DNA of 39,435 bases from Lysobacteraceae bacterium (lineage in GTDB: Bacteria; Bdellovibrionota; UBA1018; JAGTJX01): assembly GCA_023657465.1 (NCBI GenBank), contig JAGTJX010000003.1, positions 1 to 39,435 on the forward strand, read 5' to 3'. Under the pieces are notes generated by a model. It worked only from the letters and a program-made list of their open reading frames with translations. It was not told where the DNA came from and did not search any database. The translations under genes and the position numbers were made by a program. Of the stretch, positions 1 through 39,435 are shown piece after piece; positions within the stretch are counted from its first letter, which is position 1, and each line of letters begins with the position of its first letter.

Positions 1-2
1 CT

Positions 3-941
3 GATGCGTTCTATAATGCTTATGTTCTAAGAGAGTCCTTCAATCGTCCAATTTTAGGAGACTGGCATGAAGCTCTGGTGGGTCTTTTGTGCGCATTCAT
101 CATGCCTTGGGGTTTGCTTATGCTAGGAGCTCGTGTGCGCGGATTCTTTCGTGCTCGAGATTGGTCGAACGAAACTCGCTATGCAGTGAGCTTCGGTGTT
201 CCACTCATGATGTTCTTCACTTTCTATCTCTATAGAGGTCAGAGTTACGGAATGTATCTCGTAGGCGTGTTGTTTTTCTGGATGTTCACGCGTCTACCTG
301 AGCGAGTGTTTCCGTTTCAACGTTACTTTGCGATATTGCTGATCGTTCCTATAACGCTTGCGTTTCTGATTCAGTTTTATTTCAAGGCATCTGCCGAATG
401 GTGGCAGCCTACGACATTCTATCTCGTCGCCGCGCTCTCAATCTTAGGTGGTGCGTGGACTTGGAGACAGCGCTCAGCAATTCCTGCAATGGCTGCGTTT
501 CTAGTCAGTGCGAGTACAATGTCAGCACAGCTTGGAGAGCGTGAGCTTGTTGGTCCTTTGAAACATCCATCACAGACTTTCTATTACTACTCGATCCATC
601 AAGGGATTTGGAGCGAGTGGGGGTACATGAATTACGCGCTGAAGAAGAAGATCATCGCGATTCACACTGAAGACGATCTCACGAAGTACATGCTCACAGG
701 GGGTGCCCTTCTTGTTCCAGGACTCGATGCTGAAAATCAGCTCAAGGAGCAACTCAATCGTCTTGGATTTAAGTGGGACGAATGCGTGACAGGAAGGAAG
801 CCTTGGAAGAAGTGGAAGACTAGGGGAGCGGACAATCAGGGCAACACCTACTTCAGTCTAGCGACCAGGAATCGGAATCTCAGTTATCTTGAACGCGATA
901 ACTTCATCTTAGATACGCGCGCATGCAGGAAGTATCGCTAG
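3..941 (+). CDS. C-terminal part of an ArnT/PMT-like membrane glycosyltransferase (5' end outside the window)
   Basis: The reading frame is open to the left edge, so the gene starts upstream; the GTG at 78 is only an internal codon. The visible part holds four or five hydrophobic helices separated by short loops with aromatic residues, then a soluble C-terminal domain of about 120 residues. A helical bundle followed by a periplasmic domain is the layout of GT39/GT83 (dolichyl-phosphate mannosyltransferase/ArnT-type) enzymes, which move a sugar from a polyprenyl phosphate onto an acceptor at the outer face of the inner membrane. The N-terminal catalytic Asp-Glu/Asp loop of that family lies outside the window, so the assignment rests on topology and C-terminal style only. 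It could be another polytopic envelope protein. Confidence 0.5.
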   Translation, partial: DAFYNAYVLRESFNRPILGDWHEALVGLLCAFIMPWGLLMLGARVRGFFRARDWSNETRYAVSFGVPLMMFFTFYLYRGQSYGMYLVGVLFFWMFTRLPERVFPFQRYFAILLIVPITLAFLIQFYFKASAEWWQPTTFYLVAALSILGGAWTWRQRSAIPAMAAFLVSASTMSAQLGERELVGPLKHPSQTFYYYSIHQGIWSEWGYMNYALKKKIIAIHTEDDLTKYMLTGGALLVPGLDAENQLKEQLNRLGFKWDECVTGRKPWKKWKTRGADNQGNTYFSLATRNRNLSYLERDNFILDTRACRKYR

Positions 942-990
942 TCCTCTGTCAAAAAACTTTCGGTACATAGCACATCAATAATCAGCCATA

Positions 991-2028
991 ATGTTGGGGA
1001 TGAAGAGTCTACTCATTCCAATCATTTTTCTGTCTTCGCAAGCACTAGCTACTCCAACAAACACTGCTAACAAAGATCAGTGTGAGAAGAAGTGGCAAGG
1101 AAATTACGTCGAAGAAAAAGGAAAAACACCAGTTTGTATACTCAACAACCGTTCTCAAGTTCATCAGATCTCGCTTAAAGGTTGTGATGAGTACAAAACC
1201 AAATACAATGCAAAGGTAGTTGGGAAGTTTTGTGTATTCAGAAGACCTGAGTTTCCAGGAATGGTCATTCGAAGAGTCCTTGATGAAAAAGAAACTGTCG
1301 CAAAGAATCTGCTGCCCGCATGGGAATACTGTGTAGAAACTTGGAAGAAAAACATCGGAGCGAAAGAGGATCCGTCATTCGTCTCAAGCTCTCAAAATAA
1401 TAACACTCCATTTGATGTTCCCGCATGTTTCTCAGCCGAGCCAACTCTCAAAGATACTGAGTGCAAAAAAAATGGTGGAACACCATGGGGAAGCTACTGT
1501 AGGTTCAGAAACTTAGAGCGCCCAACAGGATCTGGAATTAAAGTCACTTATTATCAAAATTTGACTCATAAAATTCCAAAGAAGGAATGCATGTTTGGTC
1601 TGAAGAACAATAATGCAATTTATAGAGGATTACCGTGTTCATTAGATGTATCAGATTCCTGTAACAGAATTTCAAGTATCAGGTATCTCGGTACTGATTT
1701 GTCTTACATAAATCGTGATAGAGCTAATTACGAAGATTATTTAAATCAACTCACGCTTACTCAGACTCGTCCATCTGCTGATGAGATTAAACGTACTTAT
1801 GAAAAATTTAAAATACAAGAAGAAGTATTAAATTCAAAAATAGAAGAAGAGCGTCTTAAAACAAAAATATTAGTGAATCAGCAGGAAGACTTCGTCATTC
1901 AATGTCATTATCGCCCAATTCAGTCAGCACCTTTAGTCTACCCCCCGGCCACATTCGATGAGGCGATGGCTAAAGGATTTGTGAAGCTTATCCAGAAACC
2001 CATTCCTAAAGATTTTATTAATCGTTAG
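991..2028 (+). CDS. exported cysteine-rich protein of unknown function
   Basis: I do not recognise the family. The product has an N-terminal signal peptide (hydrophobic stretch up to about residue 20, ending ALATP). The mature part is basic and carries about 12 cysteines, an even number that suggests disulphides in an exported protein. A charged helix rich in E, K and R lies at roughly residues 255-295 and may be coiled coil. ATG 991 is followed by an in-frame ATG at 1000; the second would give a more typical signal peptide beginning MKSLL. No Shine-Dalgarno precedes either. Codon use is more AT-rich after about 1500 than in the flanking genes. Likely periplasmic or secreted; role unknown. 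Confidence 0.7.
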   Translation: MLGMKSLLIPIIFLSSQALATPTNTANKDQCEKKWQGNYVEEKGKTPVCILNNRSQVHQISLKGCDEYKTKYNAKVVGKFCVFRRPEFPGMVIRRVLDEKETVAKNLLPAWEYCVETWKKNIGAKEDPSFVSSSQNNNTPFDVPACFSAEPTLKDTECKKNGGTPWGSYCRFRNLERPTGSGIKVTYYQNLTHKIPKKECMFGLKNNNAIYRGLPCSLDVSDSCNRISSIRYLGTDLSYINRDRANYEDYLNQLTLTQTRPSADEIKRTYEKFKIQEEVLNSKIEEERLKTKILVNQQEDFVIQCHYRPIQSAPLVYPPATFDEAMAKGFVKLIQKPIPKDFINR

Positions 2029-2071
2029 AAATTCTATTGAACTGTCCTGTTATTCACTTTAAGCTCCACTC

Positions 2072-2461
2072 ATGAAACATCCAAACGCTAAGCTCTTCGA
2101 TAAACTTTACGCTGCATTCAAATCAGGCAACTACAACACCATGCTTTCACATTGTGACGAGAAGGTGACCTTCCAGATTGCAGGTCAGAGTAAACTTGCA
2201 GGCAAGTACGACCGTATGAACTTCGAATCTGGTCTCGGTGTAAAACTAAAAGAATTATCAGGCGGAACATTCACTACAGAAATTCACGACGTCATGGCAG
2301 GTGATCTTCACGCGATGGTGCTCATGACCAACAAAGTAACAAGAGCAGGCAAGACACTTGAGTACAGGTCAGTGCATGTTTGGAGAATTCAAAACGGCAA
2401 GCCACTTGCTGGATATGAATATCCTAGGGACATGTATCAGTTTGATCTGATTTGGAGTTAA
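2072..2461 (+). CDS. NTF2-like / SnoaL-fold protein (ketosteroid isomerase-related)
   Basis: This 129-residue protein begins with a helix of the type FDKLYAAFKSGNYNTMLSHC, followed by a strand (KVTFQIAG) and a C-terminal sheet ending in VHVWRIQNGKPLAGYEYP. This is the order of the NTF2-like cone fold found in SnoaL and ketosteroid-isomerase relatives. Such proteins are small cytoplasmic enzymes or ligand-binding proteins; the substrate cannot be read from the sequence. It has no signal peptide. The 3' end overlaps the stop of the convergent GNAT gene by 4 bp, so the two messages are antisense at their ends. Confidence 0.7.
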   Translation: MKHPNAKLFDKLYAAFKSGNYNTMLSHCDEKVTFQIAGQSKLAGKYDRMNFESGLGVKLKELSGGTFTTEIHDVMAGDLHAMVLMTNKVTRAGKTLEYRSVHVWRIQNGKPLAGYEYPRDMYQFDLIWS

Positions 2462-2907
2462 CCCTCTAAGCGCATGGATCCATTTTTTTTGGGTTTGAAT
2501 CCTAAATTTTTATAAAGCTTCATCGCGTGTTCATTCTTGGGAGTGACCTCAAGTTCAATTGCTACTGGTAGATGAGGCCAAACAGATCGATTGCTCATGA
2601 TCTCTTTAAAAAGTTCAGATGCGATTCCAGCACCACGAGCCTCTTTCCTTACAAAAAGTTCATCCACAATGCAGATTTCACCGGCTAGTTCATTCGACCA
2701 GAACGATGCCAAGAGCGCGTAGCCTAGGATTTGATGGTCTCGTTCGAATACGACACATCTTCCACGAATAGGACTCTGCCTGAGTTCCTTGAAAGTGTTT
2801 AAGATGCCTTCACGTAAAACGGGTCGATCAGACGGGTCTTCCTTGTAGAGCCCTAAGCATAAGTCTAAAACAACCTGATCCTCTCGTTCACTTGCTAATC
2901 GCCACAT
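2458..2907 (-). CDS. GNAT-family N-acetyltransferase
   Basis: This 149-residue single-domain protein has the GNAT signature. A strand VVFERDHQILGYALLASFW is followed by EICIVDELFVRKEARGAGIASELFKEI, where the R-x-x-G-A-G-I loop is the acetyl-CoA pyrophosphate-binding motif A. The C-terminal segment HAMKLYKNLGFKPKKNGSM is the usual motif B. It transfers an acetyl group from acetyl-CoA to an amine; the substrate is unknown. A TATCAT hexamer sits 6 nt upstream of the ATG, with no Shine-Dalgarno. The start is 17 bp from the start of the divergent gene at 2925. Confidence 0.88.
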   Translation of the reverse strand: MWRLASEREDQVVLDLCLGLYKEDPSDRPVLREGILNTFKELRQSPIRGRCVVFERDHQILGYALLASFWSNELAGEICIVDELFVRKEARGAGIASELFKEIMSNRSVWPHLPVAIELEVTPKNEHAMKLYKNLGFKPKKNGSMRLEG

Positions 2908-2924
2908 GCTAAAATGATATCACC
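2908..2924. promoter_or_regulatory. 17-bp divergent intergenic region with overlapping -10 hexamers
   Basis: Only 17 bp separate the two divergent start codons. On the plus strand TAAAAT (2910-2915) lies 9 nt before the ATG at 2925. On the minus strand TATCAT (2919-2914) lies 6 nt before the ATG at 2907. There is no room for a ribosome-binding site on either side, so both messages would begin at or next to the start codon, and any -35 elements would lie inside the opposite coding region. Confidence 0.5.
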
Positions 2925-3446
2925 ATGATGGAGTACTGGCCTGTCCTAAAACTATTTTTGATCCCCATCGGTGGTGGAATTCCCTCTGGAGTGTTAGCGG
3001 CTAGAGACTTAGGTTTTGCCTGGCCTTTGACTGCCTTTCTCTATTTGATTTCTGATGTCATTCTAGCCTGCTTTTTTGAGCCATTGATGCTTGGGTTTAT
3101 TCATTTGTCCAAACGATCCAAAAAGCTTGATCGCATCGGACATGTCATGGGTGAATCGACTCGTAGAACCGTTGCTCGCTATGGTCACAAAACAGGATCT
3201 TTAGCGCTCATAGGAATTGCGTTTGGTGTAGACCCTATGACGGGTAGGTCGGTAGCGAAGGCCGCTGGACATGGCTTCATCATGGGGTGGATGTTCGCAA
3301 TAGCGGGGGATATGATTTACTTTTCAGTCCTCATGATCTCGACTCTGTGGCTAGACCGAATATTAGGGGATGGGACATGGACAGCGATCATTATATTGGC
3401 TCTCATGATGATTGTTCCTGCGTTGATCAACAAGATTAAGCATTGA
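2925..3446 (+). CDS. small polytopic membrane protein (possibly small-multidrug-export-like)
   Basis: This 173-residue integral membrane protein has about four hydrophobic segments: residues 5-30 with a glycine-rich GGGIPSGVLAARDLG start, 30-60, 95-135 and 145-170. A basic loop (SKRSKKLDR...STRRTVARYGHKTG) lies between the second and third. The glycine/proline-containing first segment and the size resemble the putative small multidrug export (Sm_multidrug_ex) group, but I am not certain. It would sit in the inner membrane. ATG 2928 is an alternative start one codon downstream. Confidence 0.6.
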   Translation: MMEYWPVLKLFLIPIGGGIPSGVLAARDLGFAWPLTAFLYLISDVILACFFEPLMLGFIHLSKRSKKLDRIGHVMGESTRRTVARYGHKTGSLALIGIAFGVDPMTGRSVAKAAGHGFIMGWMFAIAGDMIYFSVLMISTLWLDRILGDGTWTAIIILALMMIVPALINKIKH

Positions 3447-3500
3447 TAGCGCCAGATGGTTGACGCTAATAAATTGAACCTACGCTGACGATAAGTCAGT

Positions 3501-5351
3501 GTGAAATTTCGTCTCATTTGCATCTCTTTAGTAATCTCAGGATTATGGCAAACATCATCGTTTGCGCAATTCTATGATCAGAGACCCTCTGTTCTCACTG
3601 TTAAGGCTAAGAAGATAAAAACTAAATGGAAAAAAATGAAATTCTCACAAAGGGCGTATCTTGCAGAGCTCTTCACATTCTTTCCAGACTCCGAATATTA
3701 CTTCTTAGCCCGTGATGCTGAGTACTTGCACGATCTCGCAGTAGTGCTGCTTCAGGATCAGCCAAAGTTATTGCGACGACTTCATCTTGTGCCCATCAGT
3801 ACTGCACTCAGTGGCTACCGTGACAATATGGTCAAATATTTGAAACAAGAAGGGATGACTTTAAAACAATTAGAAGGTAGGCCTGTTCTGTTCATCGATT
3901 CCTGCTGCAGGGGCAGTGTTCCTGATGAAATCATTGCAGCATTCAAAAACTCAAAAATCAAAATCCAAGCTCATTTGGTTCGTACTGATAATTATCCAGA
4001 AAGTTCGCTCTCATTGGCATTGGGGTCTAACGGAATGGACATGGAGAATCTACCTCATTACAATCATTCGGGCTCTGAATATGTGGAAAACAATGACTTG
4101 ATTCGAATTAAAGCAAAAAAATCTCTTTTGGATCAACGACAGAAAGCAATGTCAGTCATGTTTGAAATCAGATCTGAATTTAATAATGATTCTGCGCGAG
4201 AGCAGTTTAAAGAGTTAGTAAAATTGATGAAGAAAACGTATCGCTACTTCGGAGAAGCTAAGCCTACTGCTGAGGAAGAAGCCAAGGTGCTCCAAGATCT
4301 GAGGAGATTGAGATCTGAATTTAATATTCCTTCCTATCCACTCATCAAAGACTTCGCGTTGATGAAACGTAAAAATTATTCTTCTCTTTCAAAAAACTTT
4401 ATAAATGAATTCATTAAAAGAAACAATGAATTGTTTGCGTTAGACAATGAAATGATTGCAAAGAATATTATCAAAAATCCGAATGCATTGCTCGAGGCTA
4501 TAAAATCAACTCGTGAAGAAAACAAACCTCGTTTGGTAACTTCGGTGATCGATTTGCTTTCTGAGTCTACACCGGAATCACTGGGAATTGATGCGAAGGA
4601 TTTTTCGGCTTTGATTGTGAATTGGAATGATGTTCTTAAAAGATTTAGCAAAAATAAAACACTCGAATCTATTGAAGTATTTTACAAAACTCTCAGGCTC
4701 AATCACGAAAGTAAAAAATATTTACTTGAGAGTTTAATCTCCCTTTTAAAAGGAATTGTGTTTGATTCTGGTGACATAGAGAATTTAATTTTTAAGATGA
4801 TATTCGAAGAGTTGGGCAGTGAGGCGTTTGTATATTCTGAAAAATCCATGATGAAAGCAGTTATTGGTGGAAATATGTATTTTGATTATCCCACTGTGTT
4901 TTCGGATGTCATACGGTCTTTCGTAAAGAATGCAACTGCTTTAGATACGGAGAAAATGCTCGTCGAAATGTTTGCAGTTCTTCCATTCAATGCGTTTATC
5001 AATTCAAGTGATATAGAGTTCTACTTGCAGTCTTTGCAAGATGCGATCAGAAGTTTGCCGATGATCAATGCTGATTTCATGAGAGCACTATTTAGGTCTC
5101 ATCTCACCAATGACAAACTCCTCACCAGTAATAAACAAGTGAGATCATTCTGGAAGTGGATCCTCACTCGGAACAAGAATTTTCATCCCCATGTAGCTAA
5201 AATGGGCGTGCCTGAAGCGATCGAAGTCCGTGTGATCAATAGTACGAAGTGGAAGGGCAAAGTGCTCACGGTTCAAAAGGCTATTGATGTACTGAAAGTT
5301 CGTGGTGTGTACGATTCTTACTTCTGTTCAGACCTGATGACAAACGACTAG
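3501..5351 (+). CDS. large exported protein of unknown function with an LARDAEYL segment
   Basis: This 616-residue product starts at a GTG and has a clear signal peptide (KFRLICISLVISGLWQTSSF, cleavage near AQ). Residues about 45-170 contain YYFLARDAEYLHDLAVVLL and, later, RPVLFIDSCCRGSVPDEI. Together these recall the FxARDG...D-x-x-x-x-G-S pattern seen in phosphoribosyltransferase/HAD-like domains of some surface-polysaccharide proteins, but the match is weak and such domains are usually cytoplasmic. The remaining 400 residues are helical, lysine-rich and without recognisable motif. The stop overlaps the convergent AarF-like gene by 4 bp. The function is not known; periplasmic location is inferred from the leader. 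Confidence 0.65.
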   Translation: MKFRLICISLVISGLWQTSSFAQFYDQRPSVLTVKAKKIKTKWKKMKFSQRAYLAELFTFFPDSEYYFLARDAEYLHDLAVVLLQDQPKLLRRLHLVPISTALSGYRDNMVKYLKQEGMTLKQLEGRPVLFIDSCCRGSVPDEIIAAFKNSKIKIQAHLVRTDNYPESSLSLALGSNGMDMENLPHYNHSGSEYVENNDLIRIKAKKSLLDQRQKAMSVMFEIRSEFNNDSAREQFKELVKLMKKTYRYFGEAKPTAEEEAKVLQDLRRLRSEFNIPSYPLIKDFALMKRKNYSSLSKNFINEFIKRNNELFALDNEMIAKNIIKNPNALLEAIKSTREENKPRLVTSVIDLLSESTPESLGIDAKDFSALIVNWNDVLKRFSKNKTLESIEVFYKTLRLNHESKKYLLESLISLLKGIVFDSGDIENLIFKMIFEELGSEAFVYSEKSMMKAVIGGNMYFDYPTVFSDVIRSFVKNATALDTEKMLVEMFAVLPFNAFINSSDIEFYLQSLQDAIRSLPMINADFMRALFRSHLTNDKLLTSNKQVRSFWKWILTRNKNFHPHVAKMGVPEAIEVRVINSTKWKGKVLTVQKAIDVLKVRGVYDSYFCSDLMTND

Positions 5352-6655
5352 GTCTTCGTATTTTTCATTCGATTCCAATAAGGAACAAGATCGAGTTTGA
5401 CGTCGAGCATTTTGATAATATTGAAAACACCACCTAATTTTCTGTTAATGAAGATGAGCTTCTTAGGGGGACTTGAGAATTTTACTTTTTTTGCAAACTC
5501 AATCACGCTGTCTCTCACGCGTTTTGCATAATCAATGTTTCCGAAATGAAACGGTTGCAGATCTTTTCTGAAAGGTTCAACGCTCACATCCATGAGTTTA
5601 TTAAATAAATTTTGAGTATCTTCGCTTTCTCTTGGGTCAATGAAGCCAAATTTTGAAGCAGTTTGGAAAATTTCTTCACGTTTTCCGCCTTCAATTACAC
5701 AGAGCAGTTCAATGTATTCTCTTTTGAATTCAGCTGTGTATTCAAGAGTCGCACCGAAGTCCAGTACTGCGAGCTTGGGTAGCGAATCCGTTTCAATAAT
5801 CAGAAAATTTGCTGGGTTAGGATCAGTTTGGACTAATCCCCAATCATAAAACTCCATACAATAGAGATCGATCAGTAACTTTGAAATGTGCTCACGGTGA
5901 TGAAGGGGAGGCTGAGTCTGTATCCAGTCCGTGAATCGTTTGCCTTCGATCCATTCTAGCGCAATGATTCTAGAAGACGAGAGCTCTGGATAAACCTTGG
6001 GCACCACGAAGCGAGTGTCGTGCTTTAAGAGCTCGCGGTAGCGATGGGCTAACTTCAATTCTTGTTTGTAGTCGACTTCTTGTTTGAGAACTATCCTTAA
6101 TTCTTCAAGTAGAGGGGCGAAATTAATTTTTTTGCCAGTCAGTCCAGTCATCGTAGTGACCACTTTGCCCATGAGAGAGAGATCTGAGTCGATGGATTCT
6201 GCGATTCCTGGGAATTGGACTTTCAGTGCAATAGACTCGCCTCGGTACGTGGCCTTGTGAACTTGCCCGATGCTTGCAGATCCTATGGGTTCTGGACTGA
6301 GTGACTGGATGAGTGCAGACGATTCCTGACTGAGTTCTTTTTTAATGATTTCGTTCACATCGGAAATGTCCATGTGTGAGCCTTTGTCTTGGAGCTGGCT
6401 TAAGACTTGGATGACTTCAGGAGGGAGATAGTCTCTCGCTTCAAGAACGATCCATTGACCTGCTTTCATTGCAGCTCCCTTCAGTGAAGAGAGTGTTTCA
6501 ACCATGGCCTGGGCTTGATCTATCTGATGGGTGATTCGATCTACTTTTTGGCTGACTCTGTGGGAAACTTCTTTGGTGATGATTTTGGCTGTGAGCCCTA
6601 AAATTTCCTTCGAGCGGGAGAAGAGTGTCTTGGGTGGGGATTTCTTACGAGGCAT
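5348..6655 (-). CDS. ABC1/AarF/COQ8 (UbiB-family) atypical kinase
   Basis: This 435-residue protein carries the hallmarks of the UbiB/COQ8 family. The KxGQ motif is present (AAMKAGQW, near residue 65), then the alanine/glycine-rich loop PIGSASIGQVHKA near residue 128. The catalytic lysine is in ALKVQFPG, the catalytic loop is VQTDPNPANF, and the metal-binding motif is LDFGATLEY. In this family the KxGQ helix covers the active site and favours ATPase activity; members support ubiquinone biosynthesis or lipid homeostasis. Unlike E. coli UbiB, I see no strong C-terminal transmembrane pair. TATAGT lies 5 nt before the ATG with no Shine-Dalgarno. Confidence 0.93.
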   Translation of the reverse strand: MPRKKSPPKTLFSRSKEILGLTAKIITKEVSHRVSQKVDRITHQIDQAQAMVETLSSLKGAAMKAGQWIVLEARDYLPPEVIQVLSQLQDKGSHMDISDVNEIIKKELSQESSALIQSLSPEPIGSASIGQVHKATYRGESIALKVQFPGIAESIDSDLSLMGKVVTTMTGLTGKKINFAPLLEELRIVLKQEVDYKQELKLAHRYRELLKHDTRFVVPKVYPELSSSRIIALEWIEGKRFTDWIQTQPPLHHREHISKLLIDLYCMEFYDWGLVQTDPNPANFLIIETDSLPKLAVLDFGATLEYTAEFKREYIELLCVIEGGKREEIFQTASKFGFIDPRESEDTQNLFNKLMDVSVEPFRKDLQPFHFGNIDYAKRVRDSVIEFAKKVKFSSPPKKLIFINRKLGGVFNIIKMLDVKLDLVPYWNRMKNTKT

Positions 6656-6660
6656 AGAGA

Positions 6661-6666
6661 ACTATA
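6661..6666 (-). promoter_or_regulatory. -10-like TATAGT just upstream of the AarF-like start
   Basis: On the minus strand TATAGT ends 5 nt before the ATG at 6655. This spacing puts transcription initiation at or next to the start codon, and no Shine-Dalgarno is present. Confidence 0.4.
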
Positions 6667-6750
6667 TATCACTTAAAAATTATTAAAACTAATGTTTGAC
6701 TTATAGTGTTATCTTTTGGTGCCAGATAGCCTCAATTCACAGAGGTACTA

Positions 6751-7109
6751 ATGAATATGAAGAATTTATTACTTGTTTTAGTCATGGTTTTTGCTTTGAA
6801 TTCCGAAGCATCCAACACAAATATCAGTGCATTTAAGACCCTGATCACCAATACAGAAACCATCTTAAATCATCCCACCATGACCCAAGGTCAGAAGTTT
6901 CGTGAATCGTTGAGCGACTAGAGAAAGTCAAATCAGCTGTCGTTCAAAACAAAGCGATCATTCAACTCTATCTTTCAGAACAAGAGTTCAGCGAGCTACG
7001 TTCTGATCTCAATCAGATTGAAAAAAGCATTCGTCTCCTTAACTTTTCTCAAACCCTAACTCAGCTCAAAGCAATCCAATCAAAAGAGGCTTACCATGTT
7101 CAATACTAA
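6751..7109 (+). pseudogene. small exported protein gene broken by one frameshift
   Basis: The first frame encodes 56 residues with a signal peptide (MNMKNLLLVLVMVFALNSEA) and a helix ending KFRESLSD, stopping at 6921. Reading one base back at about 6909 restores a second open frame (VERLEKVKSAVVQNKAIIQL, continuing to a stop at 7109) with the same amphipathic helical character. One missing base would make a single protein of about 119 residues. An AGAGG Shine-Dalgarno lies 5 nt before the ATG. The second part overlaps the start of the lipoprotein gene at 7096 by 14 bp, as in a translationally coupled pair. Either the gene is inactivated or one base was lost in sequencing. Confidence 0.6.
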
Positions 7110-8271
7110 AAAACTTTTAGTTCTCACTCTCATTACTCTCGGTGCTTTTGGTACCTCCTGTGACGACGGTACCGAAAACGAAATTAAACCTTCTGGATGC
7201 CCAGTTACTTTAGATGTTCAATCATTCTATAGTGATAATCAGTCAGCAGAAGTGGGTGTTCTATTCCAAGGTGTCGATTGCAAAGGCCAGCCTACCTCTG
7301 TAAATGCATCTGATCTTACAGCTTCTGAAGAATATAACGGTACAAGCAAGCCACTCTCGCTCGCTGAAACAAAAGCTAATTTGTATCCTATAGAGAAGAA
7401 GTATAAAAACTTAGTTGTTCTCTCCTTAGACACCATAGCAAGTATCACTAACAATGCAACAGCATTTTCTGCTCTTAAATCTGCAGCTAAGTCTTTTGCT
7501 TCAAAAGTATTAGATGGAAATACCTACTTATTGTTTTCGATTTTTGATGGCCGTCAGGATGTTTTCTTACTTGGATTTGTCGCTAAAAAAGGCAGTAATA
7601 TTTTCGTCAATTACGCAGATGCTGCCGCTGCGATCGATGCAATGAAATGTGGTGATGCAATCGATGGTTTGGGTAATAAACTCTGTGCTGATCCATCTAC
7701 TAACCTTTATGGATCTACATTGGCAGGAGCTAATTTGCTCAATCAACTGGCAAGCTATGTCGTTTCAAATGTTCCTGAGTTGGGTGGAAACCCATTGTTC
7801 TCCAAAAGCTTAGTCGTGTTTACTGATGGAACAGATGAAGCAAATTACGTTTCAAAAGATCAAATGATTAGCACTCTTTCAAGTTCTACCTATAACGGTA
7901 CTAAGTATTTCAGTATTGGACTCTCAGGAGATGTGAATCAGACTATTCTTAAAGACATCGGTCGTGATGGATTCTTCTGGGCTTCAGACTATTCTCAGCT
8001 CACTGTGAAGTTTGATGAACTTGCTGCTACTCTTAAAAAGTTCTCTTCTAGCTATAAGCGCTTTGCCTATTGCACAGCTAAGCGTAGTGGAATGATCACT
8101 TTCAAATTAGAGCATAAAAGTGGAACAAGTATCTCAGAAGCTTTTATCGCTAATGCAAAATCAGAGTTCAGTTGTCCGCTGGGATCGATCACTAATTCAG
8201 GTGGAAGAATGGGTTCAGATTCTTCTCAGTTAGAATTGAGTTTGCCGACCTACAACCCTGGTCGTAATTAG
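7096..8271 (+). CDS. VWA-domain lipoprotein with degenerate MIDAS
   Basis: This 391-residue product starts with a lipoprotein-type leader ([16 protein letters not shown]), so Cys 22 is probably lipidated. Residues about 105-305 form a von Willebrand factor A-like domain. Strand [11 protein letters not shown] takes the place of the DxSxS metal site but has Ile instead of the first Ser. [12 protein letters not shown] supplies the later T-D-G motif, and [21 protein letters not shown] resembles the closing strand and helix. Such proteins mediate protein-protein contact at the cell surface or periplasm. The gene is preceded by the frameshifted small exported gene, with overlap, and converges on umuC with a 4-bp overlap. 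Confidence 0.75.
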
Positions 8272-9548
8272 AGCTCAATGTCTAACAGTTCATCCCAGTT
8301 CGTCGTATAGCGCTGGCTGCGGAGCTCCGCTCGCATCTGCCAGTGTTTCTTCGTCCCACAGGATGCGAACTTCACAATCTCAGTGCCGAATCTGCGGTTC
8401 ATGGAATCGAGCGTAGTCATGAGGACATCGAGCTGATTGTGGTTGGGGGGATCGAATAGGGACCTCTGCTGATGAAGCTTGGGTCTAATCTCACCTAGAA
8501 TCACTCCTGCTTTTTTGAATTTGAATCCGTCACGATAAATTTCTCTTAAGCCGTCTATTCCCAGTCTAATCATCTCAGGTGTGTGATCACTCCCATTCAT
8601 GAATGTTCTGACGGCTTGATTGTAATACTGATGATCGCGCTCAAGGAATGGATTGGTGTGGAGGAATACGATCATGTGATGAGCGATCAGTCCTTGATTG
8701 CGTAACTTCTCAGCTGCTCTCGTGACATGACTTGCGATTGATTCTTCGATCAGCTCGATTTCGCTGATCAGTTTTCCGAAGCTACGCGAGCTAATGATTT
8801 GTTTTTTCTCTTTCGCACCCAACTCAAGACCCATGCAAGGTATCCCGCGAAGTTCATCTTGGAGTCTTCTGCCTACGATGGTGAGTACTCTGCGGATCGT
8901 AGCGTCTGGGGCATCTCTCAGTTCCTTGGCATTATGAATTCCTAGTCTCTTGAGTTTTTCAGCTGAACGGCGCGCGATCCCCCAGATGTCAGTGAGTTCG
9001 AACCCTGATAGCACCTCGTCGTGAATAGAGGGATCAGAGAGATCGAATACGCCTAATGCTTGTTTCTTAGCGATTCGGTTAGCGGCTTTTGCGAGTACTT
9101 TTGTGGCTCCGATTCCTATCGATACGGGAATTCCTGTGCATTGATAGACCGTATCTCGGATGAGTGTTCCGTACGCAGTCAAGTCGCGATCACTCATGCC
9201 ACGAAGCGAGAGGAACGCTTCGTCGATCGAATAGATCTCCATCTCTGGAGAAAACTCGCGCAGGATCTGCATCACTCGGGCACTGAGATCCCCGTAGAGC
9301 GTGTAGTTCGAGGAGTAGACTGCGATGTTGTGTTGCTTGATGAGCTCTTTCCACTCATGTACAGGCGCTCCCATTTTGAGACCCAGGGCTTTGGCTTCTT
9401 TGGAGAGCGAGACCATGCAGCCGTCGTTATTGGAGAGTACGACGATGGGTTTGTTTTTAAGCGTTGGGTTGAATACTCGCTCGCATGAGCAGTAGAACGA
9501 ATTGCAATCGACTAATGCGAATACTTCATTTGGCTGGATGGACGACAT
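8268..9548 (-). CDS. umuC: DNA polymerase V catalytic subunit UmuC (Y-family)
   Basis: The 426-residue length is close to E. coli UmuC (422). Y-family signatures are visible: the N-terminal [17 protein letters not shown] with the first catalytic Asp, [20 protein letters not shown], and the palm motif [12 protein letters not shown] with the Asp-Glu pair. The helix-hairpin-helix region ([20 protein letters not shown]) follows, then a little-finger domain ending RQ-free and acidic. It performs error-prone translesion synthesis with UmuD'2. The start codon lies inside umuD (23-bp overlap), so the two are translationally coupled and share the SOS-type promoter upstream of umuD. Confidence 0.97.
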
Positions 9549-9930
9549 AAGTCACCACTCCCCAGATCTCAAACTCATCACTCTCTGTGATTGTGCGTGA
9601 TTTGTATTTTGGGTTTTCGGATACTAACTGTTGCAGTCCTTTTTGGATGACGAGTCTCTTCACCATGAACTCTCCGTTCAGATGAACGACCACAATCATT
9701 CTGCTAGCGGGATTGATCGAACGATCGACGACCAAGATATCGCCTGTATGAATGCCTGCGCCCAGCATCGAGTCGCCTGAGGCTCTGACGAAGAATGTCG
9801 CTGCAGGACGCTTGACCATGAGCTCGTTGAGATCGATGGTTTTGTCGATGTAATCATCGGCAGGAGAGGGGAATCCTGCAGGAACTCGGCCTAAGAAGAG
9901 TGGCAAATAGAGCTTATTAAAACGTACCAT
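9526..9930 (-). CDS. umuD: UmuD, self-cleaving subunit of polymerase V
   Basis: This 134-residue S24-family peptidase has the expected layout. An Ala18-Gly19 cleavage site lies in [12 protein letters not shown], the nucleophile Ser54 in RASGDSML, and the general-base Lys91 in FMVKRLVI. RecA filaments stimulate removal of the N-terminal arm, giving UmuD', the polymerase V partner. No DNA-binding domain is present, so this is UmuD and not LexA. TATAGT lies 6 nt before the ATG, and a GTTC-N7-GTTC direct repeat lies just upstream of that hexamer. This is first in a two-gene operon with umuC. Confidence 0.96.
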
Positions 9931-9936
9931 CCCATC

Positions 9937-9942
9937 ACTATA
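9937..9942 (-). promoter_or_regulatory. -10-like TATAGT of the umuDC operon
   Basis: TATAGT on the minus strand lies 6 nt upstream of the umuD ATG and directly abuts the LexA-like direct repeat. A repressor bound there would block polymerase. Confidence 0.45.
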
Positions 9943-9944
9943 CC

Positions 9945-9966
9945 GAACAAAAACCGAACACTGAAC
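9945..9966 (-). promoter_or_regulatory. candidate LexA box, GTTC-N7-GTTC, upstream of umuD
   Basis: On the minus strand GTTC (9959-9956) and GTTC (9948-9945) are separated by exactly 7 nt. This is the direct-repeat form known for alphaproteobacterial LexA. A third GTTC lies at 9966-9963. The site lies between 14 and 36 nt upstream of the umuD start and touches the -10-like hexamer. The described Bdellovibrio box is of the form TTAC-N3-GTAA, so this form would be unexpected if the host is a Bdellovibrionota. lexA itself is not in the window. Confidence 0.5.
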
Positions 9967-10034
9967 TTTTACCCAATCTGACCCCCTGTACCACCATTCA
10001 AATTCACTACTTAAGTGCCCGTGCCTTGCGTTAC

Positions 10035-10040
10035 TATAAT
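10035..10040 (+). promoter_or_regulatory. consensus -10 TATAAT immediately before the SRAP start
   Basis: A perfect TATAAT ends 4 nt before the ATG at 10045. No Shine-Dalgarno fits between them, so the message is probably leaderless. It also argues that 10045 is the true start, not the upstream GTG at 10015. Confidence 0.5.
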
Positions 10041-10044
10041 CCCT

Positions 10045-10650
10045 ATGTGCGTTCAGTTCATGAGTTCAAAATCGCTGACGGATTTGGCCAAAGAATTCGA
10101 TGCTGAGATTGGAGAGGATTTCTCCTGGAAGCCACACGTGTTCCCAAAATATCAATCCCCCGTGATCACTGAATCCAAAGGCCACAAGCTCCTCACTCCG
10201 ATGCAGTTTGGTCTCGTTCCATTTTTTGAAAAAGAAGAAAAACCAAAAATGGTTTTTCATAATGCTAGGATCGAAACAATCGAAGAGAAGGTCAGCTTCA
10301 AGCGCGCCTATGCAGAGACTCGTTGTCTCATTCCTGTTGATTCATTCTTTGAATATGTCGAAGGTGCGGGAGGCAAAAAAAAATTAGTCCAATTCGTCCC
10401 GAAATCTGGCGGGACGATGCTTGCGGCAGGAATCTGGTCGGTGTGGAACTCTCCCAAAGGCGAGAAGATCCGTACGTACTCAATGATCACGAGTGATCCA
10501 CCAGAGATCATCGCAGAAACAGGGCATGACCGTTGTCCATTATTCCTGAGACCCGACAAGTGGGATCAGTGGTTAGAAGGTGTGACTCCTCAACTTAAAA
10601 AAAGTGTCATGAAGGAGTTGGCTCAGTTTGAATTTGAAGTGCTGGGGTAG
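10045..10650 (+). CDS. SRAP (YedK/HMCES-type) abasic-site DNA-protein crosslink protein
   Basis: The start at 10045 is chosen because it puts Cys at position 2. In this family that Cys is exposed by Met removal and forms the thiazolidine crosslink to an abasic site in single-stranded DNA. Further signatures are the conserved Asn/Arg in FHNARIETIEEKVSFKRAY, RCLIPVDSFFEYVE with the catalytic Glu, and the His in AETGHDRCPLFL. The length of 201 residues is slightly shorter than E. coli YedK (222). It is divergent from umuDC, 114 bp away start to start, which fits a shared DNA-damage theme. A 10-codon longer GTG start (10015) would bury the Cys and is rejected. Confidence 0.93.
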   Translation: MCVQFMSSKSLTDLAKEFDAEIGEDFSWKPHVFPKYQSPVITESKGHKLLTPMQFGLVPFFEKEEKPKMVFHNARIETIEEKVSFKRAYAETRCLIPVDSFFEYVEGAGGKKKLVQFVPKSGGTMLAAGIWSVWNSPKGEKIRTYSMITSDPPEIIAETGHDRCPLFLRPDKWDQWLEGVTPQLKKSVMKELAQFEFEVLG

Positions 10651-10670
10651 ATTCCTGATTCGTGCGCGAG

Positions 10671-11852
10671 CTAACGTCTAAACGGAGAGGCCCAAGGTGC
10701 ATTGTGAGCTTCACAATTCGCAACTTGCGACGACTCGTCAGTTATCTCCATATGAGTGAAGTTACCTCGGTCGCGCATATCGTACCTGAGATCGCCTGCG
10801 GCCCAATTTTTTCCAATATGAGTGACGTAGGGGAATCTCACGAAGCTCATGAGCCGCTGAAACTGGCAGGAGTGTTCATAGAGATCATCGTAATCTTGCT
10901 TTGACACGCGAGATTCGTATCTCCAGAGTACGCTTGGGTTTTTCTCATCAGGTCTATCGATCAGATGAGGATTTCCGCTTCTAGGATAGACCGTTCTCCA
11001 GGCTCCGCACTGATCAGCGCCCACAATGTTAGGGAATGGAGTGACGAGTGCTAATCTCATCACATGATCTTCTCCCTCTGACTTCTCACTCCAAGATCCC
11101 CAGCAGAATGGATTCCCTGGAGAAGGAGTCGCTTCAATATCGTTGAAGGGTGCGTGTGAGGTCGTGCGGATTTCGTTCTTCGCGATGTGAGAGAATGTGA
11201 AAAACGCAGTGATCACTGTGAGGAGTGAAACAGCTGCAAGGTTCGCGGTTTTTTTCTTGTGATGAAACCAAAACGAAAACGCTCCTGCAAGTGTCACTCC
11301 TATCTTGATCGGGAGAGTGACGTAGTCCACGAACCCAATGATCCCCCATCCAACAGCGAGCAAAACAGACCAGAATATTTTGGCGGACTTACTATGTGCC
11401 ATTGCGATCGCCATGGGTAGTAAGATCATCCAGATCCATGGCTCAATGATGAACACACTGTCTCCATAGAGCCATTGATTGAAGAGAGGCGAGAAGGGAT
11501 GGACTCCGTAACTATTCATGAAGTCTGCACCTATGTGCATGAAGCAACCTAGGAGCGTGAAGAGGTAGAGCTCGCGCGTGACTTTTCGTTCGCCTTTGGG
11601 TTTAGCGATGAAGCTAGTAAGCGCCGCTCCGGCGTAAGCGAGTCCGAATGTTAAGAAGAAGTTATGTGTGTAGCCCCTGTGATGGACGAGGTAATCGAGC
11701 GGTGTAGTGCCTGGGAAGAAATTCTGAATCACGTCAGAGTCAGGGAGATTGTTTGCGATCACGCTTGCCCAGTAGATTTCACGCGTGCGGAGTTTCTTTG
11801 GGAGAGAATGGGCTACTGTGATTCCAATCAGCGTGTGAGTGAGGTTATCCAT
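10671..11852 (-). CDS. YdjM/DUF457-type membrane-bound metal-dependent hydrolase
   Basis: The start at 11852 gives MDNLTHTLIGITVAHSL, the standard opening of this family; an upstream ATG at 11873 adds seven unrelated residues. Conserved metal-ligand patterns follow: NLPDSDVI, YLVHHRGYTHNFFL and CFMHIGADFMNSYGVHPFSP, all typical of the DUF457/YdjM inner-membrane hydrolases. Several transmembrane helices lie between residues 60 and 240. The last 150 residues form a soluble tail with Cys and Trp (NPFCWGSW, ADQCGAWRTVYPR), as in longer members. E. coli ydjM is LexA-regulated; here the gene lies near umuDC but points towards the SRAP gene, so co-regulation is only a possibility. Confidence 0.9.
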   Translation of the reverse strand: MDNLTHTLIGITVAHSLPKKLRTREIYWASVIANNLPDSDVIQNFFPGTTPLDYLVHHRGYTHNFFLTFGLAYAGAALTSFIAKPKGERKVTRELYLFTLLGCFMHIGADFMNSYGVHPFSPLFNQWLYGDSVFIIEPWIWMILLPMAIAMAHSKSAKIFWSVLLAVGWGIIGFVDYVTLPIKIGVTLAGAFSFWFHHKKKTANLAAVSLLTVITAFFTFSHIAKNEIRTTSHAPFNDIEATPSPGNPFCWGSWSEKSEGEDHVMRLALVTPFPNIVGADQCGAWRTVYPRSGNPHLIDRPDEKNPSVLWRYESRVSKQDYDDLYEHSCQFQRLMSFVRFPYVTHIGKNWAAGDLRYDMRDRGNFTHMEITDESSQVANCEAHNAPWASPFRR

Positions 11853-11940
11853 GGTGTGAGAAGAGGATAGCATGAGTCATGATTTAGTTTCATGGCTCGT
11901 CGCATAATTGATGAGATTGAGCTAGACAATGCACTAGTTG

Positions 11941-12132
11941 ATGGCTGGAACCGAAGGTGGCCCAGCAAATTTTCAAGCAGTCGGCGGTGGTTACAATATT
12001 ACTCTGAGAAATGGAGACTTTTTGAAAGCATTCAATCAGGATATCTCTATCGCTAGCGGAAGAACGGTTGCTTCTGTTTGGACAAAAAAAGGTGATTTCA
12101 GAATCCTTTGCAGTGGCCTTTTTTCCTTTTAA
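11941..12132 (+). CDS. small hypothetical protein (63 residues), uncertain
   Basis: A short frame opens MAGTEGGPANFQAVGGGYNI and continues with a mixed strand pattern to a Cys-containing end. It has no signal peptide and no recognisable motif. A TTG one codon upstream (11938) is also possible. No Shine-Dalgarno is visible. The glycine-rich opening does not look like random translation, but support is limited to frame length and composition. Confidence 0.3.
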   Translation: MAGTEGGPANFQAVGGGYNITLRNGDFLKAFNQDISIASGRTVASVWTKKGDFRILCSGLFSF

Positions 12133-12162
12133 TAATCACTCCGCGTTAGTCTAAAACCAGAT

Positions 12163-12168
12163 TATATT
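12163..12168 (+). promoter_or_regulatory. -10-like TATATT before the TIKI/ChaN-like gene
   Basis: TATATT ends 7 nt before the ATG at 12176, with no Shine-Dalgarno in between; a leaderless-type start. Confidence 0.4.
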
Positions 12169-12175
12169 CAGGCGC

Positions 12176-13243
12176 ATGATAAACTTAATAGCGGCTGTTC
12201 TTTTCTCCTCTTCAGTATTCTTAAGTCCTGCCCAAGCGACTTCGAATTGGTGTTCTAAAGTCGAGAGTTACTTCTCCAATATCGAAAAGAACGAAGAATA
12301 CTCAGTCGACAGGATCCTGGGACTCAAGCCTGATGTCATCTTATTTGGTGAAATGCATAATGATTGGACGTCTCATGACGCCTTCATGAAGATGATGGCT
12401 GAGATCAAGCAGAAGGATGCTGATTACGACTGTGTGTTTATGGAGATGTCCGAAGAGCTAAACGAGATCGCGATGGATGACTGGCTCGCTCGCAAGATCA
12501 CTTTCGAAACAATGGCAAGTCATTGGTGCGATGAGGTCAAGGCTTCGAGTCTCGATGCTTGTAAGGAACGAGCGAATCTCTTCTACGTCAATTACTTCAG
12601 AGGCAAGCTTGAAAAGGCGCGCGATATGGGACTCAAGGTGCATTACATGGATGCGACTCATGATCCGTATTTCATTCCAGGAGATTGGCGAATTAAACTC
12701 CCTAAGTGGTATTACACATTAGGCATGGTCGAGCGGAACATGATCATGGCAAGAAACATCGCTGAGAAACTAGGCCGCAACCAATGCAAGAAGGCTTTCG
12801 TCATTGTGGGTGGCGCGCACATTAATGAAGTGACGAAGAAGGAAATCCCTAGTCCAGGCATGGTTGGGTACTTAGAGACATTAGGGTACAGCGGAATTCC
12901 GATTAGTTTTTTTCCGACAAAACCTGATCCAAAAGAAGACAACTGGTTGTACTTTTCTCCATTCTATTCAGTTGCGAATGAATGCAAACTGAGTCTTCCT
13001 ATGGGGAAAGTTTATAACTTGCCCGAACGTAGTCCTAATACGAAGACGGCTCCAGAAGAGCTTGAAGCAGAGAAGTGGGTTTATGAAGCGTTACCGAGTC
13101 TCAAGGATCGTCCGTTTGGTACGTATGGATTCGTGTACCTGCACGATTGCCCAGAATGCGCCCAGAAACCGATTATGAGTCGTAGTGCGAGCAGTGTTGG
13201 TTCCAGTGCTGTTGTTGGGAAGCTCTTCGGTCCTCATCGTTGA
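12176..13243 (+). CDS. exported TIKI/ChaN/TraB-superfamily protein
   Basis: A signal peptide (residues 1-22, ending AQAT) is followed by VILFGEMHNDWTSHDAF. This holds the G-E-x-H-x-D motif that defines the TIKI/TraB/ChaN/EreA-like fold (haem-binding ChaN, TraB and erythromycin-esterase relatives). The later motifs VFMEMSEEL, RNMIMARNIAEKL and VIVGGAHINEV complete the usual set of acidic and His residues. Family members are metal-dependent hydrolases or haem binders; which applies here cannot be told. Eight or so cysteines, including CPECAQ near the C terminus, fit a periplasmic protein with disulphides. Its end overlaps the convergent broken gene at 13234-13551 by 10 bp. Confidence 0.85.
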   Translation: MINLIAAVLFSSSVFLSPAQATSNWCSKVESYFSNIEKNEEYSVDRILGLKPDVILFGEMHNDWTSHDAFMKMMAEIKQKDADYDCVFMEMSEELNEIAMDDWLARKITFETMASHWCDEVKASSLDACKERANLFYVNYFRGKLEKARDMGLKVHYMDATHDPYFIPGDWRIKLPKWYYTLGMVERNMIMARNIAEKLGRNQCKKAFVIVGGAHINEVTKKEIPSPGMVGYLETLGYSGIPISFFPTKPDPKEDNWLYFSPFYSVANECKLSLPMGKVYNLPERSPNTKTAPEELEAEKWVYEALPSLKDRPFGTYGFVYLHDCPECAQKPIMSRSASSVGSSAVVGKLFGPHR

Positions 13244-13551
13244 GTAATTGTTTTTAGGCAAAGAGATTTAATAGGCTCGAGATCTACATCTTTTACACTT
13301 TCAAGAGCTGCTTTTTTCTTCTTAATGAGTTCATCGGACTATTTGTTTGATGTCTCGTCGAGGTGATCGTCGTATTCACCGATGCTTCCGAAAATTCCAT
13401 TTGGACAAAAGAGCGTAGAGTTTGAAGCTTTGAGTTCGCGGAGAAACTCTTTTGGGTTCTTAACGAGAACTTGTCCCATGTATTCTTCTACTAGCTCAGC
13501 CAAATGTCTGTCTGAGATTTTCTGTATGGCAAATAAAAGCTTAATGCCCAT
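13234..13551 (-). pseudogene. hypothetical gene interrupted by one in-frame TAG
   Basis: The frame encodes 70 residues (opening MGIKLLFAIQKISDRHLAEL) to a TAG at 13341-13339. It then continues in the same frame for 34 more codons (SDELIKKKKAALESVKDVDL and on) to a TGA at 13236-13234. The lysine-rich, charged continuation reads like native protein, so the original product was probably about 105 residues. No family is recognised. The ATG is preceded by AAGG at only 2 nt, a poor ribosome-binding site. The nonsense codon either inactivates the gene or truncates it to 70 residues. Confidence 0.45.
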
Positions 13552-13589
13552 AACCTTGCCCTAAGTTAGTATGCTGTTCACTTCTTTGG

Positions 13590-13724
13590 ATGAATCAAGG
13601 CGTGAAAGTAGCTTGGACTTCAGGAGTGAGGGATTCCTCTTTGTTAAAAGAAGCAGAGAGAGAAAAAAGAATGAGATCGAATGAGAGTTTTGTGTTCATT
13701 GAGAAATTCTATCACCTGATCTAG
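13590..13724 (+). CDS. possible small protein or gene fragment (44 residues)
   Basis: A 44-codon frame opens MNQGVKVAWTSGVRDSSLLK and ends in the aromatic-rich stretch SFVFIEKFYHLI. Composition is protein-like, but there is no Shine-Dalgarno, no homologous family I recognise and no conserved context. It may be a fragment of a lost gene between the two hypothetical genes. Confidence 0.2.
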   Translation: MNQGVKVAWTSGVRDSSLLKEAEREKRMRSNESFVFIEKFYHLI

Positions 13725-13734
13725 GCAATTTAAA

Positions 13735-13740
13735 TAGTCT
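13735..13740 (+). promoter_or_regulatory. -10-like TAGTCT before the gene at 13746
   Basis: TAGTCT ends 5 nt before ATG 13746. It supports that start over the downstream ATG at 13764 if the message is leaderless. Confidence 0.3.
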
Positions 13741-13745
13741 ATGAC

Positions 13746-14465
13746 ATGATTCTCAGATCCAATATGAAAGCCACTTCATTTCAAAACGGTGTTGAATATA
13801 AGGTAGTAGTAGAAGGAGAATCCTGGGAGCAGGGTGCTCACTTAAAAGGCACGAGCACATCTTCTGTGCTCCATACATTTCTAGCTTACGGAATCGACAA
13901 GAAAGTCAAAGCCAAGTCACCTGATGCGTTTGAAGTTCTAAAACGAGTCACTTCTCCTTCGTGGGAATTCATACTTCCACTCGATACTTCGATTAGTGAT
14001 AAGTCAGCGAGTCTGTATATTCTCTTCGGTGGTACCGATCAGCCTTCATCCATGGGCGCACTGAGGCTCAATATCATTCCACATCTGCATCTCCGTGAAG
14101 TGGTAGAAGTCCTCACTCTACAGTATCGGTTCATTCTGAAATCCAGTGTTGCAGGAAAGAACGGGTTTACAGATTTCAAGCTCGATCCTCCTGACTCCAA
14201 GGACTGGGTGCAGCTCGATCAATTGGTCTTAAGTCTGAAACGAGAGAGTGATGAAGTCATCGCCAAGTTCAACTTCAAACGCAAAGAATTGAATGCCACT
14301 GACAAAGGTACTCTCTCCACGAAGAAAACAATTCGTCCTATCGACGCGACTTGGAAGTTGTCTGAGATCATTCATTCCTTCAATGGTCGCCTCAACAAAG
14401 ACGCCGCTGCAGCAGGTATTGAAATTGTTGTCCAAGAATATCGCACGATCAAGACTTTCGCATAA
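13746..14465 (+). CDS. conserved-looking hypothetical cytoplasmic protein
   Basis: This 239-residue protein has no signal peptide or membrane segment. The N-terminal part (VEYKVVVEGESWEQGAHLKG) is a strand-rich sequence with an E-x-W-E-x-G turn that vaguely recalls arrestin/Spo0M-type beta-sandwiches. The C-terminal half has two amphipathic helices (DQLVLSLKRESDEVIAKF and KLSEIIHSFNGRLNKDAAAA). I do not recognise the family, and the Spo0M comparison is a guess. An internal ATG at 13764 (MKATSFQNG) is an alternative start. It stands alone, followed by a decayed membrane-protein gene. Confidence 0.6.
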   Translation: MILRSNMKATSFQNGVEYKVVVEGESWEQGAHLKGTSTSSVLHTFLAYGIDKKVKAKSPDAFEVLKRVTSPSWEFILPLDTSISDKSASLYILFGGTDQPSSMGALRLNIIPHLHLREVVEVLTLQYRFILKSSVAGKNGFTDFKLDPPDSKDWVQLDQLVLSLKRESDEVIAKFNFKRKELNATDKGTLSTKKTIRPIDATWKLSEIIHSFNGRLNKDAAAAGIEIVVQEYRTIKTFA

Positions 14466-14548
14466 ATAGTTATTGAGTTAGAGCGGCTCAGAAGTTGCAG
14501 CTCTCATCATTCGAAAGTTATTATAGTAAAAAAACTAAAGTCATTTAA

Positions 14549-15460
14549 CTAAATTATCCTACAGTCAGTGCAGAACAACTGCGCAATCTCCTCGAGGCTA
14601 AAGAGTTATTGGAAAATGAACCGACCTAAAGTTAAGGCAATTCTGACATTAGTAGTTCTGTTCTTACTTTCTCATTCCTACCCAATGGAGCAGTCGATCC
14701 TTGGAATGTATTCATCCCCAAAAAAATGGCATCCATGGTATTCGCGCTCACGCTGATTCAGTTCGCTGGATCCTTCCTCCGCTAGAGAATGGGTGCGCGA
14801 GTGGGAGCTGTACACACTGGTTTTTTTGGTGGAATCATCTCGAGTACTGCAACAACGGCTGCTCTTGCCAAACGAAGTCATCGTGCAGCTGCAAGCCAAG
14901 ATGTCACGAGAGAGGCGCTCACGTTCTTAGCTGCGACAATTGCTATGCATATCGCAGGAATTGCAATTCTATTATTCGTGGCGGATGATGTTCAGCCTCA
15001 GTTACTCATTGTGTTTATTGGGCCTATTCTCGTTGCAGGACTGATCATACTCCTGAATTCCAAAAAGCAAACCCAAGCCAAGCATGAACTAGAGAGTAAT
15101 AGATTCGATTTGTTGCCGATTGCAAGACTGTCAGCGTTCATCATAGCAATATTAGTTGTGTCAAAGTTACTTCAGAATATTTTTGGTCACAGTAGACTGA
15201 TTGTCTTAACGTTCCTTGTTTCACTCTTCGAAGTGCGTGGATCGTTCATTGCTGCTATTCAACTCCAGGATGTGGGCACGATCGATGTGCGGATGCAGGG
15301 AAGTTTGATTGCGCTTTCGATTACTGCATCTTATTTCTCTAAGCTGTTCTTGATCCATTCGATCGGCAATGCCAAGCTTAAAACTCAGGCCAGGAAGTAC
15401 ACTCTTTATTTGTCGTTATCGCTCCTGTGCAGTTGGTTTACGTTTTGGAGTGTGGGTTAG
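14549..15460 (+). pseudogene. decayed MgtC/SapB-family DUF4010 membrane protein gene
   Basis: The intact 3' part (14789-15460) carries the DUF4010 core GARVGAVHTGFFGG followed by ISSTATTAALAKRS and then five or six transmembrane helices. Upstream the same protein can be followed across three lesions. EQLRNLLEAKELLENEPT stops at a TAA near 14624. A +/- frame jump gives ILTLVVLFLLSHSYP in another frame. A return to the first frame gives NGAVDPWNVFIPKKMASMVF, which ends at TAG 14783-14785 just before RMGARVG. The N-terminal half of the family is missing. DUF4010 proteins are multi-span inner-membrane proteins often fused to MgtC-like domains. This copy is almost certainly non-functional. Confidence 0.8.
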
Positions 15461-15481
15461 TCTGCCAAACTATGGTAAAGT

Positions 15482-15487
15482 TAACTT
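15482..15487 (+). promoter_or_regulatory. -10-like TAACTT before the methyltransferase at 15494
   Basis: TAACTT ends 6 nt before ATG 15494 and no Shine-Dalgarno is present; a leaderless-type start. Confidence 0.35.
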
Positions 15488-15493
15488 CGGAAT

Positions 15494-16537
15494 ATGATTC
15501 GTCAAAACCTCATTTATAGTTATTCTCTGGGTAGGGGAGCTCTGTTTTTAAGCGAAATGGTGCTCTTAAAATTATTCACTAAGATTTTTGCGGGAGGCAC
15601 GAGTGACTTTAACCCTCCCAAAGAACTCGTGAATCAAGTGAGACAGAGTTTGTTTGATCTACTTAAGGAAGACGCCAAGAAGATTGAAGATGGTGTGTTT
15701 CCACTTTCAGTATTGTATCCAGAGAGTCCGCTCTCTCATCTGAAGCGACTTCCAAAGTTGTTTTGGGATGGATTAGGGATCGAGAAGCGAAGATCAGCAG
15801 GAAGGACTACTGTTTTTTCTGACCAAGCAAAAGACGAAGCCAAGAACAAACCAATATATTTTAAACGAAACTTCCATTTCCAAACGGATGGTTACTTTTC
15901 GGATCATTCTGCTGAAATATATGATCACCAAGTAGAAATGTTATTCACGGGTGCAGCTGACGCCATGAGAAGGATGCTCATCACAGAAATCAAAAAGCGC
16001 AGTGGAAAAACTGACGGAGAGGGATTGAAGATCTTAGAATTAGCCGCAGGTTCGGGTAGCTCTAGCAAGTTCATTCACATGGCGTTCCCTAAGACTAGAC
16101 TCACGGTTTCTGATCTAAGTGAATCGTATTTGGACAAGGCTAAGTTTAGATTGAAAGCATTCAAGAACATAGATTACATCATTGCAGATGCCGCTGATCT
16201 GCCTTTTAGAGATAACGAATACGACGTCATCGTCTGTACGTTTCTTTTTCATGAGATGCCCTTAGAAGTCAGAAAACAGGTACTCAAAGAGTCTCTGCGG
16301 GTTCTGAAGCCAGGCGGAATCTTCGCAGCTGTAGATAGTACTCAATATCATGATAGAAAAGAGTTTAATGTATTCCTCGAGCAGTTTCCGATCGAATACC
16401 ATGAACCTTTCTATAGAAACTATTGCGAAAACCCAATGGAAGACATGTTGCGAGAAGCACCCTTCGCAGATGTTCAATCTCGGTCTGCTTTTTTTGCAAA
16501 AGCAATGTCAGGGATTAAGTCATGTGCATCCTCCTGA
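15494..16537 (+). CDS. class I SAM-dependent methyltransferase (Methyltransf_11 type) with long N-terminal extension
   Basis: Residues about 175-285 hold a Rossmann methyltransferase: motif I LKILELAAGSGSSS, acidic end of strand 2 LTVSDLSESYLDKA, motif II/III IIADAADLPFRDNEYDVIVC, and motif post-III RVLKPGGIFAAVDS. The first 150 residues precede the catalytic domain, contain no recognisable motif and probably bind the acceptor. The substrate is unknown. Lipid or quinone methylation is possible, since the FHEMP loop resembles UbiE-type enzymes. The 3' end meets the decayed Fic/Doc toxin gene tail to tail with one base between them. Confidence 0.88.
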   Translation: MIRQNLIYSYSLGRGALFLSEMVLLKLFTKIFAGGTSDFNPPKELVNQVRQSLFDLLKEDAKKIEDGVFPLSVLYPESPLSHLKRLPKLFWDGLGIEKRRSAGRTTVFSDQAKDEAKNKPIYFKRNFHFQTDGYFSDHSAEIYDHQVEMLFTGAADAMRRMLITEIKKRSGKTDGEGLKILELAAGSGSSSKFIHMAFPKTRLTVSDLSESYLDKAKFRLKAFKNIDYIIADAADLPFRDNEYDVIVCTFLFHEMPLEVRKQVLKESLRVLKPGGIFAAVDSTQYHDRKEFNVFLEQFPIEYHEPFYRNYCENPMEDMLREAPFADVQSRSAFFAKAMSGIKSCASS

Positions 16538-16538
16538 T

Positions 16539-16848
16539 CTATAATGGTATCTTGTGTGATTCAAACCAATCGATGAGTTCATAGCGAGCGACGTAGCCAG
16601 CAGCACAGCTCTCGATGATATCAGCTAGCCCATTGGTACTGAGTAACTTATTTGATGGGTATTTTAGATCCAGACCATGTATATTAATGAAGGTGATTGC
16701 AGTGATAGCTGTCAGGATAGAATGCAGTAGCTATCGCGCTTTCAATTTTTCCAATGTCATTGCAATGGTGCGGATTTCCGTCCACTTCACAAATAAATTT
16801 ATTAGTCTCCACGACAGCTAGAGCTGTCGGGAGGAAAATCACTCTCAC
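16539..16848 (-). pseudogene. Fic/Doc (death-on-curing) toxin gene with its catalytic core deleted
   Basis: The first frame, from GTG 16848, reads VRVIFLPTALAVVETNKFIC and continues to NDIGKIESAIATAFYP. This matches the Doc N-terminal pattern (GG..G..D.G.LESA...P). It stops at 16684. An overlapping frame gives TAITAITFINIHGLDLKYPS and then ELIDWFESHKIPL, the Doc C-terminal half that normally follows the NKR of the HPFxDGNKR motif. The Fic motif and about 35-40 residues before it are absent, and the junction is out of frame. The gene therefore cannot make an active AMP-transferase or kinase-type toxin. It follows the RHH antitoxin gene (16859-17071) in the usual antitoxin-toxin order. Confidence 0.75.
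16812..16829. repeat. 18-bp perfect palindrome in the toxin remnant
   Basis: CGACAGCT and AGCTGTCG flank a 2-bp centre. It lies about 19 bp inside the toxin remnant. It could be an internal operator or a hairpin between antitoxin and toxin. Confidence 0.4.
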
Positions 16849-16858
16849 TTCAATTTGT

Positions 16859-17071
16859 TTATAGCTTCTTTGTGTTTTTTGAATGCTTTTTGGAAGATGC
16901 GACGAAATCCTTAGTGTCTACTGGTGCTAGGTGAATGGATTGTGGCTCTGAGATGAACTTGGTTACAGCCATTTTCATGAGTTGTGTGAACTTAATGCCG
17001 TTTGTTTCCAAATACTCTTCAACCTTCTTCTCTAATTCATCATCGAAACGTACTGTTTTTGGTTGACCCAT
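16859..17071 (-). CDS. ribbon-helix-helix antitoxin of a Fic/Doc-type pair
   Basis: This 70-residue protein has the RHH layout: strand KTVRFDDELEKKVEEYL, a turn with NGIKFTQLMKMAVTKFI, then a basic, flexible tail (SSKKHSKNTKKL) of the kind that wraps a toxin. It binds DNA as a dimer and would repress its own operon. The reading frame is intact although the downstream toxin has lost its active site. AGAGG lies 7 nt before the ATG. A 20-bp inverted repeat spans the start codon and may be the operator. An orphan antitoxin can remain as a regulator or as protection against related toxins. Confidence 0.75.
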   Translation of the reverse strand: MGQPKTVRFDDELEKKVEEYLETNGIKFTQLMKMAVTKFISEPQSIHLAPVDTKDFVASSKKHSKNTKKL

Positions 17072-17080
17072 AAGTCAACC
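17061..17080. promoter_or_regulatory. inverted repeat spanning the antitoxin start codon
   Basis: GGTTGAC and GTCAACC form perfect 7-bp arms around a 6-bp centre that contains the ATG. As DNA it could be the RHH operator. As RNA it would fold the Shine-Dalgarno-proximal bases and start codon into a hairpin. Confidence 0.5.
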
Positions 17081-17621
17081 TCTGTTGTACTAATAATAAT
17101 ACAAAATAATTCACAATTTTAAGCTCGCCATTCTTGCTATTTTCTAGAGCAAGTTGGGTGCCAGTCGTTTTGAGGTATATTATTCTTGGGCTTTGAAACT
17201 TAGACTTTATGTTCGGAGTCTGGACTGAGCGAGCGGGAAACAAAGAAGTTGTTTCGTGAGAAGCTCCAAGAAGTGGCCGAGACTCGAGAGGTACTCGTCC
17301 TAAGAGCTCCGGGTTAATGCTGTACCGAAAACGTCCTCAGCTTGTCGTCTTGCTAGCGGTCACAAAAAATGGAGAAGTAATATATCTAGTAAGAGCAGAA
17401 TCCTTGCAATGGCTACAAGTTGCCTTGGCGCTCTTCACAAAAACAGTTACTATTTTTTGCGCAGGCGCTCTGCTTCAGTTTTTCTAGCTTCAGCCGATAC
17501 GTATAATAGGGTCTCCAAACTTTCATATTCATTTCAACTTCCTTTCCTTGTGAAAGGATTTAACTCCTTCTACACCACCCGACCCTCGTGCGTACCCGAA
17601 TTATTGTGGTAATCTTCCCCC
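17081..17621. other. 540-bp stretch without a convincing gene
   Basis: The first 40 bp are AT-rich and probably hold the antitoxin promoter. A 7-bp hairpin (GAAACAA/TTGTTTC, 17237-17255) and a short helical frame without a start codon (LSERETKKLFREKLQEVAET, ending at a TAA near 17316) look like debris of a lost gene. The rest shows no coding bias that I can support. Confidence 0.4.
17610..17615 (+). promoter_or_regulatory. -10-like TAATCT before the methyltransferase at 17622
   Basis: TAATCT ends 6 nt before ATG 17622; the spacer is C-rich with no Shine-Dalgarno, as expected for a leaderless start. Confidence 0.4.
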
Positions 17622-18449
17622 ATGAAGAAACAAACAGGTGTAGCGCTAGGTTACGTTCATGGTTTTACTAAGGTCGAGCAAGAGCGCTTGTACGAGCAGG
17701 CCAGGTTCTTAGAGTCCAAGATATTCGAGAAGATAGACTTCGTGAAGCAAACACACATTCTAGAGGTGGGTTGTGGAGTAGGTGCTCAGACGGAGATCTT
17801 GCTCAGGCGCTTCCCTCACATCAAGATCACTGGTGTAGACGCATCTCCCAAACAAATCGAAACCGCAAAGAAGCATCTGAAGAAAGACATTCAAAACAAG
17901 CGCGTTCAACTCCTCACAGGGGATGCGTTTAAGCTCCCATTTAAGAAGAACGAGTTCGACGGCGCTTTTGTCTGTTGGTTACTAGAGCATGTGCAGAGAC
18001 CGATTGAGATCTTGAAGGAGGCCAAGCGCACATTGAAAACAGGCGGCGTGATCTACTGCAATGAAGTGCTCAACTCGACTTTCTTTGTGCATCCTTATAG
18101 CCCTGCAACCATGAACTATTGGTTTGCATTCAACGATCAGCAGTGGAACTTGAAGGGCGATCCGTTCGTGGGTGCGAAGCTCGCTAACTATCTAATTGCA
18201 GCCAAGTTTCTGAGCGTCACCACAGAAGTGAAGACGTTTCATTACGACAACAGGAGCACTAAGCAGCGAGCTGAGTTCATCGACTATTGGACTAACTTAT
18301 TGCTCAGCGGAGCTCCAGGACTCCTCAAAGCTAAAAAGATAGATCAGAAAACCGTGAAAGAAATGAAAGCAGAATTGAAACGATTAAAGAACGACAAAGA
18401 CTCAGTGATTTTTTATTCGTTTGTTCAGGCCAGGGCTGAGTCGCTGTAG
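17622..18449 (+). CDS. class I SAM-dependent methyltransferase
   Basis: This 275-residue enzyme has motif I ILEVGCGVGAQTEILLRRFP near residue 47 and strand 2 ITGVDASPKQIETAKKHL. It also has motif II QLLTGDAFKLPFKKNEFDGA and post-III TLKTGGVIYCNEV. LLEHVQRP is the usual LEH active-site loop of the Methyltransf_11/25 group. The C-terminal third (residues 160-275) forms a cap typical of small-molecule methyltransferases. The acceptor is unknown. It is monocistronic and lies between two broken toxin-antitoxin loci, so its retention suggests use. It shares little beyond fold with the methyltransferase at 15494. Confidence 0.9.
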   Translation: MKKQTGVALGYVHGFTKVEQERLYEQARFLESKIFEKIDFVKQTHILEVGCGVGAQTEILLRRFPHIKITGVDASPKQIETAKKHLKKDIQNKRVQLLTGDAFKLPFKKNEFDGAFVCWLLEHVQRPIEILKEAKRTLKTGGVIYCNEVLNSTFFVHPYSPATMNYWFAFNDQQWNLKGDPFVGAKLANYLIAAKFLSVTTEVKTFHYDNRSTKQRAEFIDYWTNLLLSGAPGLLKAKKIDQKTVKEMKAELKRLKNDKDSVIFYSFVQARAESL

Positions 18450-18465
18450 TGGGGAAGAGTGAGGC

Positions 18466-18755
18466 TCACGCTGCTTTGATAGTTAATGTGAGATCGAGCG
18501 CAAGTAATGTTTTTAATAAAAAATCCATCCTCACTTCAGTAATGTGTCCTGATTCCATTCTTTCGATTGCAGGCTGTTTTGTTTTAAGCATTGCTGCAAG
18601 CTGAGCTTGAGATAGACTTTTGCTTAGGCGTGTGGTTTTGATTTTTTCTACTAGTTTTTTTTCTGCTCGTGAAGATTCATTTTAATGTCAGTTAGACCAA
18701 ATGCTTTTCCAAAATTACGCACTGATTTGTAGGTAGTAACATTCTTGTTTTTCAT
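18466..18755 (-). pseudogene. HigA-type XRE antitoxin gene with a one-base frameshift in an A8 run
   Basis: The ATG at 18755 opens MKNKNVTTYKSVRNFGKAFG and continues to HEQKKN, stopping at TAG. From the A8 run onward the -1 frame continues as KKLVEKIKTTRLSKSLSQAQ and then LKTKQPAIERMESG, a complete HTH of the HigA/XRE type, to a TGA at 18466. Adding one A gives 97 codons, a normal length. The zero frame at the break reads A-AAA-AAC-TAG, which is a canonical -1 slippery heptamer beside a stop. Recoding is therefore possible, though simple decay is more likely. The higB remnant lies 2 bp upstream, in the usual toxin-first order. Confidence 0.7.
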
Positions 18756-18757
18756 TT

Positions 18758-18880
18758 TTATAGTTCCTTCTGTCTTAATTTGAGTAGATCAAAAGTTTTT
18801 TTATCCAAGCCCTACTTTTTCTTTTGAGAAGCGTGCAATACATAAATTGCATCTCTCACTTTTGGAGTTAACCCGATTTG
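18758..18880 (-). pseudogene. C-terminal remnant of a HigB/Gp49-type (RelE-like) toxin
   Basis: The remnant reads QIGLTPKVRDAIYVLHASQK, then a TAG at 18814-18812, then GLDKKTFDLLKLRQKEL. The V-R-D-A-I-Y-V-L-H-x-x-Q-K-K segment is the C-terminal signature of phage-derived Gp49-like HigB mRNA interferases. The N-terminal half is gone: homology ends where the IS3-type end begins (about 18880). The gene is thus truncated by an insertion and carries a nonsense codon. It is followed after 2 bp by the frameshifted higA. Confidence 0.7.
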
Positions 18881-18999
18881 GTGGACACAAAATAGGTTAG
18901 AATAAACCGAAACCACTGAAAGGGTAACGAATGAGACAGGTAGCGAGGAAGTATACAGATGAGTTTAAGAAACAAGCAGTAGATCTAGCCCAAGAGTCC
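18879..18999 (+). mobile_element. left end and OrfA start of an IS3-family element (remnant)
   Basis: The sequence GGTGGACACAAAATAGG near 18880 begins an IS3-like end. An AAAGGG site is followed by ATG 18931 encoding MRQVARKYTDEFKKQAVDLA, the standard opening of IS3-family OrfA (HTH_Tnp_1). After 23 codons the sequence switches abruptly to the 3' part of the ISL3 transposase at 19000. No OrfB, right end or target duplication remains. Confidence 0.75.
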
Positions 19000-19293
19000 G
19001 ATTCTATAGAACTCGTGGAATCAAACCCGCAGAAATTTACTTCCAAAAACTCATCGACCAACTCGCTCTCACAGAAAATCCTCACTTAAAAACATTCAGA
19101 CGCACTCTCATCCGATGGAGAAATGAAATCTTGAACTTTTTTAAATACCGTCTTACAAACGCCAGAGTCGAAGGCTTTAACAACGTAGCAAAGGTAATAA
19201 AAAGAAGAGCTTACGGGTTTAGATCCTTCGAAAATTATAAACTTCGTTTGCTAAATGCTTGTTCTTAAAGAGTTGATGTGGGGCTTCCCACTA
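19000..19293 (+). mobile_element. truncated ISL3-family element (3' end only)
   Basis: From 19000 the sequence appears identical to 28696-28989 at a constant offset of 9,696 bp. It covers the last 89 codons of the ISL3 transposase (to TAA 19266-19268), including the catalytic Glu segment NARVEGFNN, and the right terminal repeat GCTTCCCACTA. The 5' two thirds are missing, so the copy cannot move by itself. The identity continues past the terminal repeat into the flank, so this is not an independent transposition. Confidence 0.9.
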
Positions 19294-19302
19294 TTGTGTG
19301 AG

Positions 19303-19373
19303 TAGAATCGTAGAATCGTAGAATCGTAGAATCGTAGAATCGTAGAATCGTAGAATCGTAGAATCGTAGAATC
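19303..19373. repeat. 8-bp minisatellite, unit TAGAATCG, about 8.9 copies
   Basis: Eight perfect copies of TAGAATCG run from 19303 to 19366, followed by a partial ninth. The matching flank of the complete ISL3 copy (28999-29013) has only 1.9 copies. The tract lies between the ISL3 end and a short TTTGGTGCCT repeat. It has no spacers and is not a CRISPR array. Confidence 0.95.
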
Positions 19374-19377
19374 TGAG

Positions 19378-19387
19378 TTTGGTGCCT
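19378..19387. repeat. short direct repeat TTTGGTGCCT, possible left attachment site
   Basis: The 10-mer recurs at 29018-29027, where it includes the CCA end of tRNA-Leu. It lies 73 bp from the stop codon of the integrase, so it is a candidate attL of the 19.4-29.0 kb island. The core is short for an integrase att site, so confidence is limited. Confidence 0.35.
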
Positions 19388-19459
19388 TGCTCTTTTTCTA
19401 CATAAAGCATTGAAACCATTGGATTCGGAAAACCCGACTATAGCTCTTGGTAGCAAAAA

Positions 19460-20464
19460 TCATGTTTTTAGTTTGAACACTTGGGCATCAGTCACTTGTG
19501 GCAACTGGTAACCTAAGCTTTCAGTCGCTCCTTGCACTTCAACTCCTGCTTTTCTCAAATAGACGTTCGTCGTCTTGATCTGGGAATGTCCAACCATGGA
19601 CATCACTCGGGCCAAGGAAACGCCTCTTGAGAGAAGATTGGTGATGAAGGTCGCTCGGAGATCATGAAACTTGATGGACGTGATTCCAATTAATGTGCAG
19701 AAGTTTCGTAGCACCTGCGCTTGCTCGCCGTTTTGCCATTCACGGTGTTGCGGCAATACAAACTCTGTCTTTCCTCCACTCGCCAGCTTCTGTTCTCTTA
19801 GGAACATCAGCAGGTCGTTAGAGATCGGTACGATGCGATTCTTCTGCGACTTCGTTGGTCCAAATCCACCTTTATTAGTCCACTGCTTATTGACCGAAAT
19901 CGTTTTCGCATCAAAATCGCAGTCGATCCATTTGAGAGCAAAGAGTTCACCTGACCTCATCCCGGTCATGAGCGCCAATGCCCAGATGGGATAGAACCGG
20001 TGATTACAGATCTTTGCTTCTCTGAGCAGAATCAGCGCTTCCGCATTGGTCAGAACTTTCTGCTCTGATTCTGGAACTTTGACTTGGATTCCCTGGGTAG
20101 GGTTTCTGAGCAAAATTCCTTCCTCTACGGCCATCTGAAATATCCGCCTGACCATATTGAGAATCCATCGCCGGGTGTTCGGATGAAGATCCGGGTCTAG
20201 TTTCTCAAATAGAGTCGAGTGGACTTCCATTCGGGTGATTTCAGGCAACTCCATATCTCTCCAGTGTGGGAGAATAGATTTGCCCAATTGCTTGGTGTAG
20301 CTGTGAACGGTCGAAGGTTGATGCGTGATTTTCATCCGCTTCATACATTCTTCTAGCCACTCACCAAAACGGAAGGGGACTGGTTCTTCTCTGAGTTTGG
20401 CAAGCTCTCGCTTGAACTCAAACTCTTGGTGTTCTGCCTTTCTCAATGTTTCGATTCTTCGCAT
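19460..20464 (-). CDS. tyrosine recombinase / phage-type integrase (open frame; N-terminus frameshifted)
   Basis: The 334-residue open frame contains a SAM-like core-binding domain (residues about 30-120) and the catalytic domain with all key residues. These are Arg in LMTGMRSGELFALKW, Lys in the beta-hairpin GPTKSQKNR, His-x-x-Arg in IKFHDLRATF, His in MVGHSQIKTT, and the nucleophile Tyr in NVYLRKAG. It would integrate or excise the surrounding island. The ATG at 20464 is not the native start: the first 31 codons lie upstream in another frame (see 20465-20556). Without them the arm-type DNA-binding domain is incomplete. It follows the excisionase-like gene in one operon. Confidence 0.93.
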   Translation of the reverse strand: MRRIETLRKAEHQEFEFKRELAKLREEPVPFRFGEWLEECMKRMKITHQPSTVHSYTKQLGKSILPHWRDMELPEITRMEVHSTLFEKLDPDLHPNTRRWILNMVRRIFQMAVEEGILLRNPTQGIQVKVPESEQKVLTNAEALILLREAKICNHRFYPIWALALMTGMRSGELFALKWIDCDFDAKTISVNKQWTNKGGFGPTKSQKNRIVPISNDLLMFLREQKLASGGKTEFVLPQHREWQNGEQAQVLRNFCTLIGITSIKFHDLRATFITNLLSRGVSLARVMSMVGHSQIKTTNVYLRKAGVEVQGATESLGYQLPQVTDAQVFKLKT

Positions 20465-20556
20465 CCGGCGTTGAACACGCCTTCTGCTAGAGTCTCTGCC
20501 ATTGATATAGACTTCGTAATACTCTTACCTTGGTCTGTATACTGCTTAATTGACAT
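20465..20556 (-). pseudogene. frameshifted N-terminal codons of the integrase
   Basis: A perfect AAAGGAG lies upstream of ATG 20556, which opens MSIKQYTDQGK. A single missing base at about 20524 then breaks the frame. In the shifted frame EYYEVYINGRDSSRRRVQRR runs directly into the integrase ORF at 20464. Restoring one base gives a normal integrase of 365 residues. The gene is either recently inactivated or one base was lost from an A run in sequencing. Confidence 0.75.
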
Positions 20557-20568
20557 GGGTTTGCTCCT

Positions 20569-20850
20569 TTATGCGTTTTCCATAAAGTCATCGATCAAGG
20601 TCACGCAGTCTCTTAGCTTGAATCTCGTCTGTCGACCCAAACGGTAAACTGGAATCTTGGCTTCATAGCTCATGATTCGCAGTGCTCGTGGGGTCAACGC
20701 TAGAAATTTCGCTGCACTTTTTAAAGTCAGCAGCTGATCCATGACTGGATCAGCAAATTCATAAGTCGGGTTTCGAATGTCAAAGAACGTTGGGTCGTCG
20801 CTTGGTTCTAGGTGAGCCAAACCTGATTCAACCCATGGATCGTATTTCAT
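20569..20850 (-). CDS. excisionase-like / MerR-type helix-turn-helix protein
   Basis: The start at 20850 is chosen because AGGAG lies 9 nt upstream; ATGs at 20856 and 20874 are alternatives. The 93-residue product has an acidic N-terminal half and a C-terminal winged helix (LLTLKSAAKFLALTPRALRI, then KIPVYRLGRQTRFKLRDC). This is the Xis/DNA-binding HTH_17 pattern in which an arginine-rich wing follows the recognition helix. Such proteins direct excision or regulate the integrase. The stop lies 12 bp before the integrase start, so the two form an operon. Confidence 0.8.
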   Translation of the reverse strand: MKYDPWVESGLAHLEPSDDPTFFDIRNPTYEFADPVMDQLLTLKSAAKFLALTPRALRIMSYEAKIPVYRLGRQTRFKLRDCVTLIDDFMENA

Positions 20851-21042
20851 TATCATTTCTCCTGATTTGTTCAAACTTCCGTTTATTCGAAAGTCCGTTT
20901 TGCGGATTACAAAGCAAGCCAGGTGCCAAGAGGAACAGGTTAGATTCCCGGTGAGATCGTTAGGTTGAAATCATTTAGTTTTATGGCAAAAATAGTTCGA
21001 ATCTTAGCCAAAAGTGGTTTTTGGATTTTGGAGTAAACACTG

Positions 21043-21208
21043 AAAAGTCCAGGAAAACTGGAAAAAGTCCTGGAATCCAGGACTTTTGTCGCAGATTAGG
21101 AGAATAAGTCGTAGAAAAGGAGACTTTTCACAGTTTAAAAGTCCAGGAATCCTGGAATCGCAGGCTTAAGAAATCCCAGAATCCAGGATTTTTTCCTAAA
21201 ATCTGGGA
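21043..21208. repeat. cluster of TCCAGGA/TCCTGGA palindromes upstream of the int-xis operon
   Basis: Within 165 bp there are six CCWGG cores. One palindrome has 12-bp perfect arms (AAAAGTCCTGGA and TCCAGGACTTTT, 21063-21087, 1-bp centre). A second has 7-bp arms (TCCAGGA/TCCTGGA, 21142-21156, 1-bp centre). A third pair is TCCCAGA/TCTGGGA (21174-21180, 21202-21208), and a lone AAAAGTCCAGGA lies at 21043-21054. Inverted, AT-flanked copies of one motif fit binding sites for an element-encoded protein: a regulator, Xis/Int arm sites or an origin. The stretch 20875-21247 holds no gene. Confidence 0.65.
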
Positions 21209-21235
21209 CGGGTTGCTAGCGACGCCGATTCCAGT

Positions 21236-21241
21236 TACTTT
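21236..21241 (+). promoter_or_regulatory. -10-like TACTTT before the VOC gene
   Basis: TACTTT ends 6 nt before ATG 21248 with no Shine-Dalgarno; a leaderless-type start. Confidence 0.3.
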
Positions 21242-21247
21242 ATTTCG

Positions 21248-21637
21248 ATGATTACCGGGATCGCCCTTACAGCCTTATTAGTCAGAGACTATGACGACGC
21301 TATCGCTTTTTACTGCGGCAAACTGGGTTTTGTTGTGGTCGAGGATACAAAACTAGAGAAGAAGCGCTGGGTTCGAATCAGAGCTCCAGGTAATCAGGGT
21401 TCCGAAATTTTACTTTCGAAAGCGGAAGATGAAAAACAAACTTCGGTGATTGGAAATCAAGCCGGAGGTCGAGTGCTTTTTTTCATGCACACCGATGATT
21501 TTGAATCGGACTACGAAAAATTTAAATCACTCGGCGTCAAATTCTTAGAAGGTCCACGAAAAGAATCCTACGGCACGATTGCGGTTTTCAGTGACCTCTA
21601 CGGAAATCGCATTGACCTGATTCAGCCTCTACCTTAA
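21248..21637 (+). CDS. VOC-family (glyoxalase/bleomycin-resistance-like) protein
   Basis: This 129-residue protein has the two beta-alpha-beta-beta-beta modules of the vicinal oxygen chelate fold. The first is ALTALLVRDYDDAIAFYCGK followed by LGFVV, and the second begins VLFFMHTDDFESDYEKFKSL. The closing strand YGTIAVFSDLYGNRIDLIQP is typical of the family. Metal ligands are not obvious, so it may act as an antibiotic- or metabolite-binding protein, not a glyoxalase. It is intact, lies just inside the repeat cluster, and ends in the left arm of the nested inverted repeat. Confidence 0.88.
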   Translation: MITGIALTALLVRDYDDAIAFYCGKLGFVVVEDTKLEKKRWVRIRAPGNQGSEILLSKAEDEKQTSVIGNQAGGRVLFFMHTDDFESDYEKFKSLGVKFLEGPRKESYGTIAVFSDLYGNRIDLIQPLP

Positions 21638-21808
21638 CTCGCGCGCAAACCCTTGGTTTTACCCCTCGGGATCAATCTCACAAACTCCTAAAAGCATTCT
21701 GCTTTTGCTCCAGACCCCCCACACGCACCCTTCGGGATGGTATGGGGGGTCTGGAGCCGGAGTAGTGAGATTGATGAGTGGGAGTAAGTGGAGTAGCGCG
21801 CGTGTTAA
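21634..21808. repeat. 175-bp nested inverted repeat between convergent genes
   Basis: Three nested stems are centred near 21731. The outer arms are 13 bp with one mismatch (21634-21646 with 21796-21808, GCGCGC core). The middle arms are 11 bp perfect (ATCAATCTCAC 21671-21681 with 21765-21775). The inner arms are 15 bp perfect (GCTCCAGACCCCCCA 21707-21721 with 21743-21757). A side hairpin AAAAGCA/TGCTTTT lies at 21690-21706. The outer arms overlap the stop codons of both convergent genes. It may serve as a bidirectional terminator, a MITE-like insertion or a structured RNA. Confidence 0.85.
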
Positions 21809-22503
21809 GTAAGAGAGTGAATGAGTTGGATAACTTTTTTAGAGCGGGATGTGGTGGACTTAGATGGACGAAGGAAGCCTTCGACAGCTTCTCTGAGATG
21901 GGATTCGTCTTTGGTGAACTGAGAGAACTCTTTTTTGAAATAGGTTTTCAGTTTGCCTGTGACTTTCTTCAGTTGCTCTTCGGCGGTTGTGCATCCATCA
22001 AGGACTGAAATGATGTCTTCAAAGTCCTGACTCATCCGCCAATCGTTCTCGCCACGGCCTTTGAATGCTTCAAGCTTGGTGGCAACGAAGTATGGCAGAG
22101 TAAAAATAGAAATCTTAGTTCCATTGGGGAGCTCTTGGGTCATTTTGTTTTTGATGGCCTCGCTGTACCAGATATTCGTAAAGCCTAAGATCTTTTCATC
22201 CGTCGGCATGACGTCAACAAGGATGCCGAAATAATCCCAGCGGCAGATGATGGCTTGATCCTCCTCGTCCACGGGTCTTTTGAATCCCTGCTTGGCCAAT
22301 ATCTTTTCGATCTTGGCGTACTCGTTCATGCTGGCGACTTGGATCACACAATCAATGTCATCCGATGCCGTGACCGGAGGTGCGGCTTTGTCATCGATGT
22401 AGAGACTCGTGACAGCACCACCCACGAACACAACCTCATCTTTGAGTTTACCTAATCCCTTGGCGACCATTTCAAGCATGTGGATATTGTTCTTAGGACT
22501 CAT
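21805..22503 (-). CDS. AbiEii/AbiGii-like nucleotidyltransferase (probable toxin)
   Basis: This 232-residue protein has a nucleotidyltransferase fold: GG motif EVVFVGGAVTSLYI near residue 25, the D-x-D-type pair in TASDDIDCVIQV, a third acidic strand GILVDVMPTDE, and the signature YFVATKLEAFKGRGENDW. This pattern is that of the AbiEii/AbiGii toxin-related family, which transfers nucleotides to tRNA ends in characterised MenT/AbiE systems. The start codon overlaps the stop of the winged-helix gene by 4 bp (ATGA), so the two are coupled. A lysine-rich tail follows residue 195. It is very likely the toxin or effector of a two-gene module. Confidence 0.82.
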   Translation of the reverse strand: MSPKNNIHMLEMVAKGLGKLKDEVVFVGGAVTSLYIDDKAAPPVTASDDIDCVIQVASMNEYAKIEKILAKQGFKRPVDEEDQAIICRWDYFGILVDVMPTDEKILGFTNIWYSEAIKNKMTQELPNGTKISIFTLPYFVATKLEAFKGRGENDWRMSQDFEDIISVLDGCTTAEEQLKKVTGKLKTYFKKEFSQFTKDESHLREAVEGFLRPSKSTTSRSKKVIQLIHSLT

Positions 22504-23027
22504 GCAGCTTCGTTCAACTTCTTATGGATGCGATCAATGGCGAACTTCTGGACCCGAACAGAGCCGATCCGAATGGCGTCGATCAGGGCTAACCATTCAT
22601 GCAATTCAGGATCTTTTTTGGCAGCGAAAGGAACCGACGGGTAAAGTGGCTCGAGATGCTGACCGCGGTCTTTCCCTTCAGGGTCTGGCCAGACGACTTG
22701 GTTGTCCTCTGCGGATATGAGCTTCTTGGCTAGTAGGGAATAGGTTTGGGCAGTCGCCATACCTCGGCCGTTGCCACTCAGTTCAGCTGGGTAAATGTAC
22801 TTAAGTCCATGAATGAGGAACTCAGCTAGGGCATGTTTGAAAGGGTGTTTTTTAGCCTCGTCCAGAAGCCCAGATTTAACCAGGCGTGAGAGTGAGAAAT
22901 TGATCTCAGTCTGGCTAATTCCTAGGTCATTAGCCAGGTCGTGCTGGGTCCACTTCCTGTCCTGCCAGAGGAGGATCTTCAATAAAACCACTATATCTTG
23001 GGGCTTCATCCCTGTTGGATTACGCAT
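22500..23027 (-). CDS. winged-helix regulator, probable antitoxin of the nucleotidyltransferase
   Basis: Residues about 8-60 form a winged helix (PQDIVVLLKILLWQDRKWTQ, then DLGISQTEINFSLSRLVKSG) of MarR/GntR style. The C-terminal 110 residues are helical, without known domain, and probably contact the partner. The ORF is first in the operon, upstream of the nucleotidyltransferase with a 4-bp overlap. TATTCT lies 8 nt before the ATG. A 16-bp palindrome 54 bp upstream could be an autoregulatory operator. The architecture parallels AbiEi-AbiEii, though this protein is shorter and not an obvious AbiEi. Confidence 0.72.
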   Translation of the reverse strand: MRNPTGMKPQDIVVLLKILLWQDRKWTQHDLANDLGISQTEINFSLSRLVKSGLLDEAKKHPFKHALAEFLIHGLKYIYPAELSGNGRGMATAQTYSLLAKKLISAEDNQVVWPDPEGKDRGQHLEPLYPSVPFAAKKDPELHEWLALIDAIRIGSVRVQKFAIDRIHKKLNEAA

Positions 23028-23080
23028 ACTCTAATAGAATATCGGTATTTATTACAAATTGCAATAGGGAATAAATTTAG

Positions 23081-23096
23081 AAAAATAGCTATTTTT
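23081..23096. promoter_or_regulatory. 16-bp perfect palindrome upstream of the wHTH-nucleotidyltransferase operon
   Basis: AAAAATAGCTATTTTT lies 54 bp upstream of the regulator start at 23027. A perfect palindrome of this length in an AT-rich intergenic region is a plausible dimer-binding operator. The remainder of 23028-23310 shows no gene. Confidence 0.45.
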
Positions 23097-23310
23097 GAGC
23101 GAAAAACAATGAAATAGAAATAAGCAGTAAAGGGGTTAGTCTTTAGATAAGCAATGGTAGTTCAGATTCATGGACTTTATGGGTCTACTCACAATGTAGG
23201 TAAACGCCAACAGTGTGTGGGCAAAATCCTACATCGTCAGGAATCAAGAATACAAAGATGGAACCAATTGATCACTATTACGAATTGGTTTGAGGATGGG
23301 AGAAGTAAAA

Positions 23311-23688
23311 ATGAGTAACTTCAAATACGCCTTGTTAGGTCTTTTGTTGGTAAAGCCAATCGATAGTTTTGCAGTTGAGACTGCAGAGGAATGCAGCCGT
23401 GACGCTCCAGAGGTTTGTGTCGAAATGGCCATGCGAGAAGTGGAAGTAAAACCCGGTGAAAAAAGAGACTTACCTAAAATCATGAAATATTCAGAGCCTG
23501 CATGTGATGGCGGCAGCGCAATGGGTTGTGTGATTTTTTCAGCAGGCCTCGGTGAATCAGAGAAATATGATGAGGCTAAAAAAGCCGCTACTCTGGGCTG
23601 TATTTATGGAAGAACTGAAAAGTTTTGTAATTGGCTGAAAGAAGTAGATGACCTAACAAGAAGAGACCTTGAGAAACAGGCGCGCTAA
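23311..23688 (+). CDS. small exported protein with a Sel1-like pattern
   Basis: The start at 23311 is set by GGGAGA about 7 nt upstream; a TTG at 23290 would add seven residues ahead of the leader. The signal peptide is MSNFKYALLGLLLVKPIDSF. The mature part has cysteines at regular spacing (EECSRDAPEVC, EPACDGGSAMGC, LGCIYG, EKFCNW) and the motif CDGGSAMGCVIFSAGLGESE. The latter resembles the A-C-x-x-G-x-x-x-G-C pattern of cysteine-rich Sel1 (Hcp-type) repeats. Probably a periplasmic repeat protein fragment of about two units; function unknown. Confidence 0.7.
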   Translation: MSNFKYALLGLLLVKPIDSFAVETAEECSRDAPEVCVEMAMREVEVKPGEKRDLPKIMKYSEPACDGGSAMGCVIFSAGLGESEKYDEAKKAATLGCIYGRTEKFCNWLKEVDDLTRRDLEKQAR

Positions 23689-23780
23689 AAAAATAAGTGG
23701 ATTTACTACTTATTAGGCGACTTACCGCGTTGATTTAGAGTCTGTCTAAAGGATTCTTAACCTGTCCAATTTTTCCAGGT

Positions 23781-24521
23781 GTGATATTTGAACTCGATAT
23801 TATGTCTTTATTCAACTTGAAGAATGAACCACCGTCGATACATTTGATTAAACAAAGCACCCTTCAATTTCAAAAAGACTGCGGTATTTTTTTTAAGAAC
23901 TACCGAATAAACAGAAAGAAATCCGAAGAAGAAGTTGCTGAATATTTAGAAGTGAGCATCGAACAACTAAAAAAATATGAGTCGGGCATCGAAGGCTTCC
24001 CACTTGTTGATATCTATTGTCTGTCTAACATCCTCGATATTAGACAGGATGAGATTATCAAGCTTCACCAGGACCTAGAGTCCAAACACTTCCCAAATAT
24101 AAAATTCGATGCAAATTTAATCGCGGTTCCTAAGGCGAGCGATATCCTGAGATCCGCAAGAATTACTCTTTGTCTACGTCAGCCTGAGGTTCTAGAAAGC
24201 CTGAAGGGAAAAGGTCATAAGATCACCGAAAAAACCTTATATGACATCGAAGACGGCTTACTGGAGCTTAATCTTGAGCTCTGGACTAACCTTTGCGTAA
24301 TTTTACACCTAGGTTTTGACTCATATAGGGGATACTCCGAGGCACAGCACCTAAGTAATGTGAGTAAAGCATTCGATGATGGAAAGCTGCAATTCAAACC
24401 CTCTCAGGAGCTACTAGAAAAATTAGTCAATCATCATACGACGCGCTACGTTAACTACATGAAGTCTGTATACTTAACTAAGCACTCACTTGCTTGGACA
24501 ACCATTAATGTTGATGATTAG
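23781..24521 (+). CDS. regulator with two XRE-like helix-turn-helix regions
   Basis: The 246-residue frame starts at GTG 23781; ATG 23802 (MSLFNLKNE) is equally possible, and neither has a Shine-Dalgarno. Residues about 35-85 read GIFFKNYRINRKKSEEEVAE and then LEVSIEQLKKYESGIEGFPL, a clear XRE/Cro-type HTH. A second, more divergent HTH-like region follows (ASDILRSARITLCLRQPEVL, then ITEKTLYDIEDGLLELNLEL). Tandem HTH domains would allow binding to repeated operators. It lies upstream of and parallel to the unknown gene at 24571, with 49 bp between them, and may control that gene or the convergent desaturase operon. Confidence 0.68.
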   Translation: MIFELDIMSLFNLKNEPPSIHLIKQSTLQFQKDCGIFFKNYRINRKKSEEEVAEYLEVSIEQLKKYESGIEGFPLVDIYCLSNILDIRQDEIIKLHQDLESKHFPNIKFDANLIAVPKASDILRSARITLCLRQPEVLESLKGKGHKITEKTLYDIEDGLLELNLELWTNLCVILHLGFDSYRGYSEAQHLSNVSKAFDDGKLQFKPSQELLEKLVNHHTTRYVNYMKSVYLTKHSLAWTTINVDD

Positions 24522-24570
24522 AATTAGTCTGTTCATGACGCGGATCTTCGGGTAGGTTGCGCACAGCTTT

Positions 24571-25320
24571 ATGGTGCAATCCAATAGAAGTCTCTCATCG
24601 TCATCAGTTTCAGGTGAAATCAATTTAGCTAATATTGATGGTGACTTATTGGACTCGGCAACTCGATTTTCAATAGCCTTGAAAAAAATCGGTTACGATG
24701 TGCTTCCGTATTCTGATTCAACCCTAGAAAATCTTTCAAAAGTCGCTCAATTGAAAAAAGAGCAGCTCATTTCTGACTTTGACTGCTGGTCACAATGGAT
24801 CGAACCACTTGATCCTACAAAATCATATGAGAATGAAATCACACTGCTCAAGCTTGCTCTAGAAAAAAATGGGTTTGCGGCTGACGAGGAATTTATTAAA
24901 CAAATCAGTAAGGATGACATTGTCGAGTTTTATAATGAAGACATGATCCAACTTTTTAGAAGCTTTAATTTTTATAAAATTACGGGCTATTCCATTTTAG
25001 ATATATCTACTCTTGAGTGGTTCAAGCTCTGGGAAAGATCACAGCAAGTACTTGAAGGTCTTGGCGGAGAATTAATGGCAACTCTTGCTGAATATATTCC
25101 TGTAAAATCTTTTGATACCAAGGCTTACACAGTCAGAGAAATTTATAACTCCTCAAATTCGGCTGCATTCAAGCCTAGAGCATCACTGCTAACTCCTGTG
25201 AAGCTCGGTTCTTTGAAACCACTAACCACAAGTATCCACCGGAAAAAAGGTTTTATCTGCACATCTAAAGGTGAGGTTTTAGCAGTCGGAGACGGCGCTA
25301 AAAATATCCAGTATATCTGA
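24571..25320 (+). CDS. hypothetical protein, partner of the upstream regulator
   Basis: I do not recognise this 249-residue protein. It has a low-complexity serine N-terminus, then two helical segments of similar type (DSATRFSIALKKIGYDVLPY and ENEITLLKLALEKNGFAADE) that may be divergent copies of one module. A linker follows, and a basic C-terminal part (KPRASLLTPVKLGSLKPLTT) ends in a strand pair. No signal peptide or membrane span. It converges on the desaturase gene with 7 bp between the stops. The context suggests a regulatory or sensory partner, but nothing in the sequence proves this. Confidence 0.6.
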   Translation: MVQSNRSLSSSSVSGEINLANIDGDLLDSATRFSIALKKIGYDVLPYSDSTLENLSKVAQLKKEQLISDFDCWSQWIEPLDPTKSYENEITLLKLALEKNGFAADEEFIKQISKDDIVEFYNEDMIQLFRSFNFYKITGYSILDISTLEWFKLWERSQQVLEGLGGELMATLAEYIPVKSFDTKAYTVREIYNSSNSAAFKPRASLLTPVKLGSLKPLTTSIHRKKGFICTSKGEVLAVGDGAKNIQYI

Positions 25321-25327
25321 GTTAAAT

Positions 25328-26302
25328 TCAGGCTACGCGTTTTTTATATTCTAGAGACACCTGATCAGAACCAAATACAATTCCAAGATCCTTTTTTCTA
25401 TTCGTGAATGTCCATGAAAAGCTTGGATCTTGATTATAGATTGAACCCAATTCTTTTTTTAAGACAGAATGCAGTTTATCGAGATGGTAGCAAGGTACAA
25501 ACGGATACATGTGGTGCTCAATATGGTAGTTGAAATTTAATACAATCCATTTTGAAATCCACTCTGGGTAAACACAGCTTCTAGCTATTTTAAATTGCTC
25601 TGAGATCGGTATTTGTGTGTCTCCAAAGAAATACTCAAGACCCAGGTGGTGTGGGGCATTTATGATCTCGGTACCTATCAAATATAAAAGAATGCTTGGT
25701 AATAATATGCTTACTATAAATGGAGCTGGTGACAAAGCTACTAAACACACCCAGAATAATATTGGAACAATGGCGCTCCAAAATAGTCTCGGAGTTATTT
25801 TTTTTGTGAGTGTGAACTGAACCGTTATTCCCCAGAACACTGAGTGTTGAAGAAGAGATAGAGCAGGAAACCAAATTCTCCACCCAAATGACAGAATTCC
25901 TTGAGTTGTACTTGAAAAATTCGGGTACCTCTTAATCATTGCTGCCACAGGATCTTTATCTACATTCCCGCTCCACTTGTGATGAGCGAGATGTGCCTGT
26001 TTCCAAGATTCAAATGATAAAAGACAAAACGTTCCTGAAATAACTCCTAGTAACTGATTTAATTTTAAGTTTTTAGTTAGTAGGCAGTGAACTGCCTCAT
26101 GCATGAACGCAAAACTTCTAAACATAAACACAGTAATGAGAGGAATGCTTAAAAACCTAACAGGGGAATAGCTAAACCTTAGATTTAAAAAAATAGCCAC
26201 GACTAATAAAAATGAACTTGAGATAATGTAGTTTTGAAGAAAAGTTTCGTCGAATTTAAGCTTGAGAGAATTTCGAATTTCATTGTGCCGTTTTGAATTC
26301 AT
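25328..26302 (-). CDS. membrane fatty acid desaturase
   Basis: This 324-residue protein has the three histidine boxes of membrane-bound di-iron desaturases: HEAVH (residues 68-72), HLAHH (104-108) and HIEHHMYPF (near 258). Hydrophobic helix pairs lie between residues 25-65 and 150-220. It inserts a double bond into an acyl chain using O2 and reduced electron carriers in the inner membrane. The HIEHH-MYPF box is that of the FA_desaturase family acting on acyl lipids. Its start overlaps the stop of the acyltransferase gene by 4 bp, so both form one operon. The gene is AT-richer than the flanking chromosome. Confidence 0.92.
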   Translation of the reverse strand: MNSKRHNEIRNSLKLKFDETFLQNYIISSSFLLVVAIFLNLRFSYSPVRFLSIPLITVFMFRSFAFMHEAVHCLLTKNLKLNQLLGVISGTFCLLSFESWKQAHLAHHKWSGNVDKDPVAAMIKRYPNFSSTTQGILSFGWRIWFPALSLLQHSVFWGITVQFTLTKKITPRLFWSAIVPILFWVCLVALSPAPFIVSILLPSILLYLIGTEIINAPHHLGLEYFFGDTQIPISEQFKIARSCVYPEWISKWIVLNFNYHIEHHMYPFVPCYHLDKLHSVLKKELGSIYNQDPSFSWTFTNRKKDLGIVFGSDQVSLEYKKRVA

Positions 26303-26982
26303 GCCGTCTGTCTTTTTGGAGTGCTTTTGGTGTGAAAAAGCGCTTCAATTCTATTGTCCCAAAGGTAATTTACATGTTGCTCTACTTCCTTTGATGGATA
26401 CGTATAGGGAGTCGTTTTATTCATGAGAATTAGATCACAAGGGGTATTGTGGCTTGAAATGTTGGAGATAATACATTCTCCGCCCTGTGCGTAAGCTAAT
26501 TCATGCACTTTACGATCACGTCTCCAGACACCAATAAAAGCATCCGCCTCAAATAGATCACGGACACGCAATGTTAAACCAACCATGATTGGAGCGATTT
26601 GTAATTGATTAGTACCTTTACGCCACTCAGGATGTATGGCTAGGTAATGAGATGTCATGACATTTTTTATTCCGAGATTTTTAATTTTTTGAAAGAAGAT
26701 CTCAGGGAAATTTTCGTCCATATATCTAAATGATCTGGTTGCGTCGGTGTAGATTGATGAAAATGAATGTAAAAAAGTGGCAACTACTTCTCCTTCACTG
26801 CAAATACAGCCAAGGACATTTTGTCTTACGAAATCATCGTGAAGGTGGTCGAAGTTTTGGTTTTCAACTTCTTGAAACGCTTGTTTGGTAATGTTCATCC
26901 AAGATTTGAATGCTTTGTTATGCAGGTCCACGAACGCATGGGGCGGATTTGTAGGAGACAATAGATAGTATTGTAGAGGCAA
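26299..26982 (-). CDS. GNAT-fold acyltransferase-like protein, operon partner of the desaturase
   Basis: This 227-residue protein starts at a TTG preceded by GGGAG about 10-11 nt upstream. The core pattern is GNAT-like: strand LGCICSEGEVVATFLHSFSS, then SHYLAIHPEWRKGTNQLQIA with a basic residue after the strand, then a long helix (IMVGLTLRVRDLFEADAFIG) and RDRKVHELAYAQGGE, where a tyrosine-bearing helix is expected. It could transfer an acyl chain to an amine, as FeeM-type N-acyl amino acid synthases and autoinducer synthases do, but their E-x-D-x-D signature is not visible. Coupling with a desaturase suggests an unsaturated acyl product. That is inference. Confidence 0.6.
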   Translation of the reverse strand: MPLQYYLLSPTNPPHAFVDLHNKAFKSWMNITKQAFQEVENQNFDHLHDDFVRQNVLGCICSEGEVVATFLHSFSSIYTDATRSFRYMDENFPEIFFQKIKNLGIKNVMTSHYLAIHPEWRKGTNQLQIAPIMVGLTLRVRDLFEADAFIGVWRRDRKVHELAYAQGGECIISNISSHNTPCDLILMNKTTPYTYPSKEVEQHVNYLWDNRIEALFHTKSTPKRQTA

Positions 26983-27122
26983 CGTAGTCTTACTCCCTGA
27001 CGTGTTGATCAGAGATAATTATTGCCGAGATTATGAAAGATGCGAACCTAAGAAATCTTAATACATTGCAGTCATTTTATTGACATTATTGACGTTGGGT
27101 TTCCTAAGTTGTTTCGAATATT

Positions 27123-27455
27123 CTAAGAGACAAACCCTAGAAGCACAGCGTGGACTGTTCGTAATTTTGTGTCGTCAATCTTTTCTAGAAGCATCAAACA
27201 TTCATATTTTAAATCGAGAACAGGAATTTGTTTTCCATTTAAAAATTCCTGAAATTCACCATTTGAATATTTATAAAGACCCAAAAAGGTTTCAATTCGT
27301 TCAGACGTTAAATCCACTCGGCCATGTTCAAAATGACCAATTGAAGCTTTAGAAAGTCCTAGATGCTTCGCCACTTTATCTTGGGAGACCCCTCTAGAAA
27401 GTCGCATGTACCTTAACGTTTTTGCGATCAGTGTTACTTTTTTATCTTTATTCAT
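27123..27455 (-). CDS. XRE-family transcriptional regulator
   Basis: The start at 27455 is set by GGAGG 9 nt upstream; the open frame extends 15 codons further without support. Residues about 12-65 form a Cro/CI HTH: LRYMRLSRGVSQDKVAKHLG, then LSKASIGHFEHGRVDLTSER. A 45-residue helical C-terminal segment follows. It lies upstream of the acyltransferase-desaturase operon on the same strand, separated by 140 bp containing a tandem TTATTGAC repeat. That makes it a possible regulator of the operon, or its own leader gene. Confidence 0.82.
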   Translation of the reverse strand: MNKDKKVTLIAKTLRYMRLSRGVSQDKVAKHLGLSKASIGHFEHGRVDLTSERIETFLGLYKYSNGEFQEFLNGKQIPVLDLKYECLMLLEKIDDTKLRTVHAVLLGFVS

Positions 27456-27686
27456 TAGCATTTTCCTCCGTGCGGTTAGTGAAAATGCCCTTTGTGACAC
27501 TTACCAATGAGAGAAATCATCTCTTTGGTAGACGTCTAGAAACTGACTTGAATGGTATGAGTTATGTATTTATTTGGCCAATCCTTGGCCAGCAATTGGC
27601 CAATTCGGGTTATTTCGAGACATCTCAAGTAATGGAAGAAGACGCTAGAGTTAACCTAATGCACATAAACGGTTCATCTCAGTTAG

Positions 27687-28989
27687 TAGTGGGAAGCAGT
27701 GAGTAAAAAGGGCTCCATAAACAATCTTTTGTAGAATGTAAGTGCAAGCAAACATTCACGAAAGGATCCGTCTATGAAACCCCATGAATACCTTACCAAA
27801 GGTCTGCTTCTCCCTGAATTAGATTTAATCTCTGTAGGCATTATTTCTGTCTCCTCGCGTATCATCATTACAAAGAAACAACGATGTGGCGCGGTCTGTC
27901 CTAAATGCGCTTCGTTAAGCTCGGTTCTCTACGACAAACGCACGGTGAGTCTTAACGATCAACCCATCCAAGGTAAACGCATCGTCTTAAAGGTCATCAA
28001 ACAACGCTACTTCTGTAAACCCTGCAAGCGACCCTTCACCGAACCTCTACCAGGAGTTCTACCACGCCGAAGAACCACTCAGCGCTTCCGCACCCAAATC
28101 TACTGGGCCTGTGAAAACTTCACCGATCTCAAACGAGTCTGCAAAGCTTATCGTTGCTCACCAGGATTCGTTTACAAAGCCTATTACGAACAACTCAGTC
28201 TTCGAGCTCGTAAACACAATCTCTATCCCTTTAGTTCTCATATTGGAATCGATGAACACTCATTCAAGCGAAAAAATGGCCTCTCTCCTCACAAGTTCGT
28301 CACTATGATCGTCGATCATAATAAGAAAAAACTAAGGGACGTCGCTCTTGGAAAAACGAGTGCTGAACTCCAAGAACAACTCGCAAAAATCCCCGGTCGG
28401 GAAAACGTAAAACTAGTAACTCTCGATCTATCCGACAGTTACAAAAGCTTCGTGAAAGGATTCTTCCCCAATGCAGAAATCATTGCCGACAGATTCCACG
28501 TTCAGAGACTGATGAACCCAATTCTCCACAACGCAAGAATGGAAATCACAGGTGATAAAAGAAAAAATCCGGTGCGGTTTTTACTGAGTAAAAACAGATC
28601 CAATCTGCAACATTACGAACGTTCTGCTCTAGACACCTGGCTTAATCACCATGAAAAAATAAATGAAATCTACCAGTTCAAAGAAGCTCTCGTCAGATTC
28701 TATAGAACTCGTGGAATCAAACCCGCAGAAATTTACTTCCAAAAACTCATCGACCAACTCGCTCTCACAGAAAATCCTCACTTAAAAACATTCAGACGCA
28801 CTCTCATCCGATGGAGAAATGAAATCTTGAACTTTTTTAAATACCGTCTTACAAACGCCAGAGTCGAAGGCTTTAACAACGTAGCAAAGGTAATAAAAAG
28901 AAGAGCTTACGGGTTTAGATCCTTCGAAAATTATAAACTTCGTTTGCTAAATGCTTGTTCTTAAAGAGTTGATGTGGGGCTTCCCACTA
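27687..28989 (+). mobile_element. complete ISL3-family insertion sequence
   Basis: Inverted terminal repeats TAGTGGGAAGC (27687-27697) and GCTTCCCACTA (28979-28989) bracket one full-length transposase gene. An 8-bp target duplication, expected for ISL3, is not apparent (TCAGTTAG on the left, TTGTGTGA on the right). This suggests recombination after insertion. The right third is repeated at 19000-19293. Confidence 0.9.
27774..28964 (+). CDS. ISL3-family DDE transposase
   Basis: This 396-residue transposase has an N-terminal zinc finger (CGAVCPKCASLS, then RYFCKPCKRPFTEPLPG) and an HTH (DLKRVCKAYRCSPGFVYKAY). The DDE catalytic domain has Asp in HIGIDEHSFKRKNG, Asp in LVTLDLSDSYKSFVKG and Glu in TNARVEGFNNVAKVIKRRAY. 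Length and motif order match functional members. It recognises the element ends and catalyses transposition. AAAGGA lies upstream of the ATG. The frame is intact, so this copy is potentially active and could mobilise the truncated copy only if that had both ends, which it lacks. Confidence 0.96.
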   Translation: MKPHEYLTKGLLLPELDLISVGIISVSSRIIITKKQRCGAVCPKCASLSSVLYDKRTVSLNDQPIQGKRIVLKVIKQRYFCKPCKRPFTEPLPGVLPRRRTTQRFRTQIYWACENFTDLKRVCKAYRCSPGFVYKAYYEQLSLRARKHNLYPFSSHIGIDEHSFKRKNGLSPHKFVTMIVDHNKKKLRDVALGKTSAELQEQLAKIPGRENVKLVTLDLSDSYKSFVKGFFPNAEIIADRFHVQRLMNPILHNARMEITGDKRKNPVRFLLSKNRSNLQHYERSALDTWLNHHEKINEIYQFKEALVRFYRTRGIKPAEIYFQKLIDQLALTENPHLKTFRRTLIRWRNEILNFFKYRLTNARVEGFNNVAKVIKRRAYGFRSFENYKLRLLNACS

Positions 28990-29017
28990 TTGTGTGAGTA
29001 GAATCGTAGAATCATAA

Positions 29018-29027
29018 TTTGGTGCCT
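29018..29027. repeat. direct repeat TTTGGTGCCT at the tRNA-Leu 3' end, possible right attachment site
   Basis: Second copy of the 10-mer at 19378-19387. Here it includes the CCA terminus and the start of the acceptor stem of tRNA-Leu. tRNA 3' ends are common targets of tyrosine integrases. Confidence 0.35.
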
Positions 29028-29108
29028 AGGGCCGGACTCGAACCGGCACGCCCTGTTAAGGGCCCAGGATTTTAAGTCCTGTGCGTCTACCAATTTCGCC
29101 ACCCAGGC
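29020..29108 (-). tRNA. tRNA-Leu, anticodon TAA
   Basis: The minus strand folds as a type II tRNA. The acceptor stem is GCCTGGG with CCTAGGC (one G-U pair), then discriminator A and an encoded CCA (29022-29020). The D arm contains AAATTGGTAGACGC. The anticodon stem-loop GGACTTAAAATCC has anticodon TAA. A long variable arm (TGGGCCCTTAACAGGGCG) and a T-arm with GGTTCGAGTCC follow. At 89 nt it is of the size expected for tRNA-Leu. It reads UUA codons. It lies 13 bp downstream of metF, and its 3' end borders the ISL3-bearing island. Confidence 0.97.
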
Positions 29109-29121
29109 GCACCATTGAACG

Positions 29122-30066
29122 CTAACTTAATAACTTACGGATCAACTGACAAGACCCATCTGTATCAGAAAGAATGAACAGATGCACTCCTGGAGCTCCG
29201 CGCTTTTGGAATTTTTCGACTAACTCAGAGAATAAATCTTGGATCTGCGCGTCCGTACTCTTGGAAGAGGTTGAATCAGGGAGCCTGTCCATGAGCCACT
29301 TAGGCACAGAGACTTGGAACCGGGACGCCATGGTCGCGGCTTGCTTCTTGGACTTGAGGATCCTAGTACCCGGGAGGATGGGGACATTGATCCCAAACTT
29401 CCCGCACTGATCCATGAAGTCAGAGTAGGCATCGACATCGAAGAGCATCTGAGAGATCGCGTACTCAGCTCCTGCATCGATCTTCTGCTTGAAGAACTCA
29501 CCACGCTCCTTGGGATTCGGATGCTCAGGATAAACCGCAGCTCCGATACAGAAGTCAGTCTTCTCGATGCCCTGGTCTGGAGAGTTGAATCCTTCACGGA
29601 CTAAGTACTGGCCTGCGTTCAATTTACGGATCTGCTCGATGAGTTGGTAGGCGTACTCGTGTGATCCAGGCTTAGCTCGCCACTCAGTCTGACTCATTGG
29701 TGGATCGCCGCGGAGTGCGAGAATATTACGGATGCCGAAGTAATGATGATCGATGAGTTGGTTCTCGACTTCGTGTGGAGTGAGATCGCGACAAGTGAAG
29801 TGCGCGACACAAGGAACTCCGAAGTTCTCCTTCACGGTCTGTGCAATGGGAAGAGAGCCACCTCTGAGTGATCCGCCTGCGCCCTTAGTGACTGAGAGAA
29901 ACTGCGCGCCGTGCTTGATGAGTGCTTCGATTTGGTTCAGGACGGCCTTCTGCTCAGTGCCGTTACGAGCGGGGATGATCTCCGCGCTCAGGGTGAATTT
30001 GTGCGACTTAATAAAGTCAGTAATCTTCTGATCTGCTCTGAAGCCGAATGCGTTCATGGTGAGCAT
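29122..30066 (-). CDS. metF: methylenetetrahydrofolate reductase
   Basis: The 314-residue TIM-barrel flavoprotein reduces 5,10-methylene-THF to 5-methyl-THF for methionine synthesis. Visible signatures are the catalytic Glu in KFTLSAEIIPARNG, FLSVTKGAGGSLRGGSLPIA and VAHFTCRDLTPHEVENQL. The folate/FAD loop is NILALRGDPP, and EYAISQMLFDVDAYSDF follows near residue 210. The variant GAGGSLRGGSL in place of the usual Y-GAGG-ST pattern still keeps the Gly-rich turn. ATG 30057 (MNAFGF) is an alternative start three codons in. It stands alone, upstream of tRNA-Leu on the same strand. Confidence 0.95.
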   Translation of the reverse strand: MLTMNAFGFRADQKITDFIKSHKFTLSAEIIPARNGTEQKAVLNQIEALIKHGAQFLSVTKGAGGSLRGGSLPIAQTVKENFGVPCVAHFTCRDLTPHEVENQLIDHHYFGIRNILALRGDPPMSQTEWRAKPGSHEYAYQLIEQIRKLNAGQYLVREGFNSPDQGIEKTDFCIGAAVYPEHPNPKERGEFFKQKIDAGAEYAISQMLFDVDAYSDFMDQCGKFGINVPILPGTRILKSKKQAATMASRFQVSVPKWLMDRLPDSTSSKSTDAQIQDLFSELVEKFQKRGAPGVHLFILSDTDGSCQLIRKLLS

Positions 30067-30139
30067 TGATTTTGACCACAGCTGTAAAAGAATTACAAGG
30101 GGCGTTGCTTTACGCTCCGTATCACTTGGTATGCGGGAT

Positions 30140-30145
30140 TATGAT
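30140..30145 (+). promoter_or_regulatory. -10-like TATGAT before the alpha/beta hydrolase gene
   Basis: TATGAT ends 8 nt before ATG 30154. AGG is within the spacer but too close to the ATG to be a good Shine-Dalgarno. Confidence 0.35.
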
Positions 30146-30153
30146 TTTAGGCC

Positions 30154-31143
30154 ATGATGTTCGATCTTAAATCTACAATAAGACCATTCTTCTACAGTGG
30201 TACCCAATCAGCACTTCAGGCTCCGTTGAAAGCGCTCGGATTCAAATTCGAACGCAGACGCAAAGGTGATCTCGGAGTTTCACTCTGGAGATTGAAGACT
30301 CGTAAGAAGAAGGACACGCTCGTTGGAACTAAGCGATTCGTCTTCATCCCAGGATTCGGCGATAGTCCGGTGTTCTGGTTAGGCGTGATGACGTTGTTGT
30401 TGCCGCGTTTGCGTGCTCAGTATGACGAGATCGTGTTCTTCGACTTCCCAGGATTCAGCGGACTCTACTATGGCGAAGCTGCGTTCAGCGACATCGACTC
30501 TTACTTCTCGCATGGGATGGAAGTGCTCGATCAGTTGCAAGCGCACTCCTTGATGGGGCACTCATTGGGCGGATGGCTTGCAACTCATTACTGTGTTTCG
30601 TTTGATCGCGGTCAGCGTCCCGCACGTGCGAAGAAGCCTGAGATCGTGATCATAGGCTCTCCACCGAACGCGATGACCGATGAACATTGCGAAGAGCAGT
30701 GGAAAGAAACTTTTAATTTAGCGCTTGAAGGTCAGTTCGAAAAATTTGTGGGGCACATGTTCGCCAAAGTCCCTTGGATCGTGAAGAGTAACTCCAAACA
30801 GTTAAAGTGGTTCTTTAGCAAACCTGAGATTCAATCCTTCATGAAGTCCATTAGGCGCGATCATCTCGTGAAAGAAGAATTGAAGCACTTGCCTGCACAG
30901 ACTTATCTGCTCTGGGGCGATCAAGATCAAATCAACTTCTACCGCTGGAGTAAGGAGTGGCTGAAGCACGCGCCTCGCTCGCTGAAGTTAGTGACGTTCC
31001 CTGGAGTAGGGCACATGCTCCATATGGAGACGCCGTTTCGTGTGGCGTACATGCTAGGGAAGATTCTCGCGCCTGCGGGTAAAGTTTCTACGATTGAGTT
31101 CGTGCGTAGGACGATCGTGCGTGTGACGAGCGCTCTAGTGTAA
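30154..31143 (+). CDS. alpha/beta-hydrolase fold protein
   Basis: This 329-residue enzyme has the fold's landmarks: oxyanion loop FVFIPGFGDSPVFWLG near residue 65, nucleophile elbow LMGHSLGGWLATHY with Ser near 137, the acid in LLWGDQDQINFYRWSKEW, and the catalytic His in FPGVGHMLHMETPFRVA. Strand IVFFDFPGFSGLYYG follows the first loop, as in epoxide-hydrolase and esterase relatives. It has no signal peptide. The N-terminal 60 residues are basic and may associate with membrane. The substrate is unknown; esters or lactones are typical. Confidence 0.92.
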   Translation: MMFDLKSTIRPFFYSGTQSALQAPLKALGFKFERRRKGDLGVSLWRLKTRKKKDTLVGTKRFVFIPGFGDSPVFWLGVMTLLLPRLRAQYDEIVFFDFPGFSGLYYGEAAFSDIDSYFSHGMEVLDQLQAHSLMGHSLGGWLATHYCVSFDRGQRPARAKKPEIVIIGSPPNAMTDEHCEEQWKETFNLALEGQFEKFVGHMFAKVPWIVKSNSKQLKWFFSKPEIQSFMKSIRRDHLVKEELKHLPAQTYLLWGDQDQINFYRWSKEWLKHAPRSLKLVTFPGVGHMLHMETPFRVAYMLGKILAPAGKVSTIEFVRRTIVRVTSALV

Positions 31144-31242
31144 CTATCTAATAGTATTGAATACTTCTGCCAAATCTGGAAGTTTTTGAATTTCAAAGAA
31201 GCCAAACAGTTCTTCGTTTAAAAAAACACAAGTGCCTTCTGA
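31144..31242 (-). pseudogene. short coding-like remnant upstream of the AraC gene
   Basis: On the minus strand 32 codons read SEGTCVFLNEELFGFFEIQK and continue to LAEVFNTIR, ending at TAG 31146-31144. The residue mix is protein-like, but there is no start codon and a TAG precedes it. It is probably the tail of a lost gene. Nothing else is visible in 31144-31350 apart from the AraC ribosome-binding site. Confidence 0.25.
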
Positions 31243-31350
31243 CTATCAGCTGATGAACACCATCAAATTTCTAATAGAAAAGCCGGATACCAGTCTGGTT
31301 GAAGGGTCAGTTTAATTGTATGATTTGTATGAAATCCGGAGATTGATTTA

Positions 31351-32091
31351 ATGTACAAGCCAGTAAAAGACGGTATCGAAAAAGATGTAAAATCTGTCAT
31401 TTATACTGAAGCTTATCCGTCCTCAGAATTCTCAGAGTTAGTTCATTGTTTTTGGGAAATCAAAACAACATCCTCAACACCTCGGGACTTTCTCTACCAC
31501 ATCATACCTGATGCATGTGTAAATATCTTATTTAATCAAATTGAAACAAGCGTGACTGCGATTACAGCTCTTGAACTAAATTCAAAAACACTTAATCTCG
31601 GGAGAGAATTTCATTATGTGGGGATTCAGCTTTTACCAGGTGTTTGGAGGGATAGCCCCGATGAAATTGTAAGAGGTTTTGTGGGGAAGCCCTACAAAGG
31701 AAAACTGCCTTTAGTTGAAACAAATGAACTTATGGTTTCATTGGATTTTTTTGAAAAACAACAATATCTATCAAATCTGGTTGGAGCTTTAATAGACAAT
31801 GGATTAGTAGCGCCAAACATTGTGACCAGCAGGATTCTTAGAGTTTTGGATCAAATCAGAACTGTAGCCGACATGGCAGAAGTTGTTGGATTGTCTTCGC
31901 GGCAGTTACAACGAACTCTAAAAGATACTACGGGTTTTTCACCTCATGATTTTCTTAAAATTCTAAAATTGCAGCAATCCTTTGAGAATAACTATTTAGA
32001 TTACTACGCCGATCAAGCCCATTATATTCATTCATTTCGCAAAATTACGGGGTTTACCCCATCCAAATATACCAAAAAGTTTAATGTCTGA
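31351..32091 (+). CDS. AraC-family transcriptional regulator
   Basis: The N-terminal 120 residues form a ligand-binding beta domain of the DUF6597 type (FSELVHCFWEIKTTSSTPRD, FLYHIIPDACVNILF, VGIQLLPGVWRD). The C-terminal part holds two HTHs of the AraC type: ADMAEVVGLSSRQLQRTLKD with TTGFSPHDFLKILKLQ, then YIHSFRKITGFTPSKYTKKF. GGAG lies 9 nt before the ATG. It is followed by a VOC protein gene and an orphan gene on the same strand, so it probably controls a small resistance- or metabolite-related operon. Confidence 0.93.
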   Translation: MYKPVKDGIEKDVKSVIYTEAYPSSEFSELVHCFWEIKTTSSTPRDFLYHIIPDACVNILFNQIETSVTAITALELNSKTLNLGREFHYVGIQLLPGVWRDSPDEIVRGFVGKPYKGKLPLVETNELMVSLDFFEKQQYLSNLVGALIDNGLVAPNIVTSRILRVLDQIRTVADMAEVVGLSSRQLQRTLKDTTGFSPHDFLKILKLQQSFENNYLDYYADQAHYIHSFRKITGFTPSKYTKKFNV

Positions 32092-32159
32092 TTTATACAA
32101 TATTTTAAATCCATAATGATCTAACCTAGCTTTAGGTGTTGTAAACAAAGGGAGTTTTT

Positions 32160-32540
32160 ATGGGAAAAAGTAATGCCGTAGGTTGGTTTGATGTTTATGT
32201 GAGCGATATGGGACGAGCAGTAGCTTTTTACGAGACTGTTTTAAAGGAAAAGCTTGTGAAAATTGATGATCCAACAGGTGAAACCCAGATGATGAGTTTT
32301 CCTGGTGTTATGACTTCATATGGAGCCGCTGGCGCTTTAGTGAAGTCAAATCACACTAAGCCTGGACCAGGAGGAACAATGATTTATTTTTCAGTTGAAG
32401 ATTGTGCTGTCGAAGAGTCTAGAGTTGTTGTTGCTGGAGGAAAAGTGATCCGCCCTAAATTTTCGATTGGTTCTTTTGGCTGGATAACTCTTTGCATAGA
32501 TTCAGAAGGCAATCTGATTGGTTTTAATTCTGTAAATTAA
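32160..32540 (+). CDS. VOC-family protein (glyoxalase-like)
   Basis: This 126-residue protein opens with GWFDVYVSDMGRAVAFYETV, the first VOC module, and has the second module in GGTMIYFSVEDCAVEESRVV. It closes with FGWITLCIDSEGNLIGF. The pattern D-x-x-R-A-x-x-F-Y-x-x-V and the I-x-D-x-x-G-N-x-I-G-F end are those of PhnB/bleomycin-resistance-like proteins. GGGAG lies 6 nt before the ATG. It sits 68 bp after the AraC gene on the same strand. It is not a close copy of the VOC gene at 21248. Confidence 0.92.
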   Translation: MGKSNAVGWFDVYVSDMGRAVAFYETVLKEKLVKIDDPTGETQMMSFPGVMTSYGAAGALVKSNHTKPGPGGTMIYFSVEDCAVEESRVVVAGGKVIRPKFSIGSFGWITLCIDSEGNLIGFNSVN

Positions 32541-32560
32541 TTCTGTAAAATAGAGAAAAA

Positions 32561-33022
32561 ATGATTAAATTTAGTGAAACAAAATCTAATCTCACACTAG
32601 ACAGCTTCACGATGGGTCATTTTTTTGAGGAATTATCCCTTAATGATAGTTTTTATCTTAAAAGATTTTTTCGGGGGCTGTCTATTTATGTTCACGGCAA
32701 AGCAGTAGCCTATTTATCTAATCGTCCAGGCGATAAGTCTTTTCGAGGAAAAAGTTATCGGAGGGAAATTTGGAACGGATGTTTGATTCCAACAGATCGT
32801 CAATACCATCCTGAACTATTAAAATTAATTAAAGGTACAGTTGTTCATCCAATTATCCGGAAATGGCTATATCTTCCTCATCAGTCGGAACATTTTGAGG
32901 AATCCATTCTTCAGATAGTGGAGCTGATAAAAAATAAGAGTGTATTTGTTGGAATTGAGCCGACCATAAAACTGAAAATGGAAAGTGCGAAAAAGAAATC
33001 TCGAAAGAACATGAAAAAGTAA
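32561..33022 (+). CDS. hypothetical cytoplasmic protein downstream of the VOC gene
   Basis: This 153-residue protein has no signal peptide. The N-terminal half contains LYxxRFF-like and GKAVAYLSNRPGDKSFRGKS segments that could form a sheet. The C-terminal half is helical with a basic tail (MESAKKKSRKNMKK). The arrangement of a short sheet and a helix recalls small TfoX/MmcQ-like proteins, but I cannot confirm this. It lies 20 bp after the VOC gene and is likely co-transcribed. Confidence 0.6.
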   Translation: MIKFSETKSNLTLDSFTMGHFFEELSLNDSFYLKRFFRGLSIYVHGKAVAYLSNRPGDKSFRGKSYRREIWNGCLIPTDRQYHPELLKLIKGTVVHPIIRKWLYLPHQSEHFEESILQIVELIKNKSVFVGIEPTIKLKMESAKKKSRKNMKK

Positions 33023-33140
33023 TAATATTTTTAAGAGTTCTGAAGAGTTGGTTTATTCAAGCTAGAATATTGCATCAATGGTTACGGCCGCTGCGGCGGG
33101 GCTATGCTCAGTCACAGTTGTAATCTTAACAAAAAACTGC

Positions 33141-33146
33141 TACTCT
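33141..33146 (+). promoter_or_regulatory. -10-like TACTCT before the DoxX start
   Basis: TACTCT ends 6 nt before ATG 33153 and supports this start over the ATG at 33078, which would add a 25-residue unrelated segment. Confidence 0.35.
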
Positions 33147-33152
33147 AGAGGA

Positions 33153-33545
33153 ATGAAAAACTTCATTTTTAATCAGGATGTTGGCTTACTCGTATTTCGT
33201 CTCGCTATTGGGATCACTATGGCGTTTAGCCATGGATTAGGGAAGATGCCTCCCAGTGAACAGCTCATTACGGGTGTGACAGCGATGGGATTCCCTGTGC
33301 CAGTCGCATTTGCATGGGCAGCGGCTCTGAGCGAGTTCCTGGGAGGACTTTTGATTGCAGGTGGACTCTTCACTCGTTATGCAGCGGCTTTTCTGGGCTT
33401 CACCATGTTTATCGCTTTTTTCAAAGTGCATGCAGCTGATCCCTTCCATGTGAAAGAAATGGCATTTTTGTACTTGGCGAGCTGCGCACTCTTGTTGTTT
33501 TCAGGAGCAGGAAAACTATCAGTCGATCAACTCATGAAGAAGTAG
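33153..33545 (+). CDS. DoxX-family membrane protein
   Basis: With the start at 33153 the protein has 130 residues and four transmembrane helices. The first reads VGLLVFRLAIGITMAFSHGL followed by GKMP, the DoxX signature. The second contains FAWAAALSEFLGGLLIAGGL with FTRYAA, the family's conserved E-x-x-G-G...G-x-x-T-R pattern. FIAFFKVHAADPF and AFLYLASCALLLFSGAGKLS complete the bundle. DoxX/YphA proteins are inner-membrane components linked to redox and sulphur metabolism. The longer frame from 33078 adds residues unlike the family. Confidence 0.92.
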   Translation: MKNFIFNQDVGLLVFRLAIGITMAFSHGLGKMPPSEQLITGVTAMGFPVPVAFAWAAALSEFLGGLLIAGGLFTRYAAAFLGFTMFIAFFKVHAADPFHVKEMAFLYLASCALLLFSGAGKLSVDQLMKK

Positions 33546-33582
33546 GTTGAGTCAATCCAGCCTCTGCTACTTGGCTTCGCTC

Positions 33583-33744
33583 ACCAAATCGATTGCATGG
33601 ATTCCGGAGAGATTTTTTAAGTTTCATAATGAAATGTTAGAAAAAGCTCAGGCCAAAGAGATGATTGACTAAGGCTTTGTGGGTGTAAATCACAAGCATG
33701 TGTTTTACGCGCAGTGCTCACTTTTTAAGACTAAAAGATCTTAG
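33583..33744 (+). pseudogene. gene remnant with an in-frame TAA
   Basis: After the DoxX gene a frame reads TKSIAWIPERFFKFHNEMLE and continues to AKEMID, stops at TAA 33670-33672, then continues in the same frame as GFVGVNHKHVFYAQCSLFK to TAG 33742-33744. Both halves look like one native protein tail. No start codon or ribosome-binding site is seen, so only the 3' end of a lost gene remains. The family is unknown. Confidence 0.4.
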
Positions 33745-33747
33745 TAC

Positions 33748-34647
33748 TTAAAAACTCAAACGAACCGCAAAAGCAGCGCCATCGACGGATTGACCACTTC
33801 TGGTTGCCACCGGGGTAATACCAAAATTTAACGAATTGCTACTGACTCGCGACTTCAGTGTGTGATATCGATTATTTAATGTCGGCGGAGTAGCCCAGAC
33901 ATCGATAATTTCATACACTCGAGAACCAACAAATAAAAAGAATCCGGCAACTGCAAGCCCGCCTCCAGAGCATTGAAGCGATTTACTCCCCGATACCCCT
34001 AAAGTATTTAGGCATTTCTCAGTCCCCGGTGTCATCATTCCGATGGATCCAATCTCTCCCAAGTATCTACCCTGAATTGCCTGCCCTATTCACAGGCCCG
34101 CGACGGTACCGACTACGCCTCAATCTACGACTTTATCACTAGAGTTTTTATTGATGGCTGCAAGGCGTTGGTCTAATACTTGGTACTGACCAAGGTGAGA
34201 GTTTTAACTTTCATCACCGCACTTTTTATCGCCTTTAAAGAAATTTGAACAAACGTATTCTATGTATTCTCTATGTTTTTTCATTTCCGCAATGATTTGA
34301 GCTTTGTCTTTTTCATATACAAGTGCGTCTTCAATAATTTTTTGTTCTGTTGTATTTTTAGTAAGAAATTTTGAGTTACTGGGAGTTCTTAAAAATGCTC
34401 TCACTGCAGTCATTGGAATTCTAAGAGTCAGAGACCCACAGGTTCTAAAAGGAACCTCACCTTTAGGACACAAGCGCCAATGCAGGGCTCCGTTCTCTTC
34501 ATAAAAATATGAAATCTTATTGACTCCGAAATTAGCGTAATCTCCTTCGACTTTAAATTGATCTGTAGCCGTATCGATCACTTCTTCTGCTTGACTGAAT
34601 GAACCCGATATACCCAAGAATACAACTGAGACTTAAAAAGTTTTCAT
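33748..34647 (-). pseudogene. 300-codon exported-protein gene with four in-frame stops and no frameshift
   Basis: GAGGA lies 5 nt before ATG 34647, which opens MKTF-stop-VSVVFLGISGSFSQAEE, a signal peptide broken by TAA at codon 5. The frame then runs 137 codons to TAA 34206-34204, through LGQYQVLDQRLAAINK to TGA 34122-34120, and through GVVGTVAGL to TGA 34092-34090. It ends with IGQAIQGRYLGEIGSIG and the membrane segment AVAGFFLFVGSRVYEIIDVW, finishing VDGAAFAVRLSF. The glycine-zipper plus QAIQGRY, and the later GSRVYEIIDVWA, fit a secreted or envelope family I associate with Bdellovibrio. No indel is needed over 900 bp. It is dead unless stops are read through. Confidence 0.75.
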
Positions 34648-34731
34648 ATATTCCTCGTTAATCCTTTACTCACTACTTATCGAAATGAACTTTGAATACT
34701 TGAGTAGATTGCTGTGAATTGTGCTTAGTTT

Positions 34732-35544
34732 TCACACCCTAAAAAAATCAATGCAGAACGAATGCAGTTCTTCTTCCTTGGAATCTCGGATGAGGTTTTT
34801 TGCATTCTCGATTGCTTTGACGAGTACGGATTTGATCTGTGTGACGTCTTCGCAAGAAATACTCACTACAGACGAGTAGTGGAGAGAATCTAGGAAGTCC
34901 TCTCGCTCGAGAGACTGAATGGCTTGCAATCTCCAATTGATGTGGTGCTTAGTAATCATCGCAGAATCATTGCCTAGATGAATGCGAGTCGTGCCCACGA
35001 TGTATTTTCCGTTCTTCAGTTCTGCTAATCCCAAGTTCATCATGAATTCCAGAATCTCGGTCACGCGTTTCAATGAGAGTTTCAGGTGACGAGCGATTTT
35101 CTCTTTGGTTTGGAATTCTGGAATCGTGAGTAAGATGTGGACCGCAACGTAGTGCCACGAACTATAGAATATGACTTGGTCTTCACGAGAGAGTTCAGAC
35201 TTCACACCCAAGCGATCTTTAAGGACTAATCGTTTTGCGCGTGCTTTTTCGATTTGTGTTTTCAGGCGTGCGCGTAGCTTCGGTGTTCCTGCACGCTGGA
35301 GTTGTACGAGGAGTAGGAAGTAATCCGCTTGCTCGGTCGAGTGTCCTAGGAGTTCGTTTAGTCCCTCTGCTTGTTCGAAGCTCAAGTTAGATATGCCCTT
35401 CAGTACTTGGGAGACGTGGGAGACGGGACTGTGAATCGTCTCTGCGATTGAGACGCGTAATCCGCGGCCTTTATTGGGACGGGATGCGATCCAGGCCAAT
35501 AAATACTCGCGATAATCCGAATAATCGAAAATTTCTTTGTCCAT
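34732..35544 (-). CDS. TIGR02147-family transcriptional regulator
   Basis: The 270-residue protein opens with IFDYSDYREYLLAWIASRPN and the HTH region SIAETIHSPVSHVSQVLKGI, the hallmark of the TIGR02147/DUF4423 family. That family is found mainly in Fibrobacter and Bdellovibrio-type bacteria, often in many copies. A second winged helix follows near residues 145-195 (KEKIARHLKLSLKRVTEILE), then the family tail, where FLDSLHYSSVVSISCEDVTQ is typical. It is divergent from the exported protein gene at 35689 and probably regulates it. Two CGTCAAATTT repeats 30 bp apart lie in the shared intergenic region. Confidence 0.9.
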   Translation of the reverse strand: MDKEIFDYSDYREYLLAWIASRPNKGRGLRVSIAETIHSPVSHVSQVLKGISNLSFEQAEGLNELLGHSTEQADYFLLLVQLQRAGTPKLRARLKTQIEKARAKRLVLKDRLGVKSELSREDQVIFYSSWHYVAVHILLTIPEFQTKEKIARHLKLSLKRVTEILEFMMNLGLAELKNGKYIVGTTRIHLGNDSAMITKHHINWRLQAIQSLEREDFLDSLHYSSVVSISCEDVTQIKSVLVKAIENAKNLIRDSKEEELHSFCIDFFRV

Positions 35545-35560
35545 AATTACAAGTATTTAT

Positions 35561-35600
35561 CGTCAAATTTCATAATAAATTAACTAAATACGTCAAATTT
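35561..35600. promoter_or_regulatory. direct repeat CGTCAAATTT, 30-bp period, in the divergent promoter region
   Basis: Identical 10-mers at 35561-35570 and 35591-35600 lie between the TIGR02147 regulator and the exported-protein gene. Three helical turns separate them. Read on the minus strand each begins AAATTTGACG, and the distal TTGACG is spaced 16-17 nt from a TATGAA hexamer, so promoter and operator roles may overlap. Confidence 0.5.
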
Positions 35601-35688
35601 AATTAATTTAATCTATTACGATGCATAAAGGTCAGATATTTGAATGACATATCGCAATCACGACGATATAAACCGGAGGTAAATATTT

Positions 35689-36834
35689 ATGAAAGTAAGT
35701 TACGTTTTAAGCATGTTTTTATCGATGTCTCTCTTTTTAGGTGTACAGGCCTGGAGTGGTGGAGACCATAGCGGTGGTGGTACTGCGGTGGTTTGCAGAA
35801 ACGCAGATCACACGATTAGGTCCGCTCAGCTAGTAGATACTTATGAGTCTCTCGATGCTTTAGGACTAGAGTTTTGGGAGTTCAAGCAACCTGGTACAGG
35901 TATGCCGCGGATCGAAAAGACAGGCGATGCTGTGAAGGACGAAGCTCTACTGGATCAGGAATATAATCTCATCTTGAATCAAAAGTTTTTGGATCTTCCT
36001 TATAATGCGAGTTTGAAGATCCTACTCATGCACAACATGAAATTTGTTCGCAATCAGATCAATTTTTCTTACACAAAGGCGAAGGAGAAATTTCCAGGAA
36101 CGTACATTGTCGCCCCTGCTGATTTAGGTGGCGGTCGAGTAGTGCATATTCCTTATGGTTGCCAGCCAGAATTTGCAGCCTTCTACAGAAGCAAAAAATC
36201 TGGATTTAATGACACTCTCGAAGTGAATCCAGATATTTGGGATGCATTTAGTATCACTGACCGAGTTGCTCTGATCGTGCATGAATCAATCGGTCCGCTG
36301 AGACGTATGTTCTATAGTGATAAAACTACTGAGCTCACTCGCGATCATACTGCGAGACTCGTGATCTTAGCCCATGATCGCACAAGCGTGTATTCCTATT
36401 GGTCGATGACTGTAGACATGGATGATTATCGCAGAATCGTTCCATCTAGAGAGATGAATCATAACAATACTTATGTTCGTCTGAGTATGATCGAGGGGCG
36501 TAAGGCTGCAGTTTTCTTTAAGCTCTATGATGAGAAAGGCAATTCCATTAAAAATAAAAACATTAAAGTAAAAGCGGGAAAATCTACTGGGATCTTTGCA
36601 CTAAGTCCTCGTTCTGAATGGAGCTCCATGGAGATCAAAGTGTTTGGAGCCAAGGGGAATCGTGAAGATGATCGCCTTGAGGCTAAGATCCAGCTCGAAG
36701 TTCTCTCTCAGTCAGGAGAACTCATGACACAAGGAATTCTCGGAACTAAAAGCCGAGTTAGAATGCAATCTGCAAGTGTTAATGATTTGAATGGTGACCC
36801 AGTCACAAAACCTTTCTCTTCAGTAAAATTTTAA
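35689..36834 (+). CDS. exported protein of unknown function, likely target of the TIGR02147 regulator
   Basis: A strong GGAGG precedes the ATG by 9 nt. The signal peptide (MKVSYVLSMFLSMSLFLGVQ) is followed by a Gly-rich, Cys-containing start (GGDHSGGGTAVVCRNADHTI) and QLVDTYE. This resembles the GGG-x-x-V-V-C...L-D-x-Y-E beginning of exported proteins common in Bdellovibrionota. The segment DRVALIVHESIGPLRR has a His-Glu pair like the HEL/HEx helix of those proteins. A C-terminal domain (residues about 240-370) is beta-rich. It acts outside the cytoplasm; the function is unknown. It ends at a hairpin terminator shared with convergent tyrS. Confidence 0.8.
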   Translation: MKVSYVLSMFLSMSLFLGVQAWSGGDHSGGGTAVVCRNADHTIRSAQLVDTYESLDALGLEFWEFKQPGTGMPRIEKTGDAVKDEALLDQEYNLILNQKFLDLPYNASLKILLMHNMKFVRNQINFSYTKAKEKFPGTYIVAPADLGGGRVVHIPYGCQPEFAAFYRSKKSGFNDTLEVNPDIWDAFSITDRVALIVHESIGPLRRMFYSDKTTELTRDHTARLVILAHDRTSVYSYWSMTVDMDDYRRIVPSREMNHNNTYVRLSMIEGRKAAVFFKLYDEKGNSIKNKNIKVKAGKSTGIFALSPRSEWSSMEIKVFGAKGNREDDRLEAKIQLEVLSQSGELMTQGILGTKSRVRMQSASVNDLNGDPVTKPFSSVKF

Positions 36835-36861
36835 ATAAATAATTCAATTACAGATGATCTG

Positions 36862-36890
36862 CGCTCGGATCGAGCGTGGGTCTTTTTTTT
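36862..36890 (+). terminator. hairpin followed by a T run after the exported-protein gene
   Basis: CGCTCG and CGAGCG (36862-36876) form a 6-bp stem with a GAT loop. After GTGGGTC, a run of about nine T follows. It ends the gene at 35689; the tyrS stop codon begins right after it on the other strand. Confidence 0.6.
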
Positions 36891-38182
36891 TAATTTTTGA
36901 TTTTAATCACGTGGTAGTTCTTCTTGCCCTTACGGAGCACGATGAACTTGCCGTGGAGTGCGTTTGCTGGGCCAAGCTGATAAGCAAGATCCGAGATCTT
37001 CTCACCATTCACAGAAATGCCGCCACCTTCGAGATCCTTCTTGGCGTTGCCTCTGGAAGTGGCGAGCTTGGTCTCAACGAGTGCATCGATGAGAGCGAGA
37101 TTGGCGAGAGACGATCCTGTGAGCTCTGTAGTCGGAGCCTCTCGGAACACATCAGCGAGTGACTGAGCATCGAGCTTGGAGATGTCACCAGAGAAGAGTG
37201 CTGCCGATGCTTCTATGACCTTAGCGAGTTCTGCTGCGCCATGAACAATTTCTGTCACTGAGGATGCAAGCGCCTTCTGAGCGCGTCTCTCATGAGGTGC
37301 GGACTTCGTCGCTTCTTCTAGTGCGCGGATCTCATCGTGCGAGAGGAAGGTGAAGTACTTCACCCAAGCCATCACGTCTGCGTCTGATGTTTGAAGAAGA
37401 TACTGATAGAGTTGGTAAGGAGAAGTTTTCTCAGCAGAGAGCCAAATTGTTCCAGCTTCTGTTTTCCCGAACTTAGTTCCGTCTGCTTTCATCACGAGTG
37501 GGAAGGTGAGGCCGAAAACCTTCGGAGCTTCCTTGCCTTCAGAGGCCGCAATCCTGCGTATGAGTTCTGTGCCTGCAGTGATGTTGCCCCACTGATCAGA
37601 GCCGCCTACTTGAAGTGCGCAGGAGTTGTGCTTATTCAAATAATAAAAGTCATATGCTTGTAAGAGCATGTAAGAAAATTCTGTGTAGGAGATCCCTTGA
37701 TCGCGATCTTCTAAGCGTAACTTCACTGAGTCCTTGCCTAGCATGACGTTCACGCTGAAGTGTTTGCCCACATCACGGAGGAATCCTAAGAATGAGAATG
37801 ACTTCATCCAATCAGCGTTGTTTGCGACCTTGGCTGGAGTCTTGCCTTGAGGAGCTAAGACTTTCTCAATGACCTTGCGGATGCCTGCGAGATTTTTTGC
37901 AATTTGAGTTTCGTCCTGAAGATTTCTCTCTGCTGACTTCCCACTCGGATCGCCGACCATACCTGTAGCACCACCGACAACAGCGATGGGTGAGTGACCT
38001 GCGAGTTGAAAACGTTTCAGTACGAGAAGTGGAAGGAGTGAGCCCAAGTGAAGTGAATCTGCAGTCGGATCGAATCCCGCATAGAGTGTGATGGGAGAGC
38101 CATTGATGGCCTTCTCAACGAGGGGATCAGTCGTCTGGTGTACAAGTCCGCGGAAGGATAAGTCTTGGAAGAGGTCACTCAT
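36890..38182 (-). CDS. tyrS: tyrosyl-tRNA synthetase
   Basis: The start at 38182 gives MSDLFQDLSFRGLVHQTTDP, the normal TyrRS opening; the frame extends 55 codons upstream without family similarity. Class I features are the tyrosine pocket ITLYAGFDPTADSLHLGSLL with the HIGH-equivalent HLGS, the ligand-recognition segment FSYMLLQAYDFYYLN, QVGGSDQWGNITAG, and the KMSKS-equivalent MKADGTKFGKTEAGTIWLSA. The C-terminal S4 domain reads NAKKDLEGGGISVNGEKIS. The length of 430 matches the E. coli type (424). It charges tRNA-Tyr and is monocistronic, divergent from pstS with 93 bp between start codons. Confidence 0.97.
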   Translation of the reverse strand: MSDLFQDLSFRGLVHQTTDPLVEKAINGSPITLYAGFDPTADSLHLGSLLPLLVLKRFQLAGHSPIAVVGGATGMVGDPSGKSAERNLQDETQIAKNLAGIRKVIEKVLAPQGKTPAKVANNADWMKSFSFLGFLRDVGKHFSVNVMLGKDSVKLRLEDRDQGISYTEFSYMLLQAYDFYYLNKHNSCALQVGGSDQWGNITAGTELIRRIAASEGKEAPKVFGLTFPLVMKADGTKFGKTEAGTIWLSAEKTSPYQLYQYLLQTSDADVMAWVKYFTFLSHDEIRALEEATKSAPHERRAQKALASSVTEIVHGAAELAKVIEASAALFSGDISKLDAQSLADVFREAPTTELTGSSLANLALIDALVETKLATSRGNAKKDLEGGGISVNGEKISDLAYQLGPANALHGKFIVLRKGKKNYHVIKIKN

Positions 38183-38261
38183 TTGACTAGGAGCGTATCG
38201 TAAAGCTTGCTCAAGTTCAAATCTTAACCGTTTCCTGACAAAAGGATCGGCCGTCAAAAAG

Positions 38262-38267
38262 TAAGAT
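38262..38267 (+). promoter_or_regulatory. -10-like TAAGAT before pstS
   Basis: TAAGAT ends 8 nt before ATG 38276 and no Shine-Dalgarno is present. No convincing Pho box is visible in the 93-bp gap between tyrS and pstS. Confidence 0.35.
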
Positions 38268-38275
38268 GAACCTAA

Positions 38276-39331
38276 ATGAAGCACCGAGTTGTTACGCTCA
38301 TTCGCATTGTCATTAATTATTTGTTCGCAGTGGGGCTTGTCGCTCACGCGAATGCCGATTCAGGTCTCAGGATGCACGGTGCGGGTTCTACGTTTGTGTA
38401 TCCACTCTTCTCGAAGTGGTTCTCGGTCTATCAGAAGGAGCGCGATCAGACGTTGATCAATTATCAATCCATCGGAAGTGGTGGTGGGATTAGGCAGCTC
38501 ATCGATGGGACAGTGGACTTCGGTGCGACAGATATTCCCATGAATGAAGAGCAGCTGAAGAAGGCCTCACGCGAGGTCTATCACTTCCCCGTCACGATGG
38601 GTGCAGTGGTCGTGACCTACAGTGTGGCAGAGTTGACGAGCGAGCTGCGACTGACTCCGCAAGTGATCGCAGATATTTTCTTAGGTAAGATTGTGAAATG
38701 GAATGCGCCAGAGATCGTGGCACTCAATCCTGGTCTAGCTTTACCCGCGCGCTACATCACAGTCGTGCATAGATCTGATGGGAGCGGCACGACTGCTGTG
38801 TTTGCGGAGTTTCTATCCAAGACGAATCCCGAGTGGAAAGAGAAAGTAGGAACAGGGACAGCACTTCAATGGCCAACAGGACTTGGTGGCAAAGGCAACG
38901 AAGGTGTCACAGGACTCATTAAGTCACTGAAGGACACGATTGGCTACGTCGAACTCACCTTCGCACTCTCGCAGAAGCTTCCCGTCGCTCTCGTTAAGAA
39001 TCCTGAAGGTGAGTGGATCAAGCCTAGTCTCGAATCAGTATTGGTAGCTGCTGCCAACATGTTGCGCACAATCCCAGATGACTTCAGATTCACGATCACA
39101 GCAGCGCAAGGCTCAGGTTCTTATCCGATATCAGGTATGAGTTTCTATCTGCTGGATTCAAGATTGAAGCGCGAAAAGTTAGAGAAGTGGAATGAGTCGT
39201 TGAAACTTCTCAGATGGATGCTGGGCGCAGGTCAGGAATACTCTCAAGCGCTTCACTACGCGAGGATTCCTAAACCTCTTAGCGAGAAGATGCTCCGAAG
39301 ACTGACTGATCTTGAGAAGGTGAGAAAGTGA
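38276..39331 (+). CDS. pstS: periplasmic phosphate-binding protein PstS
   Basis: The 351-residue product has a signal peptide (to about residue 28, ending AHANADS). The phosphate-cleft motifs follow: LRMHGAGSTFVYPLFSKW, INYQSIGSGGGIRQLIDG, VDFGATDIPM and VVHRSDGSGTTAVFAEFLSK. GKGNEGVTGLIKSLKDTIGY is the typical hinge region. It delivers phosphate to the PstCAB transporter. It overlaps the next gene by 4 bp (GTGA), so it is the first gene of a pst operon. The length is that of standard PstS, and no residue of the binding loops appears missing. Confidence 0.96.
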   Translation: MKHRVVTLIRIVINYLFAVGLVAHANADSGLRMHGAGSTFVYPLFSKWFSVYQKERDQTLINYQSIGSGGGIRQLIDGTVDFGATDIPMNEEQLKKASREVYHFPVTMGAVVVTYSVAELTSELRLTPQVIADIFLGKIVKWNAPEIVALNPGLALPARYITVVHRSDGSGTTAVFAEFLSKTNPEWKEKVGTGTALQWPTGLGGKGNEGVTGLIKSLKDTIGYVELTFALSQKLPVALVKNPEGEWIKPSLESVLVAAANMLRTIPDDFRFTITAAQGSGSYPISGMSFYLLDSRLKREKLEKWNESLKLLRWMLGAGQEYSQALHYARIPKPLSEKMLRRLTDLEKVRK

Positions 39332-39435
39332 AACACCGTCAGGATATTTTATTTAAAAATAGTTTAGGTTTGCTCTCTTGGGCTTTCATCGCTGTGCTCG
39401 TTGCGATGATCCTCTCTCTCCTGCATATGTCAGGA
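39328..39435 (+). CDS. pstC: PstC, phosphate ABC transporter permease (5' end only)
   Basis: A GTG start overlaps the pstS stop by 4 bp. The 36 visible codons read VKHRQDILFKNSLGLLSWAF and then a hydrophobic helix (IAVLVAMILSLLHMSG), the first membrane span expected of PstC or PstA. The order pstS-pstC is usual, and PstC is favoured for that reason. The rest lies outside the window. Confidence 0.7.
   Translation, partial: MKHRQDILFKNSLGLLSWAFIAVLVAMILSLLHMSG

Follow-up and report, generated by a model that had tools for sequence, protein, structure and literature searches.

A probable membrane-protein pseudogene with four in-frame stops and no net frameshift in a bacterium related to Bdellovibrio

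Near-complete bacterial pseudogenes, as described in excerpts of PMC13345370, keep a near full-length frame that carries in-frame stops and have intact homologues elsewhere. In-frame stops have also been described, in the excerpted text of PMC7918605, as occurring widely in bacterial genes whose dN/dS lies below 1, a precedent for stops that may be read through. Here we compare with these systems a reverse-strand frame from a bacterium related to Bdellovibrio, which very probably represents an ordinary pseudogene: it is homologous to intact genes in 36 other genomes, and it is disrupted by four stops and the absence of eight residues. As far as the excerpts of PMC13345370 go, the combination of four stops and an in-frame deletion without a net frameshift is uncommon, yet still within that kind. 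With the genes in the excerpts of PMC7918605 the locus shares in-frame stops in a gene-like frame, but its stops were found in no relative among the 36 other genomes matched in a search of 368 genomes of the phylum, and the relatives are too distant for dN/dS.

The interrupted frame and its relatives

Within the window (the whole stretch of DNA analysed, 39,435 nucleotides) the frame has the following features:

33748–34647, reverse strand: very probable pseudogene, 300 codons with the final stop counted, for a predicted membrane protein with a signal peptide and a glycine zipper
34633–34635, reverse strand: in-frame TAA at codon 5
34204–34206, reverse strand: in-frame TAA at codon 148
34120–34122, reverse strand: in-frame TGA at codon 176, where all 29 aligned relatives have glycine
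34090–34092, reverse strand: in-frame TGA at codon 186, likewise a glycine in all 29 aligned relatives

The initial annotation had noted a single frame preserved from the ATG at 34647 to the TAA at 33750–33748 (reverse strand) despite TAA, TAA, TGA and TGA, and our reading of the sequence bears this out. A coding model trained on 520 open reading frames (ORFs) of this genome, each 200 codons or longer, scored codons 6–147, 149–175 and 187–299 in frame at 0.10, 0.22 and 0.04 nats per codon, respectively, with both alternative frames in these three long stop-free segments lower, at −0.34 to −0.72. The short segment of codons 177–185 scored −0.02, still above its alternative frames, and the first five codons, stop included, allowed no distinction (−0.95, against −0.99 and 0.19 in the other frames). 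Since the in-frame score exceeds that of the other frames in the stop-free segments, the frame is genuine, with no net frameshift after codon 5. Relative to 129 short coding runs, which are skewed high because the same model chose them (median 0.152; 10%, 5% and 1% points 0.091, 0.076 and 0.061), the first segment lies in the range of normal genes and the C-terminal segment falls below the 1% point. Judged by sequence comparison, the frame is a true gene remnant, its C-terminal half matching intact relatives with a best E of 3.9e-27. Translation from the ATG would stop after four codons, and no functional protein is expected.

The search of the phylum identified a relative in 37 of the 368 genomes, its own included, mostly of codons ~158–299, and in 35 of the 36 other genomes the match is free of any stop. 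A candidate second broken copy (G203), listed with two TAAs, was rejected on finding that the match overruns the end of an intact gene (read in L025; the ORF ends AYSF). The nearest relative shares 42% identity over the match, and, apart from the genome itself, best-match, class and phylum searches returned nothing from its genus or family. Named records with relatives are metagenome assemblies, titled as Bdellovibrionales (3 of 12), Bacteriovoracaceae (3), Bdellovibrionaceae (1), Halobacteriovoraceae (1) and broader names (4). Its own genome (2.83 Mb, 4 contigs, 96% complete) yielded no paralogue, and a plasmid collection gave no match; a search of the window with Rfam yielded one tRNA and nothing else.

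Alignment of 29 of the 36 relatives, those for which loci were returned, reveals a common layout: the family members begin with a signal-peptide-like stretch, vary in their N-terminal part and share a conserved core (GG..GT...GxGIGH..QGRY...GWIFT.GE, followed by RIWEIVDVW..PP..N). For the N-terminal part, no credible relatives emerged: codons 6–147 matched one of 58 genomes in the class search, namely its own, and codons 25–147 matched 108 of 368 genomes in the phylum search at E up to 1, where the best match outside its own genome (E 0.0057) is taken as chance; Pfam returned nothing for this part at E up to 5. An AlphaFold model of one of the intact relatives (24 of 29 in the alignment), L004, consists of helices and two C-terminal strands (mean pLDDT 82.0, pTM 0.63), and the ancestral product is predicted to have been a signal-peptide-bearing, mostly helical, glycine-rich membrane protein.

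Among described families, and with a threshold of E 0.01, the P13 family porin model (NF033724) is weakly matched by 4 of 24 intact relatives (best E 3e-6), and that of Borrelia membrane protein P13 (PF05628) by 7 of the 24 (best E 3.4e-5). The best-matching relative, L004, falls below both cut-offs (27.2 against 100 bits for the NCBIfam model; 24.3 against 25 for Pfam), and the window's own pieces matched nothing. ExtJ (NF040942) matches 2 of the 24 (best E 2.4e-6). Any kinship to P13 would be distant at best, and a literature search for P13 together with porin, Borrelia and Bdellovibrio returned nothing. Structure searches with L004 gave no Foldseek match at E 0.001 or better and a best VIA-align Z of 6.5, with none at 8 or more, a null result that shows no relationship and no novelty.

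Missing codons and the Fur-family neighbour

The frame had initially been described as free of indels, as was an adjacent remnant at 33583–33744. This claim of nonsense-only decay in two neighbouring genes does not survive when the relatives are aligned. Every one of the 29 aligned relatives has eight codons that are absent here between Y195 and L196, an in-frame loss of 24 nt:

34062–34063, reverse strand: junction of the in-frame 24-nt loss, where the eight-residue consensus xxxGWIFT of 29 of 29 relatives is absent

At the protein level, LGEIGSIGMMTPG around the gap aligns with AGELGSIGLMIAG of the relative L008 at 8 of 13 identical positions, with 3 to 8 of 13 identical across the 29 relatives. 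An alignment of DNA alone placed the gap elsewhere, with TGG-ATC out of frame; we judge the protein-level placement preferable, as a single event would suffice. The eight missing codons probably represent a deletion in this lineage.

Some conserved residues are substituted as well. These missense changes comprise W245Y (tryptophan in 29 of 29 relatives), H189Q (histidine in 27 of 29, glutamine in one intact relative, L010), Y173V (tyrosine in 26 of 29) and F242S (phenylalanine in 25 of 29). In the columns with a conservation of at least 90%, the window retains 17 of 24, the fewest of the 30 sequences, with two of the others occupied by stops, three in the gap and two missense. Next lowest are L007 (18 of 25) and L030 (21 of 25), and the other 27 sequences keep 22 or more. 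Because L007, an intact but divergent member, retains nearly as few conserved columns as the pseudogene, our argument rests on the stops and the missing codons rather than on the missense changes.

The adjacent remnant proved to be a piece of a Fur-family regulator on the opposite strand:

33585–33735, forward strand: C-terminal part of a Fur-family regulator, spread over two frames that change near 33613–33617, with ~125 N-terminal residues absent
33670–33672, forward strand: in-frame TAA in the Fur-family fragment, position read by eye

The in-frame TAA that had been reported here is present, accompanied by a change of frame and a large loss. The fragment corresponds to the last ~41 residues, at 38–51% identity to nine relatives, and a phylum search with it matched 35 of 368 genomes, its own included; one of these relatives (L116) matches FUR at E 3.9e-32, and the fragment alone has no Pfam match. 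A short piece, HQIDCMDSGEIF, precedes it in another frame, which places the frame change. For the ~125 N-terminal residues, the window gave no convincing match (the remaining ones E 0.02 or weaker). In place of complete DNA-binding and metal-binding FUR domains in one open frame, the locus has the C-terminal residues and the out-of-frame short piece, some three quarters of the gene having been lost. The Fur-family remnant is in advanced decay, further than the membrane-protein pseudogene. Elsewhere in the genome there is one Fur-family gene without internal stops (C2:639281–639643).

Explanations for the stops

Ordinary decay would account for these observations as follows. The membrane-protein gene would have ceased to function no later than its first stop. 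It now carries four nonsense mutations, a 24-nt deletion that keeps the frame and substitutions of conserved residues, and by chance no net frameshift. Recent loss, one of the options offered by the initial annotation, fits the survival of the frame, of some codon texture and of most conserved residues, and the loss was probably fairly recent. The contrast it drew with ordinary bacterial decay fails, given the deletion and missense changes here and the frame change and large loss in the neighbour. In neutral simulations of decay, four stops required a median of 85–130 substitutions, and the chance of no frameshifting indel was 0.21–0.33, 0.04–0.10, 0.007–0.02 and 0.0007–0.0025 at indel:substitution ratios of 0.02, 0.05, 0.1 and 0.2, respectively. 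These figures are suggestive only: four stops without a net frameshift would be modestly unlikely under neutral decay, depending on the indel:substitution ratio of the genome, and surprising if that ratio is high. The excerpts of PMC13345370, PMC3091646 and PMC3899985 contain no numerical ratio of nonsense to frameshift changes. A single such gene, chosen by a reader for its appearance, is not remarkable. The locus also carries a caution, in that a nonsense-only look gained from a single sequence dissolved against 29 relatives, and it documents that a lineage related to Bdellovibrio has lost two genes, one for a membrane protein and one of the Fur family.

An alternative is that base-level errors in the assembly produced the stops, the gene being intact in the organism. 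A single-base change could indeed give each of the four stops, but such errors would need to cluster at this locus, as a coding-model survey of 799 kb found no other in-frame stop lacking a nearby start codon, and single-base errors explain neither the absent 24 nt nor W245Y, a substitution that takes two bases. We consider this explanation very unlikely, and the general base-level sequencing error that had been suggested is not supported by the survey, which misses degraded genes. Each of its seven in-frame stops is a TAA that has a start codon no more than 12 codons away, and these are read as boundaries of neighbouring genes. Since the survey flagged neither the stops of the pseudogene nor the Fur-family fragment, it gives no base rate for such loci.

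The survey also returned 88 frame changes, of which 75 were marked as normal-like. Inspected by eye, the other 13 comprise two that look like frameshifted genes, one ISL3 transposase remnant, two copies of one insertion sequence, and overlapping neighbours or unclear cases, which suggests that frameshift decay also occurs in this genome. The two genes, named by eye as alcohol-dehydrogenase-like (L093, C2:404556) and MscS-like (L109, C4:396039), are seemingly split by frameshifts that represent either decay or assembly error. On the forward strand of the window, positions 18931–19268 preserve a C-terminal part of an ISL3 transposase (PF01610, E 1.4e-22), interrupted by a frame change. Two nearly identical two-frame elements (L101, C4:225301–226706; L111, C4:437603–439008) are apparently copies of one insertion sequence with overlapping frames.

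It is less likely again that parts of the gene survive as short genes, at 34204–34617 (TTG start, 137 aa) and 33748–34062 (TTG start, 104 aa). Both ORFs are open, and the former was called as one coding run at 0.10 nats per codon; its TTG, however, falls within the signal-peptide-like stretch, and by eye no ribosome-binding site is visible, and the latter lacks the GG..GxGIGH..QGRY half of the conserved core and has a poor coding score. Neither piece, searched nearly as given, matches Pfam at E 5.

More improbable still is that the stops are read through, whether by a suppressor tRNA, UGA read as glycine, selenocysteine or leaky termination, such that a full-length protein is made. The frame is kept across all stops, and both TGAs replace invariant glycines; the chance of at least two of four stops falling on invariant glycines is 0.002, and that of both TGAs doing so 0.004, post hoc figures that assume an earlier codon at each stop. 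We leave this coincidence as an unexplained oddity. The translation apparatus of the genome speaks against read-through. None of the 38 tRNAs found carries a UCA, UUA or CUA anticodon (tRNA model with 150 of 191 candidates scored and anticodons from ARAGORN, in a genome 96% complete), so that the search for suppressor tRNAs proposed at the outset came back empty. Ten weak matches to tRNA-Sec, none above the cut-off, all lie at ordinary tRNAs (150 of 253 candidates scored). Release factor 2 is present (prfB, 496.7 bits against a cut-off of 370), and TGA terminates 189 of 520 long ORFs, beside 215 ending in TAA and 116 in TAG. Two different stop codons would have to be read, and the product would still miss eight residues of the conserved core.

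UGA is read as glycine in NCBI genetic code 25. The likeness of the present locus to that code lies in UGA at conserved glycines of the pseudogene, but here UGA ends ordinary ORFs, release factor 2 is retained and none of the tRNAs found is a glycine tRNA with anticodon UCA. The genome shows neither a stop-reading tRNA among the 38 found nor a codon abandoned as terminator with its release factor lost, and the suppression raised by the initial annotation is not supported. Least probable of all is a living locus in which UGA is misread as glycine at both invariant positions and the UAAs are leaky, yielding a small amount of a shortened glycine-zipper membrane protein, perhaps under stress, which, if true, would explain how the frame outlived four nonsense changes.

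TIGR02147 genes near the locus and elsewhere

Upstream of the pseudogene lie two further genes:

34732–35544, reverse strand: intact TIGR02147 / DUF4423 gene, 84 bp upstream of the pseudogene
35689–36834, forward strand: divergently oriented gene that begins like a signal peptide and weakly resembles two of the ORFs that follow other TIGR02147 genes

The product of the divergent gene matches these two ORFs at E 0.002 and 0.006–0.01. Ten TIGR02147 matches in the genome correspond to nine genes, two matches sharing one frame, and a literature search for the term TIGR02147 found nothing. The pseudogene may formerly have been the partner of the adjacent TIGR02147 regulator.

All eight other TIGR02147 genes (L125–L132) are directly followed by an ORF on the same strand; by eye, six of these ORFs have signal-like starts and six contain glycine-rich motifs of the AGGxGGNGG type, as if each TIGR02147 regulator had its own secreted partner. 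In one case (L129, reverse strand 2292–2998) the partner reads as two ORFs overlapping by 4 bp, which represent either coupled genes or a split gene.
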